A DNA stretch of 64,000 bases from Alkalitalea saponilacus (lineage in GTDB: Bacteria > Bacteroidota > Bacteroidia > Bacteroidales > Marinilabiliaceae): the NCBI RefSeq assembly GCF_900168165.1, contig NZ_FUYV01000021.1, positions 4,124 to 68,123 on the forward strand. Direction: 5' to 3'. Position 1 is the stretch's first letter, and each line of letters starts with the position of its first letter. Below the pieces are notes generated by a model, which searched no databases, was not told the DNA's origin, and saw nothing but the letters and a program-made list of their open reading frames with translations. Of this stretch, positions 1-64,000 are shown piece after piece. Both the position numbers and the translations under genes were made by a program.

Positions 1-108
1 CAGAGCACCGATATCATAATAGGTACAGAGTACCGATATCATAATAGGTACAGAGTACCGACATCATAATAGCCACAGAGCACCGAAATCGTAATAGGTA
101 CAGAGCAA
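1..108. repeat. 25-bp tandem repeat, four copies plus a partial
   Basis: Four contiguous 25-bp units lie at 1-25, 26-50, 51-75 and 76-100. A truncated fifth begins at 101 with CAGAGCAA. The unit starts CAGAGYACCGAYATCATAAT and ends AGGTA, and copies differ at a few positions only. There is no spacer between units, so this is a tandem array and not a CRISPR. The array probably continues to the left of the window. No reading frame with credible protein content crosses it. Confidence 0.9.
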
Positions 109-147
109 CATTTCTAGAAAGATATTCATCGCATTTCTTTAATAGAT

Positions 148-233
148 ACCGCACCTACGGCGCTATGATGTACATTACGCATTGTAACACGGGGCTTCAC
201 CCCGTGCTATTGCGATATCGCACCTATGGCGCT
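148..233. repeat. REP-like palindrome pair with central hairpin
   Basis: Two copies of GCACCTAYGGCGCT lie at 151-164 and 220-233, each able to form a short imperfect hairpin. Between them, 188-206 is a perfect 7-bp stem (CACGGGG/CCCCGTG) with a 5-base loop. The complementary core GCCRTAGGTG recurs in the hairpins at 8931-8998. Paired short palindromes in intergenic DNA are typical of REP elements mobilised by a RAYT transposase, but no such transposase lies in the window. The assignment is by structure only. Confidence 0.5.
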
Positions 234-337
234 TGAGCTGCATAAAAAATAATCTCTATCTGCAACGCAGCATCCCCCCCTTGGGGTGCTAGGGGGTGAA
301 ATATCCTTGTAAACAAAGGCCAGGGCGCGAAACCCAA

Positions 338-592
338 GATATTAAGTTGCCCTTTCAGGGCGACTTTGATAGGCATTACACCAACCCCGAAGCGCTACCC
401 CGAGTTAAAATATATAAGGCTTTCAGCCTTGAACAATTGTGAGATTTTCGACATTTAAGCAATCCATATACACATTCCGGCGCCACAGAGTGGCAGATTA
501 TTTCAACCCAACGGCAACGCCTTGGGCAACAGCATCGCCTTGGGCACAGGTAACGTATGGCCATAACGTCCTGAAAGGACAACTTAAATATC
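338..592. repeat. inverted pair of a hairpin-bearing repeat
   Basis: The minus strand of 338-360 and the plus strand of 569-592 share the pattern CCTGAAAGGRCAACTTA followed by ATATC. Each copy contains a 5-bp hairpin (349-361 and 568-580). The copies face each other across about 200 bases. Short frames in this stretch look like chance frames in repeat DNA: they show no recognisable domain and overlap each other on opposite strands. I see no gene between 1 and 696. Confidence 0.55.
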
Positions 593-696
593 AGAGAGCA
601 GCAAACAAACCTTGTTCAAATGTATCACTTAATAGGACCTTAAATTTTACATTAGCTCCAATATTACTATATATTTGCTTATATAACCTTGCGTCT

Positions 697-1851
697 TTAA
701 ACAAACAACGCTCTGTTTAAATCTCTCAGTTCCGGATTATTTATAAAAAGCTTTGCTTCATTCCATGAAGCATGACACATTACAGAGTATCCATCCTGAT
801 TTAAAGCTGCTAAAGACTCAACCGCATTTGTAAAACACTCAGGATTGCCCAGATCAAGATCAAATCCCGCTTTCTTAGATTCCAATCCTTTCCATGGTGT
901 ACGGTTACTAATTATTACCGGTCTTCCTGCCATAAAACTTTCCAAAATTGAATAACCAAAGTTCTCACCTCGTGTTGGCATATACAAACAGTCATAATTT
1001 GCCAGCAAATCCAACACCCTATTTCCTTCTACAATGCCTTTATGAGTGACAACTACATTATAGGGTAGTGAATTTAGAACCTCTAAACATTTCTCCCAAT
1101 ATTCAAGGTCATAAAGAGGTCCATACAAGTCAAGTACAACTTTAGCCATCTTCACCTCTTTAAGACACTCCAAAGCAAATAGCGTATTTTTCTCAGGAGA
1201 AATCCTTGCCAACGAAATCATCTTTAACTCACCCTCCTTCTTTATTTTCTCCATCAAATTAGGAAAGTCCTTAACCGGTAAATGAGGAGCTAACATGACC
1301 TTTGTTTTTTCACCAAAAGCATTTTTAATGTCCATCTCTTCCTGGTCGCTGGTTGCGTGAAAAACAACTTTTTTATACAAGCCGACAATATGGGCGATAT
1401 ATAGAAATAACCTTTTTTTCCAACCCTTTATTCGAATGGCTGTAGGAGCAAGCATTCCATAAGTTCCCAATATAATTTTACCATTAAATGCAGTATTCCT
1501 CAAAAGCAATAAGGGCAAAATTGAGAACTTATATGAATAAATTCCATTGATATATATGCAATCCGGATTTACCTCTTTAAACAACTCTCGGTATCTATTA
1601 AAAGAAACCTCCTCTTCTGGAATATAATATACAAACTCACCTAAATTCAATTCAGTCCATTCATTCCGCTGTATTCCTTCATAGGGCTCCCTCTCCTTAA
1701 AATCACTATCTCTTGTAAGAATATAAAATTCATATTCATCACGTAGATGGCTTACCAAATTAGCGAAGGCTCGTTGCCCTCCCCCCGCCTTATAGCCCGG
1801 CAGGTACCAATCGATGAACACCAGTATGCGCAGTTTTCTATTTTTTGTCAT
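697..1851 (-). CDS. GT4-family glycosyltransferase
   Basis: This 384-residue protein has the GT-B, GT4 layout. The N-terminal Rossmann half has a glycine-rich nucleotide-sugar loop (GYKAGGGQRA, about residues 19-28). The C-terminal half carries the EX7E motif at E296 to E304, followed by the usual MAGRPVI stretch. Such retaining enzymes transfer a sugar from a nucleotide donor during polysaccharide, LPS or exopolysaccharide assembly in the cytoplasm or at the inner membrane. No signal peptide or membrane segment is evident. ATG at 1851 is used and no good Shine-Dalgarno precedes it, which is normal in this phylum. The left neighbour is repeat DNA and the right neighbour is 900 bases away on the other strand, so it appears monocistronic here. 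Donor and acceptor cannot be told from sequence. Confidence 0.85.
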   Translation of the reverse strand: MTKNRKLRILVFIDWYLPGYKAGGGQRAFANLVSHLRDEYEFYILTRDSDFKEREPYEGIQRNEWTELNLGEFVYYIPEEEVSFNRYRELFKEVNPDCIYINGIYSYKFSILPLLLLRNTAFNGKIILGTYGMLAPTAIRIKGWKKRLFLYIAHIVGLYKKVVFHATSDQEEMDIKNAFGEKTKVMLAPHLPVKDFPNLMEKIKKEGELKMISLARISPEKNTLFALECLKEVKMAKVVLDLYGPLYDLEYWEKCLEVLNSLPYNVVVTHKGIVEGNRVLDLLANYDCLYMPTRGENFGYSILESFMAGRPVIISNRTPWKGLESKKAGFDLDLGNPECFTNAVESLAALNQDGYSVMCHASWNEAKLFINNPELRDLNRALFV

Positions 1852-1915
1852 AACTCAACAAAGATAGTAAATTCAGGCTTCAGTTGGCAGGGTTCAGTTA
1901 CCAGATATTTTGAAG

Positions 1916-2254
1916 GTTTAGAGTTTTGGGTTGATAGTTTTGGGTTGATAGTTGCAAAAAGAGCTTAAAATATAAAACATTGAACCTAAAACATTGAACC
2001 TAAAACCTAAAACATTGAACTTATAACATTAAACTTTAAACCCTTCCACTCTCTTCCGATTCCGCTGCGCATAATTCCATTCACTACGTTTAATCCTGCC
2101 TTGCGGATACCGATAATCGGCATTCCGCTACGCTTTAACTCCGTTAAACTTCGCTTCCGGTTTCCGATCTCCGATTTCCGATTTCCGGTTTCCTTTTACT
2201 CCCCCTCTTCCGGTCTCCCATCTCCGGTTTCCGGTCAGCCGCCTCCCAACCACC
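1916..2254. repeat. bipartite heptamer array (GTT units, AAC units, then TTTCCG units)
   Basis: Six GTTnnnn units sit in exact 7-bp phase at 1916-1957, including GTTTTGG and GTTGATA twice each. Ten units with AAC in fixed position follow at 1974-2043 in exact phase. A pyrimidine-rich class follows, with units such as GTTTCCG and ATCTCCG at 2153-2194 and again at 2206-2254 after one phase break. The GTT units are thus on the plus strand to the left and on the minus strand to the right. No coding function is visible. Confidence 0.85.
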
Positions 2255-2627
2255 TGAATATGTTTCAATTAAGTATTTTTTTCTTTAATTCACTTAAATC
2301 GATGAAACAGTGATATTTATCACGTTTCTGCAATTTACACGGAAAAAAAAGCCTGCTAAATACTTTTAAATAAGGGATGAAATGGCTAATATTGTATTAG
2401 CATACAATGATTTTTTACGGCAAAATAAAACAAAATCAATAACTAAACTTTTTAAATACTGATTTATTGATAATTACATTTCCGTGTACGTACATCAACC
2501 ATCAGCACACACTTTATTATTAAACCAATTACATTTCATAAATAGCCTGTGGTTTTGCATAATTGTCCAGTCAAACCAACGACTGGTTCTATTATTGGAA
2601 ACCAGTTAATATACCCCCAAAAACACT
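2255..2627. other. AT-rich intergenic region upstream of oadG
   Basis: No gene is seen. It contains the CRP/FNR-like inverted repeat at 2310-2323 and the 10-bp palindrome TGTACGTACA at 2485-2494. A pair of overlapping hairpins that cannot form together lies at 2567-2606. These could be part of the control region of the oad genes, whose first start codon is at 2787, but no full promoter was recognised. Confidence 0.5.
2310..2323. promoter_or_regulatory. possible CRP/FNR-family operator
   Basis: GTGATATTTATCAC is a perfect inverted repeat with the GTGA-N6-TCAC spacing of CRP/FNR-family sites. It lies about 460 bases before oadG and about 460 bases before the divergent glycosyltransferase, so it could serve either. 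The link to an actual regulator is an inference. Confidence 0.35.
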
Positions 2628-2725
2628 ATAAACCATAAACTATCAACCATAAACTATAAACCATAAACCATAAACTATAAACCATAAACCATAAACTTTG
2701 AACCTTGAACTTAAAACATCGAACC
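2628..2725. repeat. 14-unit AAC heptamer array
   Basis: Fourteen contiguous 7-bp units are in perfect phase, mostly ATAAACC and ATAAACT, then TTGAACC, TTGAACT and TCGAACC. The AAC triplet stays at unit positions 4-6 throughout. Only the AAC half of the bipartite pattern is clear here. The array ends about 60 bases before the oadG start. Confidence 0.9.
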
Positions 2726-2786
2726 TTAACCCCCGAATTAAACAAACCGCCCCTTTAAACGTTAATTAGCAAAAACATAAAGAAAA

Positions 2787-3035
2787 ATGAGCGAAAACTT
2801 TAATGAAGCATTTACTCTTTTGGGCGTTGGAATGCTCACCGTTTTTATTATCCTGTTAACGGTCGTATTACTGGGAAATGGGATCATTTTTTTTGTCAAT
2901 CGCTTCTTCCCTGAGAAGGCAAATAAAATTGCAGCTTCATCCGAAATATCATCATCCAAAACAGCAGCCATTGTAGCGGCAGTTAAAATACTTACACAGG
3001 GTAAAGGTGTTGTGACTAAAATTGAGAAAAGGTAG
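2787..3035 (+). CDS. oadG: Na+-pumping oxaloacetate decarboxylase, gamma subunit
   Basis: This small 82-residue protein has one strong N-terminal membrane helix (about residues 11-38, ending FFVNRFF), then a short charged and Ala/Ser-rich tail. This is the layout of OadG, the membrane anchor that assembles the biotin-carrying alpha subunit with the Na+-translocating beta subunit. Its identity rests mainly on position, just before oadA and oadB, and on size, since gamma subunits are poorly conserved. Translation starts at ATG 2787 after an A-rich stretch. Its stop codon (3033-3035) lies inside the first unit of an 8-bp repeat array. OadG in other bacteria has a C-terminal zinc-binding region; no clear His/Cys cluster is visible here. 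Confidence 0.85.
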   Translation: MSENFNEAFTLLGVGMLTVFIILLTVVLLGNGIIFFVNRFFPEKANKIAASSEISSSKTAAIVAAVKILTQGKGVVTKIEKR

Positions 3036-3102
3036 AAAGGTGAGATGGTAGAAAGGTGAGATGGTAGAAAGGTAGGAGGGTAATAAGGTAGGAAGGTAAG
3101 TA
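3031..3102. repeat. nine-unit 8-bp GGT array
   Basis: Nine units beginning GGT are in perfect 8-bp phase: GGTAGAAA and GGTGAGAT alternate, then GGTAGGAG, GGTAATAA, GGTAGGAA and GGTAAGTA. The first unit contains the oadG stop codon. The array fills part of the 177-base gap between oadG and oadA. Confidence 0.9.
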
Positions 3103-3212
3103 TTAAACCTCCAAGCAAAGAAAGTATTCCGTCGGGACATTCCAAAAAGTTACCCCCGTATAGAAAACAAATATATAGAATTTAATTATTGAGCTAAATA
3201 AACAGTAAGATA

Positions 3213-5096
3213 ATGAAGAGAAAAATAAAATTCTCCCTGCTTTACAGGGATATGTGGCAATCATCAGGAAAATATGTACCTCGTTTAGATCAGTTGGAAC
3301 GGGTAGCACCCCATATTATTGAAATGGGGTGTTTTTCAAGAGTAGAAACCAACGGAGGCGGTTTTGAACAGATCAATCTTTTGTTTGGCGAAAATCCTAA
3401 CAAAGCAGTTCGTGCCTGGACAAAACCCTTTCAGGAAGCTGGTATTCAAACGCACATGCTTGAAAGAGCTCTGAACGGAATTCGGATGACTCCCGTTCCG
3501 GCCGATGTCCGCAAGCTCATGTTCAAAGTCAAAAAGAAACAGGGAACCGATATTGCCCGGTCTTTTTGTGGACTTAATGACCCTCGAAACATCATTGATT
3601 CTATAAAATATGCCAAAGAGGGAGGTATGATTGCTCAGGCAGCCTTGAGCATTTCCTATTCAGAAGTTCATACAGTTGATTACTATGTCGATTTGGCCGA
3701 ACAATGTATTCAGGCTGGAGCCGACGAACTTTGTTTAAAGGATATGGCAGGTATAGCCCGCCCGGCATCCTTAGGAAAAATAGTTGAAAGAATACGCGAA
3801 AAACATAAAGAGATTCCCATCACTTACCACGGCCATGCCGGCCCCGGGTTTCAGGTAGCCACCATATTAGAAGTAGCACGCGCCGGCGTGGATTATGTGG
3901 ATGTAGGAATGGAGCCTCTTTCTTGGGGAACAGGTCACGCCGATTTGCTGACCGTTCAGGCCATGCTGAAAGATGCTGGTTTTGATGTTCCCGACATCAA
4001 TATGAAGGCTTACATGAAAGTGAGATCTCTTACTCAGGAGTTTATAGAAGATTTTCTGGGCTATTTCATCAGCCCAAAAAACAGGTTGATGAACTCATTA
4101 CTCATTGGTCCCGGCCTGCCCGGCGGGATGATGGGAAGCATGATGGCCGATTTATCCAACAATCTGAAGAGTTTGAACAAATGGAAAGATAAAAATAACC
4201 AGCCTGAATTGACAGAAGACGACCTACTGGTTAAACTCTTTGATGAAGTGGAGTATGTATGGCCACGACTGGGATATCCACCACTTGTTACCCCGTTCAG
4301 CCAATATGTAAAGAACATTGCACTAATGAACGTGATTCAGCTGGAAAAAGGCAAAGAACGTTGGAGCATGATTGCTGATAACATTTGGGACATGATCCTG
4401 GGCAAAAGTGGTAAGCTTCCGGGCAAATTGGCAGATGAAATCGTGGAGTTGGCGAAAAAAGAGGGGCGCGAATTTTATACAGGTCATCCGCAAGAGCCAT
4501 ATTCCGATGCATTGGAAAGTTTCCGTAAAGAGATGGACGAAAATGGCTGGGACTATGGAGAAGATGACGAGGAGCTGATGGAGCTGGCCATGCACCCCGA
4601 ACAGTACAGACTATATAAATCAGGGAAGGCCAAAGAGAATTTTGAATCAGAGATAAAATCGTATGAGGAGAAATACTTAAAAGAGGATAAAGGAGATAAA
4701 CAAACAAAAGAGATGCCTGCCAACTGGCAGCCATCCACCATGCATATCAATGTAAATGGCGAACAATTCACCGTAAGCGTTGCTTACGATGAAAACGCCC
4801 AGGCAGCACCAGCTGTTTCGGGCAATGCACCTACACCTTCAGACAATTCTGCTTCATCAGGAAAAACAAGCACCGTAATCGCTCCCCTCGAAGGGAAATT
4901 CTATTTCACCAAAGACAGCAGTGAAAAAGCCATTCAGGAAGGAGATCACGTGAAGGCCGGAGACATTGCAGGATACATCGAATCCATGAAAACCTATAAC
5001 GCCGTTCGCTTTGAAGAAGCGGGCATTGTCAAAAAAATCGAAGTCGCCAACGGCGACGATGTGGATGAAGACGATTTGCTGGTGACAGTGGGGTGA
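3213..5096 (+). CDS. oadA: oxaloacetate decarboxylase alpha subunit (biotin-carrying carboxyltransferase)
   Basis: At 627 residues the protein has the order expected of OadA. An HMGL-like TIM barrel comes first (YRDMWQSS at about 10-17 with the metal-binding Asp, KDMAG lysine at about 175, and a YHGHAG metal site near 207). A PYC/OADA conserved domain follows. A linker rich in Ala/Ser/Pro leads to a C-terminal biotinyl domain with ESMKT, where K593 would carry biotin. The usual motif is EAMKM, so the context differs slightly but the lysine is kept. It moves the carboxyl group of oxaloacetate to biotin, and the beta subunit then decarboxylates it while exporting Na+. Close relatives can act as the carboxyltransferase half of a pyruvate carboxylase, but oadG and oadB on either side favour the pump. 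Confidence 0.93.
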   Translation: MKRKIKFSLLYRDMWQSSGKYVPRLDQLERVAPHIIEMGCFSRVETNGGGFEQINLLFGENPNKAVRAWTKPFQEAGIQTHMLERALNGIRMTPVPADVRKLMFKVKKKQGTDIARSFCGLNDPRNIIDSIKYAKEGGMIAQAALSISYSEVHTVDYYVDLAEQCIQAGADELCLKDMAGIARPASLGKIVERIREKHKEIPITYHGHAGPGFQVATILEVARAGVDYVDVGMEPLSWGTGHADLLTVQAMLKDAGFDVPDINMKAYMKVRSLTQEFIEDFLGYFISPKNRLMNSLLIGPGLPGGMMGSMMADLSNNLKSLNKWKDKNNQPELTEDDLLVKLFDEVEYVWPRLGYPPLVTPFSQYVKNIALMNVIQLEKGKERWSMIADNIWDMILGKSGKLPGKLADEIVELAKKEGREFYTGHPQEPYSDALESFRKEMDENGWDYGEDDEELMELAMHPEQYRLYKSGKAKENFESEIKSYEEKYLKEDKGDKQTKEMPANWQPSTMHINVNGEQFTVSVAYDENAQAAPAVSGNAPTPSDNSASSGKTSTVIAPLEGKFYFTKDSSEKAIQEGDHVKAGDIAGYIESMKTYNAVRFEEAGIVKKIEVANGDDVDEDDLLVTVG

Positions 5097-5097
5097 G

Positions 5098-5261
5098 GAA
5101 AGGAGACCGGAGATCGGAAGTGAAGCGCAGCGTAATTCCGCATAGCGGTACAGGAAATTAAGTAGAAGGGTTGTAAGGTTTTAAGTTCAAGGTTTTAAGT
5201 TCCGTCAAAACCATAAACTATAAACTATAAACTATTAACTATTAACTATAAACCATCAACC
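5098..5261. repeat. purine-rich and bipartite heptamer array between oadA and oadB
   Basis: Immediately after the oadA stop come GGA-type units (GACCGGA, GATCGGA). From 5170 there are GTT units (GTTGTAA, GTTTTAA, GTTCAAG, GTTTTAA, GTTCCGT) with one extra base at 5177. From 5206 to 5261 there are eight AAC units in exact phase (CAAAACC, ATAAACT, ATTAACT and variants). The GTT-to-AAC switch falls at 5205/5206. Confidence 0.85.
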
Positions 5262-5298
5262 CATCAACCAAAATTTAATCACAAAATAAAAGAATAAC

Positions 5299-6510
5299 AT
5301 GGGCGTTCTTGAAGAACTCTATAATATGACGGCCTTTGGACCAATTGCCAACGAGCCATCAATTCTGCTGATGTTGCTGATAGGTTTCATTCTTCTCTAT
5401 CTTGGCATCACCAAAAAATACGAGCCTTTATTATTGGTTCCCATCGCATTTGGGGTCATTCTGGCAAACCTTCCCGGTGGAGGGATGGGTGTGGTGGCTG
5501 CTGAGAAAATCGAACTGGAAGGCGGAAGGTATATGAACCTTTTCGAAATTGGCAGTGAGTTTGGAATAATGAACTACCTCTATTTCGCGCTGCTCAAAAC
5601 CGGGTTTATTCCCCCCATCATATTCATGGGAGTGGGCGCATTAACCGATTTTGGGCCTATGCTAAGAAATCTCAGACTGGCATTTTTTGGTGCGGCTGCA
5701 CAAATTGGAATCTTCTCAGTAATTTTTGGTGCCATTGCCATGGGATTCACTCTTCAGGAGGCGGGCTCGTTGGGAATCATTGGTGGTGCCGATGGCCCAA
5801 CAGCCATCTATACCACCATTATGCTGGCTCCTCATCTTCTTGGACCCATTGCCATCGCAGCATACTCATATATGGCTCTTGTTCCGGTTATCATTCCGCT
5901 CATTGCCAACATGTTAATGTCTAAACAGGATTTCCTCATCAACATGAAGCAACAGGATAAACTATATCCGCCTAAATACGAGATCAAAAACATGAAGTTG
6001 ATAAAGATACTGTTCCCAATTGTCTTGGGTGTCACAGTGGCTTTGTTTGTGCCTTCTTCTGTGCCTCTTTTGGGAATGTTGCTGTTTGGAAACCTGATAA
6101 AAGAAGTGGGAACCATTACCCAGAGACTTTCTGATGCGGCCACCGGCCCCATCATGAACACGGCCACCATATTTCTGGGTCTTGCGGTGGGAGGCACCAT
6201 GACACATGATGTATTTCTGGATATGAGAACTCTGGGAATTATTGTCGGTGGATTTCTCGCTTTTGCCATCTCCATTGGAGGAGGTATTATGGCAGTAAAG
6301 GTTTACAACACTTTTGCCAAAAAGAAAATCAACCCGCTCATTGGAGCCACCGGCCTGAGTGCAGTCCCCATGGCATCAAGAGTTGCCAACGACCTTGGAC
6401 TGAAACACGATCAAAACAACCACCTGTTGCAGTATTGTATGGCTTCCAATATTTCGGGAGTTATAGGTTCAGCAGTGGCAGCAGGTGTTCTGATATCTTT
6501 GTTGGGGTAA
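5299..6510 (+). CDS. oadB: Na+-translocating decarboxylase beta subunit
   Basis: This 403-residue polytopic membrane protein is hydrophobic almost throughout, with at least nine predicted membrane segments. It carries the beta-subunit signature GGADGPTAIY around residues 162-171, whose Asp is required for carboxybiotin decarboxylation and Na+ transport in characterised homologues. Its length matches the shorter OadB/MmdB/GcdB family members. In context it completes oadG-oadA-oadB. Together these decarboxylate oxaloacetate to pyruvate and export Na+ across the inner membrane. ATG 5299 follows an A-rich leader. The gene ends in GTTGGGGTAA, in phase with the heptamer array that follows. The beta subunit alone does not fix the substrate; the HMGL-type alpha subunit points to oxaloacetate. 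Confidence 0.93.
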   Translation: MGVLEELYNMTAFGPIANEPSILLMLLIGFILLYLGITKKYEPLLLVPIAFGVILANLPGGGMGVVAAEKIELEGGRYMNLFEIGSEFGIMNYLYFALLKTGFIPPIIFMGVGALTDFGPMLRNLRLAFFGAAAQIGIFSVIFGAIAMGFTLQEAGSLGIIGGADGPTAIYTTIMLAPHLLGPIAIAAYSYMALVPVIIPLIANMLMSKQDFLINMKQQDKLYPPKYEIKNMKLIKILFPIVLGVTVALFVPSSVPLLGMLLFGNLIKEVGTITQRLSDAATGPIMNTATIFLGLAVGGTMTHDVFLDMRTLGIIVGGFLAFAISIGGGIMAVKVYNTFAKKKINPLIGATGLSAVPMASRVANDLGLKHDQNNHLLQYCMASNISGVIGSAVAAGVLISLLG

Positions 6511-6514
6511 GAAG

Positions 6515-6820
<306 letters not shown>

Positions 6821-6826
6821 TAACCC

Positions 6827-7375
6827 CTACTTTTGAATCCACGCCACCACCTCCGGATCATCCGGTCTGGTTCTGGGTGGTACCACTTTCACAAGTTTCC
6901 CGTTTTTGTCAATCAGGTATTTTTGAAAGTTCCACTGCACCTCACTATCCTTAAAACCGTTAAGAGATTTCTGAGTCAGCCATTGATAAAGAGGGTGTTT
7001 ATCATCACCAACCACTGTTATTTTTTCCATCATGGGAAAGGTCACCCCATAATTGATTTGGCAAAATTCCATGATCTCCTCCGCACTCCCGGGTTCCTGA
7101 TTCATAAAATCATTGGCAGGAAAACCAATAATCACAAAATCATCTCCCCCGTATTGCTCCCACAGAGCCTGAAGCTGTTCGTACTGAGGAGTCAGTCCGC
7201 ATTCACTTGCAGTATTAACCACCATCACCTTTTTACCTTTCAGAGATGAAAAACTAAAAGGAGTTCCTCCAAGAGTATTTACTTCAAATGAGTAAAAACC
7301 GGATTGTGCGCTTGCCGACATTGAGATGGCAGCCAGCCATAGAAATGCCCCAAATTGAATTACCTTATTTCGCAT
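6827..7375 (-). CDS. secreted glutathione peroxidase-like thiol peroxidase
   Basis: This 182-residue protein has a cleavable signal peptide (cleavage probably after SASA, about residue 23) followed by a thioredoxin-fold GPx domain. The peroxidatic Cys59 is in NTASECGLTPQY, and the WNFQKYL motif (W148, N149) is present. The FPCNQF motif is changed to FPANDF, so the resolving-type cysteine is Ala87 and the usual catalytic Gln is Asp89. Bacterial members generally use thioredoxin rather than glutathione to reduce peroxides. The signal peptide places it in the periplasm. It stands alone between two heptamer arrays that share a near-identical junction. Enzyme activity is likely but the altered residues make the mechanism uncertain. 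Confidence 0.85.
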   Translation of the reverse strand: MRNKVIQFGAFLWLAAISMSASAQSGFYSFEVNTLGGTPFSFSSLKGKKVMVVNTASECGLTPQYEQLQALWEQYGGDDFVIIGFPANDFMNQEPGSAEEIMEFCQINYGVTFPMMEKITVVGDDKHPLYQWLTQKSLNGFKDSEVQWNFQKYLIDKNGKLVKVVPPRTRPDDPEVVAWIQK

Positions 7376-7485
7376 AATGTCATTGTTTTAATATGCTAAT
7401 ATAAACAATTATATGAGAGAAAAGGTTTTGGGGAGGAAGGTGGCAGAGTGGAAAGGTTGGAAGGATGGATGGTTATTTTGAGATG

Positions 7486-7666
<181 letters not shown>

Positions 7667-7715
7667 AAAATCCTAACCCTTCCACCCAACCCCTGCAATT
7701 CTCTTTCCGCCATTA

Positions 7716-7849
7716 AAAACATAAAGGCAGGTGCCCTCGCACACTGCCTTTACGCCATCCAAAACCAAAACTTAATAAGTACAAAATGATTTAAAACAAA
7801 GCAATCAATCATGCAGTGCTTAAATTTTTGAACTATATGTTCAAATATA
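7716..7849 (-). ncRNA. candidate small transcript with promoter, hairpin end and 20-codon frame
   Basis: On the minus strand a GTTG box (7870-7873) is followed after 20 bases by TATATTTG (7842-7849), a good TAnnTTTG match. A 9-bp stem (7722-7730 with 7744-7752) followed by a T-rich tail (TGTTTTTAAT) would end a transcript near 7716, giving an RNA of about 120 bases. Inside it, ATG at 7812 opens a 20-codon frame (MIDCFVLNHF VLIKFWFWMA) ending at 7750 in the stem. The peptide would be very hydrophobic. No family was recognised; this is a prediction from signals only. Confidence 0.25.
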
Positions 7850-7934
7850 ATTAATTTATTATAAAACCTCAACATCATTAACAATATTTAACTATTTAAC
7901 AAGCACCAGTGTGATTTAGCTTCTCAATTCCATC

Positions 7935-7942
7935 TACATTTG
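7935..7942 (+). promoter_or_regulatory. putative -7 box (TACATTTG) for the aminotransferase gene
   Basis: TACATTTG matches the Bacteroidota -7 consensus TAnnTTTG and ends 16 bases before the ATG at 7959. A -33 TTTG is not clear; a weak TTTA lies about 17 bases upstream. Confidence 0.35.
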
Positions 7943-7958
7943 TATAAAATTTAATAGA

Positions 7959-8771
7959 ATGGCATCTAACACATATTTAATTGAAAACGGAGAGCTTACA
8001 ACAACAATCAACAAACCGGAGTTTGATGATCTACTGGTAATTTATGATGTATTCAGAATTGAGAATGATAAACCACTATTTTTAAATGATCATTTAAAAA
8101 GGTTATATGACGGGATTTCTAAATCGGGACATCGTCTATCAGTTACGACAAAAGAACTGGCCGGTCAGATATTCACCCTTATTGAAGCAGAGAAACGTAA
8201 CATAGGCAATATAAAAATTGAATGCAGTTTTAAGCAGCAAGATACATACGAGTGTTATTATGCCATATTTTTCATCCCACATAATTACCCCGATGTTGAA
8301 CAATACAGATCAGGCGTGATATGTACTACACTAAATGGTTGTAGAGCCAACCCATCCATAAAAGTTGCCAATACATCAATAAGGGTTCAAAGCAACAAAA
8401 TAATTGAAGAAAAAAGAGTTTTTGAAACCATTCTGACCAACGATGAGGCTGTGACTGAGGGTTCTCGTTCCAACATCTTCTTTGTAAGAAATGAAGAACT
8501 GATTACTGCTCCCGATTCGCTGGTTCTATGCGGCGTTATGAGAAAAAAGGTATTGGAAACAGCTAATCGGTTGCATATACCGATTATTTTTGAAGCTGTT
8601 AGAGTTAATAAATTACCCTTGATGGAAGCCGCTTTTCTGACCGGAACTTCATTAAGAATCTTGCCGGTTAAAAGAATCGATGAATATAGATTCAGTGTAC
8701 CCCATAGCGTAATCACTGAACTAACGGAAGGGCTATATAGGTTTTATATTGATAGGGATTTAGGTAAATAG
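7959..8771 (+). CDS. class IV aminotransferase-like PLP enzyme
   Basis: The 270-residue protein has the fold-type IV PLP pattern. An N-terminal LYDHLKR-like region (NDHLKRLYDGI, about 48-58) is followed by a lysine in PSIKVANTS (about residue 133) at the position expected for the Schiff base. TEGSRSNIFFV (about 167-177) and FLTGTSLRILPV near 231-242 follow; these are the conserved cofactor-phosphate regions. The family includes branched-chain and D-amino-acid aminotransferases and aminodeoxychorismate lyase. The sequence is too divergent from any of these to choose one. It is cytoplasmic, with no signal peptide, and stands alone, so neighbours give no hint. ATG at 7959 lies just downstream of a TACATTTG box. 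Confidence 0.75.
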   Translation: MASNTYLIENGELTTTINKPEFDDLLVIYDVFRIENDKPLFLNDHLKRLYDGISKSGHRLSVTTKELAGQIFTLIEAEKRNIGNIKIECSFKQQDTYECYYAIFFIPHNYPDVEQYRSGVICTTLNGCRANPSIKVANTSIRVQSNKIIEEKRVFETILTNDEAVTEGSRSNIFFVRNEELITAPDSLVLCGVMRKKVLETANRLHIPIIFEAVRVNKLPLMEAAFLTGTSLRILPVKRIDEYRFSVPHSVITELTEGLYRFYIDRDLGK

Positions 8772-8775
8772 GGTG

Positions 8776-8890
8776 GAAGGAGATTGGAAACCGGAAACAG
8801 GAAGAAGGCGGAAGGGTGATATGGTGGGAAGGTTGGATGGTTTTGAGTTCTGGGTTTATGGTACAGAATTTGAACCATAAACTCTTAACT
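8776..8890. repeat. GGAA and heptamer array
   Basis: GGAA-type 7-bp units (ATTGGAA, ACCGGAA, ACAGGAA) lead into GTTGGAT, GTTTTGA, GTTCTGG, GTTTATG (8832-8860). Three AAC units (TTGAACC, ATAAACT, CTTAACT) follow at 8870-8890. The order purine units, GTT units, AAC units is the same as in the other arrays. Confidence 0.7.
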
Positions 8891-8930
8891 TAAACGGCAG
8901 TTAAAATCTATAGACTGCTTATTGAAAAGA

Positions 8931-8998
8931 GCCGCCGTAGGTGGCAAATGTCGATAGAAAAACAGATCCACACTCAGCCTGGCACGCCATAGGTGTGC
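8931..8998. repeat. REP-like hairpin pair
   Basis: Two hairpins share the core GCCRTAGGTG: 8931-8945 (6-bp stem with one G-T pair, loop GTA) and 8982-8998 (7-bp stem with one G-T pair, loop ATA). The same core, in reverse, occurs at 151-164 and 220-233. The minus-strand frame across this stretch has no recognisable protein features and was not called. Confidence 0.55.
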
Positions 8999-9060
8999 AA
9001 CTATGCTTTTGAGAATATAATTCCGCAACTCGCAACGAATGAAATGGTGATATGATTTAA

Positions 9061-9164
9061 GGGTGGATGGGTTACCGGAAATTAGAAACGGGAAACTGGC
9101 GTGGGGGTATAGAGCTTTATGTTCTATGTTCAAACCCTGAACCTAAAACTTCAAACCTAAAACT
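9061..9164. repeat. short GGAA/GTT/AAC heptamer array
   Basis: Units CCGGAAA, TTAGAAA and CGGGAAA come first. GTTCTAT and GTTCAAA follow at 9121-9134. AAC units (TCAAACC, CTGAACC, TAAAACT, TCAAACC, TAAAACT) then run in phase from 9130 to 9164, overlapping the last GTT unit. The array lies just past the end of the convergent URO-D-like gene. Confidence 0.7.
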
Positions 9165-9176
9165 TTAAAAAGAACA

Positions 9177-10238
9177 TCAATACTTCCACTCCCTGGCTGC
9201 CTCGTACATGGCAAGAACGTTTTCAACCGGGGTTTCAACTTTAAATTTATGTGAAGGGCCAAGGAAAAACCCTCCTCCCGGAGCCATGATGTCAAGAAGT
9301 TCTTTCACTCCCTCTTTTACTCTTGCAGGTGTGGCTTTTCTGAGTAAAAGTTCTTCATCCAGAGCACCACAAAAAGTAATCATCGAACCAAAATCCTTTT
9401 TCAATCCTTCGGGGGACATTCCGGCAGCGCGGGTTTGAATTGGATCCAAAACATCGGCACCAATTGAAATAAACTCTGGCAATAACTTACGCACAGCACC
9501 ACAACTGTGCATGTAGAATTTAACATGATGTTTTCGGGGAACTTCCATAAAGCGCTCCATTACCGGACGAATGATATCCTGCCATGTATCATTGCTTACA
9601 ATCAGTCCTCCCTGATCACCAAAATCATCTGCAATGCGGATGAAATCAAGCCGGTCGCCGGCAACTTCAAAGAAAGAGCTGATGAAATCACAATAAAAAT
9701 CGGATACCTTCTCAACCAGCACTCCAAAGAATTTTGGGTGATACATCATCACCTCAAGAAAGTTATCACGCCCAATCAACCGCTGGATTATTCTGTACAA
9801 ACCGGGTGATGAATACCCGGGAGCAGACATGGTTGCGTAATTGCTGTATTTATCAAGTTGACTATTTAATGAATTAAAATCGAAAAGAGAGACATCCGGC
9901 CATGGGTACTCCGCCAGAACTGCCGGATCATTGACACCAGCCAAAGGAGAGCCGGCAATATCCCAGTATTTAAGATCGCCGTGTCCGCATAATTTATATT
10001 CAACACCCCAAATATCTTTTTTTGACTCTCCGGAAATATCAAGTAATTCAGGCCCCCGGTAATTGGGTTCAACCCAACGAAAATCCACATCCAAATGCTC
10101 CAACAACTGATCCTTTTCAGTAAAACCCAGATGTTTCATCATCTTTTCAGTAAATCCGGGCACCCCCCAGTAAAAAAAAGGAACCCGATCAGGTTGTTCG
10201 TGATTGAGCGATTTAAGAACTCGGTCTCTATTATTCAT
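9177..10238 (-). CDS. uroporphyrinogen decarboxylase-fold protein, probably a methyltransferase relative
   Basis: The 353-residue protein has the URO-D TIM-barrel pattern of the MtaA/CmuA-like branch. It starts NNRDRVLKSLNHEQPDRVPF. It later has a FYMHSCGAVRKLLPEF stretch (about residues 240-255) and a TFCGALD segment (about 286-292) that together supply the His/Cys/Cys zinc set of corrinoid-linked methyltransferases. True HemE instead has an N-terminal arginine cluster for the porphyrin, which is not seen, so I do not call heme synthesis. In Bacteroidota, members are often found near sugar and polysaccharide genes with unknown roles. It is cytoplasmic. It is followed on the minus strand by a heptamer array, with no evident operon partner. 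ATG 10238 opens the conserved N-terminus. Confidence 0.75.
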   Translation of the reverse strand: MNNRDRVLKSLNHEQPDRVPFFYWGVPGFTEKMMKHLGFTEKDQLLEHLDVDFRWVEPNYRGPELLDISGESKKDIWGVEYKLCGHGDLKYWDIAGSPLAGVNDPAVLAEYPWPDVSLFDFNSLNSQLDKYSNYATMSAPGYSSPGLYRIIQRLIGRDNFLEVMMYHPKFFGVLVEKVSDFYCDFISSFFEVAGDRLDFIRIADDFGDQGGLIVSNDTWQDIIRPVMERFMEVPRKHHVKFYMHSCGAVRKLLPEFISIGADVLDPIQTRAAGMSPEGLKKDFGSMITFCGALDEELLLRKATPARVKEGVKELLDIMAPGGGFFLGPSHKFKVETPVENVLAMYEAAREWKY

Positions 10239-10368
10239 GATGTTGTATTAAGTAAACACTAGTATAGGAGCACTATAAATAGTACTCTTACCTCATACAA
10301 ATGCAATCAAAAACAACCCAAATTAGCTAAAAAAAAGATATAAAAACAAATAAGTTTTAAAAAAACAA

Positions 10369-11103
10369 CTAACTGTTTTTTGCAACTATCTCATAAACAA
10401 CAATTCCCGTAGCCACTGAGACGTTCAATGAACCAGACTCCCCTTTTACAGGAATGGAAACCACCTGATCCATCATTTTTAAGACCTGTGATGAAATCCC
10501 CTTGTCTTCAGCACCAACCACCAAAGCTATTGGCTGCTTGTAGTTTACATCCTTATAATCGGCTTCACTTTTCTCCGAAGCTCCGATCAGCATAAAGCCT
10601 TTCTCCTTCAAAAATTTCATGGCGTACCACATTTTAGAAGCCCGGCATACCGGCACTCTGAAAAGTGCTCCGGCAGAAGTTTTTATGGCATCAGCATTAA
10701 CAGGGGCTCCACCTTTATCAGGGATAACAATGGCATCTACACCGGCACATTCAGCAGTGCGTGCAATGGCACCAAAATTCCTGACATCGGTAATTCCATC
10801 CAGCACCAGAATAAATGGTTTACGGCCATCTTCCATAGCTTTATTTACCACTGATTCCAATTCCTGGTATTCAACGGGAGATATGGTTGCCACAACGCCC
10901 TGATGGTTTTTGGTGGTAAACCGGTTAATGCGTTCAACCGGCACTTTTTGCCAGTTGATGCCTTTTTGACGCATCAACTGCATCAACTCCTGAAAAAGCT
11001 CTCCGGTGGAGCCGCTCTTCACGAATACTTTCTCCAGACTTTTGCCACTCTCGATGGCTTCAATCACGGCACGAATACCGTATATTAAGTTTTTATCACT
11101 CAT
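10369..11103 (-). CDS. rlmB: 23S rRNA guanosine-2'-O-methyltransferase (SpoU family)
   Basis: A SpoU-class trefoil-knot methyltransferase of 244 residues. It has an N-terminal substrate-binding domain (GIRAVIEAIESG at about 9-20) and the three SpoU motifs: LDGITDVRNFGAIARTAE (about 101-118), ALVVGAEDKGIS (about 193-204) and IPVKGESGSLNVSVATGIV (about 216-234). It uses S-adenosylmethionine to methylate the ribose of G2251 (E. coli numbering) in the peptidyl-transferase P loop. The start codon overlaps the stop of the upstream ABC-F gene by four bases (ATGA), so the two genes are probably translationally coupled. Other SpoU paralogues exist, but length and motifs fit RlmB best. Confidence 0.9.
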   Translation of the reverse strand: MSDKNLIYGIRAVIEAIESGKSLEKVFVKSGSTGELFQELMQLMRQKGINWQKVPVERINRFTTKNHQGVVATISPVEYQELESVVNKAMEDGRKPFILVLDGITDVRNFGAIARTAECAGVDAIVIPDKGGAPVNADAIKTSAGALFRVPVCRASKMWYAMKFLKEKGFMLIGASEKSEADYKDVNYKQPIALVVGAEDKGISSQVLKMMDQVVSIPVKGESGSLNVSVATGIVVYEIVAKNS

Positions 11104-13055
11104 TCCAGTTCACATTTTTCTGTTTCCAGTTTTTCCAGTTCATAATTGAGCTTTTCCCATCGCTCCATCTCCTCATCAAGTTCTTTCTTCACTTTTTCAT
11201 AATCGGTATATATGTGCGAAAGATCGTCATTTTTGTCAGGGTTTTGCAAAAGTGCATCCATTTTAGTCAGTTGATCTTCCAGGTCTTCTACCCTCTTTTC
11301 AGATTGCTCGGCCTCGGTAGCGGTTTTTTTGATACGCCTGTTTAAATCCTTACGCTCCTCAAAAGATAGTTTTCCTTTTGAGGTTTCCATTTCTGAAGAG
11401 GAAGCCGACTTTGCTATGGATGGACGGCTTTCGAGTTCCTTCAGGGATTCCAGTTTTTTCTTCTCCAAAAACTCATAGATCCCACCCAGGTGCTCCTTTA
11501 TTTTCCTGTTGGTAAACTCATAGGTTTTATTAACCAGTCCGTTCAGGAAATCACGGTCGTGAGAAACCAATATCACCGTTCCGTTAAAATCAGCCAGAGC
11601 CTTTTTCAACAACTCCTTCGACCGCATATCCAAGTGGTTGGTTGGCTCATCCAATATAAGCAAATTAACAGGTTCGAGCAACAACAATACCATTGCCAAA
11701 CGCGTTCTTTCGCCACCTGAGAGAACCGAAACCTTTTTATCCACATCCTCACCGCTGAACAGAAATGCTCCAAGCAAATCACGAATTTTGGTGCGTATAT
11801 CCCCTACCGCAACACGATCAACAGTCTCCAAGACCGTGAGAGAGTTATCCAGCTGATCGGCCTGATTTTGTGCAAAATAACCAATCTTAACCTGATGTCC
11901 CAGCTCGATTGATCCACCATATTCAATTTCATTCAGAATAATGCGCGCCATGGTGGTTTTACCCTCACCATTTTTGCCCACGAAAGCTACTTTCTCACCT
12001 CTTTCAATCACAAAATCCAAGTCGTCGAGAACATGCAACTGATCGTAATACTTTGTGATTCCCTTTCCTTTAATAGTGATTGATCCGGAGTGAGGTGCTG
12101 GAGGGAACTGAATGCGAAGAGCACTTCCATCAAACTCATCCACCTCAATTCGCTCTAACTTTTCAAGTTGCTTGATGCGTGATTGCACTTGAACCGCCTT
12201 GGTAGCTTTGTAGCGAAACCGCTCAATAAAAGCCTCGGTGTCTTCAATTTTCTTTTGTTGATTCCTGTAGGCAGCCATTTGCTGTTCGCGCCGTTCGTGC
12301 CGTAACTCCACAAACCGTGAATACGAAACCTTATAGTCGTACATTTTCCCCAAAGATATCTCAACAGTTCGGTTGGTGATGTTATCAAGAAAAGCTCTGT
12401 CGTGAGAGATGAGAACCAATGCACCGGCATAGGATTTTAAATAATCTTCAAGCCATTGAATGGATTCGATATCCAAATGGTTAGTTGGCTCATCCAGTAA
12501 AAAAACATCAGGTTTTTTTAGAAGAATTTTTGCCAGTTCGATGCGCATTCGCCATCCTCCGCTGAACTCACGGGTGGGACGATCGAGATCACTCTGTTTA
12601 AAACCGAGACCCTTTAATGTAACCTCAATTTGCGAATGAAAATTATGTCCGTCAAGCATTGCAAAACGTTCGTTTTGCAATGTGAGTTTGTTAATCAGTT
12701 CGAAATACTCAGCCGATTCGTAATCGGTTCTCTGGCTCACTTGCTTGGTTAATCTTTCAATCTCATTTTCCAAATGAATCAATTCTGAAAAAGCTTGCTC
12801 TGTCTCCTCACGCACAGTTTGAGTATCAGAATAGTCAATATGCTGGGGCAAATAACCAATGGTAAGCTCTTTCGGTTTGGCAACAGATCCGGCGCTAGGA
12901 ACCAGTTGATCGGCAATGATTTTTAAAAGAGTGGATTTGCCGGCGCCATTTTTACCTACCAACCCAATTCTGTCGCGGTTATTTATTAGAAAAGAGACCT
13001 CATCGAATAAACGAAAGCCACCAAAATCGACGGTTAACTGATTAACTGATATCAT
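11100..13055 (-). CDS. ABC-F family ATPase (ribosome-associated type)
   Basis: This 651-residue protein has two ABC ATPase domains and no membrane segments. Domain 1 has GKNGAGKST (about 36-44), FSGGWRMR (about 165-172) and FLLDEPTNHLD. Domain 2 has GKNGEGKTT (about 360-368), LSGGERTR and LILDEPTNHLD. A charged linker (about 245-320) separates them, and a long C-terminal coiled coil rich in Glu/Lys covers about 560-651. This is the Uup/YheS/EttA-like soluble group, which acts on the ribosome rather than in transport. The C-terminal coiled coil resembles Uup. It overlaps rlmB by four bases, linking it to translation. A possible -7 box, TAAATTTG on the minus strand, lies at 13100-13107. Confidence 0.9.
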   Translation of the reverse strand: MISVNQLTVDFGGFRLFDEVSFLINNRDRIGLVGKNGAGKSTLLKIIADQLVPSAGSVAKPKELTIGYLPQHIDYSDTQTVREETEQAFSELIHLENEIERLTKQVSQRTDYESAEYFELINKLTLQNERFAMLDGHNFHSQIEVTLKGLGFKQSDLDRPTREFSGGWRMRIELAKILLKKPDVFLLDEPTNHLDIESIQWLEDYLKSYAGALVLISHDRAFLDNITNRTVEISLGKMYDYKVSYSRFVELRHERREQQMAAYRNQQKKIEDTEAFIERFRYKATKAVQVQSRIKQLEKLERIEVDEFDGSALRIQFPPAPHSGSITIKGKGITKYYDQLHVLDDLDFVIERGEKVAFVGKNGEGKTTMARIILNEIEYGGSIELGHQVKIGYFAQNQADQLDNSLTVLETVDRVAVGDIRTKIRDLLGAFLFSGEDVDKKVSVLSGGERTRLAMVLLLLEPVNLLILDEPTNHLDMRSKELLKKALADFNGTVILVSHDRDFLNGLVNKTYEFTNRKIKEHLGGIYEFLEKKKLESLKELESRPSIAKSASSSEMETSKGKLSFEERKDLNRRIKKTATEAEQSEKRVEDLEDQLTKMDALLQNPDKNDDLSHIYTDYEKVKKELDEEMERWEKLNYELEKLETEKCELE

Positions 13056-13144
13056 TTCTGTTTCTGATGTTTAAACGATTGGGATAAATGAAGTTGTCTC
13101 AAATTTACTCTGCTTTGCGGGATCCGAAGAAATTAAGCTAGAGC

Positions 13145-13227
13145 ATCTAACTTCTAATAATCTAATATCTAAAAATCTAGTGTCTAAAGTCTAGTGTCTA
13201 ACAATCTTACATCTAATAATCTACATC
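13145..13227. repeat. TCTA-type 7-bp repeat array
   Basis: Units of the form TCTAnnn (TCTAACT, TCTAATA, TCTAGTG, TCTAAAG, TCTAACA) recur with a mostly 7-bp step and occasional extra A. The array extends over the minus-strand stop codon of the LysM gene at 13221-13223. A small piece of the same class occurs at 59632-59660. It is a different unit from the GTT arrays but has the same period. Confidence 0.7.
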
Positions 13228-15605
13228 TCTCTCAGAGGAACTCTTTCTGTGGAATAATCTGGTCGGAATCTTAACATATACAGTCCTTTGTTGTAAAAAC
13301 CTCCCCAGTTAGAAGTTCGTTTAAAATTGAAATTAAATTGCACCTGGTCATTGGTGACCCTGTTCAAACAGATGTCAAAATCAGTTCCAAACTGAGCAAT
13401 GGCTGAAATAAAATAGCTTGTCACATCATATCCCCACAGGCCGTATCTCGAATAGGCTGAGGCTGGTGAGCTATTCTGGAAGTAAGGCGCTACAGCATGA
13501 GGCTCAATATGATACCACTGACGAAATTTCCTCAGAACGCTGTTTGACAGCGGATCATTGTAATCAAGTCCGAAAGTTCTGAATATGGTTCCGTCCAGAT
13601 GATGTATATGTTCCGGATCAATGGTTTGGTAAAATAACCAATCGGACATACCAAACAGGCGAATATCTGCCCTTGTTTTATCCTTAACACCAGATAGTAT
13701 GGGAATGATGCGTGAAGCATCTGCCTCTGCCACGGAAGGAACAACCACATAAGTGGTTCCTTCCCGATTGATGAGAGATTGAATCTCAACCAGATCATCG
13801 CCACCCAATTTGTATTCGGTATAATTGAGGCTTCCGGCTCCCATAAGTGCTGCCTTTCGCTTTAAAACCTGCACAAAGCGATTTCCTTGCCGATCCTGTT
13901 CATTTGGCAAAATCACTAAAAGAGAAGCCCCATTGGCCTGGCGGATGATTTCACCAGCCATCTGATCAAACATCAATGAATCAGGTGTGTTGACGTGAAA
14001 CAGGTAAGGATTGGTGGCAATGTCGGGGTTTGTGTTCGACAATGGAAAAACCAGGGGAATTTTATGTTCGCGACTAAAAGCAGACAAGTTGGGTAATTCG
14101 GAAGACATTCCCGGACCAATGATCAGGTTGGTTTCCTTAAGCGAGGGATCCCGCAAGGCCTGGTTTAAAGCATCACCTGAGGCTGCGATATCATATACAG
14201 AAAGCTCTATATTTATTCCTTTCTTTTTTAATGTATCCAGAGCCAGAAGGACTCCGCTGTAAAACTCAGCGAAGATCCGGGAACGATTTACCCGGTTTCG
14301 CATATCTCTGGACACCTGAACAGAATCCGATCCGGCAGAAAAAAAGCGGTTACTTTCATTGGCCGAAAAGGGTAACATTAAAGCAACTTTAATGGGAGTT
14401 CGGTATCCAAGTTCACGGTTAACAGAACAATCACCAAATTGGGTAATCATATCCACATCACCATCCGTTGTGTCGGTATACACAACTTCCGGTTGTAGTA
14501 CATCAGCAGTTCTTCGTGCAAACCATGCATCTTTTGGAATACGCAAAGTGATACCATGCCGAAATTCCGAGAAGTCCACATGGGGGTTTACCTTTTTAAT
14601 GGTCTCCATATCCACATGATATTGGCGGGAAATACCAAACAAAGTTTCACGACGTCTGACTCTGTGGCTAATGTAAAGATCGTCCTGATCGACATCCATT
14701 TTCACAATTTGTTGATCTATATCGGGACGAGGTATGCGAAGCATGTACCCCACTTTCAAATCATCCTGCTCAACACCGGGATTGGCATTTCTGAGGGCTT
14801 CAACACTAACCTGATATTGCCGGCTGATGGAATAATAGGTTTGTCCGTTCTGGATGGTATGATAGACGAAGTCATCACTTTGAAGAATCCTTGAGGGTTG
14901 CTCTCCCGGAGTTGGTGTATGCTCTTTTCTTGGAATTCTTACAGTACTTCCAATTCCCAAAACACCGCCTCTTAAAGCGGGATTGGCTTCAATGATTTCA
15001 TCAACAGAAACTGAATACTGACGTGATAATCCAAACAAGGTTTCCCGTGGTTGAACTGTATGATAGATATAATCTGCATCTACTGTTGGTTGTTGAGATT
15101 CTGTGGTGGTGGTTGCCGGCCTGTCAACAGTTGCCGTTTGCTCCGCTTCCATAGGGATGCGGAGAATAGACCCTTCAACCAAACCTCTTTCGCTATTTGG
15201 ATTGTGTTGGTAAATCACTTCAATGGGAACACTGTATTTACGCGACACAAAAAATGCTGTCTGCCCTTTCTCTACCGTATGATACAAAAATTCTCTGGAT
15301 CTTTCCATCTCCGAATCGGTTCGGTTTCGTCCTGAGATGACAGGAATTCGGAGAATTTGTCCAACTTTTAAGCTCTCAGAAATATCATCGTTGGCATCCA
15401 AAATCTCTTGCATGGAAACACCATACTTTTGGCTGATTCGATAAAGCCCCTCTCCCCTTTGAATAACATGGAGATAGTACTCTCTGTTATTCAGGATAAT
15501 TTTTTGCAATTCCCGGCCATTCTCTGTTTGTGCCTGTATGGAAACAGGCCACATCCCGGCACTCAATGAAAAACCTATGATCAGAATAATTGCTTTAATG
15601 CTCAT
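13221..15605 (-). CDS. LysM-repeat protein with periplasmic-binding-protein-like C-terminal domain
   Basis: The 794-residue protein begins with a signal peptide (cleavage near residue 26). Five LysM domains follow (about 43-88, 105-150, 178-224, 245-290, 308-354), each with the form YHTVxxGxTxxxISRxYxVs and ending in LRIP. Linkers are rich in Thr/Gln/Pro. From about residue 400 to the end there is a type-1 periplasmic-binding-protein fold (IKVALMLPFSANESNRFF, then FYSGVLLALDTLKKKG). LysM domains bind peptidoglycan, so the protein is probably anchored to the cell wall in the periplasm and senses or holds a ligand there. Such fusions are common in Bacteroidota but unassigned in function. Its stop codon lies in a TCTA repeat. 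It follows dnaA on the same strand but beyond a strong terminator, so it is probably transcribed alone. Confidence 0.85.
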   Translation of the reverse strand: MSIKAIILIIGFSLSAGMWPVSIQAQTENGRELQKIILNNREYYLHVIQRGEGLYRISQKYGVSMQEILDANDDISESLKVGQILRIPVISGRNRTDSEMERSREFLYHTVEKGQTAFFVSRKYSVPIEVIYQHNPNSERGLVEGSILRIPMEAEQTATVDRPATTTTESQQPTVDADYIYHTVQPRETLFGLSRQYSVSVDEIIEANPALRGGVLGIGSTVRIPRKEHTPTPGEQPSRILQSDDFVYHTIQNGQTYYSISRQYQVSVEALRNANPGVEQDDLKVGYMLRIPRPDIDQQIVKMDVDQDDLYISHRVRRRETLFGISRQYHVDMETIKKVNPHVDFSEFRHGITLRIPKDAWFARRTADVLQPEVVYTDTTDGDVDMITQFGDCSVNRELGYRTPIKVALMLPFSANESNRFFSAGSDSVQVSRDMRNRVNRSRIFAEFYSGVLLALDTLKKKGINIELSVYDIAASGDALNQALRDPSLKETNLIIGPGMSSELPNLSAFSREHKIPLVFPLSNTNPDIATNPYLFHVNTPDSLMFDQMAGEIIRQANGASLLVILPNEQDRQGNRFVQVLKRKAALMGAGSLNYTEYKLGGDDLVEIQSLINREGTTYVVVPSVAEADASRIIPILSGVKDKTRADIRLFGMSDWLFYQTIDPEHIHHLDGTIFRTFGLDYNDPLSNSVLRKFRQWYHIEPHAVAPYFQNSSPASAYSRYGLWGYDVTSYFISAIAQFGTDFDICLNRVTNDQVQFNFNFKRTSNWGGFYNKGLYMLRFRPDYSTERVPLREM

Positions 15606-15757
15606 TCTACTATAGCGATTAAGATATTACTACTAGAAAAAGAAGGATTTTTAATGTGCAGAAAAACCTCCCGCACAAGCTATAGCAAAGACAGTACCAA
15701 ATTTGGCTGAAAACTGCTTTGTCCTCTTCATACATTCTCTATAAACGGCTAAAATAC

Positions 15758-15807
15758 AAAAAACCACAGAAATGCGACGTCATATCGTCGCATTTCTGTG
15801 GTTTTTT
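15758..15807 (-). terminator. intrinsic terminator after dnaA, perfect 22-bp stem
   Basis: The arms 15758-15779 and 15786-15807 are perfectly complementary with a 6-base loop. The arms begin and end in A/T runs, so the hairpin could work in both directions. It lies 28 bases past the dnaA stop on the minus strand, and the next gene reads in the same direction. Confidence 0.9.
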
Positions 15808-15834
15808 ATTCAAAATATAATAACTACCTTGTAA

Positions 15835-17265
15835 TCAACACTTCAATTGACTTTCAATTTCCCGTATCTGGCTTTTAAAATCCCGGTCGGTTTCAATTAA
15901 ATTGGTAATGGTTTTACAGGCATGCAAAACCGTTGCATGATCTTTTTTTCCAATTTTTGATCCAATGGCTGATAATGATGAGTTCGTCAGATTTTTTGAA
16001 AAGTACATGGCAATTTGTCTGGCCTGAACGATCTCTCTCTTGCGCGTTTTCGATTGCAAAGATTCCGGATCAAGACCGTAATATTTACAAACGGTTTTTT
16101 GAATAAAATCAACCGAAAGCTCACGCTGTGATTTTCTTACCAACTTATCTACAACACTCTTGGCGGTTTCAAGTGAAATTTCATCTCTATTGATGGTAGA
16201 CAAGAAGAGTAAGGATATTAAAGCTCCTTCCAGCTCACGAACATTGTGATTGATATGACTTGCCAAATAATGCACCACCTCTGGTGATACATTGATACCA
16301 TCTTTCCTGATTTTATGTTTTAAGATGTCCACCCTTGTTTCAAAATCGGGAGCCTGCAAATCAGCCGGAAGTCCCCATTTAAATCTGGACAATAATCTCT
16401 CCTCCATACCCTGCAAATCAGCCGGAGCCTGATCAGATGTGAGAATGAGCTGCTTCCCTGATTGTTGCAAATGGTTGAAAATATGAAAGAATGTGTTCTG
16501 AGTTCCTGTTTTACCGGCAAACTCCTGTATGTCGTCCATAATCAGAACATCTATCATTTGATAGAAGTTAAGAAAATCATTCAGTGAATTATTTCTGATT
16601 GAATCGGTATACTGAGTCTGAAACTTATTGGCACTGACATAAAGCACTGTTTTTTCAGGCATAGATTGCTTCACATCAATTCCAATAGCTTGGGCAAGAT
16701 GGGTCTTTCCCAAACCGGAATTTCCATATATAAACAGAGGGTTAAACGCGGTTTTACCGGGGTTCTTAGCCACAGCCTGGCTCGCAGAACGAGCCAACCT
16801 GTTACAATCTCCTTCAACAAAGTTCTCGAATGTATAGTCCGCATTTAGCTGGGGATCTACATTCAGTTTTTTGATTCCAGGAATCACAAAAGGATTCTTA
16901 ATAGCAGGTTGATCATTATTTGAACCCGGTGAAACGGCTCGGTTTCGCAAATCGGCTCGGTTTGCTGTTGGAAGATTTAACGTGTATGGATTGTGGTTTC
17001 GTTTCTGTCCTTTATCCATTACAACGCTGTATTCCAGTTTGGCAGAATTACCTATAACATCATGTAAGGCTCTTCTGACGTGATCAATGTACTGCTCCTC
17101 TATAATCTCATAGAAATACACGCTTGGAACCTGGATGGTCAGCACATCCTTTTCCAGACGTAAGGGTACAATCGGTTCAAACCAGGTTTGAAAAGCCAAT
17201 GGGTCAATGGATTTACTGACTAAATCCATACAAATGTTCCAGACATTTTGATGATCCAGCTTCAT
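15835..17265 (-). CDS. dnaA: chromosomal replication initiator DnaA
   Basis: The protein has the four DnaA domains: an N-terminal domain beginning LDHQNVWNICMDLVSKSI, a short variable linker, an AAA+ domain with Walker A GNSGLGKTH and Walker B VLIMDDIQ, and a C-terminal helix-turn-helix with the signature KIGKKDHATVLHACKTI. An upstream in-frame ATG at 17400 would add 45 residues unlike any DnaA. I chose ATG 17265 because it gives the normal N-terminus (476 residues) and has GGAAGG about 10 bases before it. The upstream gap has two DnaA-box-like sites (17485-17514), which suggests autoregulation. It is followed by a strong terminator. DnaA melts the origin and regulates transcription; oriC itself was not identified here. 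Confidence 0.96.
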   Translation of the reverse strand: MKLDHQNVWNICMDLVSKSIDPLAFQTWFEPIVPLRLEKDVLTIQVPSVYFYEIIEEQYIDHVRRALHDVIGNSAKLEYSVVMDKGQKRNHNPYTLNLPTANRADLRNRAVSPGSNNDQPAIKNPFVIPGIKKLNVDPQLNADYTFENFVEGDCNRLARSASQAVAKNPGKTAFNPLFIYGNSGLGKTHLAQAIGIDVKQSMPEKTVLYVSANKFQTQYTDSIRNNSLNDFLNFYQMIDVLIMDDIQEFAGKTGTQNTFFHIFNHLQQSGKQLILTSDQAPADLQGMEERLLSRFKWGLPADLQAPDFETRVDILKHKIRKDGINVSPEVVHYLASHINHNVRELEGALISLLFLSTINRDEISLETAKSVVDKLVRKSQRELSVDFIQKTVCKYYGLDPESLQSKTRKREIVQARQIAMYFSKNLTNSSLSAIGSKIGKKDHATVLHACKTITNLIETDRDFKSQIREIESQLKC

Positions 17266-17484
17266 TTTTACTGTGCCTTCCTTTAATTTTATGTTTATAA
17301 TTTTGAGTTCGCTTAAGACAAAATTTGTGAAAAAAATTTGAATAAAAAAATCAACTCTTCCTTGATTTTTTGCAAAAGCCATTAGAAGATTAATACTCAA
17401 ACGCTTAAAAAAAACACCTTTAACATCATGACTTACTGAACTTTAAACAAGAACCTTAACTTTATCTTAACGTCCTTAATACAT

Positions 17485-17514
17485 TGTGTAAAAGAGTCTT
17501 GAAGTTGTTGATAA
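17485..17514 (-). promoter_or_regulatory. two DnaA-box-like sites upstream of dnaA
   Basis: The minus strand reads TTTTACACA at 17485-17493, which fits TTWTNCACA, and TTATCAACA at 17506-17514, one base from TTATCCACA. They lie about 220-250 bases before the dnaA start. Two sites are too few to call an origin; autoregulation of dnaA is the more modest reading. Confidence 0.4.
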
Positions 17515-17517
17515 AAA

Positions 17518-17544
17518 AAATCCCAAAAAATATTTTTGGGATTT
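17518..17544 (-). terminator. intrinsic terminator after the MCE-domain gene
   Basis: Perfect 12-bp arms 17518-17529 and 17533-17544 enclose a 3-base loop. On the minus strand the stem is followed by a run of T. It lies 30 bases past the stop of the gene at 17574-18824. Confidence 0.9.
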
Positions 17545-17573
17545 AGGAGCCTAAAATCTATTTAACCAAATAA

Positions 17574-18824
17574 CTAGTTTTTGTAATTAACTTGCATCAG
17601 CGCTCTGTTTAGCCGAATGGGTTTCCCATCCCTCAATGCGATGACCTCAGCTTTTGGGAATTGGTCAACTAATTTAAGTCTTAATATCTCAGCCTTTTCA
17701 AAGGATCTGGTTTCGCCAACGGTATAGATGTAGTTTCTGCCGTCTGTATCTTCAAAAACCGGTATGTCATCAAGAACGATAGCGTTTCGAATGTCCAAAG
17801 GTTCTTTTGAAGATGCAACTTTAACCTTGAATACAATGTTCTTTTCTTCAGCCATTTTTTCGGTAGGCGTAACATACACCCGCCGTCCGAAATTAACAGC
17901 AGAGAAATTCAGATAGCGGCCGGGATGATGACGCAAATCAGCCAATAAACGATCCATGTTTGCAGTTGCATCGGCCATATTTAAATAAAGTTCTGCATCG
18001 CTCATTAACAGACCAAGTGTTCCTTCTCCCGTTGTGGCCATGGTCATTAACTCATTTAGTCCAATCAGCAAAGTATCTGCCGATGCTGCAATGGAAGCTA
18101 AATCAACCTCCGAGAGCCCTTGAGAAAAAACAGCCAGGTTTTCCATGGTACTTTCCATGTTTTGAGCCTGATCTTTGAGCCCACTGGTAAAGATTTCAAC
18201 ATTTTGAAGGCTGTTGGCAAGGGCTCCTCCATCCTGAAAAGAGGAGCTGATGTGTTGCGAAGTTTGCTGCAGATGATCGATGGTACTGTATAGTTTTTGC
18301 ATGGATTGCTCCATTTCACTGGAGAAAATGCGGTTGACATGGGTTAGCAAAGTATCAAGTTGTACAAGCACACGTTCTGTCTTTTCCTTAATGGGTTGCA
18401 TCTCAACACTGACCTGTTCAAACAGGTCAGTTCCCACATCAGTATAAATAAAATCACCTGGCTGCAACATCGCAGGGCTATCTCCAATTAAAATCTCCAC
18501 AACCTTACTGCCCATAATATCCATATTCTGAATCTGAGCAACTGAATTATCCGGAATTTTTACATCTTCACTAATTAAAAGAGTAACCAGAAATTTACCC
18601 GGCTGTTCAGGATGTAATCTCACACGTTGCACTGTTCCAATTCGATATCCTCTATAAATTACCGGACTTCCATCGGAAAGGCCGTTTACTTTTTCGTAAA
18701 CGCCATAATATTGTGTACCGAAAACAAATATATCTTTTCCCTTCAGGAAGTTGAATCCCCATATAAGCAGGGTCATTGCAACAATGACAAGCAGACCGAG
18801 CTTAATTTCCTTTTTTATATGCAT
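17574..18824 (-). CDS. MlaD-family (MCE domain) lipid-transport protein with SPOR-like tail
   Basis: The 416-residue protein has one N-terminal membrane helix (about 9-26) and an MCE domain (about 38-115, with GLSDGSPVIYRGYRIG). A long helical, coiled-coil-like stretch rich in Gln/Met/Leu covers about 140-290. A C-terminal domain (about 330-410) has the pattern FKVKVASS then YIYTVG. MCE proteins carry phospholipids between the membranes, and this layout puts the domain in the periplasm, anchored in the inner membrane. The C-terminal domain resembles the tail of the upstream amidase. The two genes are separated by 15 bases on the same strand and surely form an operon. The MlaE permease and MlaF ATPase are not in the window. 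The role in lipid transport is from family knowledge only. Confidence 0.88.
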   Translation of the reverse strand: MHIKKEIKLGLLVIVAMTLLIWGFNFLKGKDIFVFGTQYYGVYEKVNGLSDGSPVIYRGYRIGTVQRVRLHPEQPGKFLVTLLISEDVKIPDNSVAQIQNMDIMGSKVVEILIGDSPAMLQPGDFIYTDVGTDLFEQVSVEMQPIKEKTERVLVQLDTLLTHVNRIFSSEMEQSMQKLYSTIDHLQQTSQHISSSFQDGGALANSLQNVEIFTSGLKDQAQNMESTMENLAVFSQGLSEVDLASIAASADTLLIGLNELMTMATTGEGTLGLLMSDAELYLNMADATANMDRLLADLRHHPGRYLNFSAVNFGRRVYVTPTEKMAEEKNIVFKVKVASSKEPLDIRNAIVLDDIPVFEDTDGRNYIYTVGETRSFEKAEILRLKLVDQFPKAEVIALRDGKPIRLNRALMQVNYKN

Positions 18825-18839
18825 GAGTATAAGTTAAGT

Positions 18840-19940
18840 TTAGCGAACGGATGATACTGGCACTCGTTCGCCATTTTTAAAAGCTACAATAAAACTATCA
18901 GGAATTTTCTCCCTGACACCAGTGAGTTGATGACTGATATCATCGTAACAAATTGAATAGCCTGTGGTATATTTGTAAAGCCCCCCTTCTTCATATACCC
19001 ATACTTCATCAAAATGAGTATATGGACCTTCACCAGAGTTGATCATTTGCCGGGTTGTGGCAACCTGAATTCTGAAAACCACCTCATTTTGTGTATCTAC
19101 CATTGGAGGAGTTTCTGGAAGAACTATTTCAGACTGAACATTGGGTCTAACTGAGGCAATCTGGCTTCTGGCTTCATGTCGGTTCTTATAGTCCCGAATT
19201 GCTCTAAATATTGCAGAAGCCAAATACACCTGACCTTCTTCAGATGCTAGAAATCTCTCCTCTTGGGCATTACTAAGAAAACCAACTTCAACCAAAACAC
19301 CTGGCATGGCAGTTTCCCTCAAAACAAGAAATCCGGCCTGTTTTACCCCTCTGTTGTGCCTGCCCACCCTGCTCTCAAACTGATTTTGGATCAATGATGC
19401 AGCAGAGATGCTCTGATCCAGATAAACGTTCTGCATCAACTCAAAAATAATATATGACTCGGGCGAAGTAGGATCAAACCCCTGATAGGTTGTGGTGTAA
19501 TCCTCTTCAAGAATGATTACACTGTTCTCCCTCTTGGCCACTTCAAGGTTTTCCTGCGACCTGTGCAAACCCAAAACAAAGGTTTCAGCGCCGTATATGC
19601 GTGGATTGTGAATGGAGTTGGCATGGATAGACACAAAAAGATCTGCTTTGGCATTATTAGCAATCTCAGCCCGTTCATTCAAAGGTACAAACACATCATC
19701 AGTTCGAGTGAAAACAACATTCAATTCGGGCATTTCACGTTTGAGATACTCGCCCACCTTGAGTCCGATGGCCAAAACAACATCCTTCTCCTTCACAGTT
19801 CTTCCTACGGCACCGGGATCACGGCCTCCATGGCCGGGATCTATAACTACTGTGCGAAATCCGGATTCACGTTGATTTTGAGCCTCCGCATCAATTATTA
19901 TAACCCCAAACAATATCAACAAAAATAATATGTACCTCAT
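18840..19940 (-). CDS. N-acetylmuramoyl-L-alanine amidase (Amidase_3) with SPOR-like tail
   Basis: The 366-residue protein has a signal peptide (about 1-20) and an Amidase_3 domain (about 29-250). The zinc motifs visible are DPGHGGRDPGAVG (about 34-46), the Glu of the ERAEIANN segment, and SIHANS (about 103-108). VGFLSN near 216-221 carries the late conserved region after the catalytic Glu of VEVGF. It cleaves the amide bond between muramic acid and the stem peptide in the periplasm, usually at the division septum. The C-terminal 80 residues (FRIQVATT then YKYTTGYS) form a SPOR-like domain also seen in the next gene. SPOR domains bind denuded septal glycan. It is the first gene of the amidase-MCE operon. 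Confidence 0.93.
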   Translation of the reverse strand: MRYILFLLILFGVIIIDAEAQNQRESGFRTVVIDPGHGGRDPGAVGRTVKEKDVVLAIGLKVGEYLKREMPELNVVFTRTDDVFVPLNERAEIANNAKADLFVSIHANSIHNPRIYGAETFVLGLHRSQENLEVAKRENSVIILEEDYTTTYQGFDPTSPESYIIFELMQNVYLDQSISAASLIQNQFESRVGRHNRGVKQAGFLVLRETAMPGVLVEVGFLSNAQEERFLASEEGQVYLASAIFRAIRDYKNRHEARSQIASVRPNVQSEIVLPETPPMVDTQNEVVFRIQVATTRQMINSGEGPYTHFDEVWVYEEGGLYKYTTGYSICYDDISHQLTGVREKIPDSFIVAFKNGERVPVSSVR

Positions 19941-20260
19941 AAATAATAAAACTTTATGCGCTTAGTTTATAGAAATACACAGACAATTGATTAAAAGCTG
20001 TAACAACATTCATTCCAGAATCTGTAAGACAAGCAACCATGGCAAATGGTTCCATCATTAAAGTTAACCTATATATAAAGCGAAACAATTATATTTTTGC
20101 CAAATTTAATAAATATCTCCCTGTGTGCCAGAACTCCTTTAAGTTTTATTGAAAAGAAATGTATTAAGACCAATTTTTAATTTATTTTTGTGCTCATATC
20201 TATTAAAAATACGGGATTGTTTTGAGAGTAAAGACCAATAAAATTACGCCTTTTAACTTC

Positions 20261-23089
20261 ATGCCGATCAAATGGTTAATACTATTACTGTGTCTTGGCA
20301 CATACATGCATCCTAAGGCTCAAAACATTGAACTACAATCACCTGTAAACGACTCATTACCCAACCTCTCGGAAGAGCTCACCAGGATGTATCACACCAT
20401 ATTGAGCGATACCACTGAGATATTTATCACCGACGAGACCTTTGCAACCGACCAGGAAGCTACTTCAGCAAATGATGACACAATAGTTACGGAGCAACCG
20501 AGAGAACGACAAAGACAAAGATCGCCTTTTATAGAAGCAGAAGTAAAATACAGTGCGGAAGATTCAACCTGGTTTGATCGGGGAAGAGTCTACCTGTTTG
20601 GGAATGCATCTGTCAGTTATCAGGATGTTCATCTGACGGCTCATTACATTGAGCTTGACCTGGACAGCAATCTGGTTTATGCAACCGGAACCGTTGACTC
20701 GCTTGGTGTTGAAACAGGGCTACCAGTGTTTCGTGATCCCAGCGGTGAGTACACCATGCGAAGTATCCGCTATAATTTTAAGACAGAAAAGGCCATCATT
20801 ACTCATGTAGTTACCACGCAGGGAGAAGGGTTTGTAGTAAGCGACAGAGCAAAAAAAAATGCTGACAACACCTATTTTTTAAAGGACGGACGATACACAA
20901 CATGTAACCATCATGACAGCCCCCACTTTTATATCAATATGACCAGAGCAAAGGTGATACCGGGAGATAAAATAGTTACCGGTCCTGCTTACCTTGTTCT
21001 GGAAGATGTTCCAATCTATCCGCTCATCATCCCATTTGCCTTTGTGCCCAGCACCACCACCTATAGTTCAGGTTTTTTAATGCCTTCATATGGTGAGGAG
21101 AGCAACCGGGGGTTTTTCCTTCGCGATGGGGGGTATTATTGGGCTGCAAATGAATATTTTGATCTGGCTCTTACCGGAGATCTATATGCCAATGGCTCAT
21201 GGGGATTGAGATCGTCGTCCAATTATCGCAGAAGATACAGGTATGCTGGTAGTTTCAATGCCAACAGAATCACCAACGTCTTTAGCGAACGAGATCTGCC
21301 GGATTATCGCAAAACCAATGATTTTTCGGTAACATGGTCGCACAGACAGGATGCAAAAGCTCATCCTTACCGCACTTTTGGTGCAAGCGTTAACTTCTCC
21401 ACCAGTTCCTTTGATCAAAACAATGTTGGTAGCGTGATTAACCCGGAAGTGCTGGCTCAAAACCAAAAAAGATCAAACATTTCATATTCCCGCCGATTTC
21501 CTAACTCTCCGTTCAATATGTCGTTGAATGCTTTACACTCTCAGAACAGCCGGGATACCACTATAAATCTGACATTGCCCGACATGACAGTGACGATGAG
21601 TCGGATTTTTCCATTTAAAAACCAAAATCGTATTGGCGGACAAGAAGCCTGGTACGAAAACATTAGCGTTGGTTATACAGGTAATATGAGAAACGAAATT
21701 TCTACCAAGGAAAGCGAATTCAGCATGAGTCCGCAAGCTTTGAGAGATGATTGGCGAAATGGAGTAAGACACAGCATCCCTGTGTCTTTAAACCTAAAAC
21801 TTCTGAGATACTTCACTGTAACGCCAAACGTAAACTATACTGAAAGATGGTATTTTAACTCCATACGTAAAGATTACGATGAAGATTTGAGAAGAGTTGT
21901 TACCACGGATACCATTCCCGGATTTAACAGAGTATATGATTACAATGTAGGCGTTGGAACTTCAACTAAATTATATACATTCTTTACCCCAAGCAGGGCC
22001 ATTTTTGGAGATAAAATAGATGCGATTCGCCACGTCATGACTCCCTCGGTAAGTATGAGTTACCGGCCTGATTTTGGTGAGGAGAAATTTGGATATTACG
22101 ACTGGATTGAATACTATGACAAAAGCCGGGATTTGGTTGTAAGAGAAGAGTATTCCATTTTTGAGGGTGCATTGTATGGGGTACCCGGAAGAGGAAAATC
22201 AGGTTCCATGGGATTGAGTTTAGGGAACACCCTGGAAATGAAAATGAGAAGTGATAGAGATACGACAGGATTCAAGAAAGTAAATATTCTGGAGTCTCTT
22301 AATTTCAGTACCTCCTATAATTTCATGGCTGATTCGCTCAACTGGTCTAACATATCCATGAGTGGACGAACCAAAGTATTTGGAACCAATATCAGTTTTG
22401 GTGCTACATTTAATCCGTATGCAATAGATACCACAGCAACAGGCCGCCCGGTAGCTGTTCATCGCTCAGAGTGGGATGTAAACAGAAGAATTGCCAGACT
22501 AACACAGGCTAATCTGAGTTTTGGACTAAATTTTGGATCTGAAACGATTAAGCGTTGGCGCGATGGTCGCTCTGCAAATGGTAACGGAAATGATAATAAC
22601 AACGGTATTCCACCTCCTACCGACGATGACTCCATGATGCCACCAGGGATGGATCAACATATGCAAGGACAATCGGCTCCACACAATGCAGAACCTCAAC
22701 AGGCGGGTGACGATGGATATGTAAAATTCGATATGCCATGGAACATCTCATTCAACTACAGTATGCGGGTTGTTCAGGGAGAATTCAACCGGGAACGGAT
22801 GGATTATGACAAAAGAATTACGGCTGACATCAACGCAAATGGCCGAATTTCGCTTACCAATAAGTGGGATATCAGTGTATCATCGGGGTACAATTTTGAC
22901 CGGAAAGAAATCTCGCATACCAACGTAAGGATAAATAGAAACCTCCATTGCTGGAATATGAGTTTTAACCTGGTTCCAGTTGGAAGATTTAAATCATACT
23001 TCTTTACCATATCGGTTAACAGCAGTCTGCTGAGAGACCTGAAATATGAGAAACGAAGTCACCCGAGAGATAATCCGAACTGGTTTTAA
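20261..23089 (+). CDS. lptD: LPS-assembly outer-membrane protein LptD (OstA-like)
   Basis: The product has a signal peptide (MPIKWLILLLCLGTY onward) and an OstA/LptA-like N-terminal domain (about 60-200, with the DVHLTAHYIELDLDSNLVYA pattern). A large C-terminal region rich in aromatic, alternating residues would form the 20-plus-stranded barrel. A Pro/Asn/Gly/Met-rich loop (about 785-835) interrupts the barrel near its end. LptD with LptE inserts lipopolysaccharide into the outer leaflet of the outer membrane. A TTG at 20222 could add 13 residues, but ATG 20261 gives a proper signal peptide (942 residues). Length is normal for Bacteroidota. Its promoter would lie in the divergent gap with the amidase; a lone TATTTTTG occurs at 20183-20190. 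The stop codon lies in the first unit of a heptamer array. Confidence 0.9.
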   Translation: MPIKWLILLLCLGTYMHPKAQNIELQSPVNDSLPNLSEELTRMYHTILSDTTEIFITDETFATDQEATSANDDTIVTEQPRERQRQRSPFIEAEVKYSAEDSTWFDRGRVYLFGNASVSYQDVHLTAHYIELDLDSNLVYATGTVDSLGVETGLPVFRDPSGEYTMRSIRYNFKTEKAIITHVVTTQGEGFVVSDRAKKNADNTYFLKDGRYTTCNHHDSPHFYINMTRAKVIPGDKIVTGPAYLVLEDVPIYPLIIPFAFVPSTTTYSSGFLMPSYGEESNRGFFLRDGGYYWAANEYFDLALTGDLYANGSWGLRSSSNYRRRYRYAGSFNANRITNVFSERDLPDYRKTNDFSVTWSHRQDAKAHPYRTFGASVNFSTSSFDQNNVGSVINPEVLAQNQKRSNISYSRRFPNSPFNMSLNALHSQNSRDTTINLTLPDMTVTMSRIFPFKNQNRIGGQEAWYENISVGYTGNMRNEISTKESEFSMSPQALRDDWRNGVRHSIPVSLNLKLLRYFTVTPNVNYTERWYFNSIRKDYDEDLRRVVTTDTIPGFNRVYDYNVGVGTSTKLYTFFTPSRAIFGDKIDAIRHVMTPSVSMSYRPDFGEEKFGYYDWIEYYDKSRDLVVREEYSIFEGALYGVPGRGKSGSMGLSLGNTLEMKMRSDRDTTGFKKVNILESLNFSTSYNFMADSLNWSNISMSGRTKVFGTNISFGATFNPYAIDTTATGRPVAVHRSEWDVNRRIARLTQANLSFGLNFGSETIKRWRDGRSANGNGNDNNNGIPPPTDDDSMMPPGMDQHMQGQSAPHNAEPQQAGDDGYVKFDMPWNISFNYSMRVVQGEFNRERMDYDKRITADINANGRISLTNKWDISVSSGYNFDRKEISHTNVRINRNLHCWNMSFNLVPVGRFKSYFFTISVNSSLLRDLKYEKRSHPRDNPNWF

Positions 23090-23159
23090 GTTTTATGTTC
23101 TATGTTTTATGTTTTAAGTTAATGGTTCAGTCAAAACTTTAAACCTTAAACCTTAAACA
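23083..23159. repeat. bipartite heptamer array: 7 GTT plus 4 AAC units
   Basis: GTTTTAA at 23083-23089 contains the lptD stop codon. Six more GTT units follow in exact phase to 23131. Without a gap, four AAC units run to 23159 (CAAAACT, TTAAACC, TTAAACC, TTAAACA). The junction GTTCAGT-CAAAACT closely matches the one at 5199-5212. Confidence 0.92.
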
Positions 23160-23172
23160 AAAATTTATAGCG

Positions 23173-23550
23173 ATGAAAAGAATAATCCAGACCGAAAATG
23201 CTCCTGCGGCCATTGGGCCATATAGTCAGGCCATCGAAAAGAATGGAACATTGTACATTTCAGGGCAAATACCTGTAAATCCGGCCACCGGACAAATAGT
23301 TGAAGGAGGAATTACAGAACAAACCACCCAGGTAATGGAAAACATCCGGGCCATTCTGAAAGAGGCGGGATACGAATTTTCCGATGTAGTAAAATCAACC
23401 TGCTTGTTGGCTGACATGGAAGACTTCAAAGCCATGAACGAAGTATATGGCAGTTATTACCGTTTGAATCCGCCGGCAAGAGCTGCTTTTGCAGTAAAAG
23501 CTCTCCCTATGGGTGCTTTGGTTGAGATAGAAACCATTGCAATAAAATAG
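23173..23550 (+). CDS. ridA: RidA family enamine/imine deaminase
   Basis: At 125 residues this is a full-length RidA. Landmarks are APAAIGPYSQAI (about 10-21), LYISGQIPVNPATGQI and NPPARAAFAVKALP (about 98-111), where the Arg binds the carboxylate of the substrate. The C-terminal EIETIAIK is also typical. RidA hydrolyses reactive 2-aminoacrylate and other enamines made by PLP enzymes, releasing ammonia and protecting those enzymes. It acts as a cytoplasmic trimer. It is preceded by the heptamer array after lptD and ends at a terminator shared with the convergent rplI. Start ATG 23173 follows an A-rich leader. Confidence 0.95.
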   Translation: MKRIIQTENAPAAIGPYSQAIEKNGTLYISGQIPVNPATGQIVEGGITEQTTQVMENIRAILKEAGYEFSDVVKSTCLLADMEDFKAMNEVYGSYYRLNPPARAAFAVKALPMGALVEIETIAIK

Positions 23551-23561
23551 TGTATAGTGCA

Positions 23562-23593
23562 AAAAAAGGAACATCCGTGGATGTTCCTTTTTT
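23562..23593. terminator. bidirectional terminator between ridA and rplI
   Basis: The 13-bp arms 23562-23574 and 23581-23593 are perfect, each bordered by an A or T run, with a 6-base loop. It can end transcription from both convergent operons. Confidence 0.9.
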
Positions 23594-23631
23594 CTGTTTG
23601 TTTGAAAAACGTATTTGTTATTATTTTCTGC

Positions 23632-24078
23632 TTATTCAGCAACCACTTCAAATTCGATGGTCACTTTCACATCACGATGTAATTTTACAGTTGCGGTGTA
23701 AGTACCCAACTCTTTAATAGCATCTTTAATGGTGATGTGCTTCCGTTCAACTTTGAAACCATCTTTTTCGAGTACTTCAGCAATTTGAATATTATTAACT
23801 GAACCGAAAATTTTTCCAGTTGAACTGGCTTTTGCCCCTATGGTTAGTTTTACACCTTCCAGTTTTTCTGCAACAGCTGCAGCTTCCTGTCTAAGTTTCT
23901 CTTCCTTATGAGCTCTTTGCTTTTGGTTTTCAGCGTGAACTTTTAAAGCCGACTCTGTTGCCAATATAGCAAATCCCTGGGGAATAAGATAATTTCTGCC
24001 GTAACCAGGCTTTACCTTTACAATATCGTCTTTGTGACCCAGGTTGGTCACATCTTCTTTTAAGATTACTTCCATCAT
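23632..24078 (-). CDS. rplI: 50S ribosomal protein L9
   Basis: The 148-residue protein has the L9 layout: an N-terminal rRNA-binding domain (VILKEDVTNLGHKDDIVKVKPGYGRNYLIPQGFA), a long central helix rich in Lys/Glu/Gln/Ala (about 45-75) and a C-terminal domain. It binds domain V of 23S rRNA near the base of the L1 stalk. It is the last gene of rpsF-rpsR-rplI, 19 bases after rpsR. Two ATGs stand in tandem. The AAGGAGG at 24088-24094 is nine bases before the first ATG and is a full Shine-Dalgarno, rare in this window. Confidence 0.97.
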   Translation of the reverse strand: MMEVILKEDVTNLGHKDDIVKVKPGYGRNYLIPQGFAILATESALKVHAENQKQRAHKEEKLRQEAAAVAEKLEGVKLTIGAKASSTGKIFGSVNNIQIAEVLEKDGFKVERKHITIKDAIKELGTYTATVKLHRDVKVTIEFEVVAE

Positions 24079-24087
24079 GGTCTTTTT

Positions 24088-24094
24088 CCTCCTT
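24088..24094 (-). promoter_or_regulatory. strong ribosome-binding site of rplI
   Basis: AAGGAGG on the minus strand lies nine bases before the ATG at 24078. Most genes in the window lack such a sequence, so this one stands out and supports the chosen L9 start. Confidence 0.8.
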
Positions 24095-24097
24095 AAA

Positions 24098-24367
24098 TTA
24101 TTTCATTAAATCGGTTACATAAGGCAACAGGGCCAGATGACGAGCTCTCTTTACTGCCTGGGCAACTTTACGCTGGTACTTTAAAGATGTACCAGTTAAA
24201 CGACGTGGTAAAATTTTACCCTGCTCGTTAAGGAACTTCTTCAAAAACTCAGGATCTTTATAATCCACGTATTTGATTTTGTTCTTCTTGAAACGGCAGT
24301 ACTTCTTCTTCTTAATCTCTACCGACGGAGGTGTAAGATATCTGATTTCACTTTGATTTTGTGCCAT
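24098..24367 (-). CDS. rpsR: 30S ribosomal protein S18
   Basis: The 89-residue protein has the S18 core [20 protein letters not shown] and the [20 protein letters not shown] region (about 57-76), which contacts 16S rRNA and pairs with S6 on the platform of the small subunit. The N-terminal extension (first 20 residues) is typical of Bacteroidota. It lies three bases after rpsF, so the two are probably translated together. An AAGGAG stretch within the end of rpsF serves as a ribosome-binding site. Confidence 0.97.
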
Positions 24368-24370
24368 GGC

Positions 24371-24718
24371 CTATTTCTCCTTTTCTTCTTTTTTGTTACT
24401 TCTTCTTTTTTCACTGTAAAGCAGCGCATACTTATCAAGTTTAAAAGTTAAAAACCTGATGATGCGCTCATCACGACGATAGTTCAACTCTAACTTCTGA
24501 ATAAATTCAGGCTTAGCTTTGAACTCCAACAGATTGTAAAAACCTGTGGATTTCTTCTGAATAGGATAAGCCAATTTACGAAGGCCCCAATTCTCCTCAT
24601 GGACAATTTCGCCTCCATCTTCCAGGATCATGTTCCTGAACTTTTCCACCGCTTCCTTCATCTGAACATCAGACAAAACGGGAGTTAAAATGAAAACGGT
24701 TTCATAACTGTTTAACAT
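24371..24718 (-). CDS. rpsF: 30S ribosomal protein S6
   Basis: At 115 residues the protein has the S6 ferredoxin-like fold sequence: [13 protein letters not shown] at the start, [24 protein letters not shown] in the middle and a Lys/Glu-rich tail ([12 protein letters not shown]). It binds S18 and the central domain of 16S rRNA. It is the first gene of the conserved S6-S18-L9 operon. A very good Bacteroidota promoter lies 40-70 bases upstream (24759-24789). No separate S6:S18 leader RNA structure was confirmed in the short 5' region. Confidence 0.97.
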
Positions 24719-24758
24719 AGAAACAAATTTAAATTAAAGATTTACATTAATTGAGCCG

Positions 24759-24789
24759 CAAAATTATAAAATAATTATTTGAAATCAAA
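24759..24789 (-). promoter_or_regulatory. promoter of rpsF-rpsR-rplI
   Basis: On the minus strand TTTG (24786-24789) is followed after exactly 19 bases by TAATTTTG (24759-24766), a perfect fit to the Bacteroidota -33/-7 consensus. Transcription would start near 24752, giving a leader of about 34 bases. Confidence 0.8.
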
Positions 24790-24881
24790 TAATTATGCAT
24801 GGTATAATTATTATCTTTTTGACATACAGACCCATAAACTGCCATCATATGGAATGGTTCAAATGCGAGATGCTGTGTATA

Positions 24882-25868
24882 TTAATGATCTCCAAAGTAT
24901 TTCATAAACTGAACCCTTTCGAACATCTCGGGGTTATTTGGCATCATTTTTTTTCCATAGTTGTGTATATCGCTGATGGTTTCAATATTGTTCTGATCCA
25001 TCCACTTTTCGAGTCCATGCAGAAAATCCATGATATAATCGGGCCCATTTTTATAGATGGCAGAAACAACTTGCACGGCATTGGCTCCTGCAACCAACAT
25101 TTTCACCATGGTATCGGGGGTATGAATGCCTGTTGAGGCAACCAAATCGCAACTGATTTTTTGCGACAGGATGGAGATCCACCTTAAAGACCAAACATAA
25201 TCAGAAGTTGAAGAATAGACCGAACCGGATACAATCTTGTTATTAACCAGATCTATATCCGGGTTATAATAACGGTTAAAAAGAACCAACCCTTCCACTC
25301 CGGCATCTTCCAATTTTTTAGCCATGTGGGCAGTATCGGTGAAAAATGGTGACAGCTTTATGGATACCGGTATTGTAACATGTGACTTCACTTTTTTTAT
25401 GATATTGATATATCTGGCCGAGATGGTTGCAGCATCCTCATCAATTGATACAGGTAGCCTAAATACGTTCAATTCGATAGCATCTGCCCCAGCATCCTGC
25501 AGTTTGGCTGCATATGAGAACCACTCACCCACCGAGCGGCAATTGATGCTTGCAATTACTTTTATGTCAGATTCCTTTTTTACACTCTTGATCAATTGAG
25601 TTGTACGCTCAAGCATATCATTTTTCAATTGATAATCGTAATAATCAAAAAATTCCAGATTGTTTTCCTGATGTCCCAACTGGTTTTTAAATGTTTTCTG
25701 ATATTCAAGTTGGATTTCCTCCTCAAAAAGAGATTTAAGAATCACAGCCGATGCACCATTTTTGGCCAATCGGGCAATGGAATCAGGAGTTGCGGTTAAC
25801 CCGCAACTTCCAACTATCAATGGATTTTTTAACTCGAGGCCCAGGTATTTTGTAGTGAGATTTGCCAT
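24882..25868 (-). CDS. dihydroorotate-dehydrogenase-like flavoprotein
   Basis: The 328-residue protein has the DHOD/PreA TIM barrel: GLELKNPLIVGSCGLT at the start, VIASINCRS (about 91-99), AIELNVFRLP, VSIKLSPFFTD and LVASTGIHTPDTMVKMLVAGA (about 238-258) for FMN binding. It lacks the class 1 catalytic context expected of a pyrimidine-synthesis PyrD. The NCRSVGEW segment replaces the usual cysteine or serine loop only in part, so pyrimidine synthesis is not assumed. It follows the NfnB-like gene by six bases and probably receives or donates electrons with it. The same three-gene order suggests a flavin-based electron-transfer unit; the substrate is unknown. Confidence 0.8.
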   Translation of the reverse strand: MANLTTKYLGLELKNPLIVGSCGLTATPDSIARLAKNGASAVILKSLFEEEIQLEYQKTFKNQLGHQENNLEFFDYYDYQLKNDMLERTTQLIKSVKKESDIKVIASINCRSVGEWFSYAAKLQDAGADAIELNVFRLPVSIDEDAATISARYINIIKKVKSHVTIPVSIKLSPFFTDTAHMAKKLEDAGVEGLVLFNRYYNPDIDLVNNKIVSGSVYSSTSDYVWSLRWISILSQKISCDLVASTGIHTPDTMVKMLVAGANAVQVVSAIYKNGPDYIMDFLHGLEKWMDQNNIETISDIHNYGKKMMPNNPEMFERVQFMKYFGDH

Positions 25869-25874
25869 AATGTG

Positions 25875-27356
25875 TTATTTTTTGGTTTGATTAGTAAGGT
25901 ACTGATGCATAGATGCAGCAGCTTTGCGTCCATCGCCCATGGCGAGGATCACTGTTGCCCCTCCCCTTACAATGTCTCCTCCTGCAAAAATATCCGGAAT
26001 GGAACTTTGCAATGTATCAGGGTCAACTTCGATGGTACCCCAACGACTTACCTTTAGTTGCGGTAATGACTGCGGTAAAATTGGGTTGGGAGACACACCA
26101 ACACTCACCACAACTGTGTCGGCATCAATGATGTATTCCGACCCATCCACAGCCACAGGCGACCGCCGTCCGCTGCTGTCCGGCTCCCCTAGTTCCATTC
26201 TCTGAACCCGGATCTGTTTAACCTTACCTTTATCATCACCAATATACTCAACAGGGTTGTTGAGGGTTAAAAACTCCACACCTTCCTCCTGTGCATGCTT
26301 TACCTCTTCAACTCTTGCAGGCATCTCTTCAAGCGAACGACGATAGATGATTGAGACCTTTTCAGCTCCAAGGCGAAGCGCGGTTCGCACTGAGTCCATG
26401 GCGGTGTTGCCACCACCAATTACGGCAACTTTTTTACCTCTTACAACGGGCGTATCCATACCTTGAGACGAAGCGCCCATGAGATTTATCCTGGTAAGGT
26501 ATTCATTTGAGCTTAATACACCCACCAAATTTTCGCCCGGAATATTCATAAATCTGGGTAATCCGGCTCCGCTACCCACGAAAAACCCTTTAAAACCTTC
26601 TTCTCTTAAGTCATCAATTGTGGCAGTTTTTCCAACAATAAAGTTGGTCTCAAACTTCACCCCCATTTTTCGTAAACTCTCAATTTCAACATCCACAATG
26701 CTGTTTGGAAGACGAAATTCAGGAATTCCATATTTCAGAACTCCACCGATCTCATGAAGCGCCTCCAGTATAACAACATCGTATCCAAGTTTAGCCATAT
26801 CACCTGCAAAAGCAAGGCCTGCAGGCCCGGAACCAATGACTGCCACTTTAATTCCATTGGAAGGAGCCACTTCGGGAATAGATATTTTTCCGCTTTGTTG
26901 CTCAAAGTCGGCAGCAAAACGTTCCAGATAACCAATAGCCACAGGTTCTGTGTTAAGTTTTAATTGGTAAAAACAGCTTGCTTCGCACTGCTTTTCTTGG
27001 GGGCATACCCGTCCACAAACAGCGGGCAAGGCATTGGTCTCCTTTAAAACTTTGGCAGCCTCTAAAAACTCTCCTCGTTCAATGTTCTTAACAAATTTTG
27101 GTATGTTGATCTCAACGGGACATCCTGAAATACAGGTAGGGTTGGCACAATCAATACAGCGGCTTGCCTCATTTATGGCCTGCTCAGGAGTTAATCCTGA
27201 GTTTACTTCAACATAAGAACGCGCCCGCTCTATAGGCGGCGCTTCAGGCATTTTTACTCTCGCCAAAGAGGTTCTCTCTTTGTTCTTTTTAGCTTTTCGT
27301 AAGTCGTCTCTCCAGGCAGCTGCACGCTCCTGCTTTAAATATTCGCTATTGTTCAT
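25875..27356 (-). CDS. NADPH-dependent glutamate synthase small-subunit-like / NfnB-type oxidoreductase
   Basis: This 493-residue flavoprotein has an N-terminal Fer4_20 domain with two cysteine clusters (CIDCANPTCISGCPVEI about 67-83, and CGRVCPQEKQCEASC about 113-127). An FAD fold (VAVIGSGPAGLAFAGDMAKLG, about 171-190) and an NADP fold (VAVIGGGNTAMDSVRTALRLG, about 310-330) follow. GltD and NfnB share this layout; no GltB-type large subunit is nearby. Its start overlaps by four bases the stop of the FAD/NAD reductase gene, the usual NfnA-NfnB order. In that setting the pair couples NADH, NADPH and ferredoxin by electron bifurcation. A cytoplasmic enzyme. The bifurcating role is inferred from context. 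Confidence 0.88.
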   Translation of the reverse strand: MNNSEYLKQERAAAWRDDLRKAKKNKERTSLARVKMPEAPPIERARSYVEVNSGLTPEQAINEASRCIDCANPTCISGCPVEINIPKFVKNIERGEFLEAAKVLKETNALPAVCGRVCPQEKQCEASCFYQLKLNTEPVAIGYLERFAADFEQQSGKISIPEVAPSNGIKVAVIGSGPAGLAFAGDMAKLGYDVVILEALHEIGGVLKYGIPEFRLPNSIVDVEIESLRKMGVKFETNFIVGKTATIDDLREEGFKGFFVGSGAGLPRFMNIPGENLVGVLSSNEYLTRINLMGASSQGMDTPVVRGKKVAVIGGGNTAMDSVRTALRLGAEKVSIIYRRSLEEMPARVEEVKHAQEEGVEFLTLNNPVEYIGDDKGKVKQIRVQRMELGEPDSSGRRSPVAVDGSEYIIDADTVVVSVGVSPNPILPQSLPQLKVSRWGTIEVDPDTLQSSIPDIFAGGDIVRGGATVILAMGDGRKAAASMHQYLTNQTKK

Positions 27357-28195
27357 GCCTTTCCTTTATTTTTTGAAACACAGAGATATTGCTCGTCTGC
27401 TTTGATTTCATCTTCACGATATCCGCTTAACCTCATCAACATCTCATCAAAATCAACTTCATGGGCATCAAATTCAGGTCCGTCCACGCATACAAAACGG
27501 GTTTTTCCACCAACCGTTACACGACAAGCTCCGCACATACCGGTGCCATCAACCATGATGGTATTCAAACTGGCTATGGATGGAATATTATGTTTTTTAG
27601 TGGTTAATGCAGCAAACTTCATCATGATTCCAGGGCCAATGATCACAGCCTGATCTATTTTTTCCCTGTTGATGACCTCTTCCATCCCCTCGGTTATAAG
27701 CCCCTTTTTCCCATAAGAGCCATCATCAGTCATTACAATCACCTCATCGGAATGTTGACGAATCTGATCCTCCAGGATTATTAAATCCTTACTCCGGGCA
27801 GCAATCACTGAAATAACTTTGTTTCCAGCCTTTTTCAACTCTTCTACGATCGGTAATAAAGGCGCAACTCCAACACCTCCTCCACAAGCCAATATGGTTC
27901 CAAAATTTTCAACATGAGTGGCCTGTCCAAGAGGTCCAACCAAATCAGTCACCTCATCACCCACCTCCAGTTCAGTAATTTTTCGCGAGGAAACGCCTAC
28001 TTTCTGAACCACTAAGGTGATGGTTCCTCTTTCAACATTCGCCGTTGAAATGGTCAATGGAATCCTCTCACCGGTGTTTCCAACCCGAACCATCACAAAA
28101 TGTCCGGCACGTCGTGCTTTCGCAATCCGAGGAGCTTCAATTTCCAGACTGACTACATTTTCGGAGTAATAATGCTTACTTATGACTTTGTTCAT
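27353..28195 (-). CDS. ferredoxin-NADP+ reductase-like FAD/NAD subunit (NfnA/SudB type)
   Basis: The 280-residue protein has an FAD-binding barrel (RRAGHFVMVRVG, ERIPLTIS at about 28-50) and an NAD-binding fold (ILACGGGVGVAPLLPIVEEL, about 100-119). A cysteine cluster for a 2Fe-2S centre, DGTGMCGACRVTVGGKTRFVC (C at about 217, 220 and 232), follows. This is the dihydroorotate dehydrogenase electron-transfer/sulfide dehydrogenase subunit family that includes NfnA. It is first in the three-gene unit, overlapping the NfnB-like gene by four bases. A perfect 11-bp inverted repeat lies 28 bases before its start. Cytoplasmic. Confidence 0.88.
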   Translation of the reverse strand: MNKVISKHYYSENVVSLEIEAPRIAKARRAGHFVMVRVGNTGERIPLTISTANVERGTITLVVQKVGVSSRKITELEVGDEVTDLVGPLGQATHVENFGTILACGGGVGVAPLLPIVEELKKAGNKVISVIAARSKDLIILEDQIRQHSDEVIVMTDDGSYGKKGLITEGMEEVINREKIDQAVIIGPGIMMKFAALTTKKHNIPSIASLNTIMVDGTGMCGACRVTVGGKTRFVCVDGPEFDAHEVDFDEMLMRLSGYREDEIKADEQYLCVSKNKGKA

Positions 28196-28222
28196 TTCTA
28201 TAAAGTTTTCTTTTCAGTGTCA

Positions 28223-28245
28223 GAATCCTGTTTAAAACAGGATTC
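28223..28245. promoter_or_regulatory. perfect inverted repeat upstream of the nfnA-like gene
   Basis: GAATCCTGTTT at 28223-28233 is mirrored by AAACAGGATTC at 28235-28245 around one central base. It lies 28 bases before the ATG at 28195. It could be an operator, a leader hairpin or part of an intergenic repeat; sequence alone does not decide. The rest of 28246-28500 shows nothing else. Confidence 0.4.
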
Positions 28246-28504
28246 AGCCCTACAAACCATGTGGTAGGAGTACTATAATGTAGTTACAAAATATTATTGA
28301 AAAATATATTTCCAATGACAATTCGCATAAAAATCACGCAAAATTAGTGAATATTCATTTCTTATACATGGGTTATGCCGGAGATTAAAGTTATTTACAA
28401 TCATTCTAAATACTGAACGTATAAAGAGGCCTTCTTTTACCGGAAACCTTTAAAACTTTTTGCATTTCAGAATCTGGCCCTTAGCAAAAGATAAAGAAAA
28501 ATCA

Positions 28505-28538
28505 TAAAAAAAGCCTTAAACTCAGTGAATTTAAGGCT
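28505..28538 (-). terminator. intrinsic terminator after the SUI1-like gene
   Basis: Arms 28512-28520 and 28530-28538 pair perfectly over 9 bp with a 9-base loop. On the minus strand the stem is followed by TTTTTT. It lies 20 bases past the stop at 28559. Confidence 0.85.
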
Positions 28539-28558
28539 ATTAAATATGTAATAAGAAA

Positions 28559-28903
28559 TTATCCGCCGGCTTTAACGGCATTATATCCTTTTGATAAGAG
28601 CCAAGTAAGAATCTTCTCCCTGCAATCGCCTTGAATCAGGATTTCCCCATCCTTTGAACTTCCACCCGCCCCACACAAATTTTTTAACGATTTTTCCAAA
28701 TCTTTTAAATCATCCGGATGGCCTGTAAAATTAGTAATCAGCGTAACAACTTTACCTTTTCGTTGCTTTTTATCCAGCCAAACTTTTAGCTTTTGTTGAG
28801 AAGGAGGAGGTGTTTCTATGTTCTCTTCCTCCTGTTCGTAATCATAATCGGGGTTGGTACTAAAAATGATCCCACCGGCAGATTTTCGATTTTTTTTTGA
28901 CAT
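28559..28903 (-). CDS. SUI1/eIF1-family translation factor (YciH-like)
   Basis: The 114-residue protein has an N-terminal polar tail and a SUI1 domain. The pattern is KGKVVTLITNFTGHPDDLKDLEK (about 49-71), then CGAGGSSKDGEILIQGD (about 77-93) and a C-terminal LLSKGYNAVKAGG. Bacterial members (YciH) bind the ribosome near the P site and affect start selection in vitro; their role in cells is not settled. It is the last gene of an operon with two ROK proteins (six bases after the second) and is followed by a terminator. Confidence 0.9.
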   Translation of the reverse strand: MSKKNRKSAGGIIFSTNPDYDYEQEEENIETPPPSQQKLKVWLDKKQRKGKVVTLITNFTGHPDDLKDLEKSLKNLCGAGGSSKDGEILIQGDCREKILTWLLSKGYNAVKAGG

Positions 28904-28909
28904 GACTAT

Positions 28910-29785
28910 CTAAATTTTCTTTTCAGCATCGAAATAGAGAGCGGCAGCTCCAAGTACAGCAACATCCTGTTTTTCACTTACGTCAATTCGCAACTTTTCG
29001 ATGGCTTTTTCGAAAGGATGTTTTCTTATGGTTTTCCACATATACGGTTCAAAATAAGGAAAAAATCTGGTAATATCGCCCCCGATAATGATACACTCAG
29101 GATCAATAGCGAATAAAATGGTTTTAATAAAATTTCCGAAATCATAACCAAACTGTTCTAAAATTGCCAGAGCAATTTTATCCTCCTTTTTTGCTCTTTT
29201 GAAAAGAGCATTGGGCTTTAAGCCATACTTCAATTCAAAATAACTTTGAGTACAATAGTATTCATAATTATGATCCCGGTATGAAATATAACCGAATTCT
29301 CCTGCACCGCAGTTAGTTCCGGAATACAACCGATTATCGGCAATGATGCCCACTCCCAGTCCTTCTCCGGCAAATATGACAGCCAGATTATTGTACTTCC
29401 ATCCTTTACCGTAATATTTTTCGCCAACAGCAAAGCAGTTGGCATCATTGTTCACATAAATCTCTTTCTTAAAATGAGCTTTTAATAAGTCGCCCAAATA
29501 AACCTTTCGCCACGATGGAATGTGTTCAACATTGTAAACAATTCCCTGCTCCACATCAACCATACTTGGAACTCCAATGCCAATACCGGCAATTTCAGGG
29601 GTAAACACGGACTCTATGGTCTTAATCAACTGGTTAAGAACATCCTCTTCTCCGGCGTAATTATCAACTTCAACTGTTACCATCTCCTCTACAGTGTCAT
29701 TTGAAACCCTTCCGACTTTTAGTGTTTTTCCTCCCAGAAAAACACCAACCACAGGCTTATTTGTATGCGACAAATCCCTAAGCAT
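28910..29785 (-). CDS. ROK-family paralogue with degenerate phosphate motif
   Basis: This 291-residue protein is clearly a paralogue of its upstream neighbour. It keeps the central motifs YVNNDANCFAVGEKYYG and NCGAGEFGY. However, the N-terminal ATP-phosphate motif DLGGTN is FLGGKT here (F16, K20), and the second phosphate loop GTGLG is GEGLG. The loss of the first Asp suggests reduced or no kinase activity. It also lacks the CXCGXXGC zinc motif common in ROK. It overlaps the first ROK gene by eight bases and is followed after six bases by the SUI1-like gene. It could be a regulatory partner or sensor for the active paralogue; that is inference. Confidence 0.8.
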   Translation of the reverse strand: MLRDLSHTNKPVVGVFLGGKTLKVGRVSNDTVEEMVTVEVDNYAGEEDVLNQLIKTIESVFTPEIAGIGIGVPSMVDVEQGIVYNVEHIPSWRKVYLGDLLKAHFKKEIYVNNDANCFAVGEKYYGKGWKYNNLAVIFAGEGLGVGIIADNRLYSGTNCGAGEFGYISYRDHNYEYYCTQSYFELKYGLKPNALFKRAKKEDKIALAILEQFGYDFGNFIKTILFAIDPECIIIGGDITRFFPYFEPYMWKTIRKHPFEKAIEKLRIDVSEKQDVAVLGAAALYFDAEKKI

Positions 29786-30653
29786 ATTTATAGTTGTTTT
29801 CTATTAATTGCTGTTTATTAAAATTAAGAGCAGCTGCTCCCAAAATGGCAATTTCCGGCATCTGAGAAGGTTTAATTACGAGTTTCTCAACAACGCCCGA
29901 ATACGGGAAAGTTGCCAACTCTTCTTTCATGGTTTTTTCATAATATGAAAAAGATTTAGACACCGATCCTCCAATGATAATGGCAGCAGGATCAATGGCA
30001 AATATAATACTTTTAATAGCATTGGCCAGATGTTTTCCATATTCTGCAAAAAGATTAAGCGCCTGTTCGTCTCCGCTATCTGCCCTTCTTGCGACATCAG
30101 CTCCATCCAAACCAGCCTTGTTTTTAAAAAACTGGCCACTACAATAGAATTCATAATTCTCTTCCAAATATGGAATCATACCAAATTCACCGGCTCCGCA
30201 GTTTTGATCGGGTAATAGATGTCCCCATTTTATAATGCCGGCACCAAGTCCGGTTCCGGTTATCAAGCCTACAAAATCGTCAAACTCTTTACCTGCCCCA
30301 TAGAATCGCTCGCCAACGGCAAAACAGTTGGCATCGTTATTCACAAAAACAGGCACCTTAAAATGATCTGATAATATGGTACCAACAGCAACCTCTTTCC
30401 ATGAAGGGATGTTTTGAATATCATAAACAACCCCGGTTTTGGAATCAACCACACCAGGTACACCTATCCCGATCCCTTCCACCTCAGAAGAAAAAACATT
30501 TGATATGACTTCTATCAATTGATCCATAACCTCTTTCCAATTTTCCGTTACCGGAACAGGTGAGGCAAACACCTTCTCAATAATGCCATCACATACAAGA
30601 CCGGCGCGCATATTAGTGCCACCCAAATCTACTCCAATTAGCTTTTTATCCAT
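29778..30653 (-). CDS. ROK-family sugar kinase, probably glucokinase-like
   Basis: The 291-residue protein has the ROK kinase set: GVDLGGTNMRAGLV (about 7-20) for ATP phosphate, FVNNDANCFAVGERFYG with the catalytic Asp (about 108-124), VGLITGTGLGAGII (about 128-141) and NCGAGEFGMI for sugar binding. The cysteine zinc motif of classical ROK is absent, as in some glucokinases. There is no N-terminal DNA-binding domain, so it is an enzyme and not a repressor. It would phosphorylate glucose or another hexose in the cytoplasm. It heads a three-gene operon with a degenerate paralogue and a SUI1-like protein. The carbohydrate island starts just downstream of a terminator on its other side. Confidence 0.87.
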   Translation of the reverse strand: MDKKLIGVDLGGTNMRAGLVCDGIIEKVFASPVPVTENWKEVMDQLIEVISNVFSSEVEGIGIGVPGVVDSKTGVVYDIQNIPSWKEVAVGTILSDHFKVPVFVNNDANCFAVGERFYGAGKEFDDFVGLITGTGLGAGIIKWGHLLPDQNCGAGEFGMIPYLEENYEFYCSGQFFKNKAGLDGADVARRADSGDEQALNLFAEYGKHLANAIKSIIFAIDPAAIIIGGSVSKSFSYYEKTMKEELATFPYSGVVEKLVIKPSQMPEIAILGAAALNFNKQQLIENNYKYA

Positions 30654-30814
30654 CTATTTATCATTTAGTTATTCCCGCAGCCAAGATTAAATACAACTGA
30701 TTAAAAATGTGATGCTTTACTATCCTAAGTTACAAAAAAATTGTAAGTATAAATTTTTCATCAATGTCATGATTTAATCTATGACTCCATCCTGTTTATT
30801 TGTGAGTAAGAAAT

Positions 30815-30850
30815 TGAACGTAAAGAATCATAAATGATTCTTTACGTTCA
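30815..30850 (-). terminator. hairpin terminator after the GH2 gene
   Basis: Perfect 16-bp arms at 30815-30830 and 30835-30850 with a 4-base loop lie 40 bases past the GH2 stop. The following minus-strand sequence is only moderately T-rich (AATTTCTT). Confidence 0.7.
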
Positions 30851-30890
30851 TGCCCCTAACCAAAAACTCCCACAAAATTTGCAATCATTT

Positions 30891-33539
30891 TTACTGTACA
30901 ATAATGTTACTTCCCTGCAATGTGACCGTAAGAGAATCACCATTAATACCTTTTGCTCCTACAGAGCCCTTAATAACTCTTTTTTCTCCGGGCAATAAAC
31001 TTATATAATTATCATCCCAAAATACTGGTAAAACAGGCTCCATGGTATTTTTATCTACGATTTGATACTCGGCAAAGAAGGCAATTACGTCAGCCTGATT
31101 TTCAAGATTAACGGTAAAAATGAACTCATCGTCATATTTTTTCACATCGTAACTAAAAATGACGTTTGCCTGAGGCATGTTTTGGATCTGCGTTAGGTCG
31201 GCATGTTGCTTATTAGGAGTCCAATACCATGTTGTACGATCAAAATCCGGAACATCATCCACTGTTGACAACCAGTAAAAATTATTGGCAATTTCATTAC
31301 CAGCATCATCTTTTAACCTGAGATCCAGAAACCAGGTGGTTGATGGAATATTTAACCCGGGCATTTCTACAACCATTTTTGCTGAATTTGCGTCAATATT
31401 GGTGGTAAGACCAGTTTCAAACAATAGGTTTGAATTCAAATCAAAAGCCTTAACCGCAACATTTAGATTTTGTTGAGATTCCAGAAAATCGTTATTTAGA
31501 TAGATATTACCGTTGCCATAATTATAAATGAGAGTAAGCGGTGCAGCAGCTTTGCGTGTTCCATAAAATGCACCGGTTGGCATAAGATAATAGTCGAACA
31601 GTTGCCAGTAAAAAGTAGGCCATGCGCTATTAAACATCCATTGAACAACCCCCGTGCTGTTGTATTTATTTACAGAGAAAGCTTCAAACATCGGACGAAT
31701 GGCTTCATAGCTTGCCATCTGGTTGACAAACAGAAAATCCTCCAGATAATTAAACTCGCCATAGCGGGCATGAAATGCTCCCAAATAACGATCAAGATTT
31801 TCGAATTGGTTTCGGCCACTGTAGTATAACCAAACATCGTCCACCGGCCATAAATGCTCCTCGGGAATCATTTTCCTGATACTGGAAAGAGGAGGTATTT
31901 GAGGACCTGGTCCAACTTCGGTATTAAAACCAAAAGCTCCTCCATAACGCTCATCTATGTACCAATAAACCGGCGCAACCCAATCATATGGACCTTCCAT
32001 TTTAACCCCTGTAGGACCACTGATAATACTCTGCCTGGGATCAGAATCGCCCATGAGCATGGCGCCTCCACAATAGCTTAAAATGGGACGTGTAGTATCT
32101 GCTTTGGCCATTCTTTCATTCAGCATCACTTCCAGAGAAGGGCGAGGCAGTTTGTCACTTCCATAAGTCCAGATTGCGACACTCGGATGACGACGGTGCC
32201 ACAGCACTTGGTCTCGGTAATTGTTGGCATGCAATGTTTTTGCTTCTTCTCCGCGTATTGAGACATAATCATCATGCGGAATTCCGATATATGATTCCCA
32301 TTCCCAATGGGCAGTCCATCCCAGCATCAGAAGCAGTCCCAGCTCGTCGGCAGTTTCCATAATGGTTCTGTTTCTGCCCCAGAAACTCTCCAGACGAATT
32401 GAGTTCAGATTTACATGTTGCGCATATTTCAACTGGTCAATAACCTTCTGATCGCTATCTGCGAGTAAAATATCATCCACCCATCCGGCACTTTTAACAA
32501 CCAATTTCTGACCATTCACTTTAAATCCTCTATATCGGTTCTCATTCCAAAAATCTTCAATCTCCCTAATCCCAAACCGAAATTCATCCCTGTCGGTCAG
32601 CCTATTATCCACTAAAACTTCCAATTCCAAATCGTATAAAGCCTGTTCGCCCATATTATTAGGCCACCACAGTCTTGGATTTTTCATATGCAGTTCCGGA
32701 AATTGACCAGGCCTGAAGAATATCTCTCTGGTTTCTCCCGGGTTTAACCGAACTTCCTTTTTCAAATGTAGGATATCAAAATTTGCAGTTATTTCAGCTC
32801 TTTGCTCAACCCCGGAATGATTGGTAAGATATGTTGAAATGGTTACCTCAGCCTCATCCAAAGTCTCCTTATTAACTTTGGTAACGACATTTGAGTGGCG
32901 CATGGATACAGGCCCTGATTGCTTTAAGGTAACATCACGCCAAATCCCCATCAAATTATCCGCAGGTTTAGGATTCCAGTCAACAAAACCTTTGCTAACA
33001 TCCACACCAAACACAGGAGGGATAATTTCTATGGCCAGATGGTTTTCTCCTTGAACCACCAATTCACTCACATCAAAATTCCATACTCCGTATGATCCCT
33101 GAATTAAATCATCACCAGCTACTTTTTGACCATTGAGCCAGACATTGGCTTTAAAGTTGATTCCATTTAATGTGATCTGGAAAAAATCCTTTCCGGGTTC
33201 TGTATTTACATTAAATGTGGTTCTGTACCACCATGGTACCTGATAAGGTACTGTGTCCATTTGCTCCAGCACACCGAATTCAAACAAATCGGGAAACTTT
33301 CCGTTTTGCTGCAATCCATGCATCACGGTAGCAGGTAATGTTACCGGGTATCCAAAGGAACGATCAAAGTCTGCTCCCGATATTTCGGAACCCGTTGCAT
33401 TCAGCCCCTCAGAGGAAAAAAGCTGCCAGCCTTTGTCAAGGTTTCTTTCAAAAACTGTTTCATTGTAATCTGTAGTACAAGAAAACAGCATAAAAAAACT
33501 TGCCGTTGCAATTTGTAAAAAAATAGATTTTTTTTTCAT
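30891..33539 (-). CDS. GH2 glycoside hydrolase lipoprotein, exo-beta-glucosaminidase/mannosidase-like
   Basis: The 882-residue protein has a lipoprotein signal (lipobox cysteine in FMLFSCTTDY, C21). The GH2 order follows: sugar-binding jelly roll (about 40-220, with WLNGQKVAGDDLIQGSYGVWNFDVSEL), Ig-like domain, TIM barrel (about 340-640) and C-terminal beta domains. The pattern VDWNPKPADNLMGIWRDV and the catalytic segments TYGSDKLPRPSLE and FNTEVGPGPQIP match the CsxA-type exo-beta-D-glucosaminidase branch. There, the Asp of GSD and the Glu of NTE act as acid and nucleophile. It would sit on the cell surface or in the periplasm and remove a terminal beta-linked sugar. The exact sugar is uncertain. 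A LacI-type operator over a promoter lies about 290 bases upstream. Confidence 0.88.
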   Translation of the reverse strand: MKKKSIFLQIATASFFMLFSCTTDYNETVFERNLDKGWQLFSSEGLNATGSEISGADFDRSFGYPVTLPATVMHGLQQNGKFPDLFEFGVLEQMDTVPYQVPWWYRTTFNVNTEPGKDFFQITLNGINFKANVWLNGQKVAGDDLIQGSYGVWNFDVSELVVQGENHLAIEIIPPVFGVDVSKGFVDWNPKPADNLMGIWRDVTLKQSGPVSMRHSNVVTKVNKETLDEAEVTISTYLTNHSGVEQRAEITANFDILHLKKEVRLNPGETREIFFRPGQFPELHMKNPRLWWPNNMGEQALYDLELEVLVDNRLTDRDEFRFGIREIEDFWNENRYRGFKVNGQKLVVKSAGWVDDILLADSDQKVIDQLKYAQHVNLNSIRLESFWGRNRTIMETADELGLLLMLGWTAHWEWESYIGIPHDDYVSIRGEEAKTLHANNYRDQVLWHRRHPSVAIWTYGSDKLPRPSLEVMLNERMAKADTTRPILSYCGGAMLMGDSDPRQSIISGPTGVKMEGPYDWVAPVYWYIDERYGGAFGFNTEVGPGPQIPPLSSIRKMIPEEHLWPVDDVWLYYSGRNQFENLDRYLGAFHARYGEFNYLEDFLFVNQMASYEAIRPMFEAFSVNKYNSTGVVQWMFNSAWPTFYWQLFDYYLMPTGAFYGTRKAAAPLTLIYNYGNGNIYLNNDFLESQQNLNVAVKAFDLNSNLLFETGLTTNIDANSAKMVVEMPGLNIPSTTWFLDLRLKDDAGNEIANNFYWLSTVDDVPDFDRTTWYWTPNKQHADLTQIQNMPQANVIFSYDVKKYDDEFIFTVNLENQADVIAFFAEYQIVDKNTMEPVLPVFWDDNYISLLPGEKRVIKGSVGAKGINGDSLTVTLQGSNIIVQ

Positions 33540-34346
33540 ATGTGAAAATTTAGTTTGTTCATTGCGATCCAGCTAATATCAAGAAATCATCCTACATATT
33601 AAAAAAGCTATTAAGCATAGTCAATATCAATTCAAATGATCTTTTTTCATGTGTCTATAATTTGTTTTTAAAGTTGCTCCCGAAGCCTCTGGAGAACTCG
33701 CCAATCCAGTCATTGCTGACTTCGACCGAACTCAGCACATCGCCTGTGTGAGAAAGTCTTTGACATCGTCGATCTACCGATTCTCATGTTTGGTTTCAAT
33801 GATCCAAATTACATTCGAACTACAAAAGTAGAAAAGAAATTACAATTATGCAAGCGCTTGCCCTTTTATAAACAAATAAATAATAATTGTTTCTTGTTTT
33901 CCGGATAGAACACCCATATTAATATGCAGATTAAATAGTCGACTCCAATTTGTTTTAGATAAATGAAAAGTAGAAGATCATTAAAATTATGTGACCACGA
34001 AAGAGGATGTTTAATTGAATGTTACATTGCAGAAGGTTCTCAAAATTTTTAAACATCGTCCTCTCAGTATTCTCGCAAGCGACAAAATCTCATGCTATCA
34101 GTTCGAACCCAATAGATTAAGTCGCTTAATTTATTGAAGATCTGTTCGTATGCTCATAGATCAATACAGAAGGTTTAAATTCAAATAACAATAAATTGAA
34201 AGTCCATTGTTTAACAGAGTAAAAACTCATCAAAAACAGATGAATTAACAACAATTATGGATCTACTATTACAATTTATATCCTAAGAAGAAATATGGAC
34301 GAGAATTATAATGGAGGAAAAGCTAACACAATCTTATTTAGGTTAA
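33540..34346. other. long intergenic region between GH2 and lacI-type gene
   Basis: No gene is supported. It holds the promoter and operator at 33823-33861 and an imperfect inverted repeat at 34003-34013 with 34050-34063. A GC-richer patch at about 33690-33800 contains an imperfect palindrome (CTGACTTCG/CGAACTCAG). The patch could be a repeat remnant. The rest is AT-rich. Confidence 0.5.
33823..33861 (-). promoter_or_regulatory. promoter overlapped by LacI-type operator
   Basis: GCAAGCGCTTGC (33850-33861) is a perfect 12-bp palindrome of the LacI-family operator type, with the AGCGCT centre known from CelR-like sites. Its CTTG half falls where a -33 box would be, 20 bases before TACTTTTG (33823-33830), a good TAnnTTTG -7 box. 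A repressor bound here would block the promoter. The adjacent LacI-family gene at 34347-35360 is the obvious candidate regulator, and the GH2 gene the likely target, though the leader would be about 275 bases. Confidence 0.5.
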
Positions 34347-35360
34347 TTACCTAAAAGAACTGCTTCTAATGATAAGTTGAATAGGTTTAATGATGGTTTG
34401 AACATCAATTGATTCACCCAGGCACTGTTCAAGAATTAGCTGCATAGCACTTCTTCCCATTTCATTTCCAGGTACTTCAATAGAAGAAAGTGAAGGTGTA
34501 ATGTACTCATGAGCCGGATCATCTCCAAAAGCAACAAAAGAGATCTCTTCCGGCACTCTTATACCAGCCTCTGTAGCTATTTTAGCTGCTACTAATCCAG
34601 TGTGACTATCCGAAGTAAAAATTCCATCAGGAGTCTCTGGCATTGATAGCCAAACTTTCATTGCTTCCTGCACATCTCTTGTTGACAAGTCAGTTGACAA
34701 ATGATATTTTGCATGTATCGGAAGACCTGCCTTTTGCATCGCATCTAAATATCCTTTAGATCTCTCCTTGAAAACAGGACATCCCATGGGACCTCCCAAG
34801 TGTGCAATACGTTTGCAGCCAGATCGAACAAGGTGTGAAACAGCCTGAAATGCACCTTCATGGTTATCTACCACAATTTTGGGACAATCTAGTTCATAAC
34901 TTACCCGATCAATCAGAACCAGAGGAATTCCGTTTTTAAGAATTTTTGAAAAGTGAGTAACATCAGATGTTTCAAGCGACAAACAAGCAATGATTCCATC
35001 AACTCTGGTTGAGTTGAATAAAGTAAGAATGTCCTTTTCCCTTTCGGCCAGTTCATTTGTTTGTGCAATAATGATGCGGTAACCCGCATCATAAGCAAGG
35101 TCTTCGATACCGCTAACAACCTGACTGAAAAAATGACGATTAACCGAAGGAACCATCACACCGATGATATTGGTCTGCTTTCTGGAGAGACTGGAAGCCA
35201 CCATATTAAGATCATATCCTAATTCAGCAGCTTTATCTCTTATCAGATCCTTGGTCTTTTCACTGATTTTATTACTGTTATTTAATGCACGGGATACTGT
35301 GGACGGTGCCACATTCAAATCCCGTGCAATATCATTTATAGTGATGGTTGTTTTAGCCAT
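34347..35360 (-). CDS. LacI-family transcriptional regulator
   Basis: The 337-residue protein has a LacI helix-turn-helix at the N-terminus (ITINDIARDLNVAPSTVSRALNNS, about 6-29) and hinge helix NMVASSLSRKQTN. A periplasmic-binding-protein-like effector domain follows (IIGVMVPSVNRHFFSQVVSGIED, about 65-87; DGIFTSDSHTGLVAAKIA; ISFVAFGDDPAHEYITPSLSSIEVP). It probably represses, and is released by, a sugar from the island. It lies between GH2 (downstream) and GH43 (upstream) on the same strand, with an 83-base gap to GH43. A LacI-type palindrome lies 490 bases past its stop. Confidence 0.93.
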   Translation of the reverse strand: MAKTTITINDIARDLNVAPSTVSRALNNSNKISEKTKDLIRDKAAELGYDLNMVASSLSRKQTNIIGVMVPSVNRHFFSQVVSGIEDLAYDAGYRIIIAQTNELAEREKDILTLFNSTRVDGIIACLSLETSDVTHFSKILKNGIPLVLIDRVSYELDCPKIVVDNHEGAFQAVSHLVRSGCKRIAHLGGPMGCPVFKERSKGYLDAMQKAGLPIHAKYHLSTDLSTRDVQEAMKVWLSMPETPDGIFTSDSHTGLVAAKIATEAGIRVPEEISFVAFGDDPAHEYITPSLSSIEVPGNEMGRSAMQLILEQCLGESIDVQTIIKPIQLIIRSSSFR

Positions 35361-35443
35361 TTACTTCATTATCTGAAATTTCCGGTAAATTTATCAATTA
35401 GGATTTTCAAAGTTAAAAAATTACCGCAAATAAAAATGAAGCA

Positions 35444-37156
35444 TTATTTAAATATATCATCATTGCCGGTATACTCAAACCAATGGTAATTAGCACTAAT
35501 TCCACCTTCAGAACTTTCGGTTGTTTTAGTGTAGAGTCCAAACATGCTTCCGATAAAACCGCCGGCAGTTTCCGTACTTAAAAAGCGAGCATCCTGCTCG
35601 TCACCTATTTGGAACCATTTGTCCCCATTATAGGAGTAAAAGAAACGGTATACATCAACGTCAGATTCAATTCGAAGATACAGATTTTCACCTAAAGAGT
35701 CAGACAGTCTTTTTGTGGCCAAAACGACCATCTCGTCTTCAATGGCATTTGGTACAGATTTATACAAGCTAATAACAGGTAGATTGTCTTCCAACGATTG
35801 AGCCAGATAATAATAACGATGTTCATTTTGCAAAACAGCCAGACCTGCATGCTGCCCTTCACTCTCCGGTTTAAACTCAAGTGATGTGGTTGCATTACAA
35901 ACCATATGTTGTTGTCTTCTTCCCAGGAATGAAGGGTTGAATTGTTTTATTGTTGATGCTGGTAAAAGACTCATATTTAACACTCCTTTTTCAGGGATCA
36001 AATTAAACCATGAAGACTTCGGTGTTCGAATTTGTACCCATTTGAAGTCCATGCTTGGTTGATCAAAATCATCACGTACCGTGAAATTTCCATGTAAAGG
36101 TTTTGTAACGCGTTTATCCTTCAAAGCTGCATCAAACTCAAATTGGAAAGGAATCACTTCCGATTCAGGGTTGATAACTGGCCAACCATCTTCGGTCCAT
36201 TCCACCTTAGACATGAATGTTTCTCGTCCTGTGTTGTAGTGATTGCCTTCATATGGACGACAAGCCAAATAAACGGCCCACCAATTTCCTTTTAAGTCCT
36301 GAATCATATCGGCATGACCAGTGGAAGTTATGGGGTTTGGGCGGTTTGGATCCAGATGCATCTGGGTTAAAATCGGATTGTTTTCCCAAGGGATGTATGG
36401 CCCCCAAATATCTTCACTTCTAAAAATCACCTGACGATGGTTCACACTTGTTCCTCCTTCGGCAGCAGAGAGATAGTAATAATCACCAACTCGATAAATG
36501 TGAGGCCCTTCAATCCACACCGGTTGCTCGGAAATATCCACACCTCCATCAACAAGAATCGATTGATTGCCTACCACCTGCATTTTTTCAATATCTATTT
36601 CAAACATCCTGATTGTTCTGTGACCCTCATACAGAGGTTGATCATCAGGTGCATCGCTGTTATAAATAATATAAGTTTTACCATTTTCATGAAAGAAAAG
36701 TGAGGGATCAATTCCTATTACTTCCGGAAAAAAATAGGGATCAGACCATGGGCCGGCTGGATTTGTGGCAGTCACAACAAAGTTCCCACGTCCATAAACT
36801 TCAGTACAAGCAACATAAAATGTTCCTTCATGATATTCAATGGTTGGCGCAAACATTCCAGCACCTGCTAAACTAAGGCTATCAAGTTGCATCTGATCCG
36901 GTCTGTGCATTACATGACCAATTTGTTCCCAATTGATTAAATCGGGGCTGTAGAAAATTGGTATCCCCGGAAAATATCCAAATGTTGAATGTACCATGTA
37001 ATAACCATCAGGGCCTTTACATACACTGGGATCGGGATAAAAACCGGGTAAAATTGGATTGTTAACTTCAACCGTTTCATATGGTGAAGTACACATTGCA
37101 AATGCAATAATAATTAACAATGACGACAAGATTGTTTTAGCTTTCTTAAATATCAT
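35444..37156 (-). CDS. GH43 beta-xylosidase/arabinofuranosidase lipoprotein
   Basis: A GH43 enzyme with the five-blade propeller first and a C-terminal beta-sandwich (from about residue 345, DDFDQPSMDFKWVQIRT). The three catalytic acids are visible: Asp in GFYPDPSVC (general base), Asp in IGIDPSLF (pKa modulator) and Glu in WIEGPHIY (acid). ATG 37156 is preferred over the in-frame ATG at 37198. It gives a lipoprotein signal ending AFAMC, so the mature protein would be membrane-anchored; this form has 570 residues. Family members release xylose or arabinose from xylan side chains or oligosaccharides. With GH67 and GH3 next to it, xylo-oligosaccharides are the likely target. Confidence 0.9.
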   Translation of the reverse strand: MIFKKAKTILSSLLIIIAFAMCTSPYETVEVNNPILPGFYPDPSVCKGPDGYYMVHSTFGYFPGIPIFYSPDLINWEQIGHVMHRPDQMQLDSLSLAGAGMFAPTIEYHEGTFYVACTEVYGRGNFVVTATNPAGPWSDPYFFPEVIGIDPSLFFHENGKTYIIYNSDAPDDQPLYEGHRTIRMFEIDIEKMQVVGNQSILVDGGVDISEQPVWIEGPHIYRVGDYYYLSAAEGGTSVNHRQVIFRSEDIWGPYIPWENNPILTQMHLDPNRPNPITSTGHADMIQDLKGNWWAVYLACRPYEGNHYNTGRETFMSKVEWTEDGWPVINPESEVIPFQFEFDAALKDKRVTKPLHGNFTVRDDFDQPSMDFKWVQIRTPKSSWFNLIPEKGVLNMSLLPASTIKQFNPSFLGRRQQHMVCNATTSLEFKPESEGQHAGLAVLQNEHRYYYLAQSLEDNLPVISLYKSVPNAIEDEMVVLATKRLSDSLGENLYLRIESDVDVYRFFYSYNGDKWFQIGDEQDARFLSTETAGGFIGSMFGLYTKTTESSEGGISANYHWFEYTGNDDIFK

Positions 37157-37310
37157 AACAAATAGTATTTTAAGTTTGGCAGAAGTGAGCAATTCCATAT
37201 TTTTTAAAGGCCAAAAAGTATGATAACGATTTATGAGCGATGTAATAAGTTCAAAAAAGAGAAACCATTCTTTCTATATTTCAAAAAAGAATGTTTAAAA
37301 AACTAGAGTT

Positions 37311-39491
37311 CTATCGAACATTTAGAGTTGCTCTTACCGGAACCGGCATCCCCAATTCCACACTTCGCTCCGTGGGTACAGCACCACCAATAGCTATTGT
37401 ATAAGCTCCGGAATCTATGATTTCCTGCCCGTTGTCGTCAATTAAAACAAGCATATCTCTGGCAATCTCAAATTTTACTTCGCGTGACTCTCCAGGCTCA
37501 AGAAAGATCTTTTCAAATCCTCTAAGGGAGAACAATGGCGTTCTTGTAACCCTGGAAGGTGGATTTGTTATATAAAGCTGTACAACTTCAGAAGCAGCCA
37601 TGTTCCCACTATTTGTAACAGTAGCCCTTACTGTTGTCTTTCCATCACGTCTGATGCGACGGTCTGCAAGGCTTATGTCAGAATATTCAAAACTGGTGTA
37701 ACTAAGGCCATACCCAAAGGGGTACATAGGTACCTCTTTCATATATCGGTATGTGCGCCCCTCCATTGAATAGTCTTCATAGGGCGGCAGTTGATCCAGG
37801 GATACTGGATATGTAACAGGAAGTCTCCCGCCAGGGGCTGCATCTCCAAACAAAACATCGGCCACAGCATTTCCTCCTTCTTGCCCAGGATACCAGACCA
37901 ACAGAACTGCATCAGCCAGTTCATGAACCTCTTTAAGGTTCATTGGACTCCCTCCAACTATGACTGCGACGATTTTATTATTCTCATTTCGGGTAAGTCT
38001 TCTTAAATAGTCCAACTGATTTTCAGGGATAGAATAGTCCAAACGATCACCGTAATAGGGTGAAGCAATGGCTTCTCCTTCTTCTCCTTCCAGTAAATTA
38101 GTTATTCCTAAAACTAATATAGTTACATCACTGACACTGGCACTTCCGGTTGACCAATCGATTGGATTCACATTAGGCCTGTCCAGAAGAATGGCAGGGC
38201 GATATTGTACCTGGCTTCCGATCTGAACCCTTCCTGCGATGCCTTCCAAAATTGTTACATATCGGTCGTTTACTCCATAATAATTACCTATTAGAGCATG
38301 TATACTGCTGGCATTGGGGCCTGTAACAAAATAGCGCGATAAATCATCCCTCAAAGGCAAAATGCCATTATTCTTCAACAAAACCATTGATTCAACTGCG
38401 ACCTCACGAGACAAAGTCCTGTGGGTTGAAGAATTTAAAACGGTATCGGGGATATTGGCGTAAGGGTTGATCTCTTCAGGATCGAACATTCCGAGCCGAA
38501 AACGGGTAGATAAAAGTCGTGATAAGGCCACATCGATTTGATCTTCTGAGATTAATCCTCGTTCAACAGCAGTTACTAAATTTGGATTATATACTGAGCC
38601 ACACTCTAGATCTACACCATTTTTCAGTGCTAATGCTGCTGCTTCAACAGCATCTTCTGCAACATTTATGCTGGTAAAAAAATCGTTAAGAGACCAACAA
38701 TCAGTAACAACATGTCCCTTGAATCCCCATTTATCTCTTAATACTTCATTGATTAAATAGTTATGCGCACAACAAGGTTCTCCATTGGTACTGTTATAAG
38801 CACACATTATGGCTTCAACACCAGCATCTACCAAGGTCTTAAAAGCAGGCAGATATGTTTCATACAAATCCTTTGTAGAAGCTATGGCATTAAATTCCCT
38901 TCTTCCATGCTCCGGTCCGCTATGCACTGCGTAATGTTTTGCTCCAGCAGCAGTTTTAAGATATCGGGGATGATCGCCCTGCAATCCATTTACATAAGCA
39001 GTTCCAATGACACCTGTTAAAAAAGGATCTTCTCCATATGTTTCCATACCCCTTCCCCATCTGGGATCTCTGTATATGTTAATGTTAGGTGCCCAAAAAG
39101 TTAAACCGCCATATCTCAAACGAATATCCCGACGGGCCGCAGCGTGATGCAAAACTCGTGCTTCATCGGAAACGGCTGTGGCAACTTTTTCTATCAACTC
39201 CGGATTGAAGGTTGCACCCATAGCAATAGACTGTGGAAAAACGGTGGCTATACCGCTTCGTGCAACCCCGTGCAATGCCTCATTCCACCACTCATATTCC
39301 TGAATGTTTAGATGTGGAATAGCAGGGCTGGTATTGGCCATCTGCGAGACCTTCTCCTCTAGTGTCATCCGTGATAGTAAATCGTTGATTCTGACTTCTA
39401 TCTCCTGATCAGGATCTAAATACAATGGATTATCTGCAAAAAGGGGAGCAAACAGAAGAAAGAGAATTAACAATGAGTAAAAACTTTTCAT
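37311..39491 (-). CDS. GH3 beta-xylosidase-like exo-glycosidase
   Basis: A 726-residue GH3 protein with signal peptide (MKSFYSLLILFLLFAPLFA). It has the (beta/alpha)8 domain, the alpha/beta sandwich, and a C-terminal fibronectin type III-like domain (about 610-715). Landmarks include the TFWAPNINIYRDPRWGRGME segment of beta-xylosidase-like GH3, KHYAVHSGPEHGRREF for substrate contacts and HVVTDCWSLNDF with the nucleophile Asp (about residue 255). The start at 39491 is chosen because it opens the signal peptide; a further upstream ATG adds 27 non-signal residues. It would act in the periplasm, removing xylose from the non-reducing end of xylo-oligosaccharides. It lies 155 bases from GH43 on the same strand. 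Confidence 0.9.
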   Translation of the reverse strand: MKSFYSLLILFLLFAPLFADNPLYLDPDQEIEVRINDLLSRMTLEEKVSQMANTSPAIPHLNIQEYEWWNEALHGVARSGIATVFPQSIAMGATFNPELIEKVATAVSDEARVLHHAAARRDIRLRYGGLTFWAPNINIYRDPRWGRGMETYGEDPFLTGVIGTAYVNGLQGDHPRYLKTAAGAKHYAVHSGPEHGRREFNAIASTKDLYETYLPAFKTLVDAGVEAIMCAYNSTNGEPCCAHNYLINEVLRDKWGFKGHVVTDCWSLNDFFTSINVAEDAVEAAALALKNGVDLECGSVYNPNLVTAVERGLISEDQIDVALSRLLSTRFRLGMFDPEEINPYANIPDTVLNSSTHRTLSREVAVESMVLLKNNGILPLRDDLSRYFVTGPNASSIHALIGNYYGVNDRYVTILEGIAGRVQIGSQVQYRPAILLDRPNVNPIDWSTGSASVSDVTILVLGITNLLEGEEGEAIASPYYGDRLDYSIPENQLDYLRRLTRNENNKIVAVIVGGSPMNLKEVHELADAVLLVWYPGQEGGNAVADVLFGDAAPGGRLPVTYPVSLDQLPPYEDYSMEGRTYRYMKEVPMYPFGYGLSYTSFEYSDISLADRRIRRDGKTTVRATVTNSGNMAASEVVQLYITNPPSRVTRTPLFSLRGFEKIFLEPGESREVKFEIARDMLVLIDDNGQEIIDSGAYTIAIGGAVPTERSVELGMPVPVRATLNVR

Positions 39492-39540
39492 AACAGAAAT
39501 GTTTAAAAGGCTGAAGGGGTGAAAAGAATCTGAAAAATAA

Positions 39541-39640
39541 AAAACCACGGAGTGAAATAATCTCATTAGCACCTATAAAGAGCATATAAACACAATTTCA
39601 CACCTAACATTTATACTGAGTTATTTCTCATCCGTGGTTT
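39541..39640. repeat. long imperfect inverted repeat between GH67 and GH3 genes
   Basis: The 23-base arms 39541-39563 and 39618-39640 both start or end with AAACCACGGA and match apart from a few bases, with 54 bases between them. It could form a long hairpin after the GH67 stop (39671) and may attenuate transcription into GH3, or it may be an intergenic repeat. Confidence 0.55.
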
Positions 39641-39670
39641 CACTGTTTAAATATAGTAAATAATACTTTA

Positions 39671-41821
39671 TTAATTATGATGTTTCATATCAAATTTTAA
39701 CTCCTTAAGCTCATCCAGATCATGAACGGGTCTTTCCAGTTCAGCGGGAATGGGCAAATTAGAGTAAGTCTGGAAATATAAAACACAAGCATCTCTCCAC
39801 CAAATAGCTTCGGTTGTTTGTAATTTCAACTTATATTGTATCTCCTTGAATCTTCTATCGTCAATATATCCTTCCAACCGATCCCATCTGTTTTGAAATA
39901 ACCGGGCCTCTTCCACACCTTCATAATATTTATATACCATCGCATCCCACAACTTAAGGCCATTCTGCAATCTGTAATTCCATGGCAAGTGGTGGAACCA
40001 CAAGAGCAGGTTTTCAGGAACCAAAAGTGGATCGTTGTATATTTTATTTAAAGGGCTATGATATTGGGATACCAGATTACTTCCATTAGTTGTTCGGTCA
40101 AATCCGATACCAAATTCGCTTGCATTATGATAGTATCTGGGTAACCAATCCTCACGTGCTCCCGGAATGTCAGTCCATGGTTCAGGTCCAAAATGATGGT
40201 CCCATCCCATAATATGATGAAGTCCCAGTGGATTCATATAATTTACAACAGCCTCTCGGGATCGCATCATAATATCTACAACTGGCTCAACAAACTTTTG
40301 ATCATGCACAAAGGTCATCTTTACCCACTCTTCGGCAATATCTTCAGAAAGTAAGTCATAATCCCAGGCTAAGCGACCAAAAGCGTACCAGTTAGATTGT
40401 CCGAAATGGTGCCCTGTCCAGTTAATGTCCCTACCAATATTTGATACCGCAGAGATGGCAGTTAATTCGTGATTAAAAAGAGTTCCGTCTGTAGTCTTCG
40501 CGACGGAAGAACCGACACCTTTTGCAAATGTCTCGGCATCAAGAACTTCTTTCCACATAGTTGACAAATAAGCCAGATGATTGGAGTGACCAAGGTACTC
40601 CTGTGTTATCTGAAACTCAATCATCACCGGTGATTTTTGCATACCACCAAACAGAGGACTGAATGACTCACGTGGCATAAAGTCGACTGGTCCGTTTTTA
40701 ACCTGAACAATTACATTATCCTCAAATTCCCCGTCAAACGGCATGAATTCATTATAGGCCTGAACTGAGCGTTCATCATCACCAGGCTCATAAACAAAAG
40801 CTCGCCACATTACAATACCATTATGGGGTTGTAACGCTTTAGCCATCATATTCGCTCCATCTTTGTGTGTCCGACCATAATCCATTGGACCTGGCTGTCC
40901 TTCAGAATTTGCTTTTACCAAGAATCCACCAAAATCCGGGATTGACTGATATATTTCTGCTGCTTTATCCTTCCACCATTGTTGCACTGCAGGATTAAAG
41001 GGATCAGAATTCTCAAGTCCCCCTATTACAGCCGGAGATGCAAAATTTACAGACATGTATATTTTCATGTTATACGGTCTGAAAATATCTGCAATTCTTG
41101 CATATTTTTCAATATATTCAGCAGTAAGTACATTTGGATCAGCATTTACATTGTTTATCACGGTTCCATTGATTCCCACAGAGGCATTAGCTCTTGCGTA
41201 ATATTTGTATTGAGCGCTTCTGACCGACCAATCCTCAGGACGGTTAAACCAAATAGAATGACCAGCATAACCACGCTCAACTGTTCCATTTAAATTGTCC
41301 CAATGATTAAGTACTCTGATTTTAAAAGCCGGGGACTCATTTACTTCCAGTTTAGAGATGGATTCACCTGTCTGCATTCTTCTGATCAGATCGAAGGTTC
41401 CATACAAAACACCTGCCGATGTATTTGCAGCTATTACAGTCATCTGGCCATTACGCACAGGAAACGTTCTAATGATATAGCCTTCCTCGCCACATTTTTC
41501 AAGTTCACTAGAAAGTTCAAGATCCCGAATCAGACGATTCTCTGGTGTCCCGATTAGTAACGCTCCAGCGCCGGGTCGATTAACATTTCGAAGATCATTG
41601 CCGGTTAAACCATTAAAAGCCATTTGAATTTCTTCGGCAGCAGCTGATATAACGGCATCATCTCCTGCCACAACTAAAGACCGGATAGCATTGGTATAAT
41701 CAACTACTTTAGCATTGTCGAGGGGCAAATACCGCAACCAAAGCTTTTCACCCGATTCAGCCAGGATAATATTTGGCAATAAAAAAAACAGTACTAGCAA
41801 TCTGCAAATCTTTCCACTCAT
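39671..41821 (-). CDS. GH67 alpha-glucuronidase
   Basis: At 716 residues, full length for GH67. A signal peptide (about 1-20) precedes the N-terminal beta domain (about 25-145), the TIM barrel and the helical C-terminal domain. Characteristic segments are IRVLNHWDNLNGTVERGYAG (about 166-185), SIWFNRPEDW, GGFLVKANSEGQPGP (with a catalytic Glu), VMWRAFVYEP and DGEFEDNVIVQVKNGPVDFMPRE, which holds the acidic pair. GH67 removes 4-O-methyl-glucuronic acid from the non-reducing xylose of xylo-oligosaccharides. This makes glucuronoxylan the most probable substrate of the island. The periplasmic location is from the signal peptide. It lies between two GH3 genes on the same strand. Confidence 0.95.
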   Translation of the reverse strand: MSGKICRLLVLFFLLPNIILAESGEKLWLRYLPLDNAKVVDYTNAIRSLVVAGDDAVISAAAEEIQMAFNGLTGNDLRNVNRPGAGALLIGTPENRLIRDLELSSELEKCGEEGYIIRTFPVRNGQMTVIAANTSAGVLYGTFDLIRRMQTGESISKLEVNESPAFKIRVLNHWDNLNGTVERGYAGHSIWFNRPEDWSVRSAQYKYYARANASVGINGTVINNVNADPNVLTAEYIEKYARIADIFRPYNMKIYMSVNFASPAVIGGLENSDPFNPAVQQWWKDKAAEIYQSIPDFGGFLVKANSEGQPGPMDYGRTHKDGANMMAKALQPHNGIVMWRAFVYEPGDDERSVQAYNEFMPFDGEFEDNVIVQVKNGPVDFMPRESFSPLFGGMQKSPVMIEFQITQEYLGHSNHLAYLSTMWKEVLDAETFAKGVGSSVAKTTDGTLFNHELTAISAVSNIGRDINWTGHHFGQSNWYAFGRLAWDYDLLSEDIAEEWVKMTFVHDQKFVEPVVDIMMRSREAVVNYMNPLGLHHIMGWDHHFGPEPWTDIPGAREDWLPRYYHNASEFGIGFDRTTNGSNLVSQYHSPLNKIYNDPLLVPENLLLWFHHLPWNYRLQNGLKLWDAMVYKYYEGVEEARLFQNRWDRLEGYIDDRRFKEIQYKLKLQTTEAIWWRDACVLYFQTYSNLPIPAELERPVHDLDELKELKFDMKHHN

Positions 41822-41988
41822 AATTGTTTTGTTTTTTATTAGTATTTAGCTCCTTAATTCAGGTCTATCTTCCGTTTTTTTAAGTTCTATTCCAGAGTGT
41901 ATTTGATAATCAGAAAAAGAAACTTTACAAAAAAGAAACATAAACAATAAAATATCTAAATACCAATGTTTTATATTACTATTAAAAA

Positions 41989-44649
41989 TTATCTACAAAT
42001 AAACTCACCAAGTATTTCAACTTTACTCATCACAACATTTCCATTTTTGAGTGATATGCTGTCGGGTTGTTTACCTCCCACATAAACATGTATTTTGCCC
42101 GCAGAAACAACTTTACCATGCTCCGGATGAAATAACCCAATTTGATCGGGAGATATATTAAATTTCACTTCACGAGACTCACCAGCAGGGATAAAAACTC
42201 TTCTGAATCCTTGAAGCGATCGAATTGGAGCCATGTGATTGTCTGGGTATGAAACATACAACTGAACGACCTCATCTCCATCCATACTTCCTGTATTGGT
42301 AACTAAGACAGATACATCAAAACTTTCATCCGCCATAACCTGGGTATCAATATTCAATTCAGAATAATCGAAAGTGGTATAGCTCAAACCAAATCCAAAT
42401 TCGTATAAAGGCTCTCCTTTGAAATAACGGTATGTTCGTCCATCCATAGAATAATCAGAAAAATCAGGGATTTGATTTATGCTTTTATAAAACGTGACTG
42501 GTAGTCGTCCGGCAGGGTTGTAATCCCCAAACAAAACATCAGCGATTGCTTGACCGCCTGCTTGTCCCGGATACCAGGCTTCTATAATGGCAGGAACATT
42601 ATCCGCTTCCCAGTTAAAAGCCAGGGCACTTCCATTCAAAAGAACCATTACCGTCGGTTTTCCCAGTTCCATGATGGCCTTTACCAAATCTGTCTGAATA
42701 GCAGGCAAAACAATGTCAGTTCTGTCACCTCCAAAAAAACCAGGAATATCAACAGCCATCTCCTCACCTTCTAACAATGGACTTAATCCCATACAGAGAA
42801 TAACCAAATCTGATTGAGCTGCAAGTTCGATGGCTTCCTGTTTTAAGTTTTGCCCGGGTTTATCCCACAAAAGCCTAACCATAGGATGAGTATTATTGTC
42901 TTGATAAAACTCCAGCACGATTTTGTACTTCTTCCCAGCTTCTAATTGCATGAATTTAAAATCAGTCATTGAATGGTAAAGACTAAAGTTTTCAACAATC
43001 AACTCATCATCTAAATAGAGTCGAAATCCGGAAAACCCTTCAACGCCAAGTGCATACTTCCCTGATACATCTGGAACAAGGTATCCGCTCCAACGCACAG
43101 AAAACTCATCATTTGAAACACCAGGTTTTGGACTGTTAGTCCACCATTGAAAGTCAACTTTCGGATCGAAACCTGAAAATTCAGGATTCCCACGAAAATC
43201 AATGTTGTTAAAATATTCTGATTGCAACCCATTTTCAGACAGGGTTTCATCAGTAAAAAGTATGTGCGATGGTATTACGGTCATATACGGAAACTCTTCA
43301 GCGTACCGACTACCAAGCGCATATTTTACATTCGCAGATGGAAGTTTCCGGGAAATTCCCTGGTAAGGAGTAATTGGTTCGGAGGGATAACCATTATAGT
43401 TTGCCAATAAAGCATCAACATTGTGGGCATTTGGCCCTATCACTGCCACACTACTGACATTTTTACTGAATGGTAAAGTGTTGTTATCATTTTTAAGAAG
43501 CACCATTGACTTTCTGGCAGCTTCCAAGGCCAATTTGCGGTGCAACTCACTATCTACGACATCGTACGGTATATGAGCAAAAGGAACCATTGATGGAGGA
43601 TCAAACATACCCAACTTCATTCTGGCAAGTATAAGCCTGGAAACACTTACATCAATCTCTTCTTCTGTAATATAACCATTTGCAACAGCTTCTAATAAGG
43701 CCGGATATGAACTGCCACAATTAAGGTCTGTTCCAAATCGAACAGCCAAAGCAGAGGCTTGTGCAGCATTCTCAACCACCTCATGATCACCAGGATTGTA
43801 AAAATCAAGTATTGCCCAACAATCAGAAACTACGTAGCCTTCAAAACCCCATTCATCTCTTAGTAAACTGTTTAAATACTCACTCCCGCAACAAGGCTCA
43901 TCGAATAGCCTGTTATATGCACACATAAATGAATATACACCGGCTTCTTTAACAGCCTTTTTAAAATGAGGGTAATAGGTCTCAACAAGATCTCGTTGCG
44001 AAGGGTGAACATTAAAACTGTGTCTATCGGGTTCAGGCCCACTATGAACAGCAAAATGCTTTGCTGTTGCCACTAGTTTGAGATAATCAGGGTGATCACC
44101 TTGAAGACCACGGATAAAATTTACGGCGAGTTCGCCTGTCAGGTAGGGACATTCACCATATGTCTCCATGCCTCTGCCCCATCTGGGATCGCGAAAAATA
44201 TTAATATTTGGTGTCCAGAAAGTCAATCCCTGGCTCATACCGCGTTTTCCCTGTTTAGCGAAATCATGATGCTTAGCTCTTGCTTCATCAGATATTGCAT
44301 CTGCAATATCAAACATCATTTGATCATCCCACATGGCAGCCATCCCTATGGCCTGTGGAAAAACCGTGGCCAATCCGGCTCTTGCGACCCCATGTAAACA
44401 TTCGTTCCACCAGTTATATTCGGGAATTCCGAGTCTTTCAATAGCGGGAGCTTCATGTAGCATCTGAAAAACTTTTTCCTCCAGGGTCATTCTGGAGACC
44501 AAATCTTTCACGCGTTCTTCATTGTCTAACGAAGTATCCATAAACGCCATTTTTTCTTGATTACAGGAACTTAAAAAAAATATCATCAAAAATGATATGA
44601 TGATGTTGATTTTTCCCCTGATTTGTCCAATGTTTAAAGAATCGACCAT
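41989..44649 (-). CDS. GH3 glycosidase with inserted PA14 domain, lipoprotein
   Basis: The 886-residue product has a lipoprotein signal (lipobox in FFLSSC, about residue 29). The GH3 catalytic core shows TFWTPNINIFRDPRWGRGME, KHFAVHSGPEPDRHSF and YVVSDCWAILDF with the nucleophile Asp. A PA14 domain (about 455-600, with GLQSEYFNN and YRLLGV-like GVEGFSGFRLYLDDELIVE) is inserted in the second GH3 domain, and a fibronectin type III-like end follows. PA14 shapes the active site and binds sugars in other GH3 enzymes. ATG 44649 is used; a TTG lies four codons earlier. With the neighbouring GH67 and GH43 it probably acts on xylan fragments. A 22-bp tandem direct repeat lies just upstream. Confidence 0.9.
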   Translation of the reverse strand: MVDSLNIGQIRGKINIIISFLMIFFLSSCNQEKMAFMDTSLDNEERVKDLVSRMTLEEKVFQMLHEAPAIERLGIPEYNWWNECLHGVARAGLATVFPQAIGMAAMWDDQMMFDIADAISDEARAKHHDFAKQGKRGMSQGLTFWTPNINIFRDPRWGRGMETYGECPYLTGELAVNFIRGLQGDHPDYLKLVATAKHFAVHSGPEPDRHSFNVHPSQRDLVETYYPHFKKAVKEAGVYSFMCAYNRLFDEPCCGSEYLNSLLRDEWGFEGYVVSDCWAILDFYNPGDHEVVENAAQASALAVRFGTDLNCGSSYPALLEAVANGYITEEEIDVSVSRLILARMKLGMFDPPSMVPFAHIPYDVVDSELHRKLALEAARKSMVLLKNDNNTLPFSKNVSSVAVIGPNAHNVDALLANYNGYPSEPITPYQGISRKLPSANVKYALGSRYAEEFPYMTVIPSHILFTDETLSENGLQSEYFNNIDFRGNPEFSGFDPKVDFQWWTNSPKPGVSNDEFSVRWSGYLVPDVSGKYALGVEGFSGFRLYLDDELIVENFSLYHSMTDFKFMQLEAGKKYKIVLEFYQDNNTHPMVRLLWDKPGQNLKQEAIELAAQSDLVILCMGLSPLLEGEEMAVDIPGFFGGDRTDIVLPAIQTDLVKAIMELGKPTVMVLLNGSALAFNWEADNVPAIIEAWYPGQAGGQAIADVLFGDYNPAGRLPVTFYKSINQIPDFSDYSMDGRTYRYFKGEPLYEFGFGLSYTTFDYSELNIDTQVMADESFDVSVLVTNTGSMDGDEVVQLYVSYPDNHMAPIRSLQGFRRVFIPAGESREVKFNISPDQIGLFHPEHGKVVSAGKIHVYVGGKQPDSISLKNGNVVMSKVEILGEFICR

Positions 44650-45556
44650 AATTTCTAACAAGACTACATTTATATAATAATTCTTACTTAACTTTATAAC
44701 AATTCTTACTTAACTTTATAACTTGCCATTACTTTAAAGATCAAAACGCCATGTTACAATAAAATTGACTCTACATTTTCTATTTTAACACATCTATTTT
44801 TATTATAAAACATGGTTTTGAAGCAATATGAACCAAATGTGCTATACTATTTACAAAAATTTGGATTGTTAATTTCTAATTAATATTAATATTAGAAAAC
44901 CATATCAGGAATTTACATCACAGAAATTCGGAACACCTTGTTAAACAAAATTTTGCATAATGTAAAAATAAGAAAGTCGACAGCCTAAATGGAGTATATT
45001 TTTGCAGAAAAGGTGTAATTTTATATCAAAAACAGTAAAAATTCATTGAATTGGATGAATTTTACACCATCATTCAAAAAAAACAATCCTGCATTGTTAA
45101 AAAAAGTAAACGAGTATGATCGGTTTGATGTAAGCGATCGACCGTTTTTCCATTTGATTTATTCCATGCCTTGCTGATAAAGCAAATAAACTTCAGTTGA
45201 GATAGATGAAAGAGTTAAATATGGTTTTAACCATTCCACATTTCCCCCAGCTGATATCGATGATTGCAAACTTAAAATACCGCTTACATTTTAAATTTAC
45301 ACACAAACATGATGTAAATATGTGCATGTGTAACCCAATCAACAACAAATACAGACTTATACATCTAATAATTTGGATTTAAAAATCCAAATACAGAACA
45401 CAGCAAAAAAGCAGAAACATCTGTAAAACAACATCCCATAAGGAGCATATTATAAACCAATGTTTACGGACTGATTAAAATAAACTTGCCGGACTGCCAG
45501 AATAATAAAGAATCAGACCTAAAACAAGTTTAAAACACTTGCTTTTGAGTTTAAAA
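44650..45556. other. 907-base intergenic region between GH3 and sensor gene
   Basis: Both flanking genes are on the minus strand, so this is the upstream region of GH3-PA14 and the downstream side of the sensor gene. Apart from the direct repeat at 44679-44722 and a loose inverted pair GGTGTAA/TTACACC (45012-45018, 45062-45068) I see no gene or RNA. It is AT-rich. Confidence 0.5.
44679..44722. repeat. 22-bp perfect tandem direct repeat upstream of GH3-PA14
   Basis: The 22-base unit beginning AATTCTTACTTAACTT occurs twice without a gap, at 44679-44700 and 44701-44722. It lies 30-73 bases before the ATG at 44649. Hybrid sensor regulators with AraC output commonly bind direct repeats, so this may be a binding site, but a recent slippage duplication is equally possible. 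Confidence 0.6.
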
Positions 45557-48500
45557 CTACCCATGAATTTCCTTTAAAAAGTCGGTTGGTTTCATTCCCA
45601 TTTCTTTGGAAAAACAGCGACTAAAATACTTGGGGTCTGAAAATCCTACCATAAAACTGACCTCAGAAACGGATAGCTTATCCTGACGAAAGATTTGTGC
45701 AGCTCTCTTAATACGCATGGACCGAATGAATTCTACAAGTGATAATCCTGTTAAAGCCCTGACTTTTTTAAGAATTATGGAATGACTCATATGCATTTCA
45801 TCAATCAGTGTGGTTACATCAAACATAGGATCAGCCATATTCTGTTCAGTAACCTCAATCAACTTCTTGAGAAACTTTTCGTCCATGGGAGTAATGGACT
45901 CTTCGGTTGGTTCAAGAACCATTTTTTTGCTAAATCTCATTTTAAATGCCTTCTGACTGCTCAAAAGGGAGTTTACCTGGGCCTCTAGCACGCTGATGCT
46001 AAAAGGTTTGGTTATATAACTATCTGCTCCAATGGACAATCCTTCTACAATATTATCTTCACCAGATCGTGCCGTAAGCATAACAACAGGGATGTGGCTG
46101 GTCTCTTCCCTACTTTTTAGTTTTCCAGTCAATTGTACGCCATCCATTCCTGGCAACATGACGTCGCATATGACCAAATCAGGCATGATATTGACAATTT
46201 CATCAAACGCATCCTTTCCATTCATAAAGAGATGAGTGACAAATTTTTTACTGAAAAATGATTTCAAATAACCCGAAAGATCTAAGTCATCCTCCACCAC
46301 AACTAAAACGGGCAATTTTGAATCTGAAACGGAATCTGACCCGGAGTCTTTAATCATCAAGGAATTAGAAATAACATCAGACTCCACTCCTGGTTGATCG
46401 AAATCATTCCCTAACTGTGAATGTTTATAAGAATCGGTTGCTTCATTCTGACTAACTGGCAGGACAACCTCAAAACAACAACCCTTTTCAGGCAAATTCG
46501 ACGCAGTTACAGTTCCTTTATGCTGATCAATAAACTCCTTTACGATCGATAAGCCAATGCCAGATCCGCCCATATATTCAAACTGCTGGTTTTTAGATTG
46601 ATAAAAACGATTAAAGACATTTTCCAGTTCACTTTCGGGGATTCCGGGACCAGAGTCACATACTCGCAGAATGACGTGTTGCTCAATCAAATCTTCCTCT
46701 CCAACATTTCCGGAACAACTGATTGAGATTCTTAATTCACCCTTTTGTGGCGTAAACTTTAGAGAATTGGACAGGAGGTTGTATAAAACTGTCCCAATTA
46801 GGCGCTTATCAGCATGAATAAATGCTTCATCTCCCTGATCATGATAAACCTTTATCTCTTTTTGTTTAATAATGGATTCAAAATCTAATAACACCTCCTG
46901 GATCAATACATCAAGAGAAAACCGCGATGGCCTTAACTTGAACTGTCCCTTCTCCATTTTCCTCAATTCCAGCAACTGATTTACCTGATTTAGAAGCCTT
47001 TTGACATTTCGATAAATCATATTAAGCGACTCGGAAACATCAGATGGCAAAGATTTATTGCCTATCATTTCCTGAAGGGGAGCATTGATTAGCGTTAAAG
47101 GTGTTCGAATTTCATGAGAAACATTTGTAAAGAATCTCATTTTTGCCTCGGCAAGCTCAGTCTCTTTTTTATTCTCCAGACTCTCAATAATGAGCTGATT
47201 TTTCTTTTTTACAGCAATAAGAGAGTATTTTCTGAATACATATAGAAGAAAAAGAAACAGCGCTGTATAAAAAATATAGGCCCACTTGGTTAACCACAAC
47301 GGTGGATTAATTACAATGTGTAACTCAGTTAATTCAGGAGCCCATTCTCCATCGTTATTCGTTGCACGAACCTGAAAAATATACTCTCCAAAACTCAAGT
47401 TGGTATATGTGGCTCTTCTGTTTTGACTTCCAACATTTTGCCATTCATCATTAAATCCTAAGAGTCGGTAACTGTATCGAATTTTTTCAGGGCTCGAAAA
47501 ATGCATGGCCGAAAACTCAAAGGAAATCTCATTATCAGAATGTGCCAACCTTAGCTGCTTTGTATTCGCAATGTCTTTCTCCAGGATTCTTCGACCTCCA
47601 ACTCGTTGTTTTGGTTTTACTGAACGATTGTGTAATCGAAAATCCGTTATTCGTACTTTGGCGTGAAACGGATTGATAGATATACTGTCGGGATTAAAAA
47701 GAGTTATACCACCAACTCCACCAAAATACATCAACCCCGAACGTTTATCATAAAATGCACTGTTTTGAAGGAATTGAACGGATGGAAGTCCATCATTCTC
47801 TCCATAATTTATAATGCTCTGATCAAATGGAGAATAACGGCTTAAACCGTTATTCGTTCCCAGCCATAAATGATTATTTCCATCTTCTAAAATAGTATAA
47901 ACCAAGCCACCAGGTAACCCATTCCTTTCACTTATAACAGAAAATTGGGCATCACCATCCAGCACCGTTTTGCGAAAATCGTCAGCCTCGTTCACGACCA
48001 GCCTGTTTAAGCCTCTCCCGGAGGCCAGCCAAATGTTTCCGGCCTCATCTTCAAACACACTGTAAATATCATTATAAGAAAGGGATCCTGGAATTTCAGG
48101 TATATGACGATAAACTGTAAAGTCAGCAGTTTGATTGATGACATCATCAATATGTGCTACATTTACACCACCACCTTTTGTGCCAACCCATAAAAAATCA
48201 TTAGAGTCTAAATAAATGCTAAGGATTTTGTCACTGCTTAAACCCAGTAATTCACCAGTTTCTTCATTAAACTGAATAATTTCACGTGTTGACTTATTAA
48301 TATATCCCAACCCCTGCCCCCAGGTTCCAAACCAAATGTTTCCACGGTTATCTTCCATTAATGCAAAAACAAAACCCTCTACAATATAGCTTTCAAATCC
48401 TTTTGTTTCTGTATAACGCACTAAACTATTGGTGGCAGAACCAATCCACAATGCTCCTTGTTCGTCTATTGCAAGTGCAAGAATCTCACTTTTCCATTGA

Positions 48501-49780
48501 CCGTGTGACAAAATGACTCTTGGGATATTTTTTCTTTTAGATATATCGCCTCCATTAATCTCAAATACATCTATTCCAGCAGAGGATGTACCTACCCATA
48601 AAACATTATCCTCGCCCACAATTGCTGATACAAGATGGTCACTCAAACCAGAATTCGGAGAAACACCTGGAACTATCGACCGGAACTGTTTGGCGTATAA
48701 ATCAGAAAAAACAAGTCCTCTACTCTCAGTCCCAATCCACAAAACACCCGTTCGGTCAATTAGTAAACAATTGATAATGTTATCGGGAATGGTTCCGGAT
48801 TCAATCACAGAATAATTAAAAACCCTTTCAACTTTTGCCTGAGGTGAAATCAATACCATACCTGCGCCACGCGTGGCTAACCAGAGATTCCCACGATGAT
48901 CCTCTCGAATATCTTCGACCCAATCAACTGGCAGACGTCTTTCAATGGGTGCATTGGAATCATAAACAACAACCTCATAAAGTGATGGAGTTGGTCGTTT
49001 GTTAATTTGCAATAGACCATCATAAGTTGTTGCCCACAAACGCCCCTTACTGTCTCTTAAAAACCTGGTGACAACTGTAAACCCTATAGTTTGTTCTGAA
49101 AGAGATTTAAATTCGTTGCGTTCAAGATCATATACAAATAATCCCTCTTCGGCGCCAATCAGCATAAATCCGGGTTCATGATGATAAATAGCCGTTACAG
49201 AAATATTCTTACGGGTTGGAATGAAGGGCTCATTGGTGTCTCTTCTATATATGGCATTCGGTGTTAGGTTTCTGAAAACAATTTGACCGTTAATCTCTTC
49301 TTTTAAAAATAGGCCTTCAGATGTTCCGGCCCATAAATTACCATCATAATCATAATATATATCCCTGATTAGATCATCATATGTCAGATTACTAAAACGC
49401 TGTATGATTCCAGTATGCAGCTCAAGGCGATTTAAACCTCCGCTCCTGGTTCCAACCCATAAATATCGGTCTCCCTCCATTTCCAAAGCACTAATCTCAT
49501 TGCTCGACAATGAATTACTGTCATAAGGATCATACTTATAGCTCACGAATTCGTACCCATCAAATCTGTTCAATCCGTCTTTCGTTCCCACCCACAAAAA
49601 CCCTGTGCTGTCCTGAAGCATGGATAATACAGATGATTGAGATAGTGTATTTGTGGCATTAACTGATCTGAAGCTAATGGAGGTAGCAGAAGTTGCATGT
49701 GAATGTGCTATACAACTCAATAAAAAAAGAATTAAATAGCGGCAGTAAACAAAGAAACTTATACCCGATATAATGTTCAT
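45557..49780 (-). CDS. hybrid two-component system sensor/AraC-type regulator
   Basis: A 1407-residue one-protein signalling system. Order: signal peptide; two-bladed periplasmic sensor of Reg_prop beta-propeller repeats (repeated DSTGFLWVGTKDGLNRF-like segments to about 750); Y_Y_Y domain (about 775-845); membrane helix (near 855-880). In the cytoplasm come HisKA (FFTNVSHEIRTPL, His near 890), HATPase (CDSGPGIPESE, GGSGIGLSIVKEF), receiver (LVICDVMLPGMDG with the Asp) and AraC-type helix-turn-helix (VGFSDPKYFSRCFSKEMGMKPTDF). It would sense an oligosaccharide in the periplasm and activate the island. ATG 49780 is preferred to a GTG at 49795. A TAGATTTG -7-like box lies at 49806-49813 without a clear -33. 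Confidence 0.95.
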   Translation of the reverse strand: MNIISGISFFVYCRYLILFLLSCIAHSHATSATSISFRSVNATNTLSQSSVLSMLQDSTGFLWVGTKDGLNRFDGYEFVSYKYDPYDSNSLSSNEISALEMEGDRYLWVGTRSGGLNRLELHTGIIQRFSNLTYDDLIRDIYYDYDGNLWAGTSEGLFLKEEINGQIVFRNLTPNAIYRRDTNEPFIPTRKNISVTAIYHHEPGFMLIGAEEGLFVYDLERNEFKSLSEQTIGFTVVTRFLRDSKGRLWATTYDGLLQINKRPTPSLYEVVVYDSNAPIERRLPVDWVEDIREDHRGNLWLATRGAGMVLISPQAKVERVFNYSVIESGTIPDNIINCLLIDRTGVLWIGTESRGLVFSDLYAKQFRSIVPGVSPNSGLSDHLVSAIVGEDNVLWVGTSSAGIDVFEINGGDISKRKNIPRVILSHGQWKSEILALAIDEQGALWIGSATNSLVRYTETKGFESYIVEGFVFALMEDNRGNIWFGTWGQGLGYINKSTREIIQFNEETGELLGLSSDKILSIYLDSNDFLWVGTKGGGVNVAHIDDVINQTADFTVYRHIPEIPGSLSYNDIYSVFEDEAGNIWLASGRGLNRLVVNEADDFRKTVLDGDAQFSVISERNGLPGGLVYTILEDGNNHLWLGTNNGLSRYSPFDQSIINYGENDGLPSVQFLQNSAFYDKRSGLMYFGGVGGITLFNPDSISINPFHAKVRITDFRLHNRSVKPKQRVGGRRILEKDIANTKQLRLAHSDNEISFEFSAMHFSSPEKIRYSYRLLGFNDEWQNVGSQNRRATYTNLSFGEYIFQVRATNNDGEWAPELTELHIVINPPLWLTKWAYIFYTALFLFLLYVFRKYSLIAVKKKNQLIIESLENKKETELAEAKMRFFTNVSHEIRTPLTLINAPLQEMIGNKSLPSDVSESLNMIYRNVKRLLNQVNQLLELRKMEKGQFKLRPSRFSLDVLIQEVLLDFESIIKQKEIKVYHDQGDEAFIHADKRLIGTVLYNLLSNSLKFTPQKGELRISISCSGNVGEEDLIEQHVILRVCDSGPGIPESELENVFNRFYQSKNQQFEYMGGSGIGLSIVKEFIDQHKGTVTASNLPEKGCCFEVVLPVSQNEATDSYKHSQLGNDFDQPGVESDVISNSLMIKDSGSDSVSDSKLPVLVVVEDDLDLSGYLKSFFSKKFVTHLFMNGKDAFDEIVNIMPDLVICDVMLPGMDGVQLTGKLKSREETSHIPVVMLTARSGEDNIVEGLSIGADSYITKPFSISVLEAQVNSLLSSQKAFKMRFSKKMVLEPTEESITPMDEKFLKKLIEVTEQNMADPMFDVTTLIDEMHMSHSIILKKVRALTGLSLVEFIRSMRIKRAAQIFRQDKLSVSEVSFMVGFSDPKYFSRCFSKEMGMKPTDFLKEIHG

Positions 49781-49795
49781 ATTACCAAGTTTCAC

Positions 49796-50141
49796 AAAAT
49801 GTAGACAAATCTATAAAAAAAATCAATACAAGAATAATTCGCTACATTGCAACAACCAAATAAGCATATAATTAATTGTATTGATCTGATTTGGATTTAA
49901 ACAATTATTAAAACCCATCCTTTTAAAAATAGAATATAGCTTAGTATTATACTAACTGCTATCAACTATTTAGAGTCTCAGTTTTGCAAATGACATCAAG
50001 AGTATCTTACCTCATTTCGCATATTCAAGAAATAAACATAGAAAATATTCTTCTCGAAATCTCAAAAACATGCAACAAACTCAGTAGGCAAATCATTATT
50101 TTAAGAGATTTAATTGATTAAAAAACTTTTTACATCAATTT
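49796..50141. other. AT-rich gap upstream of the sensor gene
   Basis: No gene is seen. Minus-strand TAGATTTG at 49806-49813 could be the -7 box of the sensor gene, but the matching -33 is weak. No repeats were noticed. Confidence 0.4.
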
Positions 50142-50981
50142 TCATCCATGGCAAAGATCATCCACCTCATCCAGAATTTTTTCACGTTTATTTCCTTTTA
50201 GGCGCAAATTGTCCAACACCCCCGGCTTTTCAAGCAACTGGCGACACAGCACCACGCCCTGATTCAGCAATTGTGCTTTTTCGGCTTTTGAAAGCTGGGT
50301 AATAGCAGTAATGGGGAAAATACGCATCTCTTCAATCAACTGACGCAAATTTCTTTTCTCAGGAAAATCCCACCCCAACAGCTTTAACCCGCTGCAAAGG
50401 CCAAAATCTATGGCATCGGTTGTAAAACGTGTATTGGTAACCACCCATCCCTGAAAATTGAAACGTTGATAGGCAGCATCTTTTTGCCTCTCTCTTACAA
50501 TATCATCTATTCGTGAACGGATGTAAAGCGGAACCTGCACACTGGCAAATTTCCCGGGACTGTTGTAAAACTTGCATTCAACCAAATGCTGATGAGTCAG
50601 GTTGGTGGCTATCACATCCATTTCGTGTGAAACACAGTGTCCCTTAACAACCTCTCCTACTTGTACTTCAAATCCCTGATATTTAAAAAGCTGACCGATA
50701 AAATGTTCGAACGGATATCCGGAGGGGCCTAACTCCATAATGGCTTTCTTAAGGCTATACCTTGCTGCCATGCTTCGACGTTTACGTCGAAGCAAAGAAA
50801 AAGCACGGTTGTATATCCTTCTGGTAGTCATTCCTTCCTTAAGCCATGATTCAACATCTTCGACCACTTCCAGAATAAGAGCACCATCGGCTCCTGAACG
50901 CTTTAATGATTGCTCAAGCTTTTCAACCGAAAAGGGCTGCATTTCTCCTGAGGCTTTTTCTATGAGAATCTTTTTTGACAT
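50142..50981 (-). CDS. ATP-cone domain fused to Mrr-like nuclease
   Basis: The 279-residue protein starts with an ATP-cone-like domain (KILIEKASGEMQPFSVEKLE, ending about residue 90; this domain binds ATP/dATP in ribonucleotide reductases and NrdR). A PD-(D/E)XK nuclease of the Mrr/restriction-endonuclease type follows: PFEHFIGQLFKYQGFEVQV (about 94-112), EMDVIA and LVECKFY (about 123-140), where Asp, Glu and Lys would be catalytic. The C-terminal part (about 230-279) looks like a helix-hairpin-helix region. No methyltransferase partner is present, so it is not a standard restriction system. It stands 83 bases from the MscS gene on the same strand and could be co-transcribed with it. Its role is unknown. 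Confidence 0.82.
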   Translation of the reverse strand: MSKKILIEKASGEMQPFSVEKLEQSLKRSGADGALILEVVEDVESWLKEGMTTRRIYNRAFSLLRRKRRSMAARYSLKKAIMELGPSGYPFEHFIGQLFKYQGFEVQVGEVVKGHCVSHEMDVIATNLTHQHLVECKFYNSPGKFASVQVPLYIRSRIDDIVRERQKDAAYQRFNFQGWVVTNTRFTTDAIDFGLCSGLKLLGWDFPEKRNLRQLIEEMRIFPITAITQLSKAEKAQLLNQGVVLCRQLLEKPGVLDNLRLKGNKREKILDEVDDLCHG

Positions 50982-51064
50982 ATAAATATTAAGAAAAATT
51001 TTAAGACAAATATGTAAGTTTTTTATGTGTATTGATATACATCAACAAAGCAATCTTTTACAAA

Positions 51065-52078
51065 CTAAAATAAATCACCTTTTCGGATAACTCCCTGTTG
51101 CAATAATTCCCGAATGACAATTTCAGTCATATCGCTTTTAAACTGAAACTCGTAACGGATGTCCATCACATATGCTTTAATGCGCATTTTAAGGTATGAA
51201 CGTCTCTCTTTTACTTCATTAAAAAAGACCACCACAATGGGTTTTTCAAGATAGATAAATCGTGATACCTGAGCTGTTTCGATGGCTATTTTTCGTGCTT
51301 TCTGCGTATCCACATCAATGGGTAGATATATTTCGGCCACCACCTGGCAATTTAATTCGCCGGAATTAGCATTTGAAACGGAAGAGTTCATCAGTTCCAT
51401 ATTTGGAACTGATACCACCGAGTCGTCGGGTGTCACAATTCGTGTGGCACGCAAGCCAATTTCTATGACCTCTCCATAATATTTTCCTGTTTCAATCTTA
51501 TCACCAACCTGAAAAGGCCTGTCAAACAACAACATAATTCCTCCAAAAACATTCTTCAGCAAATCCTGTGCAGCCAGACCAATGGCAATGGCAGCAGAGG
51601 CCCACATGGCTAAGTAGGTCTCCTTTGGCGGGTTATATATCCCTTTTATGATAATAAATACAACAAAAATCCAAAGTAATATGCGTACCACCGGAATGAT
51701 ACTCTTCAGGCCAATCCTTAACTTGCTGCTTCTTTCGGCTATGGTTTCCAGAATTTTCACCACAAACCTAATGATTAGGTAACTTAAGACAATAATTACC
51801 AGAGTCCAGAAAATTTTGCTGAAAGAGATGACATTAATCACCTCTCCGGGTGTTCCAATTTCCTGTCGCAATTGTTCTCGCTCCTTTTCGAAGTCTTCAA
51901 TGGCGGTAATAGCTGCAGTATCAATCTCTGTTTTTCCAATTACGACCGTGAGTGTGTCGGGAAACGCAACCACCAAAGTATCATCTTGAACATCAGGAGC
52001 TGATAACGTATCAGATTCAACAGCCATGGACAGCGAAGCCGTTAAAAAGAACAAGATGGAGAGTATATATTTTATCAT
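51065..52078 (-). CDS. MscS-family mechanosensitive channel
   Basis: The 337-residue protein has a signal peptide and a polar periplasmic N-terminal region (about 20-85), then two membrane helices (about 88-112 and 131-152). The conserved MscS pore helix TM3 follows (AAIAIGLAAQDLLKNVFGGIMLLFDRPFQVGDKI, about 160-195 with its Gly/Ala spacing). The beta domain (GLRATRIVTPDDSVVSVPNMELM) and the C-terminal alpha/beta vestibule come next. Such channels open under membrane tension and release solutes. ATG 52078 is used; a TTG at 52099 would overlap the upstream ATPase. It begins 17 bases after the large ATPase gene, so the two are an operon, an unusual partnership for MscS. Confidence 0.9.
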   Translation of the reverse strand: MIKYILSILFFLTASLSMAVESDTLSAPDVQDDTLVVAFPDTLTVVIGKTEIDTAAITAIEDFEKEREQLRQEIGTPGEVINVISFSKIFWTLVIIVLSYLIIRFVVKILETIAERSSKLRIGLKSIIPVVRILLWIFVVFIIIKGIYNPPKETYLAMWASAAIAIGLAAQDLLKNVFGGIMLLFDRPFQVGDKIETGKYYGEVIEIGLRATRIVTPDDSVVSVPNMELMNSSVSNANSGELNCQVVAEIYLPIDVDTQKARKIAIETAQVSRFIYLEKPIVVVFFNEVKERRSYLKMRIKAYVMDIRYEFQFKSDMTEIVIRELLQQGVIRKGDLF

Positions 52079-52095
52079 TATCACTATAATTAAAA

Positions 52096-55000
52096 TCAAC
52101 CAATAAAGTTACGGGACTGAAGATGCCTGACAACCGGACTAAAAACAATTGGATTCACATTGTATTTTGTTTTTGGCCGGATGAGCAACCCTTTTTCGAG
52201 CATAGGAACCAGAATATTCCTGGCTGAATTTTCAGATTTACCAGTAATCTGAATATAATCCTGAGTTGACAAACCATCGTGTAACACGATGGTTTGAAGA
52301 ACAAACAATTCATCAGCACCCAAATCTTTTACAAATGAAAAATCAATCTCTTTCACATTCCCCATTTTAATTTCACGCTCAGTTACCTTGCGAGTAAGCC
52401 TAAGCCAGTATAGCTGCGCTAAACTGATGTTTCCGTAACTTAATCTTGTTAGTTTTCTGAAAAAATTCTTTCTCAGCATTTCCTGTTGAGCTTTTTCATC
52501 CGAATTTTTATACCGCTTTTGATAAATAATATCCTCATCATCGTCGAAATGGAGGCGATACCCGCTGATATTATTCCGGCGTGAAATAATCTCTTCCATT
52601 ACGTCAGGTTGCATATCCTGCAGGTGAACTATGGAAGTAAAATAGCCTGAGACATGAATGGTTTTATCGAGATATCTCCAGGCATGCTTTGTAAATGCAC
52701 CTATCCACAATACTTTTTTCATGGTGTTCGACATTAGGTCGAACAACAACATCAAATCATCGAAACCATTTACTTTTTTCAGATAGAAATGGTGTAGATT
52801 TTCAATAACTACCACACTCTGACTATCTTTATTAATCAAATAGTCTATTATTTGTTCGTTTGATTCAAACCGCTCTTCGACTCCAAACAACTCAGTAAAA
52901 AAATCAAAATAGCGATTGGTTGTATGTATTTTTTCGCTCAACGTTACCCTGTATATATCCTTTTCCTGAATTTTCTCATTTAAAAAACGGTTGAGCAAAG
53001 AAGTAACTCCACTCCCCTTTTCGCCAACCACTGCAATGGTTATAAAACGGTCTTTTCGCCAATTGTTAAGTGCTTCGGTTAGCGTATTCAGCTCTTCCTC
53101 CCTGCCTACAAAAAAACGTGCTTCACTAACAGGGGTGAGCTGATACAAACGTTGATAAACAAAGGGCAGCTTGCGCAAACCTTCAGAAGTATCATTGATG
53201 AATTCGTATAACTCAAATGCCAGACCTACCGATTCATGTTTTAACCCGATTCGATACTGAAGCTTGTCGGTTCCGGATTTTATTTTTTTATAGTTGCTCT
53301 TTACAAACTCTGTCGCAACAGGAATGGCCGTTTTAAATCCATTCACCACTTTTTTTCTGAACTCCTTTGACCTTTCGAGGGTTTTAATGCGTGCTATTTT
53401 AAGGTTGAGTTCGAAAATAGATTCACTGTTGGTGAGCTTCTGAATCTGGTCGTTAAACCTATTAATGGTAACACCAAAATCGGAGCTGATGGCTTTTCCG
53501 GTATTCTCAACAATTGCTTGCGACTCAGAAAGCAACTCCAGAGCACGAACTGTACCTTCCTTTGCGCTAATTATTGCCTCGCAAGCTGTTCCCTTTGTTT
53601 CATTCAACATCATGGCAGCCGACTCCAGACTAAAATCCCATACTGAACCTAGGCCTGTCAGCTTAATTCTTGCTTCTTCAAGATTTTGCTCAACCATGGC
53701 CATAATTTTTTCGGCATCAGCAACAAAAACCGGCAAAGCTTCAAAGCTTAATAACCCTCGCGGAGAAATGGAATTTACATCATTCTCCTGCACCGGACAA
53801 GCATATTTGCGCTCCGAAACAAACGTGCGTTTCTCAGAGACTTTATTTATTTCTGCTTTAAATTTAAGTAAGAGTTGCCTGTAGTCGCTCTTAAAACAAA
53901 TGGCCAGTTTTTCGGTTAAGTGTGTAATGTGTTTATCAACAAACTCACTGGCAGCCAGTTTACGCTCTTTTGCCACCAACTGAAGAACAGATTTTTTTTG
54001 TCCCTCACATTTTTCAAAACGCTCCCGACTTTGGTTTATGAACTGCTCCACAGCAGCATAACCTTCTTCCAATTCGCCATGAATGTAATCATGGGTAACT
54101 TTCTCAAATTCGTAATATTCATGAAACACGCTCAAGTAGAGCAACGAAATCTCCACATCCAAAGTCCAATCATCCAAAAGGGTAAGCCATGACCTGTTCC
54201 ATCCCTGAAGAATCCCATTACAATGGCCGTGAATTCGGTTACAGTATGCATCAACCACTCTGGTTTTGTATTTGCCGTTTGGCAAATACAATGTATCTGA
54301 AAGATTATAAAGTTCATCAACTTGTAAAAAAACATTCTTTATGTTCTTTTCAACGGCTATTTCAAATTCCTGTAAAAGGTCCTTTCTTCTTGTCGCTTTT
54401 CTAATCTCAGGCCATTTATCTTCGAAATTCAGGGAAATATCATCCTCACTTTTTCCCAAGGTAGATTTACAATGTTTATCAAGGAACATATCCTGCTCCC
54501 ATAATTCCAAAAACACCTTGGTGTATTGGGTCAATAATTCATCAAGAAATTCAATTTGTTTTTGATGCAACCTGCCATAAGTATGATAAGAAAGGATTTG
54601 ATTAAAAGGGATACGTCTTACTCTGTAAACCGTAATATCCTTAGGCGGTTTTCGGAATAATTTCCGAAAACCGTTCCACACTTTTCTAAAACTTTGAAGC
54701 AACGATGCCCGAAAATTTTGAAATATTGCAGCCGGGTATCGAAACGGATTCTTTAACCGGGAAAGTTCGTACCATGTGTATGGCTCCCTCGCGGTTACTC
54801 TTTTAGGTATATCTTTTATCCAACCTTGAAACTCGTTGTCAAAAAGATGTGGAAGTTTATGAATACCGGTATTTGTGGAAGTTTTAAGATGCTCTTGGAG
54901 CATCTTAAATATTTCTGACCTGAAGTTTCTTTGCAGCTCAACATATTTTGCACCATCATTGGATGCTTTTAGTTCTTTTTTTAAATGGCTATACCATTTA

Positions 55001-55125
55001 AAATACTCACCAACAATCTTTTCACGCCGGTCTGTTTCTGAATCAACAAAACTTTTAACAACAGGCCAAACTGCTGATATATATGAAGAATATGCTTCGG
55101 CAACTATTTTGTTTTTAAAACCCAT
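52096..55125 (-). CDS. large P-loop ATPase of unknown function with long helical N-terminal region
   Basis: I do not recognise a named family. The 1009-residue protein has about 660 residues of mostly helical, charged N-terminal sequence. A FFVGREEELNTLTEAL motif (about 672-687), typical of STAND/AAA ATPases, and a P-loop GEKGSGVTS (about 701-709) follow. A Walker-B-like VVVIENLHHF (about 771-780) and a likely winged-helix region at the end (about 940-1000, DGLSTQDYIQITGKSENSARNILVPMLEKGLL) complete it. No membrane segment is evident. It probably switches on ATP binding and may bind DNA or a partner protein. It lies just before the MscS gene. ATG 55125 is used; a TTG lies five codons earlier. 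STAND-like ATPases in bacteria often work in signalling or defence, which is speculation here. Confidence 0.75.
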   Translation of the reverse strand: MGFKNKIVAEAYSSYISAVWPVVKSFVDSETDRREKIVGEYFKWYSHLKKELKASNDGAKYVELQRNFRSEIFKMLQEHLKTSTNTGIHKLPHLFDNEFQGWIKDIPKRVTAREPYTWYELSRLKNPFRYPAAIFQNFRASLLQSFRKVWNGFRKLFRKPPKDITVYRVRRIPFNQILSYHTYGRLHQKQIEFLDELLTQYTKVFLELWEQDMFLDKHCKSTLGKSEDDISLNFEDKWPEIRKATRRKDLLQEFEIAVEKNIKNVFLQVDELYNLSDTLYLPNGKYKTRVVDAYCNRIHGHCNGILQGWNRSWLTLLDDWTLDVEISLLYLSVFHEYYEFEKVTHDYIHGELEEGYAAVEQFINQSRERFEKCEGQKKSVLQLVAKERKLAASEFVDKHITHLTEKLAICFKSDYRQLLLKFKAEINKVSEKRTFVSERKYACPVQENDVNSISPRGLLSFEALPVFVADAEKIMAMVEQNLEEARIKLTGLGSVWDFSLESAAMMLNETKGTACEAIISAKEGTVRALELLSESQAIVENTGKAISSDFGVTINRFNDQIQKLTNSESIFELNLKIARIKTLERSKEFRKKVVNGFKTAIPVATEFVKSNYKKIKSGTDKLQYRIGLKHESVGLAFELYEFINDTSEGLRKLPFVYQRLYQLTPVSEARFFVGREEELNTLTEALNNWRKDRFITIAVVGEKGSGVTSLLNRFLNEKIQEKDIYRVTLSEKIHTTNRYFDFFTELFGVEERFESNEQIIDYLINKDSQSVVVIENLHHFYLKKVNGFDDLMLLFDLMSNTMKKVLWIGAFTKHAWRYLDKTIHVSGYFTSIVHLQDMQPDVMEEIISRRNNISGYRLHFDDDEDIIYQKRYKNSDEKAQQEMLRKNFFRKLTRLSYGNISLAQLYWLRLTRKVTEREIKMGNVKEIDFSFVKDLGADELFVLQTIVLHDGLSTQDYIQITGKSENSARNILVPMLEKGLLIRPKTKYNVNPIVFSPVVRHLQSRNFIG

Positions 55126-55221
55126 ATTCAAAATATTCAATTTCGAAGTTAAATTAGGGAAAATCTTTCAGACTTTTGCAACAACCATCTGCCAGAAACA
55201 TCGAATTAAGAATAAAGGAAG

Positions 55222-56394
55222 CTATTTTAGGATTCTCTCCCCTGCAAAATTCATGGCAATGGCTCCAAGCGGTGCGGTCACTACAATGGAAAGTACAGCA
55301 ATGGTTAAAATAACATCTCCCCCCGGAACACCCATGGCCATGGGAACTGCGCCAATTGCGGCCTGTACAGTAGCTTTTGGACTGTATGCAAGAATGCAGA
55401 AAAAACGCTCCTTAAAACTAAAACCGGTTTTAATCAATGATACCATAACTCCCACGGAGCGTGCCAATAATCCGGCGGCAATGATTAAAAGTCCCGCGAC
55501 CCCGGCCTCTAATGCCAGAAAAACGTCCACTTCTGCACCCACCAGCGTGAATAGAATAATTTCAGCGAAAATCCACGATTTATTGAGCTTTGAGGATAAA
55601 TCAATCGCTGTTTTTTGTTCTTTTTCAAGAATAATAAAGCCAATGACCATCACACCAAGCAAAGATGCCAAAGGAATAAGCGACTGAACAGATTCAAGTG
55701 TTGTTAACAGAATGGCCGCCCCCAACATAATTAAAACCTTTTTGGTGTTACGGGTCTCAAACTTCCTGAAAATCCATAACAATAAAAACGCAATCACAAT
55801 ACCTAGTGCGATGCCTGTTATGACTGCCACGGGTATAGATAATACCTGAGTCGTAATATTCACTTGTTGACCGCCATAAAATCCTGCAAAAGCAGAAAAT
55901 ATGGTTATGGCCACCACATCGTCCAAGGATGCACCTGCCAATATCATGGTTGGAATTCCCTTTTCACTTCCTTTGCCACGGTCGATAAAGGATAACATTT
56001 TGGGAACAATAACAGCTGGCGAAACAGCTGCCAGAATAAACCCCAGCATTCCTGCTTCTACAAAACCCAAATCCCAAAAATACCATGCAACAAAAAGAAC
56101 CATAAATCCCTCAAAAAGAACCGGGATGAATCCAAGTCTAATGGCCGGAGCACCTACCATTTTCAAGGTTTGCCTGTGTAATCCCATCCCTGCTCGCAAA
56201 AGAATGATGATTAGAGCCATCTTTCTTAAATCCTCAGAAGCTATTAAAATGCTTTCATCTATCCAGTTGAGTGCATTTGGCCCAATGGCTATTCCAACAA
56301 ATAAAATCCCAAGAAATCCGGGTAAACGCAATTTTGTAAAAAGATAATGAGCTGTTATACCTAACAGACCGATGATAGCAAGACTTAAAGCCAT
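55222..56394 (-). CDS. cation/proton antiporter of the CPA2 (Na+/H+, K+/H+) family
   Basis: The 390-residue protein consists almost entirely of membrane helices (about 12) in the sodium/hydrogen exchanger pattern. It begins ALSLAIIGLLGITAHYLF, and has GASLDDVVAITIFSAFAG (about 153-170), which contains the paired Asp region used for ion binding in CPA2 exchangers. Late helices are rich in Gly/Ala (GAVPMAMGVPGG). No C-terminal RCK/TrkA-N domain is attached, so it is unlike full KefB/C. It would exchange Na+ or K+ for H+ at the inner membrane. It is upstream of the ATPase on the same strand (96-base gap). Its ion specificity cannot be read from sequence. Confidence 0.88.
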   Translation of the reverse strand: MALSLAIIGLLGITAHYLFTKLRLPGFLGILFVGIAIGPNALNWIDESILIASEDLRKMALIIILLRAGMGLHRQTLKMVGAPAIRLGFIPVLFEGFMVLFVAWYFWDLGFVEAGMLGFILAAVSPAVIVPKMLSFIDRGKGSEKGIPTMILAGASLDDVVAITIFSAFAGFYGGQQVNITTQVLSIPVAVITGIALGIVIAFLLLWIFRKFETRNTKKVLIMLGAAILLTTLESVQSLIPLASLLGVMVIGFIILEKEQKTAIDLSSKLNKSWIFAEIILFTLVGAEVDVFLALEAGVAGLLIIAAGLLARSVGVMVSLIKTGFSFKERFFCILAYSPKATVQAAIGAVPMAMGVPGGDVILTIAVLSIVVTAPLGAIAMNFAGERILK

Positions 56395-56476
56395 TTTGGA
56401 GTTTTAATTATTTACAATACATTATTGTTCGGGAAAAATAATTCCATATTATTTAAGTGCTCAAGCCGCACGGGCT

Positions 56477-56613
56477 CTTACTTTTTTGCTACAGCAAAAA
56501 AAAGTAAGCAAAAAATGCCGCCGCTGCAAGTAATTTCCTAAAAATCAAGTTCATTGTCTAAAATCCGGAAACTCGCTACGCTCAAACAACCCGGATTTTT
56601 AACGACAATAAAC
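56477..56613. repeat. intergenic element with two hairpins
   Basis: The left part forms a stem between 56477-56490 and 56493-56508 (CTTACTTTTTTGCT against its complement with a 2-base bulge). The right part has long arms, 56549-56568 and 56591-56613, both centred on AAAATCCGG/CCGGATTTT. The layout, GC-richer than the flanks, looks like a dispersed repeat, but no second copy is in the window. No gene is seen between 56395 and 56718. Confidence 0.5.
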
Positions 56614-56718
56614 TAGATTTTATTAACGGAAATTCCTTGAGGCGGAAGAAAGCCCCCATTAATACCAAAAGTTATAAAATACCTAAAGAAAAATAACACG
56701 TCAATGGTTTCAAATATT

Positions 56719-57636
56719 TTAATCGGACAACAGTGATTTACAATCAACCACTCTTCCCACAAGAATTCCACTAACGCGCGGCAAACCTGCCAGATATTCA
56801 TGTAAAGGTACCGGGGTTAATTCAACTTTATTACTTCGGGTTGACGCATGCAACAGATGAAGTCGGTCGTTGTGATGCATTGCAAACCCTGTATGGGAAA
56901 CATCAAGCCCTTCGATGGTAGTGACAAAGGCAATGATGTCGCCGTTATTGATGTGTAATTCTTTATCCTTAATGATATCTTTGGTAAGGTATTTCATGGA
57001 ATACCCCGCAATCCGGCCCTCAATTCTCTGCAAAGGGAAAACATACTCTGGATTTGCCTCCAACTGACGATAAAAACCGGGATTTGTAGACATAAAATGC
57101 ACTTCCGAATTAAACGCTTCATTTCCAATAGAGTCGCTGATTAGAATCAGACTCCCTTGTTTTTCTTTCACTTTTAACCATTCGGTAAAGTAGTGAAGCC
57201 GCGACAGGTAACCCTCCGGCTTTCCCTGACGGTATCGGATTAACGCCAAATTCCTGTAAAAATCGTCTATGTCCATACGACCGGAGAACTGACAACAGGC
57301 CATTGCCAAAACGTACTCAACAAAAGTGGTACAATCCATCTCCCGCAAGTTAACTACCAGGCGCTCCTCCCCTTCCAACTCCAGTGTGGATGCAACATAT
57401 TCGGTTCCGGCAAAAAACTCAGCAACAGACATTATTCGTGACGACAAATTGGAGAGAGTATCACCTGATAACCTAAACTCAGTCATCACTTCTTCAAATA
57501 TCAGAGAATCCTGTAAAGTTGCATATATTTCAAAATCGATCAACGGCTTTTTAGTGTCGGATGATTTTTGCGCACATGCAATAAGACTAAAGGAACATAT
57601 TATAACGAGCAGTGATTTGATTTTTAAAAAATACAT
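56719..57636 (-). CDS. DUF1460-type NlpC/P60-like cell-wall hydrolase lipoprotein
   Basis: The 305-residue protein has a lipoprotein signal (lipobox SLIAC, C21). It belongs to the DUF1460 group, which resembles N-acetylmuramoyl-L-alanine amidases of papain-like fold. The likely catalytic cysteine is in REMDCTTFVEYVLA (about residues 99-112), and the likely His in GLDVSHTGFAMHH (about 245-257). The family is found mainly in Bacteroidota and Proteobacteria. It is thought to cut peptidoglycan or its peptides in the periplasm. ATG 57636 is used. It is transcribed away from the carboxylase operon, and is preceded by a -7-like TAATTTTG at 57684-57691. Confidence 0.85.
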   Translation of the reverse strand: MYFLKIKSLLVIICSFSLIACAQKSSDTKKPLIDFEIYATLQDSLIFEEVMTEFRLSGDTLSNLSSRIMSVAEFFAGTEYVASTLELEGEERLVVNLREMDCTTFVEYVLAMACCQFSGRMDIDDFYRNLALIRYRQGKPEGYLSRLHYFTEWLKVKEKQGSLILISDSIGNEAFNSEVHFMSTNPGFYRQLEANPEYVFPLQRIEGRIAGYSMKYLTKDIIKDKELHINNGDIIAFVTTIEGLDVSHTGFAMHHNDRLHLLHASTRSNKVELTPVPLHEYLAGLPRVSGILVGRVVDCKSLLSD

Positions 57637-58030
57637 TATCGGAAATTTAACAGGGTAAAACAGTCAAATAAGCAAAGCTTCTCCAAAATTAAGGAAGTAT
57701 TTACAAAATATTCGTAAATTATGATGGAAATATTTTGAAATCATGGATTCTGCAAATAAACAATTTTAATATTTTGAAGTTATTTCATTTTATCCTGTTT
57801 TATTCATGACTTGTCGTTATGAGATGATCAAATACCAATAAATACATACAGCCGCAAAGAAAATTGATGAAGGTAATAATTGATTATTTTCAAGTCAATT
57901 TTATTGAGGACGTCTGTATTTAGCAGGTAGTTGAGCATCGTAATAGATAATTTGTGAAACGAAGTTCGACGTATGTCAATAATACAGGTTCTGTTTCATT
58001 TAAATTAAACAACACCATTAAAAGTACTTT
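57637..58030. other. divergent intergenic region
   Basis: AT-rich, between the DUF1460 gene (minus) and the carboxylase operon (plus). Apart from minus-strand TAATTTTG at 57684-57691 I see no complete promoter, repeat or RNA in it. Confidence 0.4.
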
Positions 58031-59623
58031 ATGGCCAACTCGAGAGAATCCATATCAAACCCCAAAAATCATCAATTCAACAAGGCTCTTGCAGAAGAAC
58101 TTCTTCAAAACCTAAGAAAACAGAGCCAGGGAGGCTCTGTATCTCTGATGGAAAAACATATTTCAAGAGGAAAGCTCCCTGCCCGAACCCGAATAGACAG
58201 ATTGATTGACCCCGAAACACCATTTCTGGAACTCTCTCCACTGGCCGCGTTTAATCAATACAACAATGAATTTCCCGGAGCCGGAATCGTAACCGGAATT
58301 GGTATTATTCACAACCGCGAAGTAATGATTGTGGCCAATGATGCTACCGTAAAAGGAGGCACATATGTACATGAAACCATCAAAAAACATCTCAGAGCAC
58401 AGGAGATTGCAGAAAAAAACAACATCCCATGTGTTTATCTGGTCGATTCAGGGGGAATCTTTCTGCCCGAACAGGCCAATGTTTTTCCCGACAAAGATGA
58501 TTTTGGAAGAATCTTCTACAATCAGGCACGCATGTCTGCTGCCGGAATTCCCCAAATATCCATTGTTATGGGTTCATGTACTGCCGGAGGAGCATACATT
58601 CCGGCCATGAGCGACGAAACCATCATTGTAAGAAAACAGGGAACCATTTTTCTGGCAGGCCCGCCTCTTGTAAAAGCAGCTACCGGAGAAGTAGTAACCG
58701 CCGAAGAACTTGGCGGAGCCGAAGTTCATACTTCAATATCAGGAGTGGCCGACCACATTGCAGAAAACGACGACCATGCATTGCATATTTGCAGAGATAT
58801 TTTTGCCAATTTGCCCAAATCTCCAAAACAATTTTTGGATAGAACTGAGTACTCAGAACCCGATTATCCATCAGAAGATTTATATCACCTGATTCCCTCA
58901 CCGGGAGAAACATGGCCCGATGTAAGAGAAATCATAAACAGACTAACCGATGCCGGCGAATTTCAGGAATTCAAAAAAAACTACGGAACAACGTTGGTCA
59001 CGGGTTTTGCCCGATTACATGGTTATCAGGTAGGCATTTTAGCCAACAATGGCATACTTTTTTCTGAATCGGCATTAAAAGGGACGCATTTCATTGAACT
59101 GTGTAACTCAAGGGGAATTCCCATGATATTTCTCCAAAACATCACAGGGTTCATGGTCGGGAAAGAGTATGAGAATAAAGGCATTGCCAAAGATGGTGCA
59201 AAAATGGTACACGCATTGGCAAATTCAGGAGTTCCGTTTTTTACAGTTATCATAGGAGGCTCGTATGGAGCCGGTAATTACGCCATGGGAGGAAGAGCCT
59301 ATGAACCCCGCTTTCTGTTTATGTGGCCCAATGCCCGTATTTCTGTAATGGGAGCAGCTCAGGCCGCCGGAGTTCTTTGCACCTTAAAAGCAGACCAAAA
59401 AGCAGCCAAAGGAGAAATCCTGACCGAAAACGAAACAAAAGAGATTGAAAAAAGTATATTCGATAAGTATGAAAACGAGGGTTCGCCTTGGTACAGTACG
59501 TCCAGGTTGTGGGACGATGGCGTAATTGACCCGCTTCATACCCGAACTGTTTTAGGAATGGCCATTGAAACTGCATTAAATGCACCATTTAACAAGTCAA
59601 AATATGGAATTTTCAGGATGTAA
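58031..59623 (+). CDS. acyl-CoA carboxylase carboxyltransferase, methylcrotonyl-CoA carboxylase beta type
   Basis: The 530-residue protein is a full-length biotin-dependent carboxyltransferase. Landmarks: the N-terminal [21 protein letters not shown] and [21 protein letters not shown] segments, [20 protein letters not shown] for the oxyanion region, [13 protein letters not shown], and a second domain with [11 protein letters not shown] and [23 protein letters not shown]. These are the segments of the methylcrotonyl-CoA carboxylase beta subunit in leucine breakdown, rather than of propionyl-CoA carboxylase. It transfers CO2 from carboxybiotin, carried by the gene at 60453, to 3-methylcrotonyl-CoA. 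It heads the operon, which fits the role. Cytoplasmic. Confidence 0.92.
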
Positions 59624-59631
59624 GAATAAAT

Positions 59632-59660
59632 TACATCTAATTCTCTAAACGTCTAACAAT
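59632..59660. repeat. short TCTA-type repeat
   Basis: After the carboxyltransferase stop there are TCTAATT, TCTAAAC and TCTAACA units in roughly 7-bp steps, like those at 13145-13227. It lies in the 54-base gap before the hydratase gene. Confidence 0.4.
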
Positions 59661-59677
59661 CTTTTGAATTACCATCT

Positions 59678-60469
59678 ATGACCCTCATTAAAAAATTTGC
59701 CGAAAACATTTGTTACCTCGAACTGAACAGGCCGGATAAGCGCAACGCGCTTAACCGCAATATGATACTGGAGCTGATAGCCTTCTTGCAGGACACTGCA
59801 AAATCTATGCAATATAAAACGCTGGTTTTATCCGGAAAAGACGGCTTTTTCTCCTCCGGTGCAGACCTGGACTGGATGCGAAAAGCCACGGAGCAATCTT
59901 ACGAGGAAAATCTGGAAGACGCCCGCCTGTTCAATCAACTCTATCACGAACTGGAGAAATTCCCAAAACCAATCATTGTCAGAGCCGACAAAGGCGCTTA
60001 CGGCGGTGCCATCGGTATTCTGGCCTGTGCCGATATAACCATTACCTCTCCCGATGCCCTGTTTGCATTCAGTGAAGTTGGACTGGGATTGGTGCCGGCA
60101 ACCGTGGCCCCATACGTCGTTAAAAAAACCGGATTGGCAACCGCTCGTTACCTTTTGCTGAGTGGAATTCCCTTCAATGGCGAAGATGCGTACCGTTTCA
60201 ATATGGTTCAACAAATATTTCCGGCGACTCACATCGCAGTAAAAACCAGAGAATTGGCGGTTAAGCTGGCACGCAACAGTCCCGAAGCTGTTCAGCAAAC
60301 CAAATTCTTATTGAACCGCTTGGGGGATTCACTTGTTTCTGTTGATAAAAACATGCAGGAACTTTGCGCTGAACTCATCTCCAAAGCACGCATTTCAGCC
60401 GACGGACAAGAAGGAGTAAAAGCGTTTTTCGAAAAGCGAAAACCAAACTGGAATGACAAAAAATTTTAA
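59678..60469 (+). CDS. enoyl-CoA hydratase family protein, probably methylglutaconyl-CoA hydratase
   Basis: The 263-residue protein has the crotonase fold: YLELNRPDKRNALNRNM at the start, GKDGFFSSGADLDWMRKA with the oxyanion residues (about 49-66), then KPIIVRADKGAYGGAIGILACADITI (about 99-124). The position of the carboxylase genes on both sides suggests it hydrates 3-methylglutaconyl-CoA to HMG-CoA in leucine degradation. Sequence alone does not separate it from other crotonases. It overlaps the next gene by 17 bases, indicating coupled translation. Cytoplasmic. Confidence 0.87.
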   Translation: MTLIKKFAENICYLELNRPDKRNALNRNMILELIAFLQDTAKSMQYKTLVLSGKDGFFSSGADLDWMRKATEQSYEENLEDARLFNQLYHELEKFPKPIIVRADKGAYGGAIGILACADITITSPDALFAFSEVGLGLVPATVAPYVVKKTGLATARYLLLSGIPFNGEDAYRFNMVQQIFPATHIAVKTRELAVKLARNSPEAVQQTKFLLNRLGDSLVSVDKNMQELCAELISKARISADGQEGVKAFFEKRKPNWNDKKF

Positions 60470-62429
60470 ACCAAAGCAACAGATTCAAAGAATTTTTATA
60501 GCAAATCGTGGCGAAATTGCTTCACGGATAGTCAAAACAGCCCGAAAAATGGGTATCACCACCATTGGATTAACCACTGAAATGGATTCATGGTGTAATG
60601 CAGATGAAAAGGCATTCCTTCCTGGCCAAACACTGGGTGAAACCTATCTGAATATTGATGCCATCATAGAGCAGGCATCAGCTTTTAAAGCTGATGCCAT
60701 CCATCCGGGATATGGTTTTCTATCGGAAAACCATACTTTTGCCAAAGCCGTGGAAGATGCCGGAATGATTTTCATAGGGCCCTCACATCAGGCCATACTT
60801 ACAATGGGCAATAAATTAAATGCCCGTGAAATTGCTCAAAGGATTAAAATACCGGTAACACCATCCATTTCAGGTAATGTGGATGAAGTATTAAATAACA
60901 TCTCCAACTTAAACTTTCCTATACTTGTAAAAGCCGCTGCAGGCGGCGGCGGAAAAGGCATGTACAAAGTCAACCAGCCCTCAGAGCTTCCTGAAATCAT
61001 GAAACGCGCAGCAAGAGAGGCTGCCAGCTACTTTGGCAATGAAACCATTTATGCTGATCAATATATAGAAGACCCCAGACATATTGAAGTTCAGGTTTTA
61101 GGTGACCAACACGGTAACTACATACACCTGTTTGAAAGAGAATGCTCAATTCAGCGACGCTACCAGAAAATAATTGAAGAAGCTCCATCTTCATTTGTAA
61201 CAAAAGAATTGCGAAAAAAACTAACCAGCGACGCCATAAAACTCTGCAAAGAAATTGGCTACTACAACGCAGGTACTGTTGAGTTTTTGGTGGATAAAAA
61301 CGGAAATCACTATTTTTTAGAGATGAATACCCGTATTCAGGTAGAGCACCCGGTTACGGAAACAGTTACCGGAATTGATATTGTTGAACAGCAAATTAAA
61401 ATTGCCGAAGGCCAGCTCTTATTAATTAACCAAAATGACATCACATTCAATGGACACGCCATTGAATGCAGAATATATGCCGAAGATGCAGCCAATAACT
61501 TCTCACCCGCCCCTGGAAATATATATCAGGTAAGCTGGCCCGAACCAAAACTGGCACGTACAGACACCTCGATAAATAGCGCAACGGAAATAAAACCCGA
61601 TTTTGACCCAATGGTAGCAAAAATCATTGCACATGGAAATAACCGTAAAGAAGCCATCAGAAACAGCATTACAGCATTAAACAACTCAACCATTACCGGC
61701 ATTACAAACAACATTCATTTTCTGACAGAAGTATTAAAAACCGATGCATTTGTAAATGGTGATACCACCACCGGGTTCTGCAACAGCTTTAAATACAAAA
61801 AGCCAGAACTGCCTGATGAAAAAATAATTGCCGCTGCTGCATTGCTGAACATACTAAGGCCAAATCACTCAAAAAATCAAAACATCTGGCAAAAATCCGG
61901 ATACTTGAGACTACAGCAAAACATCTCATTTTCAATAAACCAGCAATTGTTTCAACTACAATGGCTATATATAGATAAGGCATTAAAAATTGATATCAAC
62001 CGACAATCATCCATTGAGGTACGAGACATAAATGACAACCAGAATAAAATCAGATTTTTTGCAGATAAAGAATACTTCCAATTCAATTCAATAAAACTGC
62101 CTGATGGCAGTTTTATTCTCAGTTTTGAGACTTCTCAACTGCATGTTATCCCATCATGGATACTGCCCGATAAAATACAAGTTTCACAGACAAAAGCAGA
62201 AAACTCAGCCAATGGGAACACTCTTATTGCGCCCATTCCCGGAAAAATTACCGAAATAAAAGTTTCTGAAGGCGATATCATTAGAGCAGGAGATACACTG
62301 GCAATTCTTGAAGCCATGAAAATGGAAAACCTACTTAAAGCCACACATGACGGAGTCATTGAGAAAATAAGAACACTCCCGGGAAGTCAAGTTAAAGCCA
62401 ATGAGATTATTCTGGAGTTAAAGCTATAA
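60453..62429 (+). CDS. biotin carboxylase/biotin carrier alpha subunit (methylcrotonyl-CoA carboxylase type)
   Basis: The 658-residue protein has a biotin carboxylase (IFIANRGEIASRIVKTARKMG near the start; ATP-grasp loop KAAAGGGGKGM at about 161-171; FLEMNTRIQVEHPVTE near 286-301). A central domain and a C-terminal biotinyl domain with EAMKMENLLKA, where the Lys carries biotin, follow. This two-part alpha subunit is the form used by methylcrotonyl- and propionyl-CoA carboxylases. It carboxylates biotin with ATP and bicarbonate and hands the CO2 to the beta subunit at 58031. It overlaps the hydratase gene by 17 bases. A terminator follows, ending the core operon. Confidence 0.93.
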   Translation: MTKNFKPKQQIQRIFIANRGEIASRIVKTARKMGITTIGLTTEMDSWCNADEKAFLPGQTLGETYLNIDAIIEQASAFKADAIHPGYGFLSENHTFAKAVEDAGMIFIGPSHQAILTMGNKLNAREIAQRIKIPVTPSISGNVDEVLNNISNLNFPILVKAAAGGGGKGMYKVNQPSELPEIMKRAAREAASYFGNETIYADQYIEDPRHIEVQVLGDQHGNYIHLFERECSIQRRYQKIIEEAPSSFVTKELRKKLTSDAIKLCKEIGYYNAGTVEFLVDKNGNHYFLEMNTRIQVEHPVTETVTGIDIVEQQIKIAEGQLLLINQNDITFNGHAIECRIYAEDAANNFSPAPGNIYQVSWPEPKLARTDTSINSATEIKPDFDPMVAKIIAHGNNRKEAIRNSITALNNSTITGITNNIHFLTEVLKTDAFVNGDTTTGFCNSFKYKKPELPDEKIIAAAALLNILRPNHSKNQNIWQKSGYLRLQQNISFSINQQLFQLQWLYIDKALKIDINRQSSIEVRDINDNQNKIRFFADKEYFQFNSIKLPDGSFILSFETSQLHVIPSWILPDKIQVSQTKAENSANGNTLIAPIPGKITEIKVSEGDIIRAGDTLAILEAMKMENLLKATHDGVIEKIRTLPGSQVKANEIILELKL

Positions 62430-62491
62430 CAACTCTTTAGCGGATTGGGCGATTCTGTTCAATGTTTTTTGGTTGCCATTTTTAAACTATT

Positions 62492-62519
62492 AAGAGAGAA
62501 CTCATTTCAGTTCTCTCTT
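62492..62519 (+). terminator. terminator after the carboxylase operon
   Basis: Perfect 11-bp arms at 62492-62502 and 62509-62519 with a 6-base loop, followed by TTTCATAATTTTT. It is 62 bases past the alpha-subunit stop. The remaining gap to 62858 is AT-rich with no gene seen. Confidence 0.85.
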
Positions 62520-62858
62520 TTCATAATTTTTAACGTTCTACCAAGAATTTCAATTTAACAACAAATTTAAAACACATCTATAAAACAAATATTCTATTTA
62601 ACATTAACAATCTTTTCGTTCTGAAACACTGACAGTTAATCCACATCACACAATCCATTCTGGCAGTTAAAAAGCCTTACAAACAACACAAATAATCATT
62701 TATTTTGTAACCCTACTGCAACATTGTCGTAATAAAAAGCATTTCATAGATAATACCAAACTATAATTTAGACAAGTTTTGAATTACTATGATTAAATTT
62801 TTGTTAATGTTTTATTTTTATTTTTTATTAACTTTTTCTATCAACTAACCAAACAATT

Positions 62859-63374
62859 ATGAACAGAAAAATTGGATTTTTAGTAATTGCCCTATTATGT
62901 GCAGTTTCTTTCTCTGCCACAGCTCAACAAGCTGTGAAATTAGGCCCTTTAGGATTTCTTTTCGGAAACTACAACCTCCGTTACGAAAAAGCCTTAAGTG
63001 AAAAGGGTTCATGGCAAGTTGGCGCCAACTATTATAACTATGAAATCTTTGATGTTACATCTACCGGATTTGGATTAGATGCTGCATACAGAAATTATTT
63101 CAAAGAGGCCATGGTAGGTGCGTATGTTTCTCCTGCATTAGGATTTCAAACAAACACTACAAGTGTAAGTGTTTTTGATGACACATCTGCCGGATATTCG
63201 CTACTAGGTTTAGGTGTAACTTTGGGCTACCAGTGGATAGGTGGCGGGGGCTTTGTAACCGACCTGGGATTGGGATATGGCTATAATGTAGAAGTTGGCA
63301 AGGACGACAAACTAACTGGCGACTTTGGTGGCGGTGGTGTAAGATTTACCTTTGCCATAGGTTATGCCTTCTAA
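62859..63374 (+). CDS. small outer-membrane beta-barrel-like protein
   Basis: The 171-residue protein has a signal peptide (MNRKIGFLVIALLCAVSFSATA, cleavage near residue 22) and a remainder made of short alternating strands rich in Gly, Tyr and Phe (KLGPLGFLFGNYNLRYEKAL, YVSPALGFQTN, YSLLGLGVTLGYQW). It ends in FTFAIGYAF, with a terminal Phe as usual for outer-membrane barrels. I do not assign a function. It sits between the carboxylase operon and the acyl-CoA dehydrogenase and has its own terminator, so it is probably unrelated to leucine degradation. Confidence 0.7.
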   Translation: MNRKIGFLVIALLCAVSFSATAQQAVKLGPLGFLFGNYNLRYEKALSEKGSWQVGANYYNYEIFDVTSTGFGLDAAYRNYFKEAMVGAYVSPALGFQTNTTSVSVFDDTSAGYSLLGLGVTLGYQWIGGGGFVTDLGLGYGYNVEVGKDDKLTGDFGGGGVRFTFAIGYAF

Positions 63375-63395
63375 AAAAATACATACATAATTATT

Positions 63396-63426
63396 AAAAA
63401 AGCTGTCAAAAATTGACAGCTTTTTT
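63396..63426 (+). terminator. intrinsic terminator after the barrel gene
   Basis: Perfect 14-bp arms at 63396-63409 and 63413-63426 with a 3-base loop, followed by a further T run. It begins 22 bases past the stop at 63374. Confidence 0.92.
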
Positions 63427-63547
63427 TTTGTAAAAATTAATTCTCAGGATAAAATTGCGCTGAACATTTCATCGCAAAGTTTAAACAAGACCATTTTTTT
63501 GTTGTTTATATACATAAATAGAATTTTAAAAGTATAAATACAAATAA

Positions 63548-64000
63548 ATGAACCCACTTACACAAAAGCAACACGAAGAGTTGCGACATCGAATCAGGAA
63601 CTTTGCAGAATCAGAAATTGCACCGGAAGCAGAAAAACTTGACAGCGATGAACGCTTTTCCTCGGAATTAACTCGCAAAATGGGACAAGAAGGGATATTG
63701 GGAATCAATGTCCCGAAGAAATACGGGGGGCAGGAACTTGATACTTTATCTTACATCATTGCCGTAGAAGAACTGGCACGCGTGGATAGTTCTCAGGCAG
63801 CTACAGTGGCTGCTCATAACAGTCTTGGATTGGTTCCCATATTGGACTACGGAACCGAAGCGCAAAAAGAGAAGTATCTGCCAAAATTGACAACGGGAGA
63901 GCATCTTTGGGCATTTGGTCTAACTGAGGAAAATGCCGGTTCCGATGCTCGCGGAACCGAAACCACTGCAAAAACAGAAGGCAAAGAGTGGGTGATAAAT
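63548..64000 (+). CDS. acyl-CoA dehydrogenase, 5' part, cut by the window edge
   Basis: 151 codons are visible from ATG 63548 to the end of the window. The start MNPLTQKQHEELRHRIRNFA and then VPKKYGGQELDTLSYIIAVEELARVDSS and FGLTEENAGSDARGTETTA are the N-terminal and middle domain segments of FAD-dependent acyl-CoA dehydrogenases; GLTEENAGSDA contacts the flavin. Following the leucine carboxylase operon it may be isovaleryl-CoA dehydrogenase, the step before carboxylation, but short-chain and branched-chain members look alike here. The catalytic Glu lies beyond the window. Cytoplasmic. Confidence 0.88.
   Translation, partial: MNPLTQKQHEELRHRIRNFAESEIAPEAEKLDSDERFSSELTRKMGQEGILGINVPKKYGGQELDTLSYIIAVEELARVDSSQAATVAAHNSLGLVPILDYGTEAQKEKYLPKLTTGEHLWAFGLTEENAGSDARGTETTAKTEGKEWVIN

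What the first reader, a model, noticed from the sequence alone, without database searches (positions are those of the whole stretch)
50142..55125. Large P-loop ATPase coupled to an MscS channel and a nuclease
A 1009-residue ATPase with FVGREEEL/P-loop core and a winged-helix end is 17 bases from an MscS channel; the nuclease follows 83 bases later on the same strand. A STAND-like switch, a membrane channel and a nucleotide-sensing nuclease would be a logical stress or defence module. This is the strongest candidate for an undescribed protein system in the window.
Basis: inference. Interest (0 to 1): 0.6.

Follow-up and report, generated by a model that had tools for sequence, protein, structure and literature searches.

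The report
ATPase-MscS channel pair for ion balance
Next to an MscS-type membrane channel this bacterium encodes a large ATPase-like protein; the same pair recurs in many other bacteria, sometimes fused to salt transporters, so it is probably an undescribed control unit for the cell's ion and water balance rather than an anti-virus defence.

Summary
The genes are real: ATPase 52096-55125, MscS 51065-52078, nuclease 50142-50981, all minus strand, with 17 and 83 bases between them; a Na+/H+-exchanger gene lies 96 bases upstream. The core is the ATPase-MscS pair: among relatives fetched by ATPase similarity alone, an MscS gene is adjacent on the same strand in 126 of 129 testable cases (Bacteroidota, Ignavibacteria, Calditrichota, Campylobacterota). 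The nuclease looks like a passenger: 16 of 198 order genomes hold both genes, adjacent only in the window and its congener (two Geofilum loci outside that survey also have it).

Function points to ions, not phages. Relatives are fused to SLC12-type cotransporters (13 loci) or exchanger-type domains (7 loci). TrkH/TrkA potassium-uptake genes sit beside those 7, one other fusion and two unfused pairs ordered TrkA-TrkH-exchanger-ATPase-MscS. No relative was found in phage or plasmid records. The ATPase has a long-helix domain without a significant Foldseek match, then an ORC/Cdc6-type AAA+ and winged helix. In the window its P-loop lacks the catalytic lysine (GEKGSGVTS). Best reading: a cytosolic, nucleotide-responsive regulator of an MscS channel and cation transporters. 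The regulation itself is inferred.

The parts
52096..55125 (-). ATPase-like regulator, 1009 aa; no hydrophobic segment above my threshold
   Evidence: ORF; AAA_22 30.1 bits (cut-off 27); hydropathy; AF2 model pLDDT 86.8, pTM 0.64
53206..55125 (-). N-terminal long-helix domain, residues 1-640 of the ATPase
   Evidence: model pLDDT 89.4, pTM 0.78; no PDB match at Foldseek E<=0.001; homologous to the helical part of fused and MscS-first forms by hhalign, E 7e-16 to 1e-20
52099..53175 (-). ORC/Cdc6-type AAA+ plus winged-helix module, residues 651-1009
   Evidence: 7jgr_G Z 16.5, 256 aligned, rmsd 3.9; 1w5t_C Z 15.1, 330 aligned, rmsd 5.6
52999..53025 (-). degenerate Walker A GEKGSGVTS (residues 701-709): V at the catalytic-lysine position
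52789..52815 (-). Walker B-like VVVIENLHH (residues 771-779)
51065..52078 (-). MscS-family channel, 337 aa, 17 bases after the ATPase
   Evidence: PF00924 E 1.1e-20; same-strand adjacency in 126 of 129 testable relatives
55222..56394 (-). CPA-type Na+/H+ exchanger gene 96 bases upstream; possible but not proven member of the unit in this genus
   Evidence: PF00999 E 2.9e-42; also in Natronoflexus L051, and by my profile in no other of the 80 named loci; other exchangers precede or are fused to relatives but are not close to it
50142..50981 (-). Mrr/AF1548-type nuclease with a sub-threshold ATP-cone match; judged a passenger
   Evidence: PDB 1y88 AF1548 E 2.3e-26; adjacent to the ATPase in 2 of 16 order genomes that hold both

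Best explanation
The unit is ATPase plus MscS, an ion and osmotic homeostasis module. The ATPase is a cytosolic regulator: a long-helix arm carrying an ORC/Cdc6-type AAA+ and winged-helix head. I propose that the head reads nucleotide state (or a related cytosolic signal) and the helical arm passes it to the MscS channel, setting when the channel opens, and to a cation transporter that in other lineages is part of the same polypeptide (SLC12-type cotransporter or Na+/H+ exchanger type). Uptake or exchange and release of K+, Na+ or Cl- would then be set together. In the window the P-loop has lost its lysine, so the head is more likely a nucleotide-binding or structural switch than a motor. Shown: gene pairing, fusions, neighbours, predicted fold, residue loss. 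Inferred: that the two proteins touch, that the ATPase gates the channel, the signal sensed, and membership of the window's exchanger.
For: Pairing: MscS downstream on the same strand in 77 of 80 named loci, the other 3 at contig ends; 126 of 129 testable cases over all fetched sets; median gap 4 nt, 65 of 77 between -4 and 16. Local control: MscS hits lie within four genes on the same strand in 124 of 134 loci, and 2 hits lie farther away. Co-inheritance: distances of 74 ATPase and MscS pairs correlate, r 0.61, best of 1000 permutations 0.20; three Campylobacterota pairs have the same three non-Campylobacterota neighbours (L062, L104, L057) in both trees, as if the pair moved together. Transporters: SLC12 fusion, L042 to KCC4 7d99 E 3.1e-74, AA_permease in all 11 SLC12-type members of A3 and the SLC12 Pfam domain in 5, L170 also; exchanger-fused ATPases followed by MscS; TrkH hits near 11 of 134 loci, 0 among 718 farther genes; L099 and L103 read TrkA-TrkH-exchanger-ATPase-MscS. 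The same helical domain in unfused and fused forms.
Against: No experiment shows contact, gating or an osmotic phenotype. Most unfused pairs have no recognised transporter next to them: in 136 nearest neighbour genes Pfam finds CorA in 8 and PF00999 in 3. The window's exchanger was found in no named locus but Natronoflexus and is only distantly related to the fused and the L099/L103 exchangers. The Walker A lysine is missing in 89 of 121 unfused rows, so an ATP-driven mechanism cannot be general. Mirror-tree correlation also reflects shared species history. The gene is patchy: 40 of 198 order genomes, 78 of 395 phylum genomes.
Confidence: 0.68

Rival explanations
1. Defence: the ATPase is a STAND-like sensor that opens the MscS channel (and with it activates the nuclease) upon phage infection, killing the cell.
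For: FVGREEEL and AAA+ plus winged helix recall STAND proteins; resistosome chains appear at ranks 40-41 of the Foldseek list; sub-threshold nSTAND matches; the nuclease has weak PADLOC matches (CARF_PDDEXK E 5e-4, ZorD E 2e-3) and is adjacent in the window, Natronoflexus and Geofilum.
Against: No relatives in the phage and plasmid records or among viral-contig candidates; PADLOC finds only scattered hits in 136 neighbours (no baseline), CARF_TM E 0.014 for the ATPase and nothing for MscS; nuclease mostly not adjacent; fusions to SLC12-type and exchanger-type domains and TrkH/TrkA neighbours; the chain ends with the winged helix, without sensor repeats.
Confidence: 0.08
2. Passive scaffold: the ATPase-like protein is a pseudo-ATPase that assembles or places the MscS channel and transporter in the membrane, without nucleotide sensing.
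For: Walker A lysine absent in 89 of 121 unfused rows, Walker B mostly with E; large helical domain with no significant fold match.
Against: All 21 transporter-fused rows and 30 unfused rows keep the lysine; in the 63-row alignment, where the lysine is mostly lost, G704, G706, R850, S854 and G855 stay at 90% or more, suggesting a kept site.
Confidence: 0.2
3. Three-gene or larger operon including the nuclease, linking ionic stress to DNA cleavage.
For: Same strand, 83-base gap, no promoter- or terminator-like site on the minus strand in that gap (a weak consensus scan); order kept in Natronoflexus and two Geofilum loci.
Against: Of 16 order genomes with both genes, adjacency in 2; of 80 named loci, 3 with the nuclease.
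Confidence: 0.04

Closest known systems
MscS / MscK family mechanosensitive channels (E. coli)
   Same: Partner protein has the MscS beta-domain above cut-off; best NCBIfam match MscK E 2.2e-16, far below that model's cut-off.
   Different: Known MscS channels are gated by membrane tension (MscK also by K+; recalled); no dedicated AAA+ partner is known to me.
Trk/Ktr potassium uptake with TrkA/KtrA (RCK) regulators
   Same: Works alike in outline (recalled): a cytosolic nucleotide-binding regulator of a K+ transport protein; TrkH and TrkA genes sit beside some relatives.
   Different: The regulator here is an AAA+/winged-helix protein with a large helical domain, not an RCK protein, and its constant partner is MscS.
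SLC12 cation-chloride cotransporters (KCC, NKCC)
   Same: The N-terminal ~700 residues of the ~1700-aa relatives are SLC12-type (L042: E 3e-74; Pfam).
   Different: Animal proteins are controlled by WNK/SPAK kinases (recalled); here a regulator-like part is in the same chain, with an MscS-like gene usually next to it.
ORC/Cdc6, TnsC and STAND-clade AAA+ ATPases
   Same: AAA+ and winged-helix fold (top 50 rows Z 16.5 to 13.6).
   Different: No sign of a link to DNA replication or transposition; P-loop lysine lost in the window; long-helix N-domain.
AF1548 / Mrr-type nucleases
   Same: The nuclease matches PDB 1y88.
   Different: Judged not part of the module.

Membership tests
MscS channel family | MscS beta-domain (PF00924) above curated cut-off | tested here: met
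   73.9 bits, cut-off 20.2
MscS channel family | mechanosensitive gating | not testable with these tools
   needs patch clamp
STAND NTPase | match to a STAND NTPase profile above cut-off | tested here: not met
   nSTAND1 19.6 bits, cut-off 27.1; L165 nSTAND1 23.2 bits and L162 nSTAND3 20.3 bits, cut-off 27.2, also under
STAND NTPase | C-terminal sensor repeats after the winged helix | tested here: not met
   the protein ends with the winged helix in the model
Canonical P-loop ATPase | Walker A lysine and Walker B aspartate | tested here: not met
   GEKGSGVTS and VVVIENL in the window protein
AAA+ ORC/Cdc6-type fold | AAA+ core with lid and winged helix | tested here: met
   7jgr_G Z 16.5, 256 aligned, rmsd 3.9 over 651-978; 1w5t_C Z 15.1, 330 aligned, rmsd 5.6 over 652-1007, on a predicted model
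Known anti-phage system (PADLOC-DB 2.0.0) | confident match of ATPase or MscS to a model | tested here: not met
   ATPase best CARF_TM E 0.014, MscS none at E<=0.1
Na+/H+ exchanger (CPA) | PF00999 above cut-off | tested here: met
   window gene 145.3 bits, cut-off 26.2
SLC12 cotransporter (relatives only) | transport domain and C-terminal domain of KCC/NKCC | tested here: met
   L042: two stretches matched, the best residues 188-710 on KCC4; PF00324 in 11 and PF03522 SLC12 in 5 of the 13 A3 members, of which 11 are SLC12-type; L170 PF00324; L171 by my profile only
Mrr/ATP-cone nuclease | Mrr_cat and ATP-cone above cut-off | tested here: inconclusive
   Mrr_cat met (27.6/21), ATP-cone under (22.2/25.8)

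The most novel reading that the evidence does not exclude
A bacterial cell-volume controller not described before: one AAA+/winged-helix regulator family that governs both a salt transporter (KCC/NKCC-type, Na+/H+ exchanger type, Trk) and a release channel of the MscS family, with the regulator in many lineages turned into a lysine-less, non-hydrolysing sensor. It would be the first dedicated ATPase-type partner of an MscS channel.
Probability: 0.5. Interest if true: 0.8.

Novelty: new variant of a known kind. Interest (0 to 1): 0.62.

Why it matters
MscS channels are textbook passive tension valves (recalled). A regulator-like gene kept beside them across several phyla, and joined elsewhere to KCC/NKCC-like cotransporters and Na+/H+ exchanger-type domains, would mean that many bacteria run a regulated ion-release circuit. 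It also offers bacterial models for how SLC12 cotransporters can be controlled, and a testable case of an AAA+ head that has lost its catalytic lysine.

Tried and rejected
Rejected: nuclease as a component. Rejected: defence reading. Weakened: the idea that the window's exchanger is the unfused form of the fused exchanger domain; blastp and a tree show only distant similarity (hhalign E 8e-6), and the tree's long branches make its placing unsure. My exchanger profile was built from the window's gene plus L038, so its E-values for that group are biased; Pfam puts PF00999 over its cut-off in L038 and L161-L164, but finds none at E<=0.001 in L166; L166 and L167 (L167 not scanned with Pfam) are counted because their N-termini align with L164's at 33% and 32% identity, E about 5e-56.

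The mechanical ORF caller misled in high-GC genomes: L168, L169 and L199 seemed to lack MscS, and two of them seemed long, but tblastn shows an MscS gene beside each. I count them as unfused. Exceptions to adjacency that remain: L040, L042 (753 nt from the end of its contig) and L045.

Led nowhere: the first genome-contig scan with the single protein; PHROGs; promoter scan, 23 found against 19.3 in shuffles; fold search of the N-domain, nothing at E<=0.001; in VIA-align a designed helical bundle at Z 17.0 (188 aligned, rmsd 2.5) and bacterial dynamin stalks at Z 11.6 (233 aligned, rmsd 4.4), which for helical bundles may be only a common arrangement. No baseline was run for the neighbour scans; one search gives a near/far control for MscS, TrkH, TrkA, CorA and two exchanger types only (CorA: near in 7 loci, 3 hits farther off).

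Papers: ten searches gave listings, none of which I recognised as describing this pair; the library is open-access full text only. Beyond listings I saw passages of PMC4301019 and PMC10219603.

Selection: of the hits I fetched 20 neighbourhoods, 12 of them of the 32 matches in open frames over 1200 aa, 40 neighbourhoods, including all matches there in frames over 1200 aa. One search kept 80 of 92 relatives. Of the 68 full-length ATPases, 58 went into A4 and A5, with the window and (A4) four short forms. Duplicates were removed before the 134 count, not before the Walker counts.
Full report
What is there. On the minus strand at 50142-56394 four genes follow one another: a Na+/H+ exchanger (55222-56394), the 1009-aa ATPase (52096-55125), an MscS channel (51065-52078) and an Mrr-type nuclease (50142-50981), with gaps of 96, 17 and 83 bases. 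The window lies in a 4.56 Mb draft genome with one match to the ATPase. G143, listed as of the same genus, has a contig of the same length (89,452) as Natronoflexus pectinivorans NZ_SLWK01000013.1, so I place the window in or next to Natronoflexus.

The pair. ATPase relatives were sought by ATPase similarity alone: 40 of 198 genomes of the order, 78 of 395 of the phylum and 43 of 171 genera, and 80 kept loci with named organisms. The named ones include Natronoflexus, Geofilum, Marinifilum, Ancylomarina, Fulvivirga, Flexithrix, Reichenbachiella, Cecembia, Sunxiuqinia, Ignavibacteriaceae, a Calditrichaeota MAG and Campylobacterota (Sulfurimonas and kin). MscS follows on the same strand in 77 of the 80, median gap 4 nt; the other three stop at contig ends. 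Over all loci fetched, 134 distinct ATPase genes remain after removing duplicates. Four lie within 700 nt of a contig end and one is a fragment (L081, whose other part is counted), leaving 129. MscS is adjacent in 122 by profile, in L165 (overlapping ORF) and in L168, L169 and L199 (tblastn): 126 of 129. In some lineages it lies upstream instead (L172-L178). In the same loci MscS hits fall within four genes on the same strand in 124 of 134 loci, with 2 hits farther off.

The minimum. In Campylobacterota and in Cecembia the ATPase is only about 400 aa, the AAA+ and winged-helix part, and is still followed by MscS (L082, L085, L092, L104); L179, L180 and L196 are alike. Both proteins of the three Campylobacterota pairs have the same nearest neighbours outside Campylobacterota, and 74 pairs show correlated distances (r 0.61; permuted maximum 0.20). 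This fits transfer of the pair as one unit, though shared species history also raises such correlations.

Transporters. Thirteen relatives of about 1700 aa carry an SLC12-type cotransporter at the N-terminus: eleven in A3 with PF00324 over the threshold, five of them also with the SLC12 domain PF03522, L170 and L171 by profile; for L042 the best structure is KCC4, E 3.1e-74. Seven of about 1500 aa carry an exchanger-type domain and are followed by MscS: five with PF00999 over its cut-off (L038; L161-L164) and two, L166 and L167, by alignment to these, L166 having no PF00999 match at E<=0.001. L165 has an N-terminal stretch with about 11 hydrophobic segments and no Pfam name for it. All seven exchanger-type fusions are followed, after MscS, by TrkH- and TrkA-like genes, and L165 is preceded by them. 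Two unfused pairs, L099 and L103, read TrkA-TrkH-exchanger-ATPase-MscS, the same exchanger-ATPase-MscS order as in the window. TrkH hits are near in 11 of 134 loci and absent among 718 farther genes; CorA hits are near in 7 loci with 3 hits farther off. Most unfused pairs have no such neighbour. The exchangers of the window, of L099/L103 and of the fusions are not close relatives. I read that as repeated recruitment, but for the window alone it could be coincidence.

The ATPase. No hydrophobic segment passes my threshold. The model (pLDDT 86.8, pTM 0.64) shows a long-helix domain (1-640) and an AAA+ and winged-helix head whose best matches are ORC/Cdc6-type proteins (Z 16.5, 256 aligned, rmsd 3.9). 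The helical domain folded alone (pLDDT 89.4) has no Foldseek match at E<=0.001. It is homologous to the helical part of the SLC12-fused, exchanger-fused and MscS-first forms (hhalign E 7e-16, 2e-16, 1e-20). The Walker A lysine is missing in the window and in 89 of 121 unfused rows (30 have it, 2 have gaps), but present in all 21 transporter-fused rows (L168 and L169 counted as unfused; duplicates not removed). So enzymatic ATP use is not likely to be a general property; nucleotide sensing or scaffolding is the alternative.

The nuclease. It matches AF1548 (PDB 1y88, E 2.3e-26). Of 198 order genomes 35 have it; 16 have both it and the ATPase, adjacent only in the window and G143 and on different contigs in the other 14. 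Most of those 14 carry the long, SLC12-type ATPase, so the comparison with unfused pairs rests on fewer genomes, plus the 80 named loci, of which 3 have the nuclease. Geofilum (L061, L130) keeps it after MscS, followed by the same kind of hybrid two-component gene as in the window. I take it as local synteny, not part of the module.

Defence. PADLOC gives nothing convincing for the ATPase or MscS, and weak matches for the nuclease. In 136 neighbour genes scattered hits appear, at most 4 per family; no baseline was run. No relative among viral-contig candidates, plasmids or phages.

Conclusion.

Noticed in passing
L039, L041, L043, L044, L046-L049 (MscS-like genes): The MscS-like partner of SLC12-fused ATPases is short (233-259 aa) and very divergent (11-18% identity to the window's), so it may be a regulator or a small channel rather than a standard MscS.
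   Followed up: partly
L164:10797-12041 and its like in L038, L161-L163, L166, L167 (L165 three genes away): A ~414-aa gene directly precedes each of the 7 exchanger-type fusions; no Pfam match for the L164 copy, yet related to the fused exchanger domain (hhalign 97.1%).
   Followed up: partly
L165:6062-10459: Fused ATPase with about 11 hydrophobic segments at its N-terminus and no Pfam name for that part.
   Followed up: no
window 45557-49795: Hybrid two-component regulator downstream of the nuclease; a homologue directly follows the nuclease in Geofilum too, while Natronoflexus has a 914-aa ORF between them.
   Followed up: no
window 56719-57636; L051:7691-8629; L052:713-1894; L130:8745-9932: An AmiA-like gene lies just upstream of the pair (or of the exchanger) in these loci.
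   Followed up: no
L060:13054-14173; L081:9950-11179: MscS (L060) and ATPase (L081) are each split over two ORFs, a frameshift or assembly error.
   Followed up: no
L077, L083, L102 (after MscS); L107, L127, L064 (before the ATPase): A second MscS-type gene next to the pair.
   Followed up: no
window about 56470-56510: A-/T-rich inverted repeat, seen by eye, in the gap upstream of the exchanger gene.
   Followed up: no
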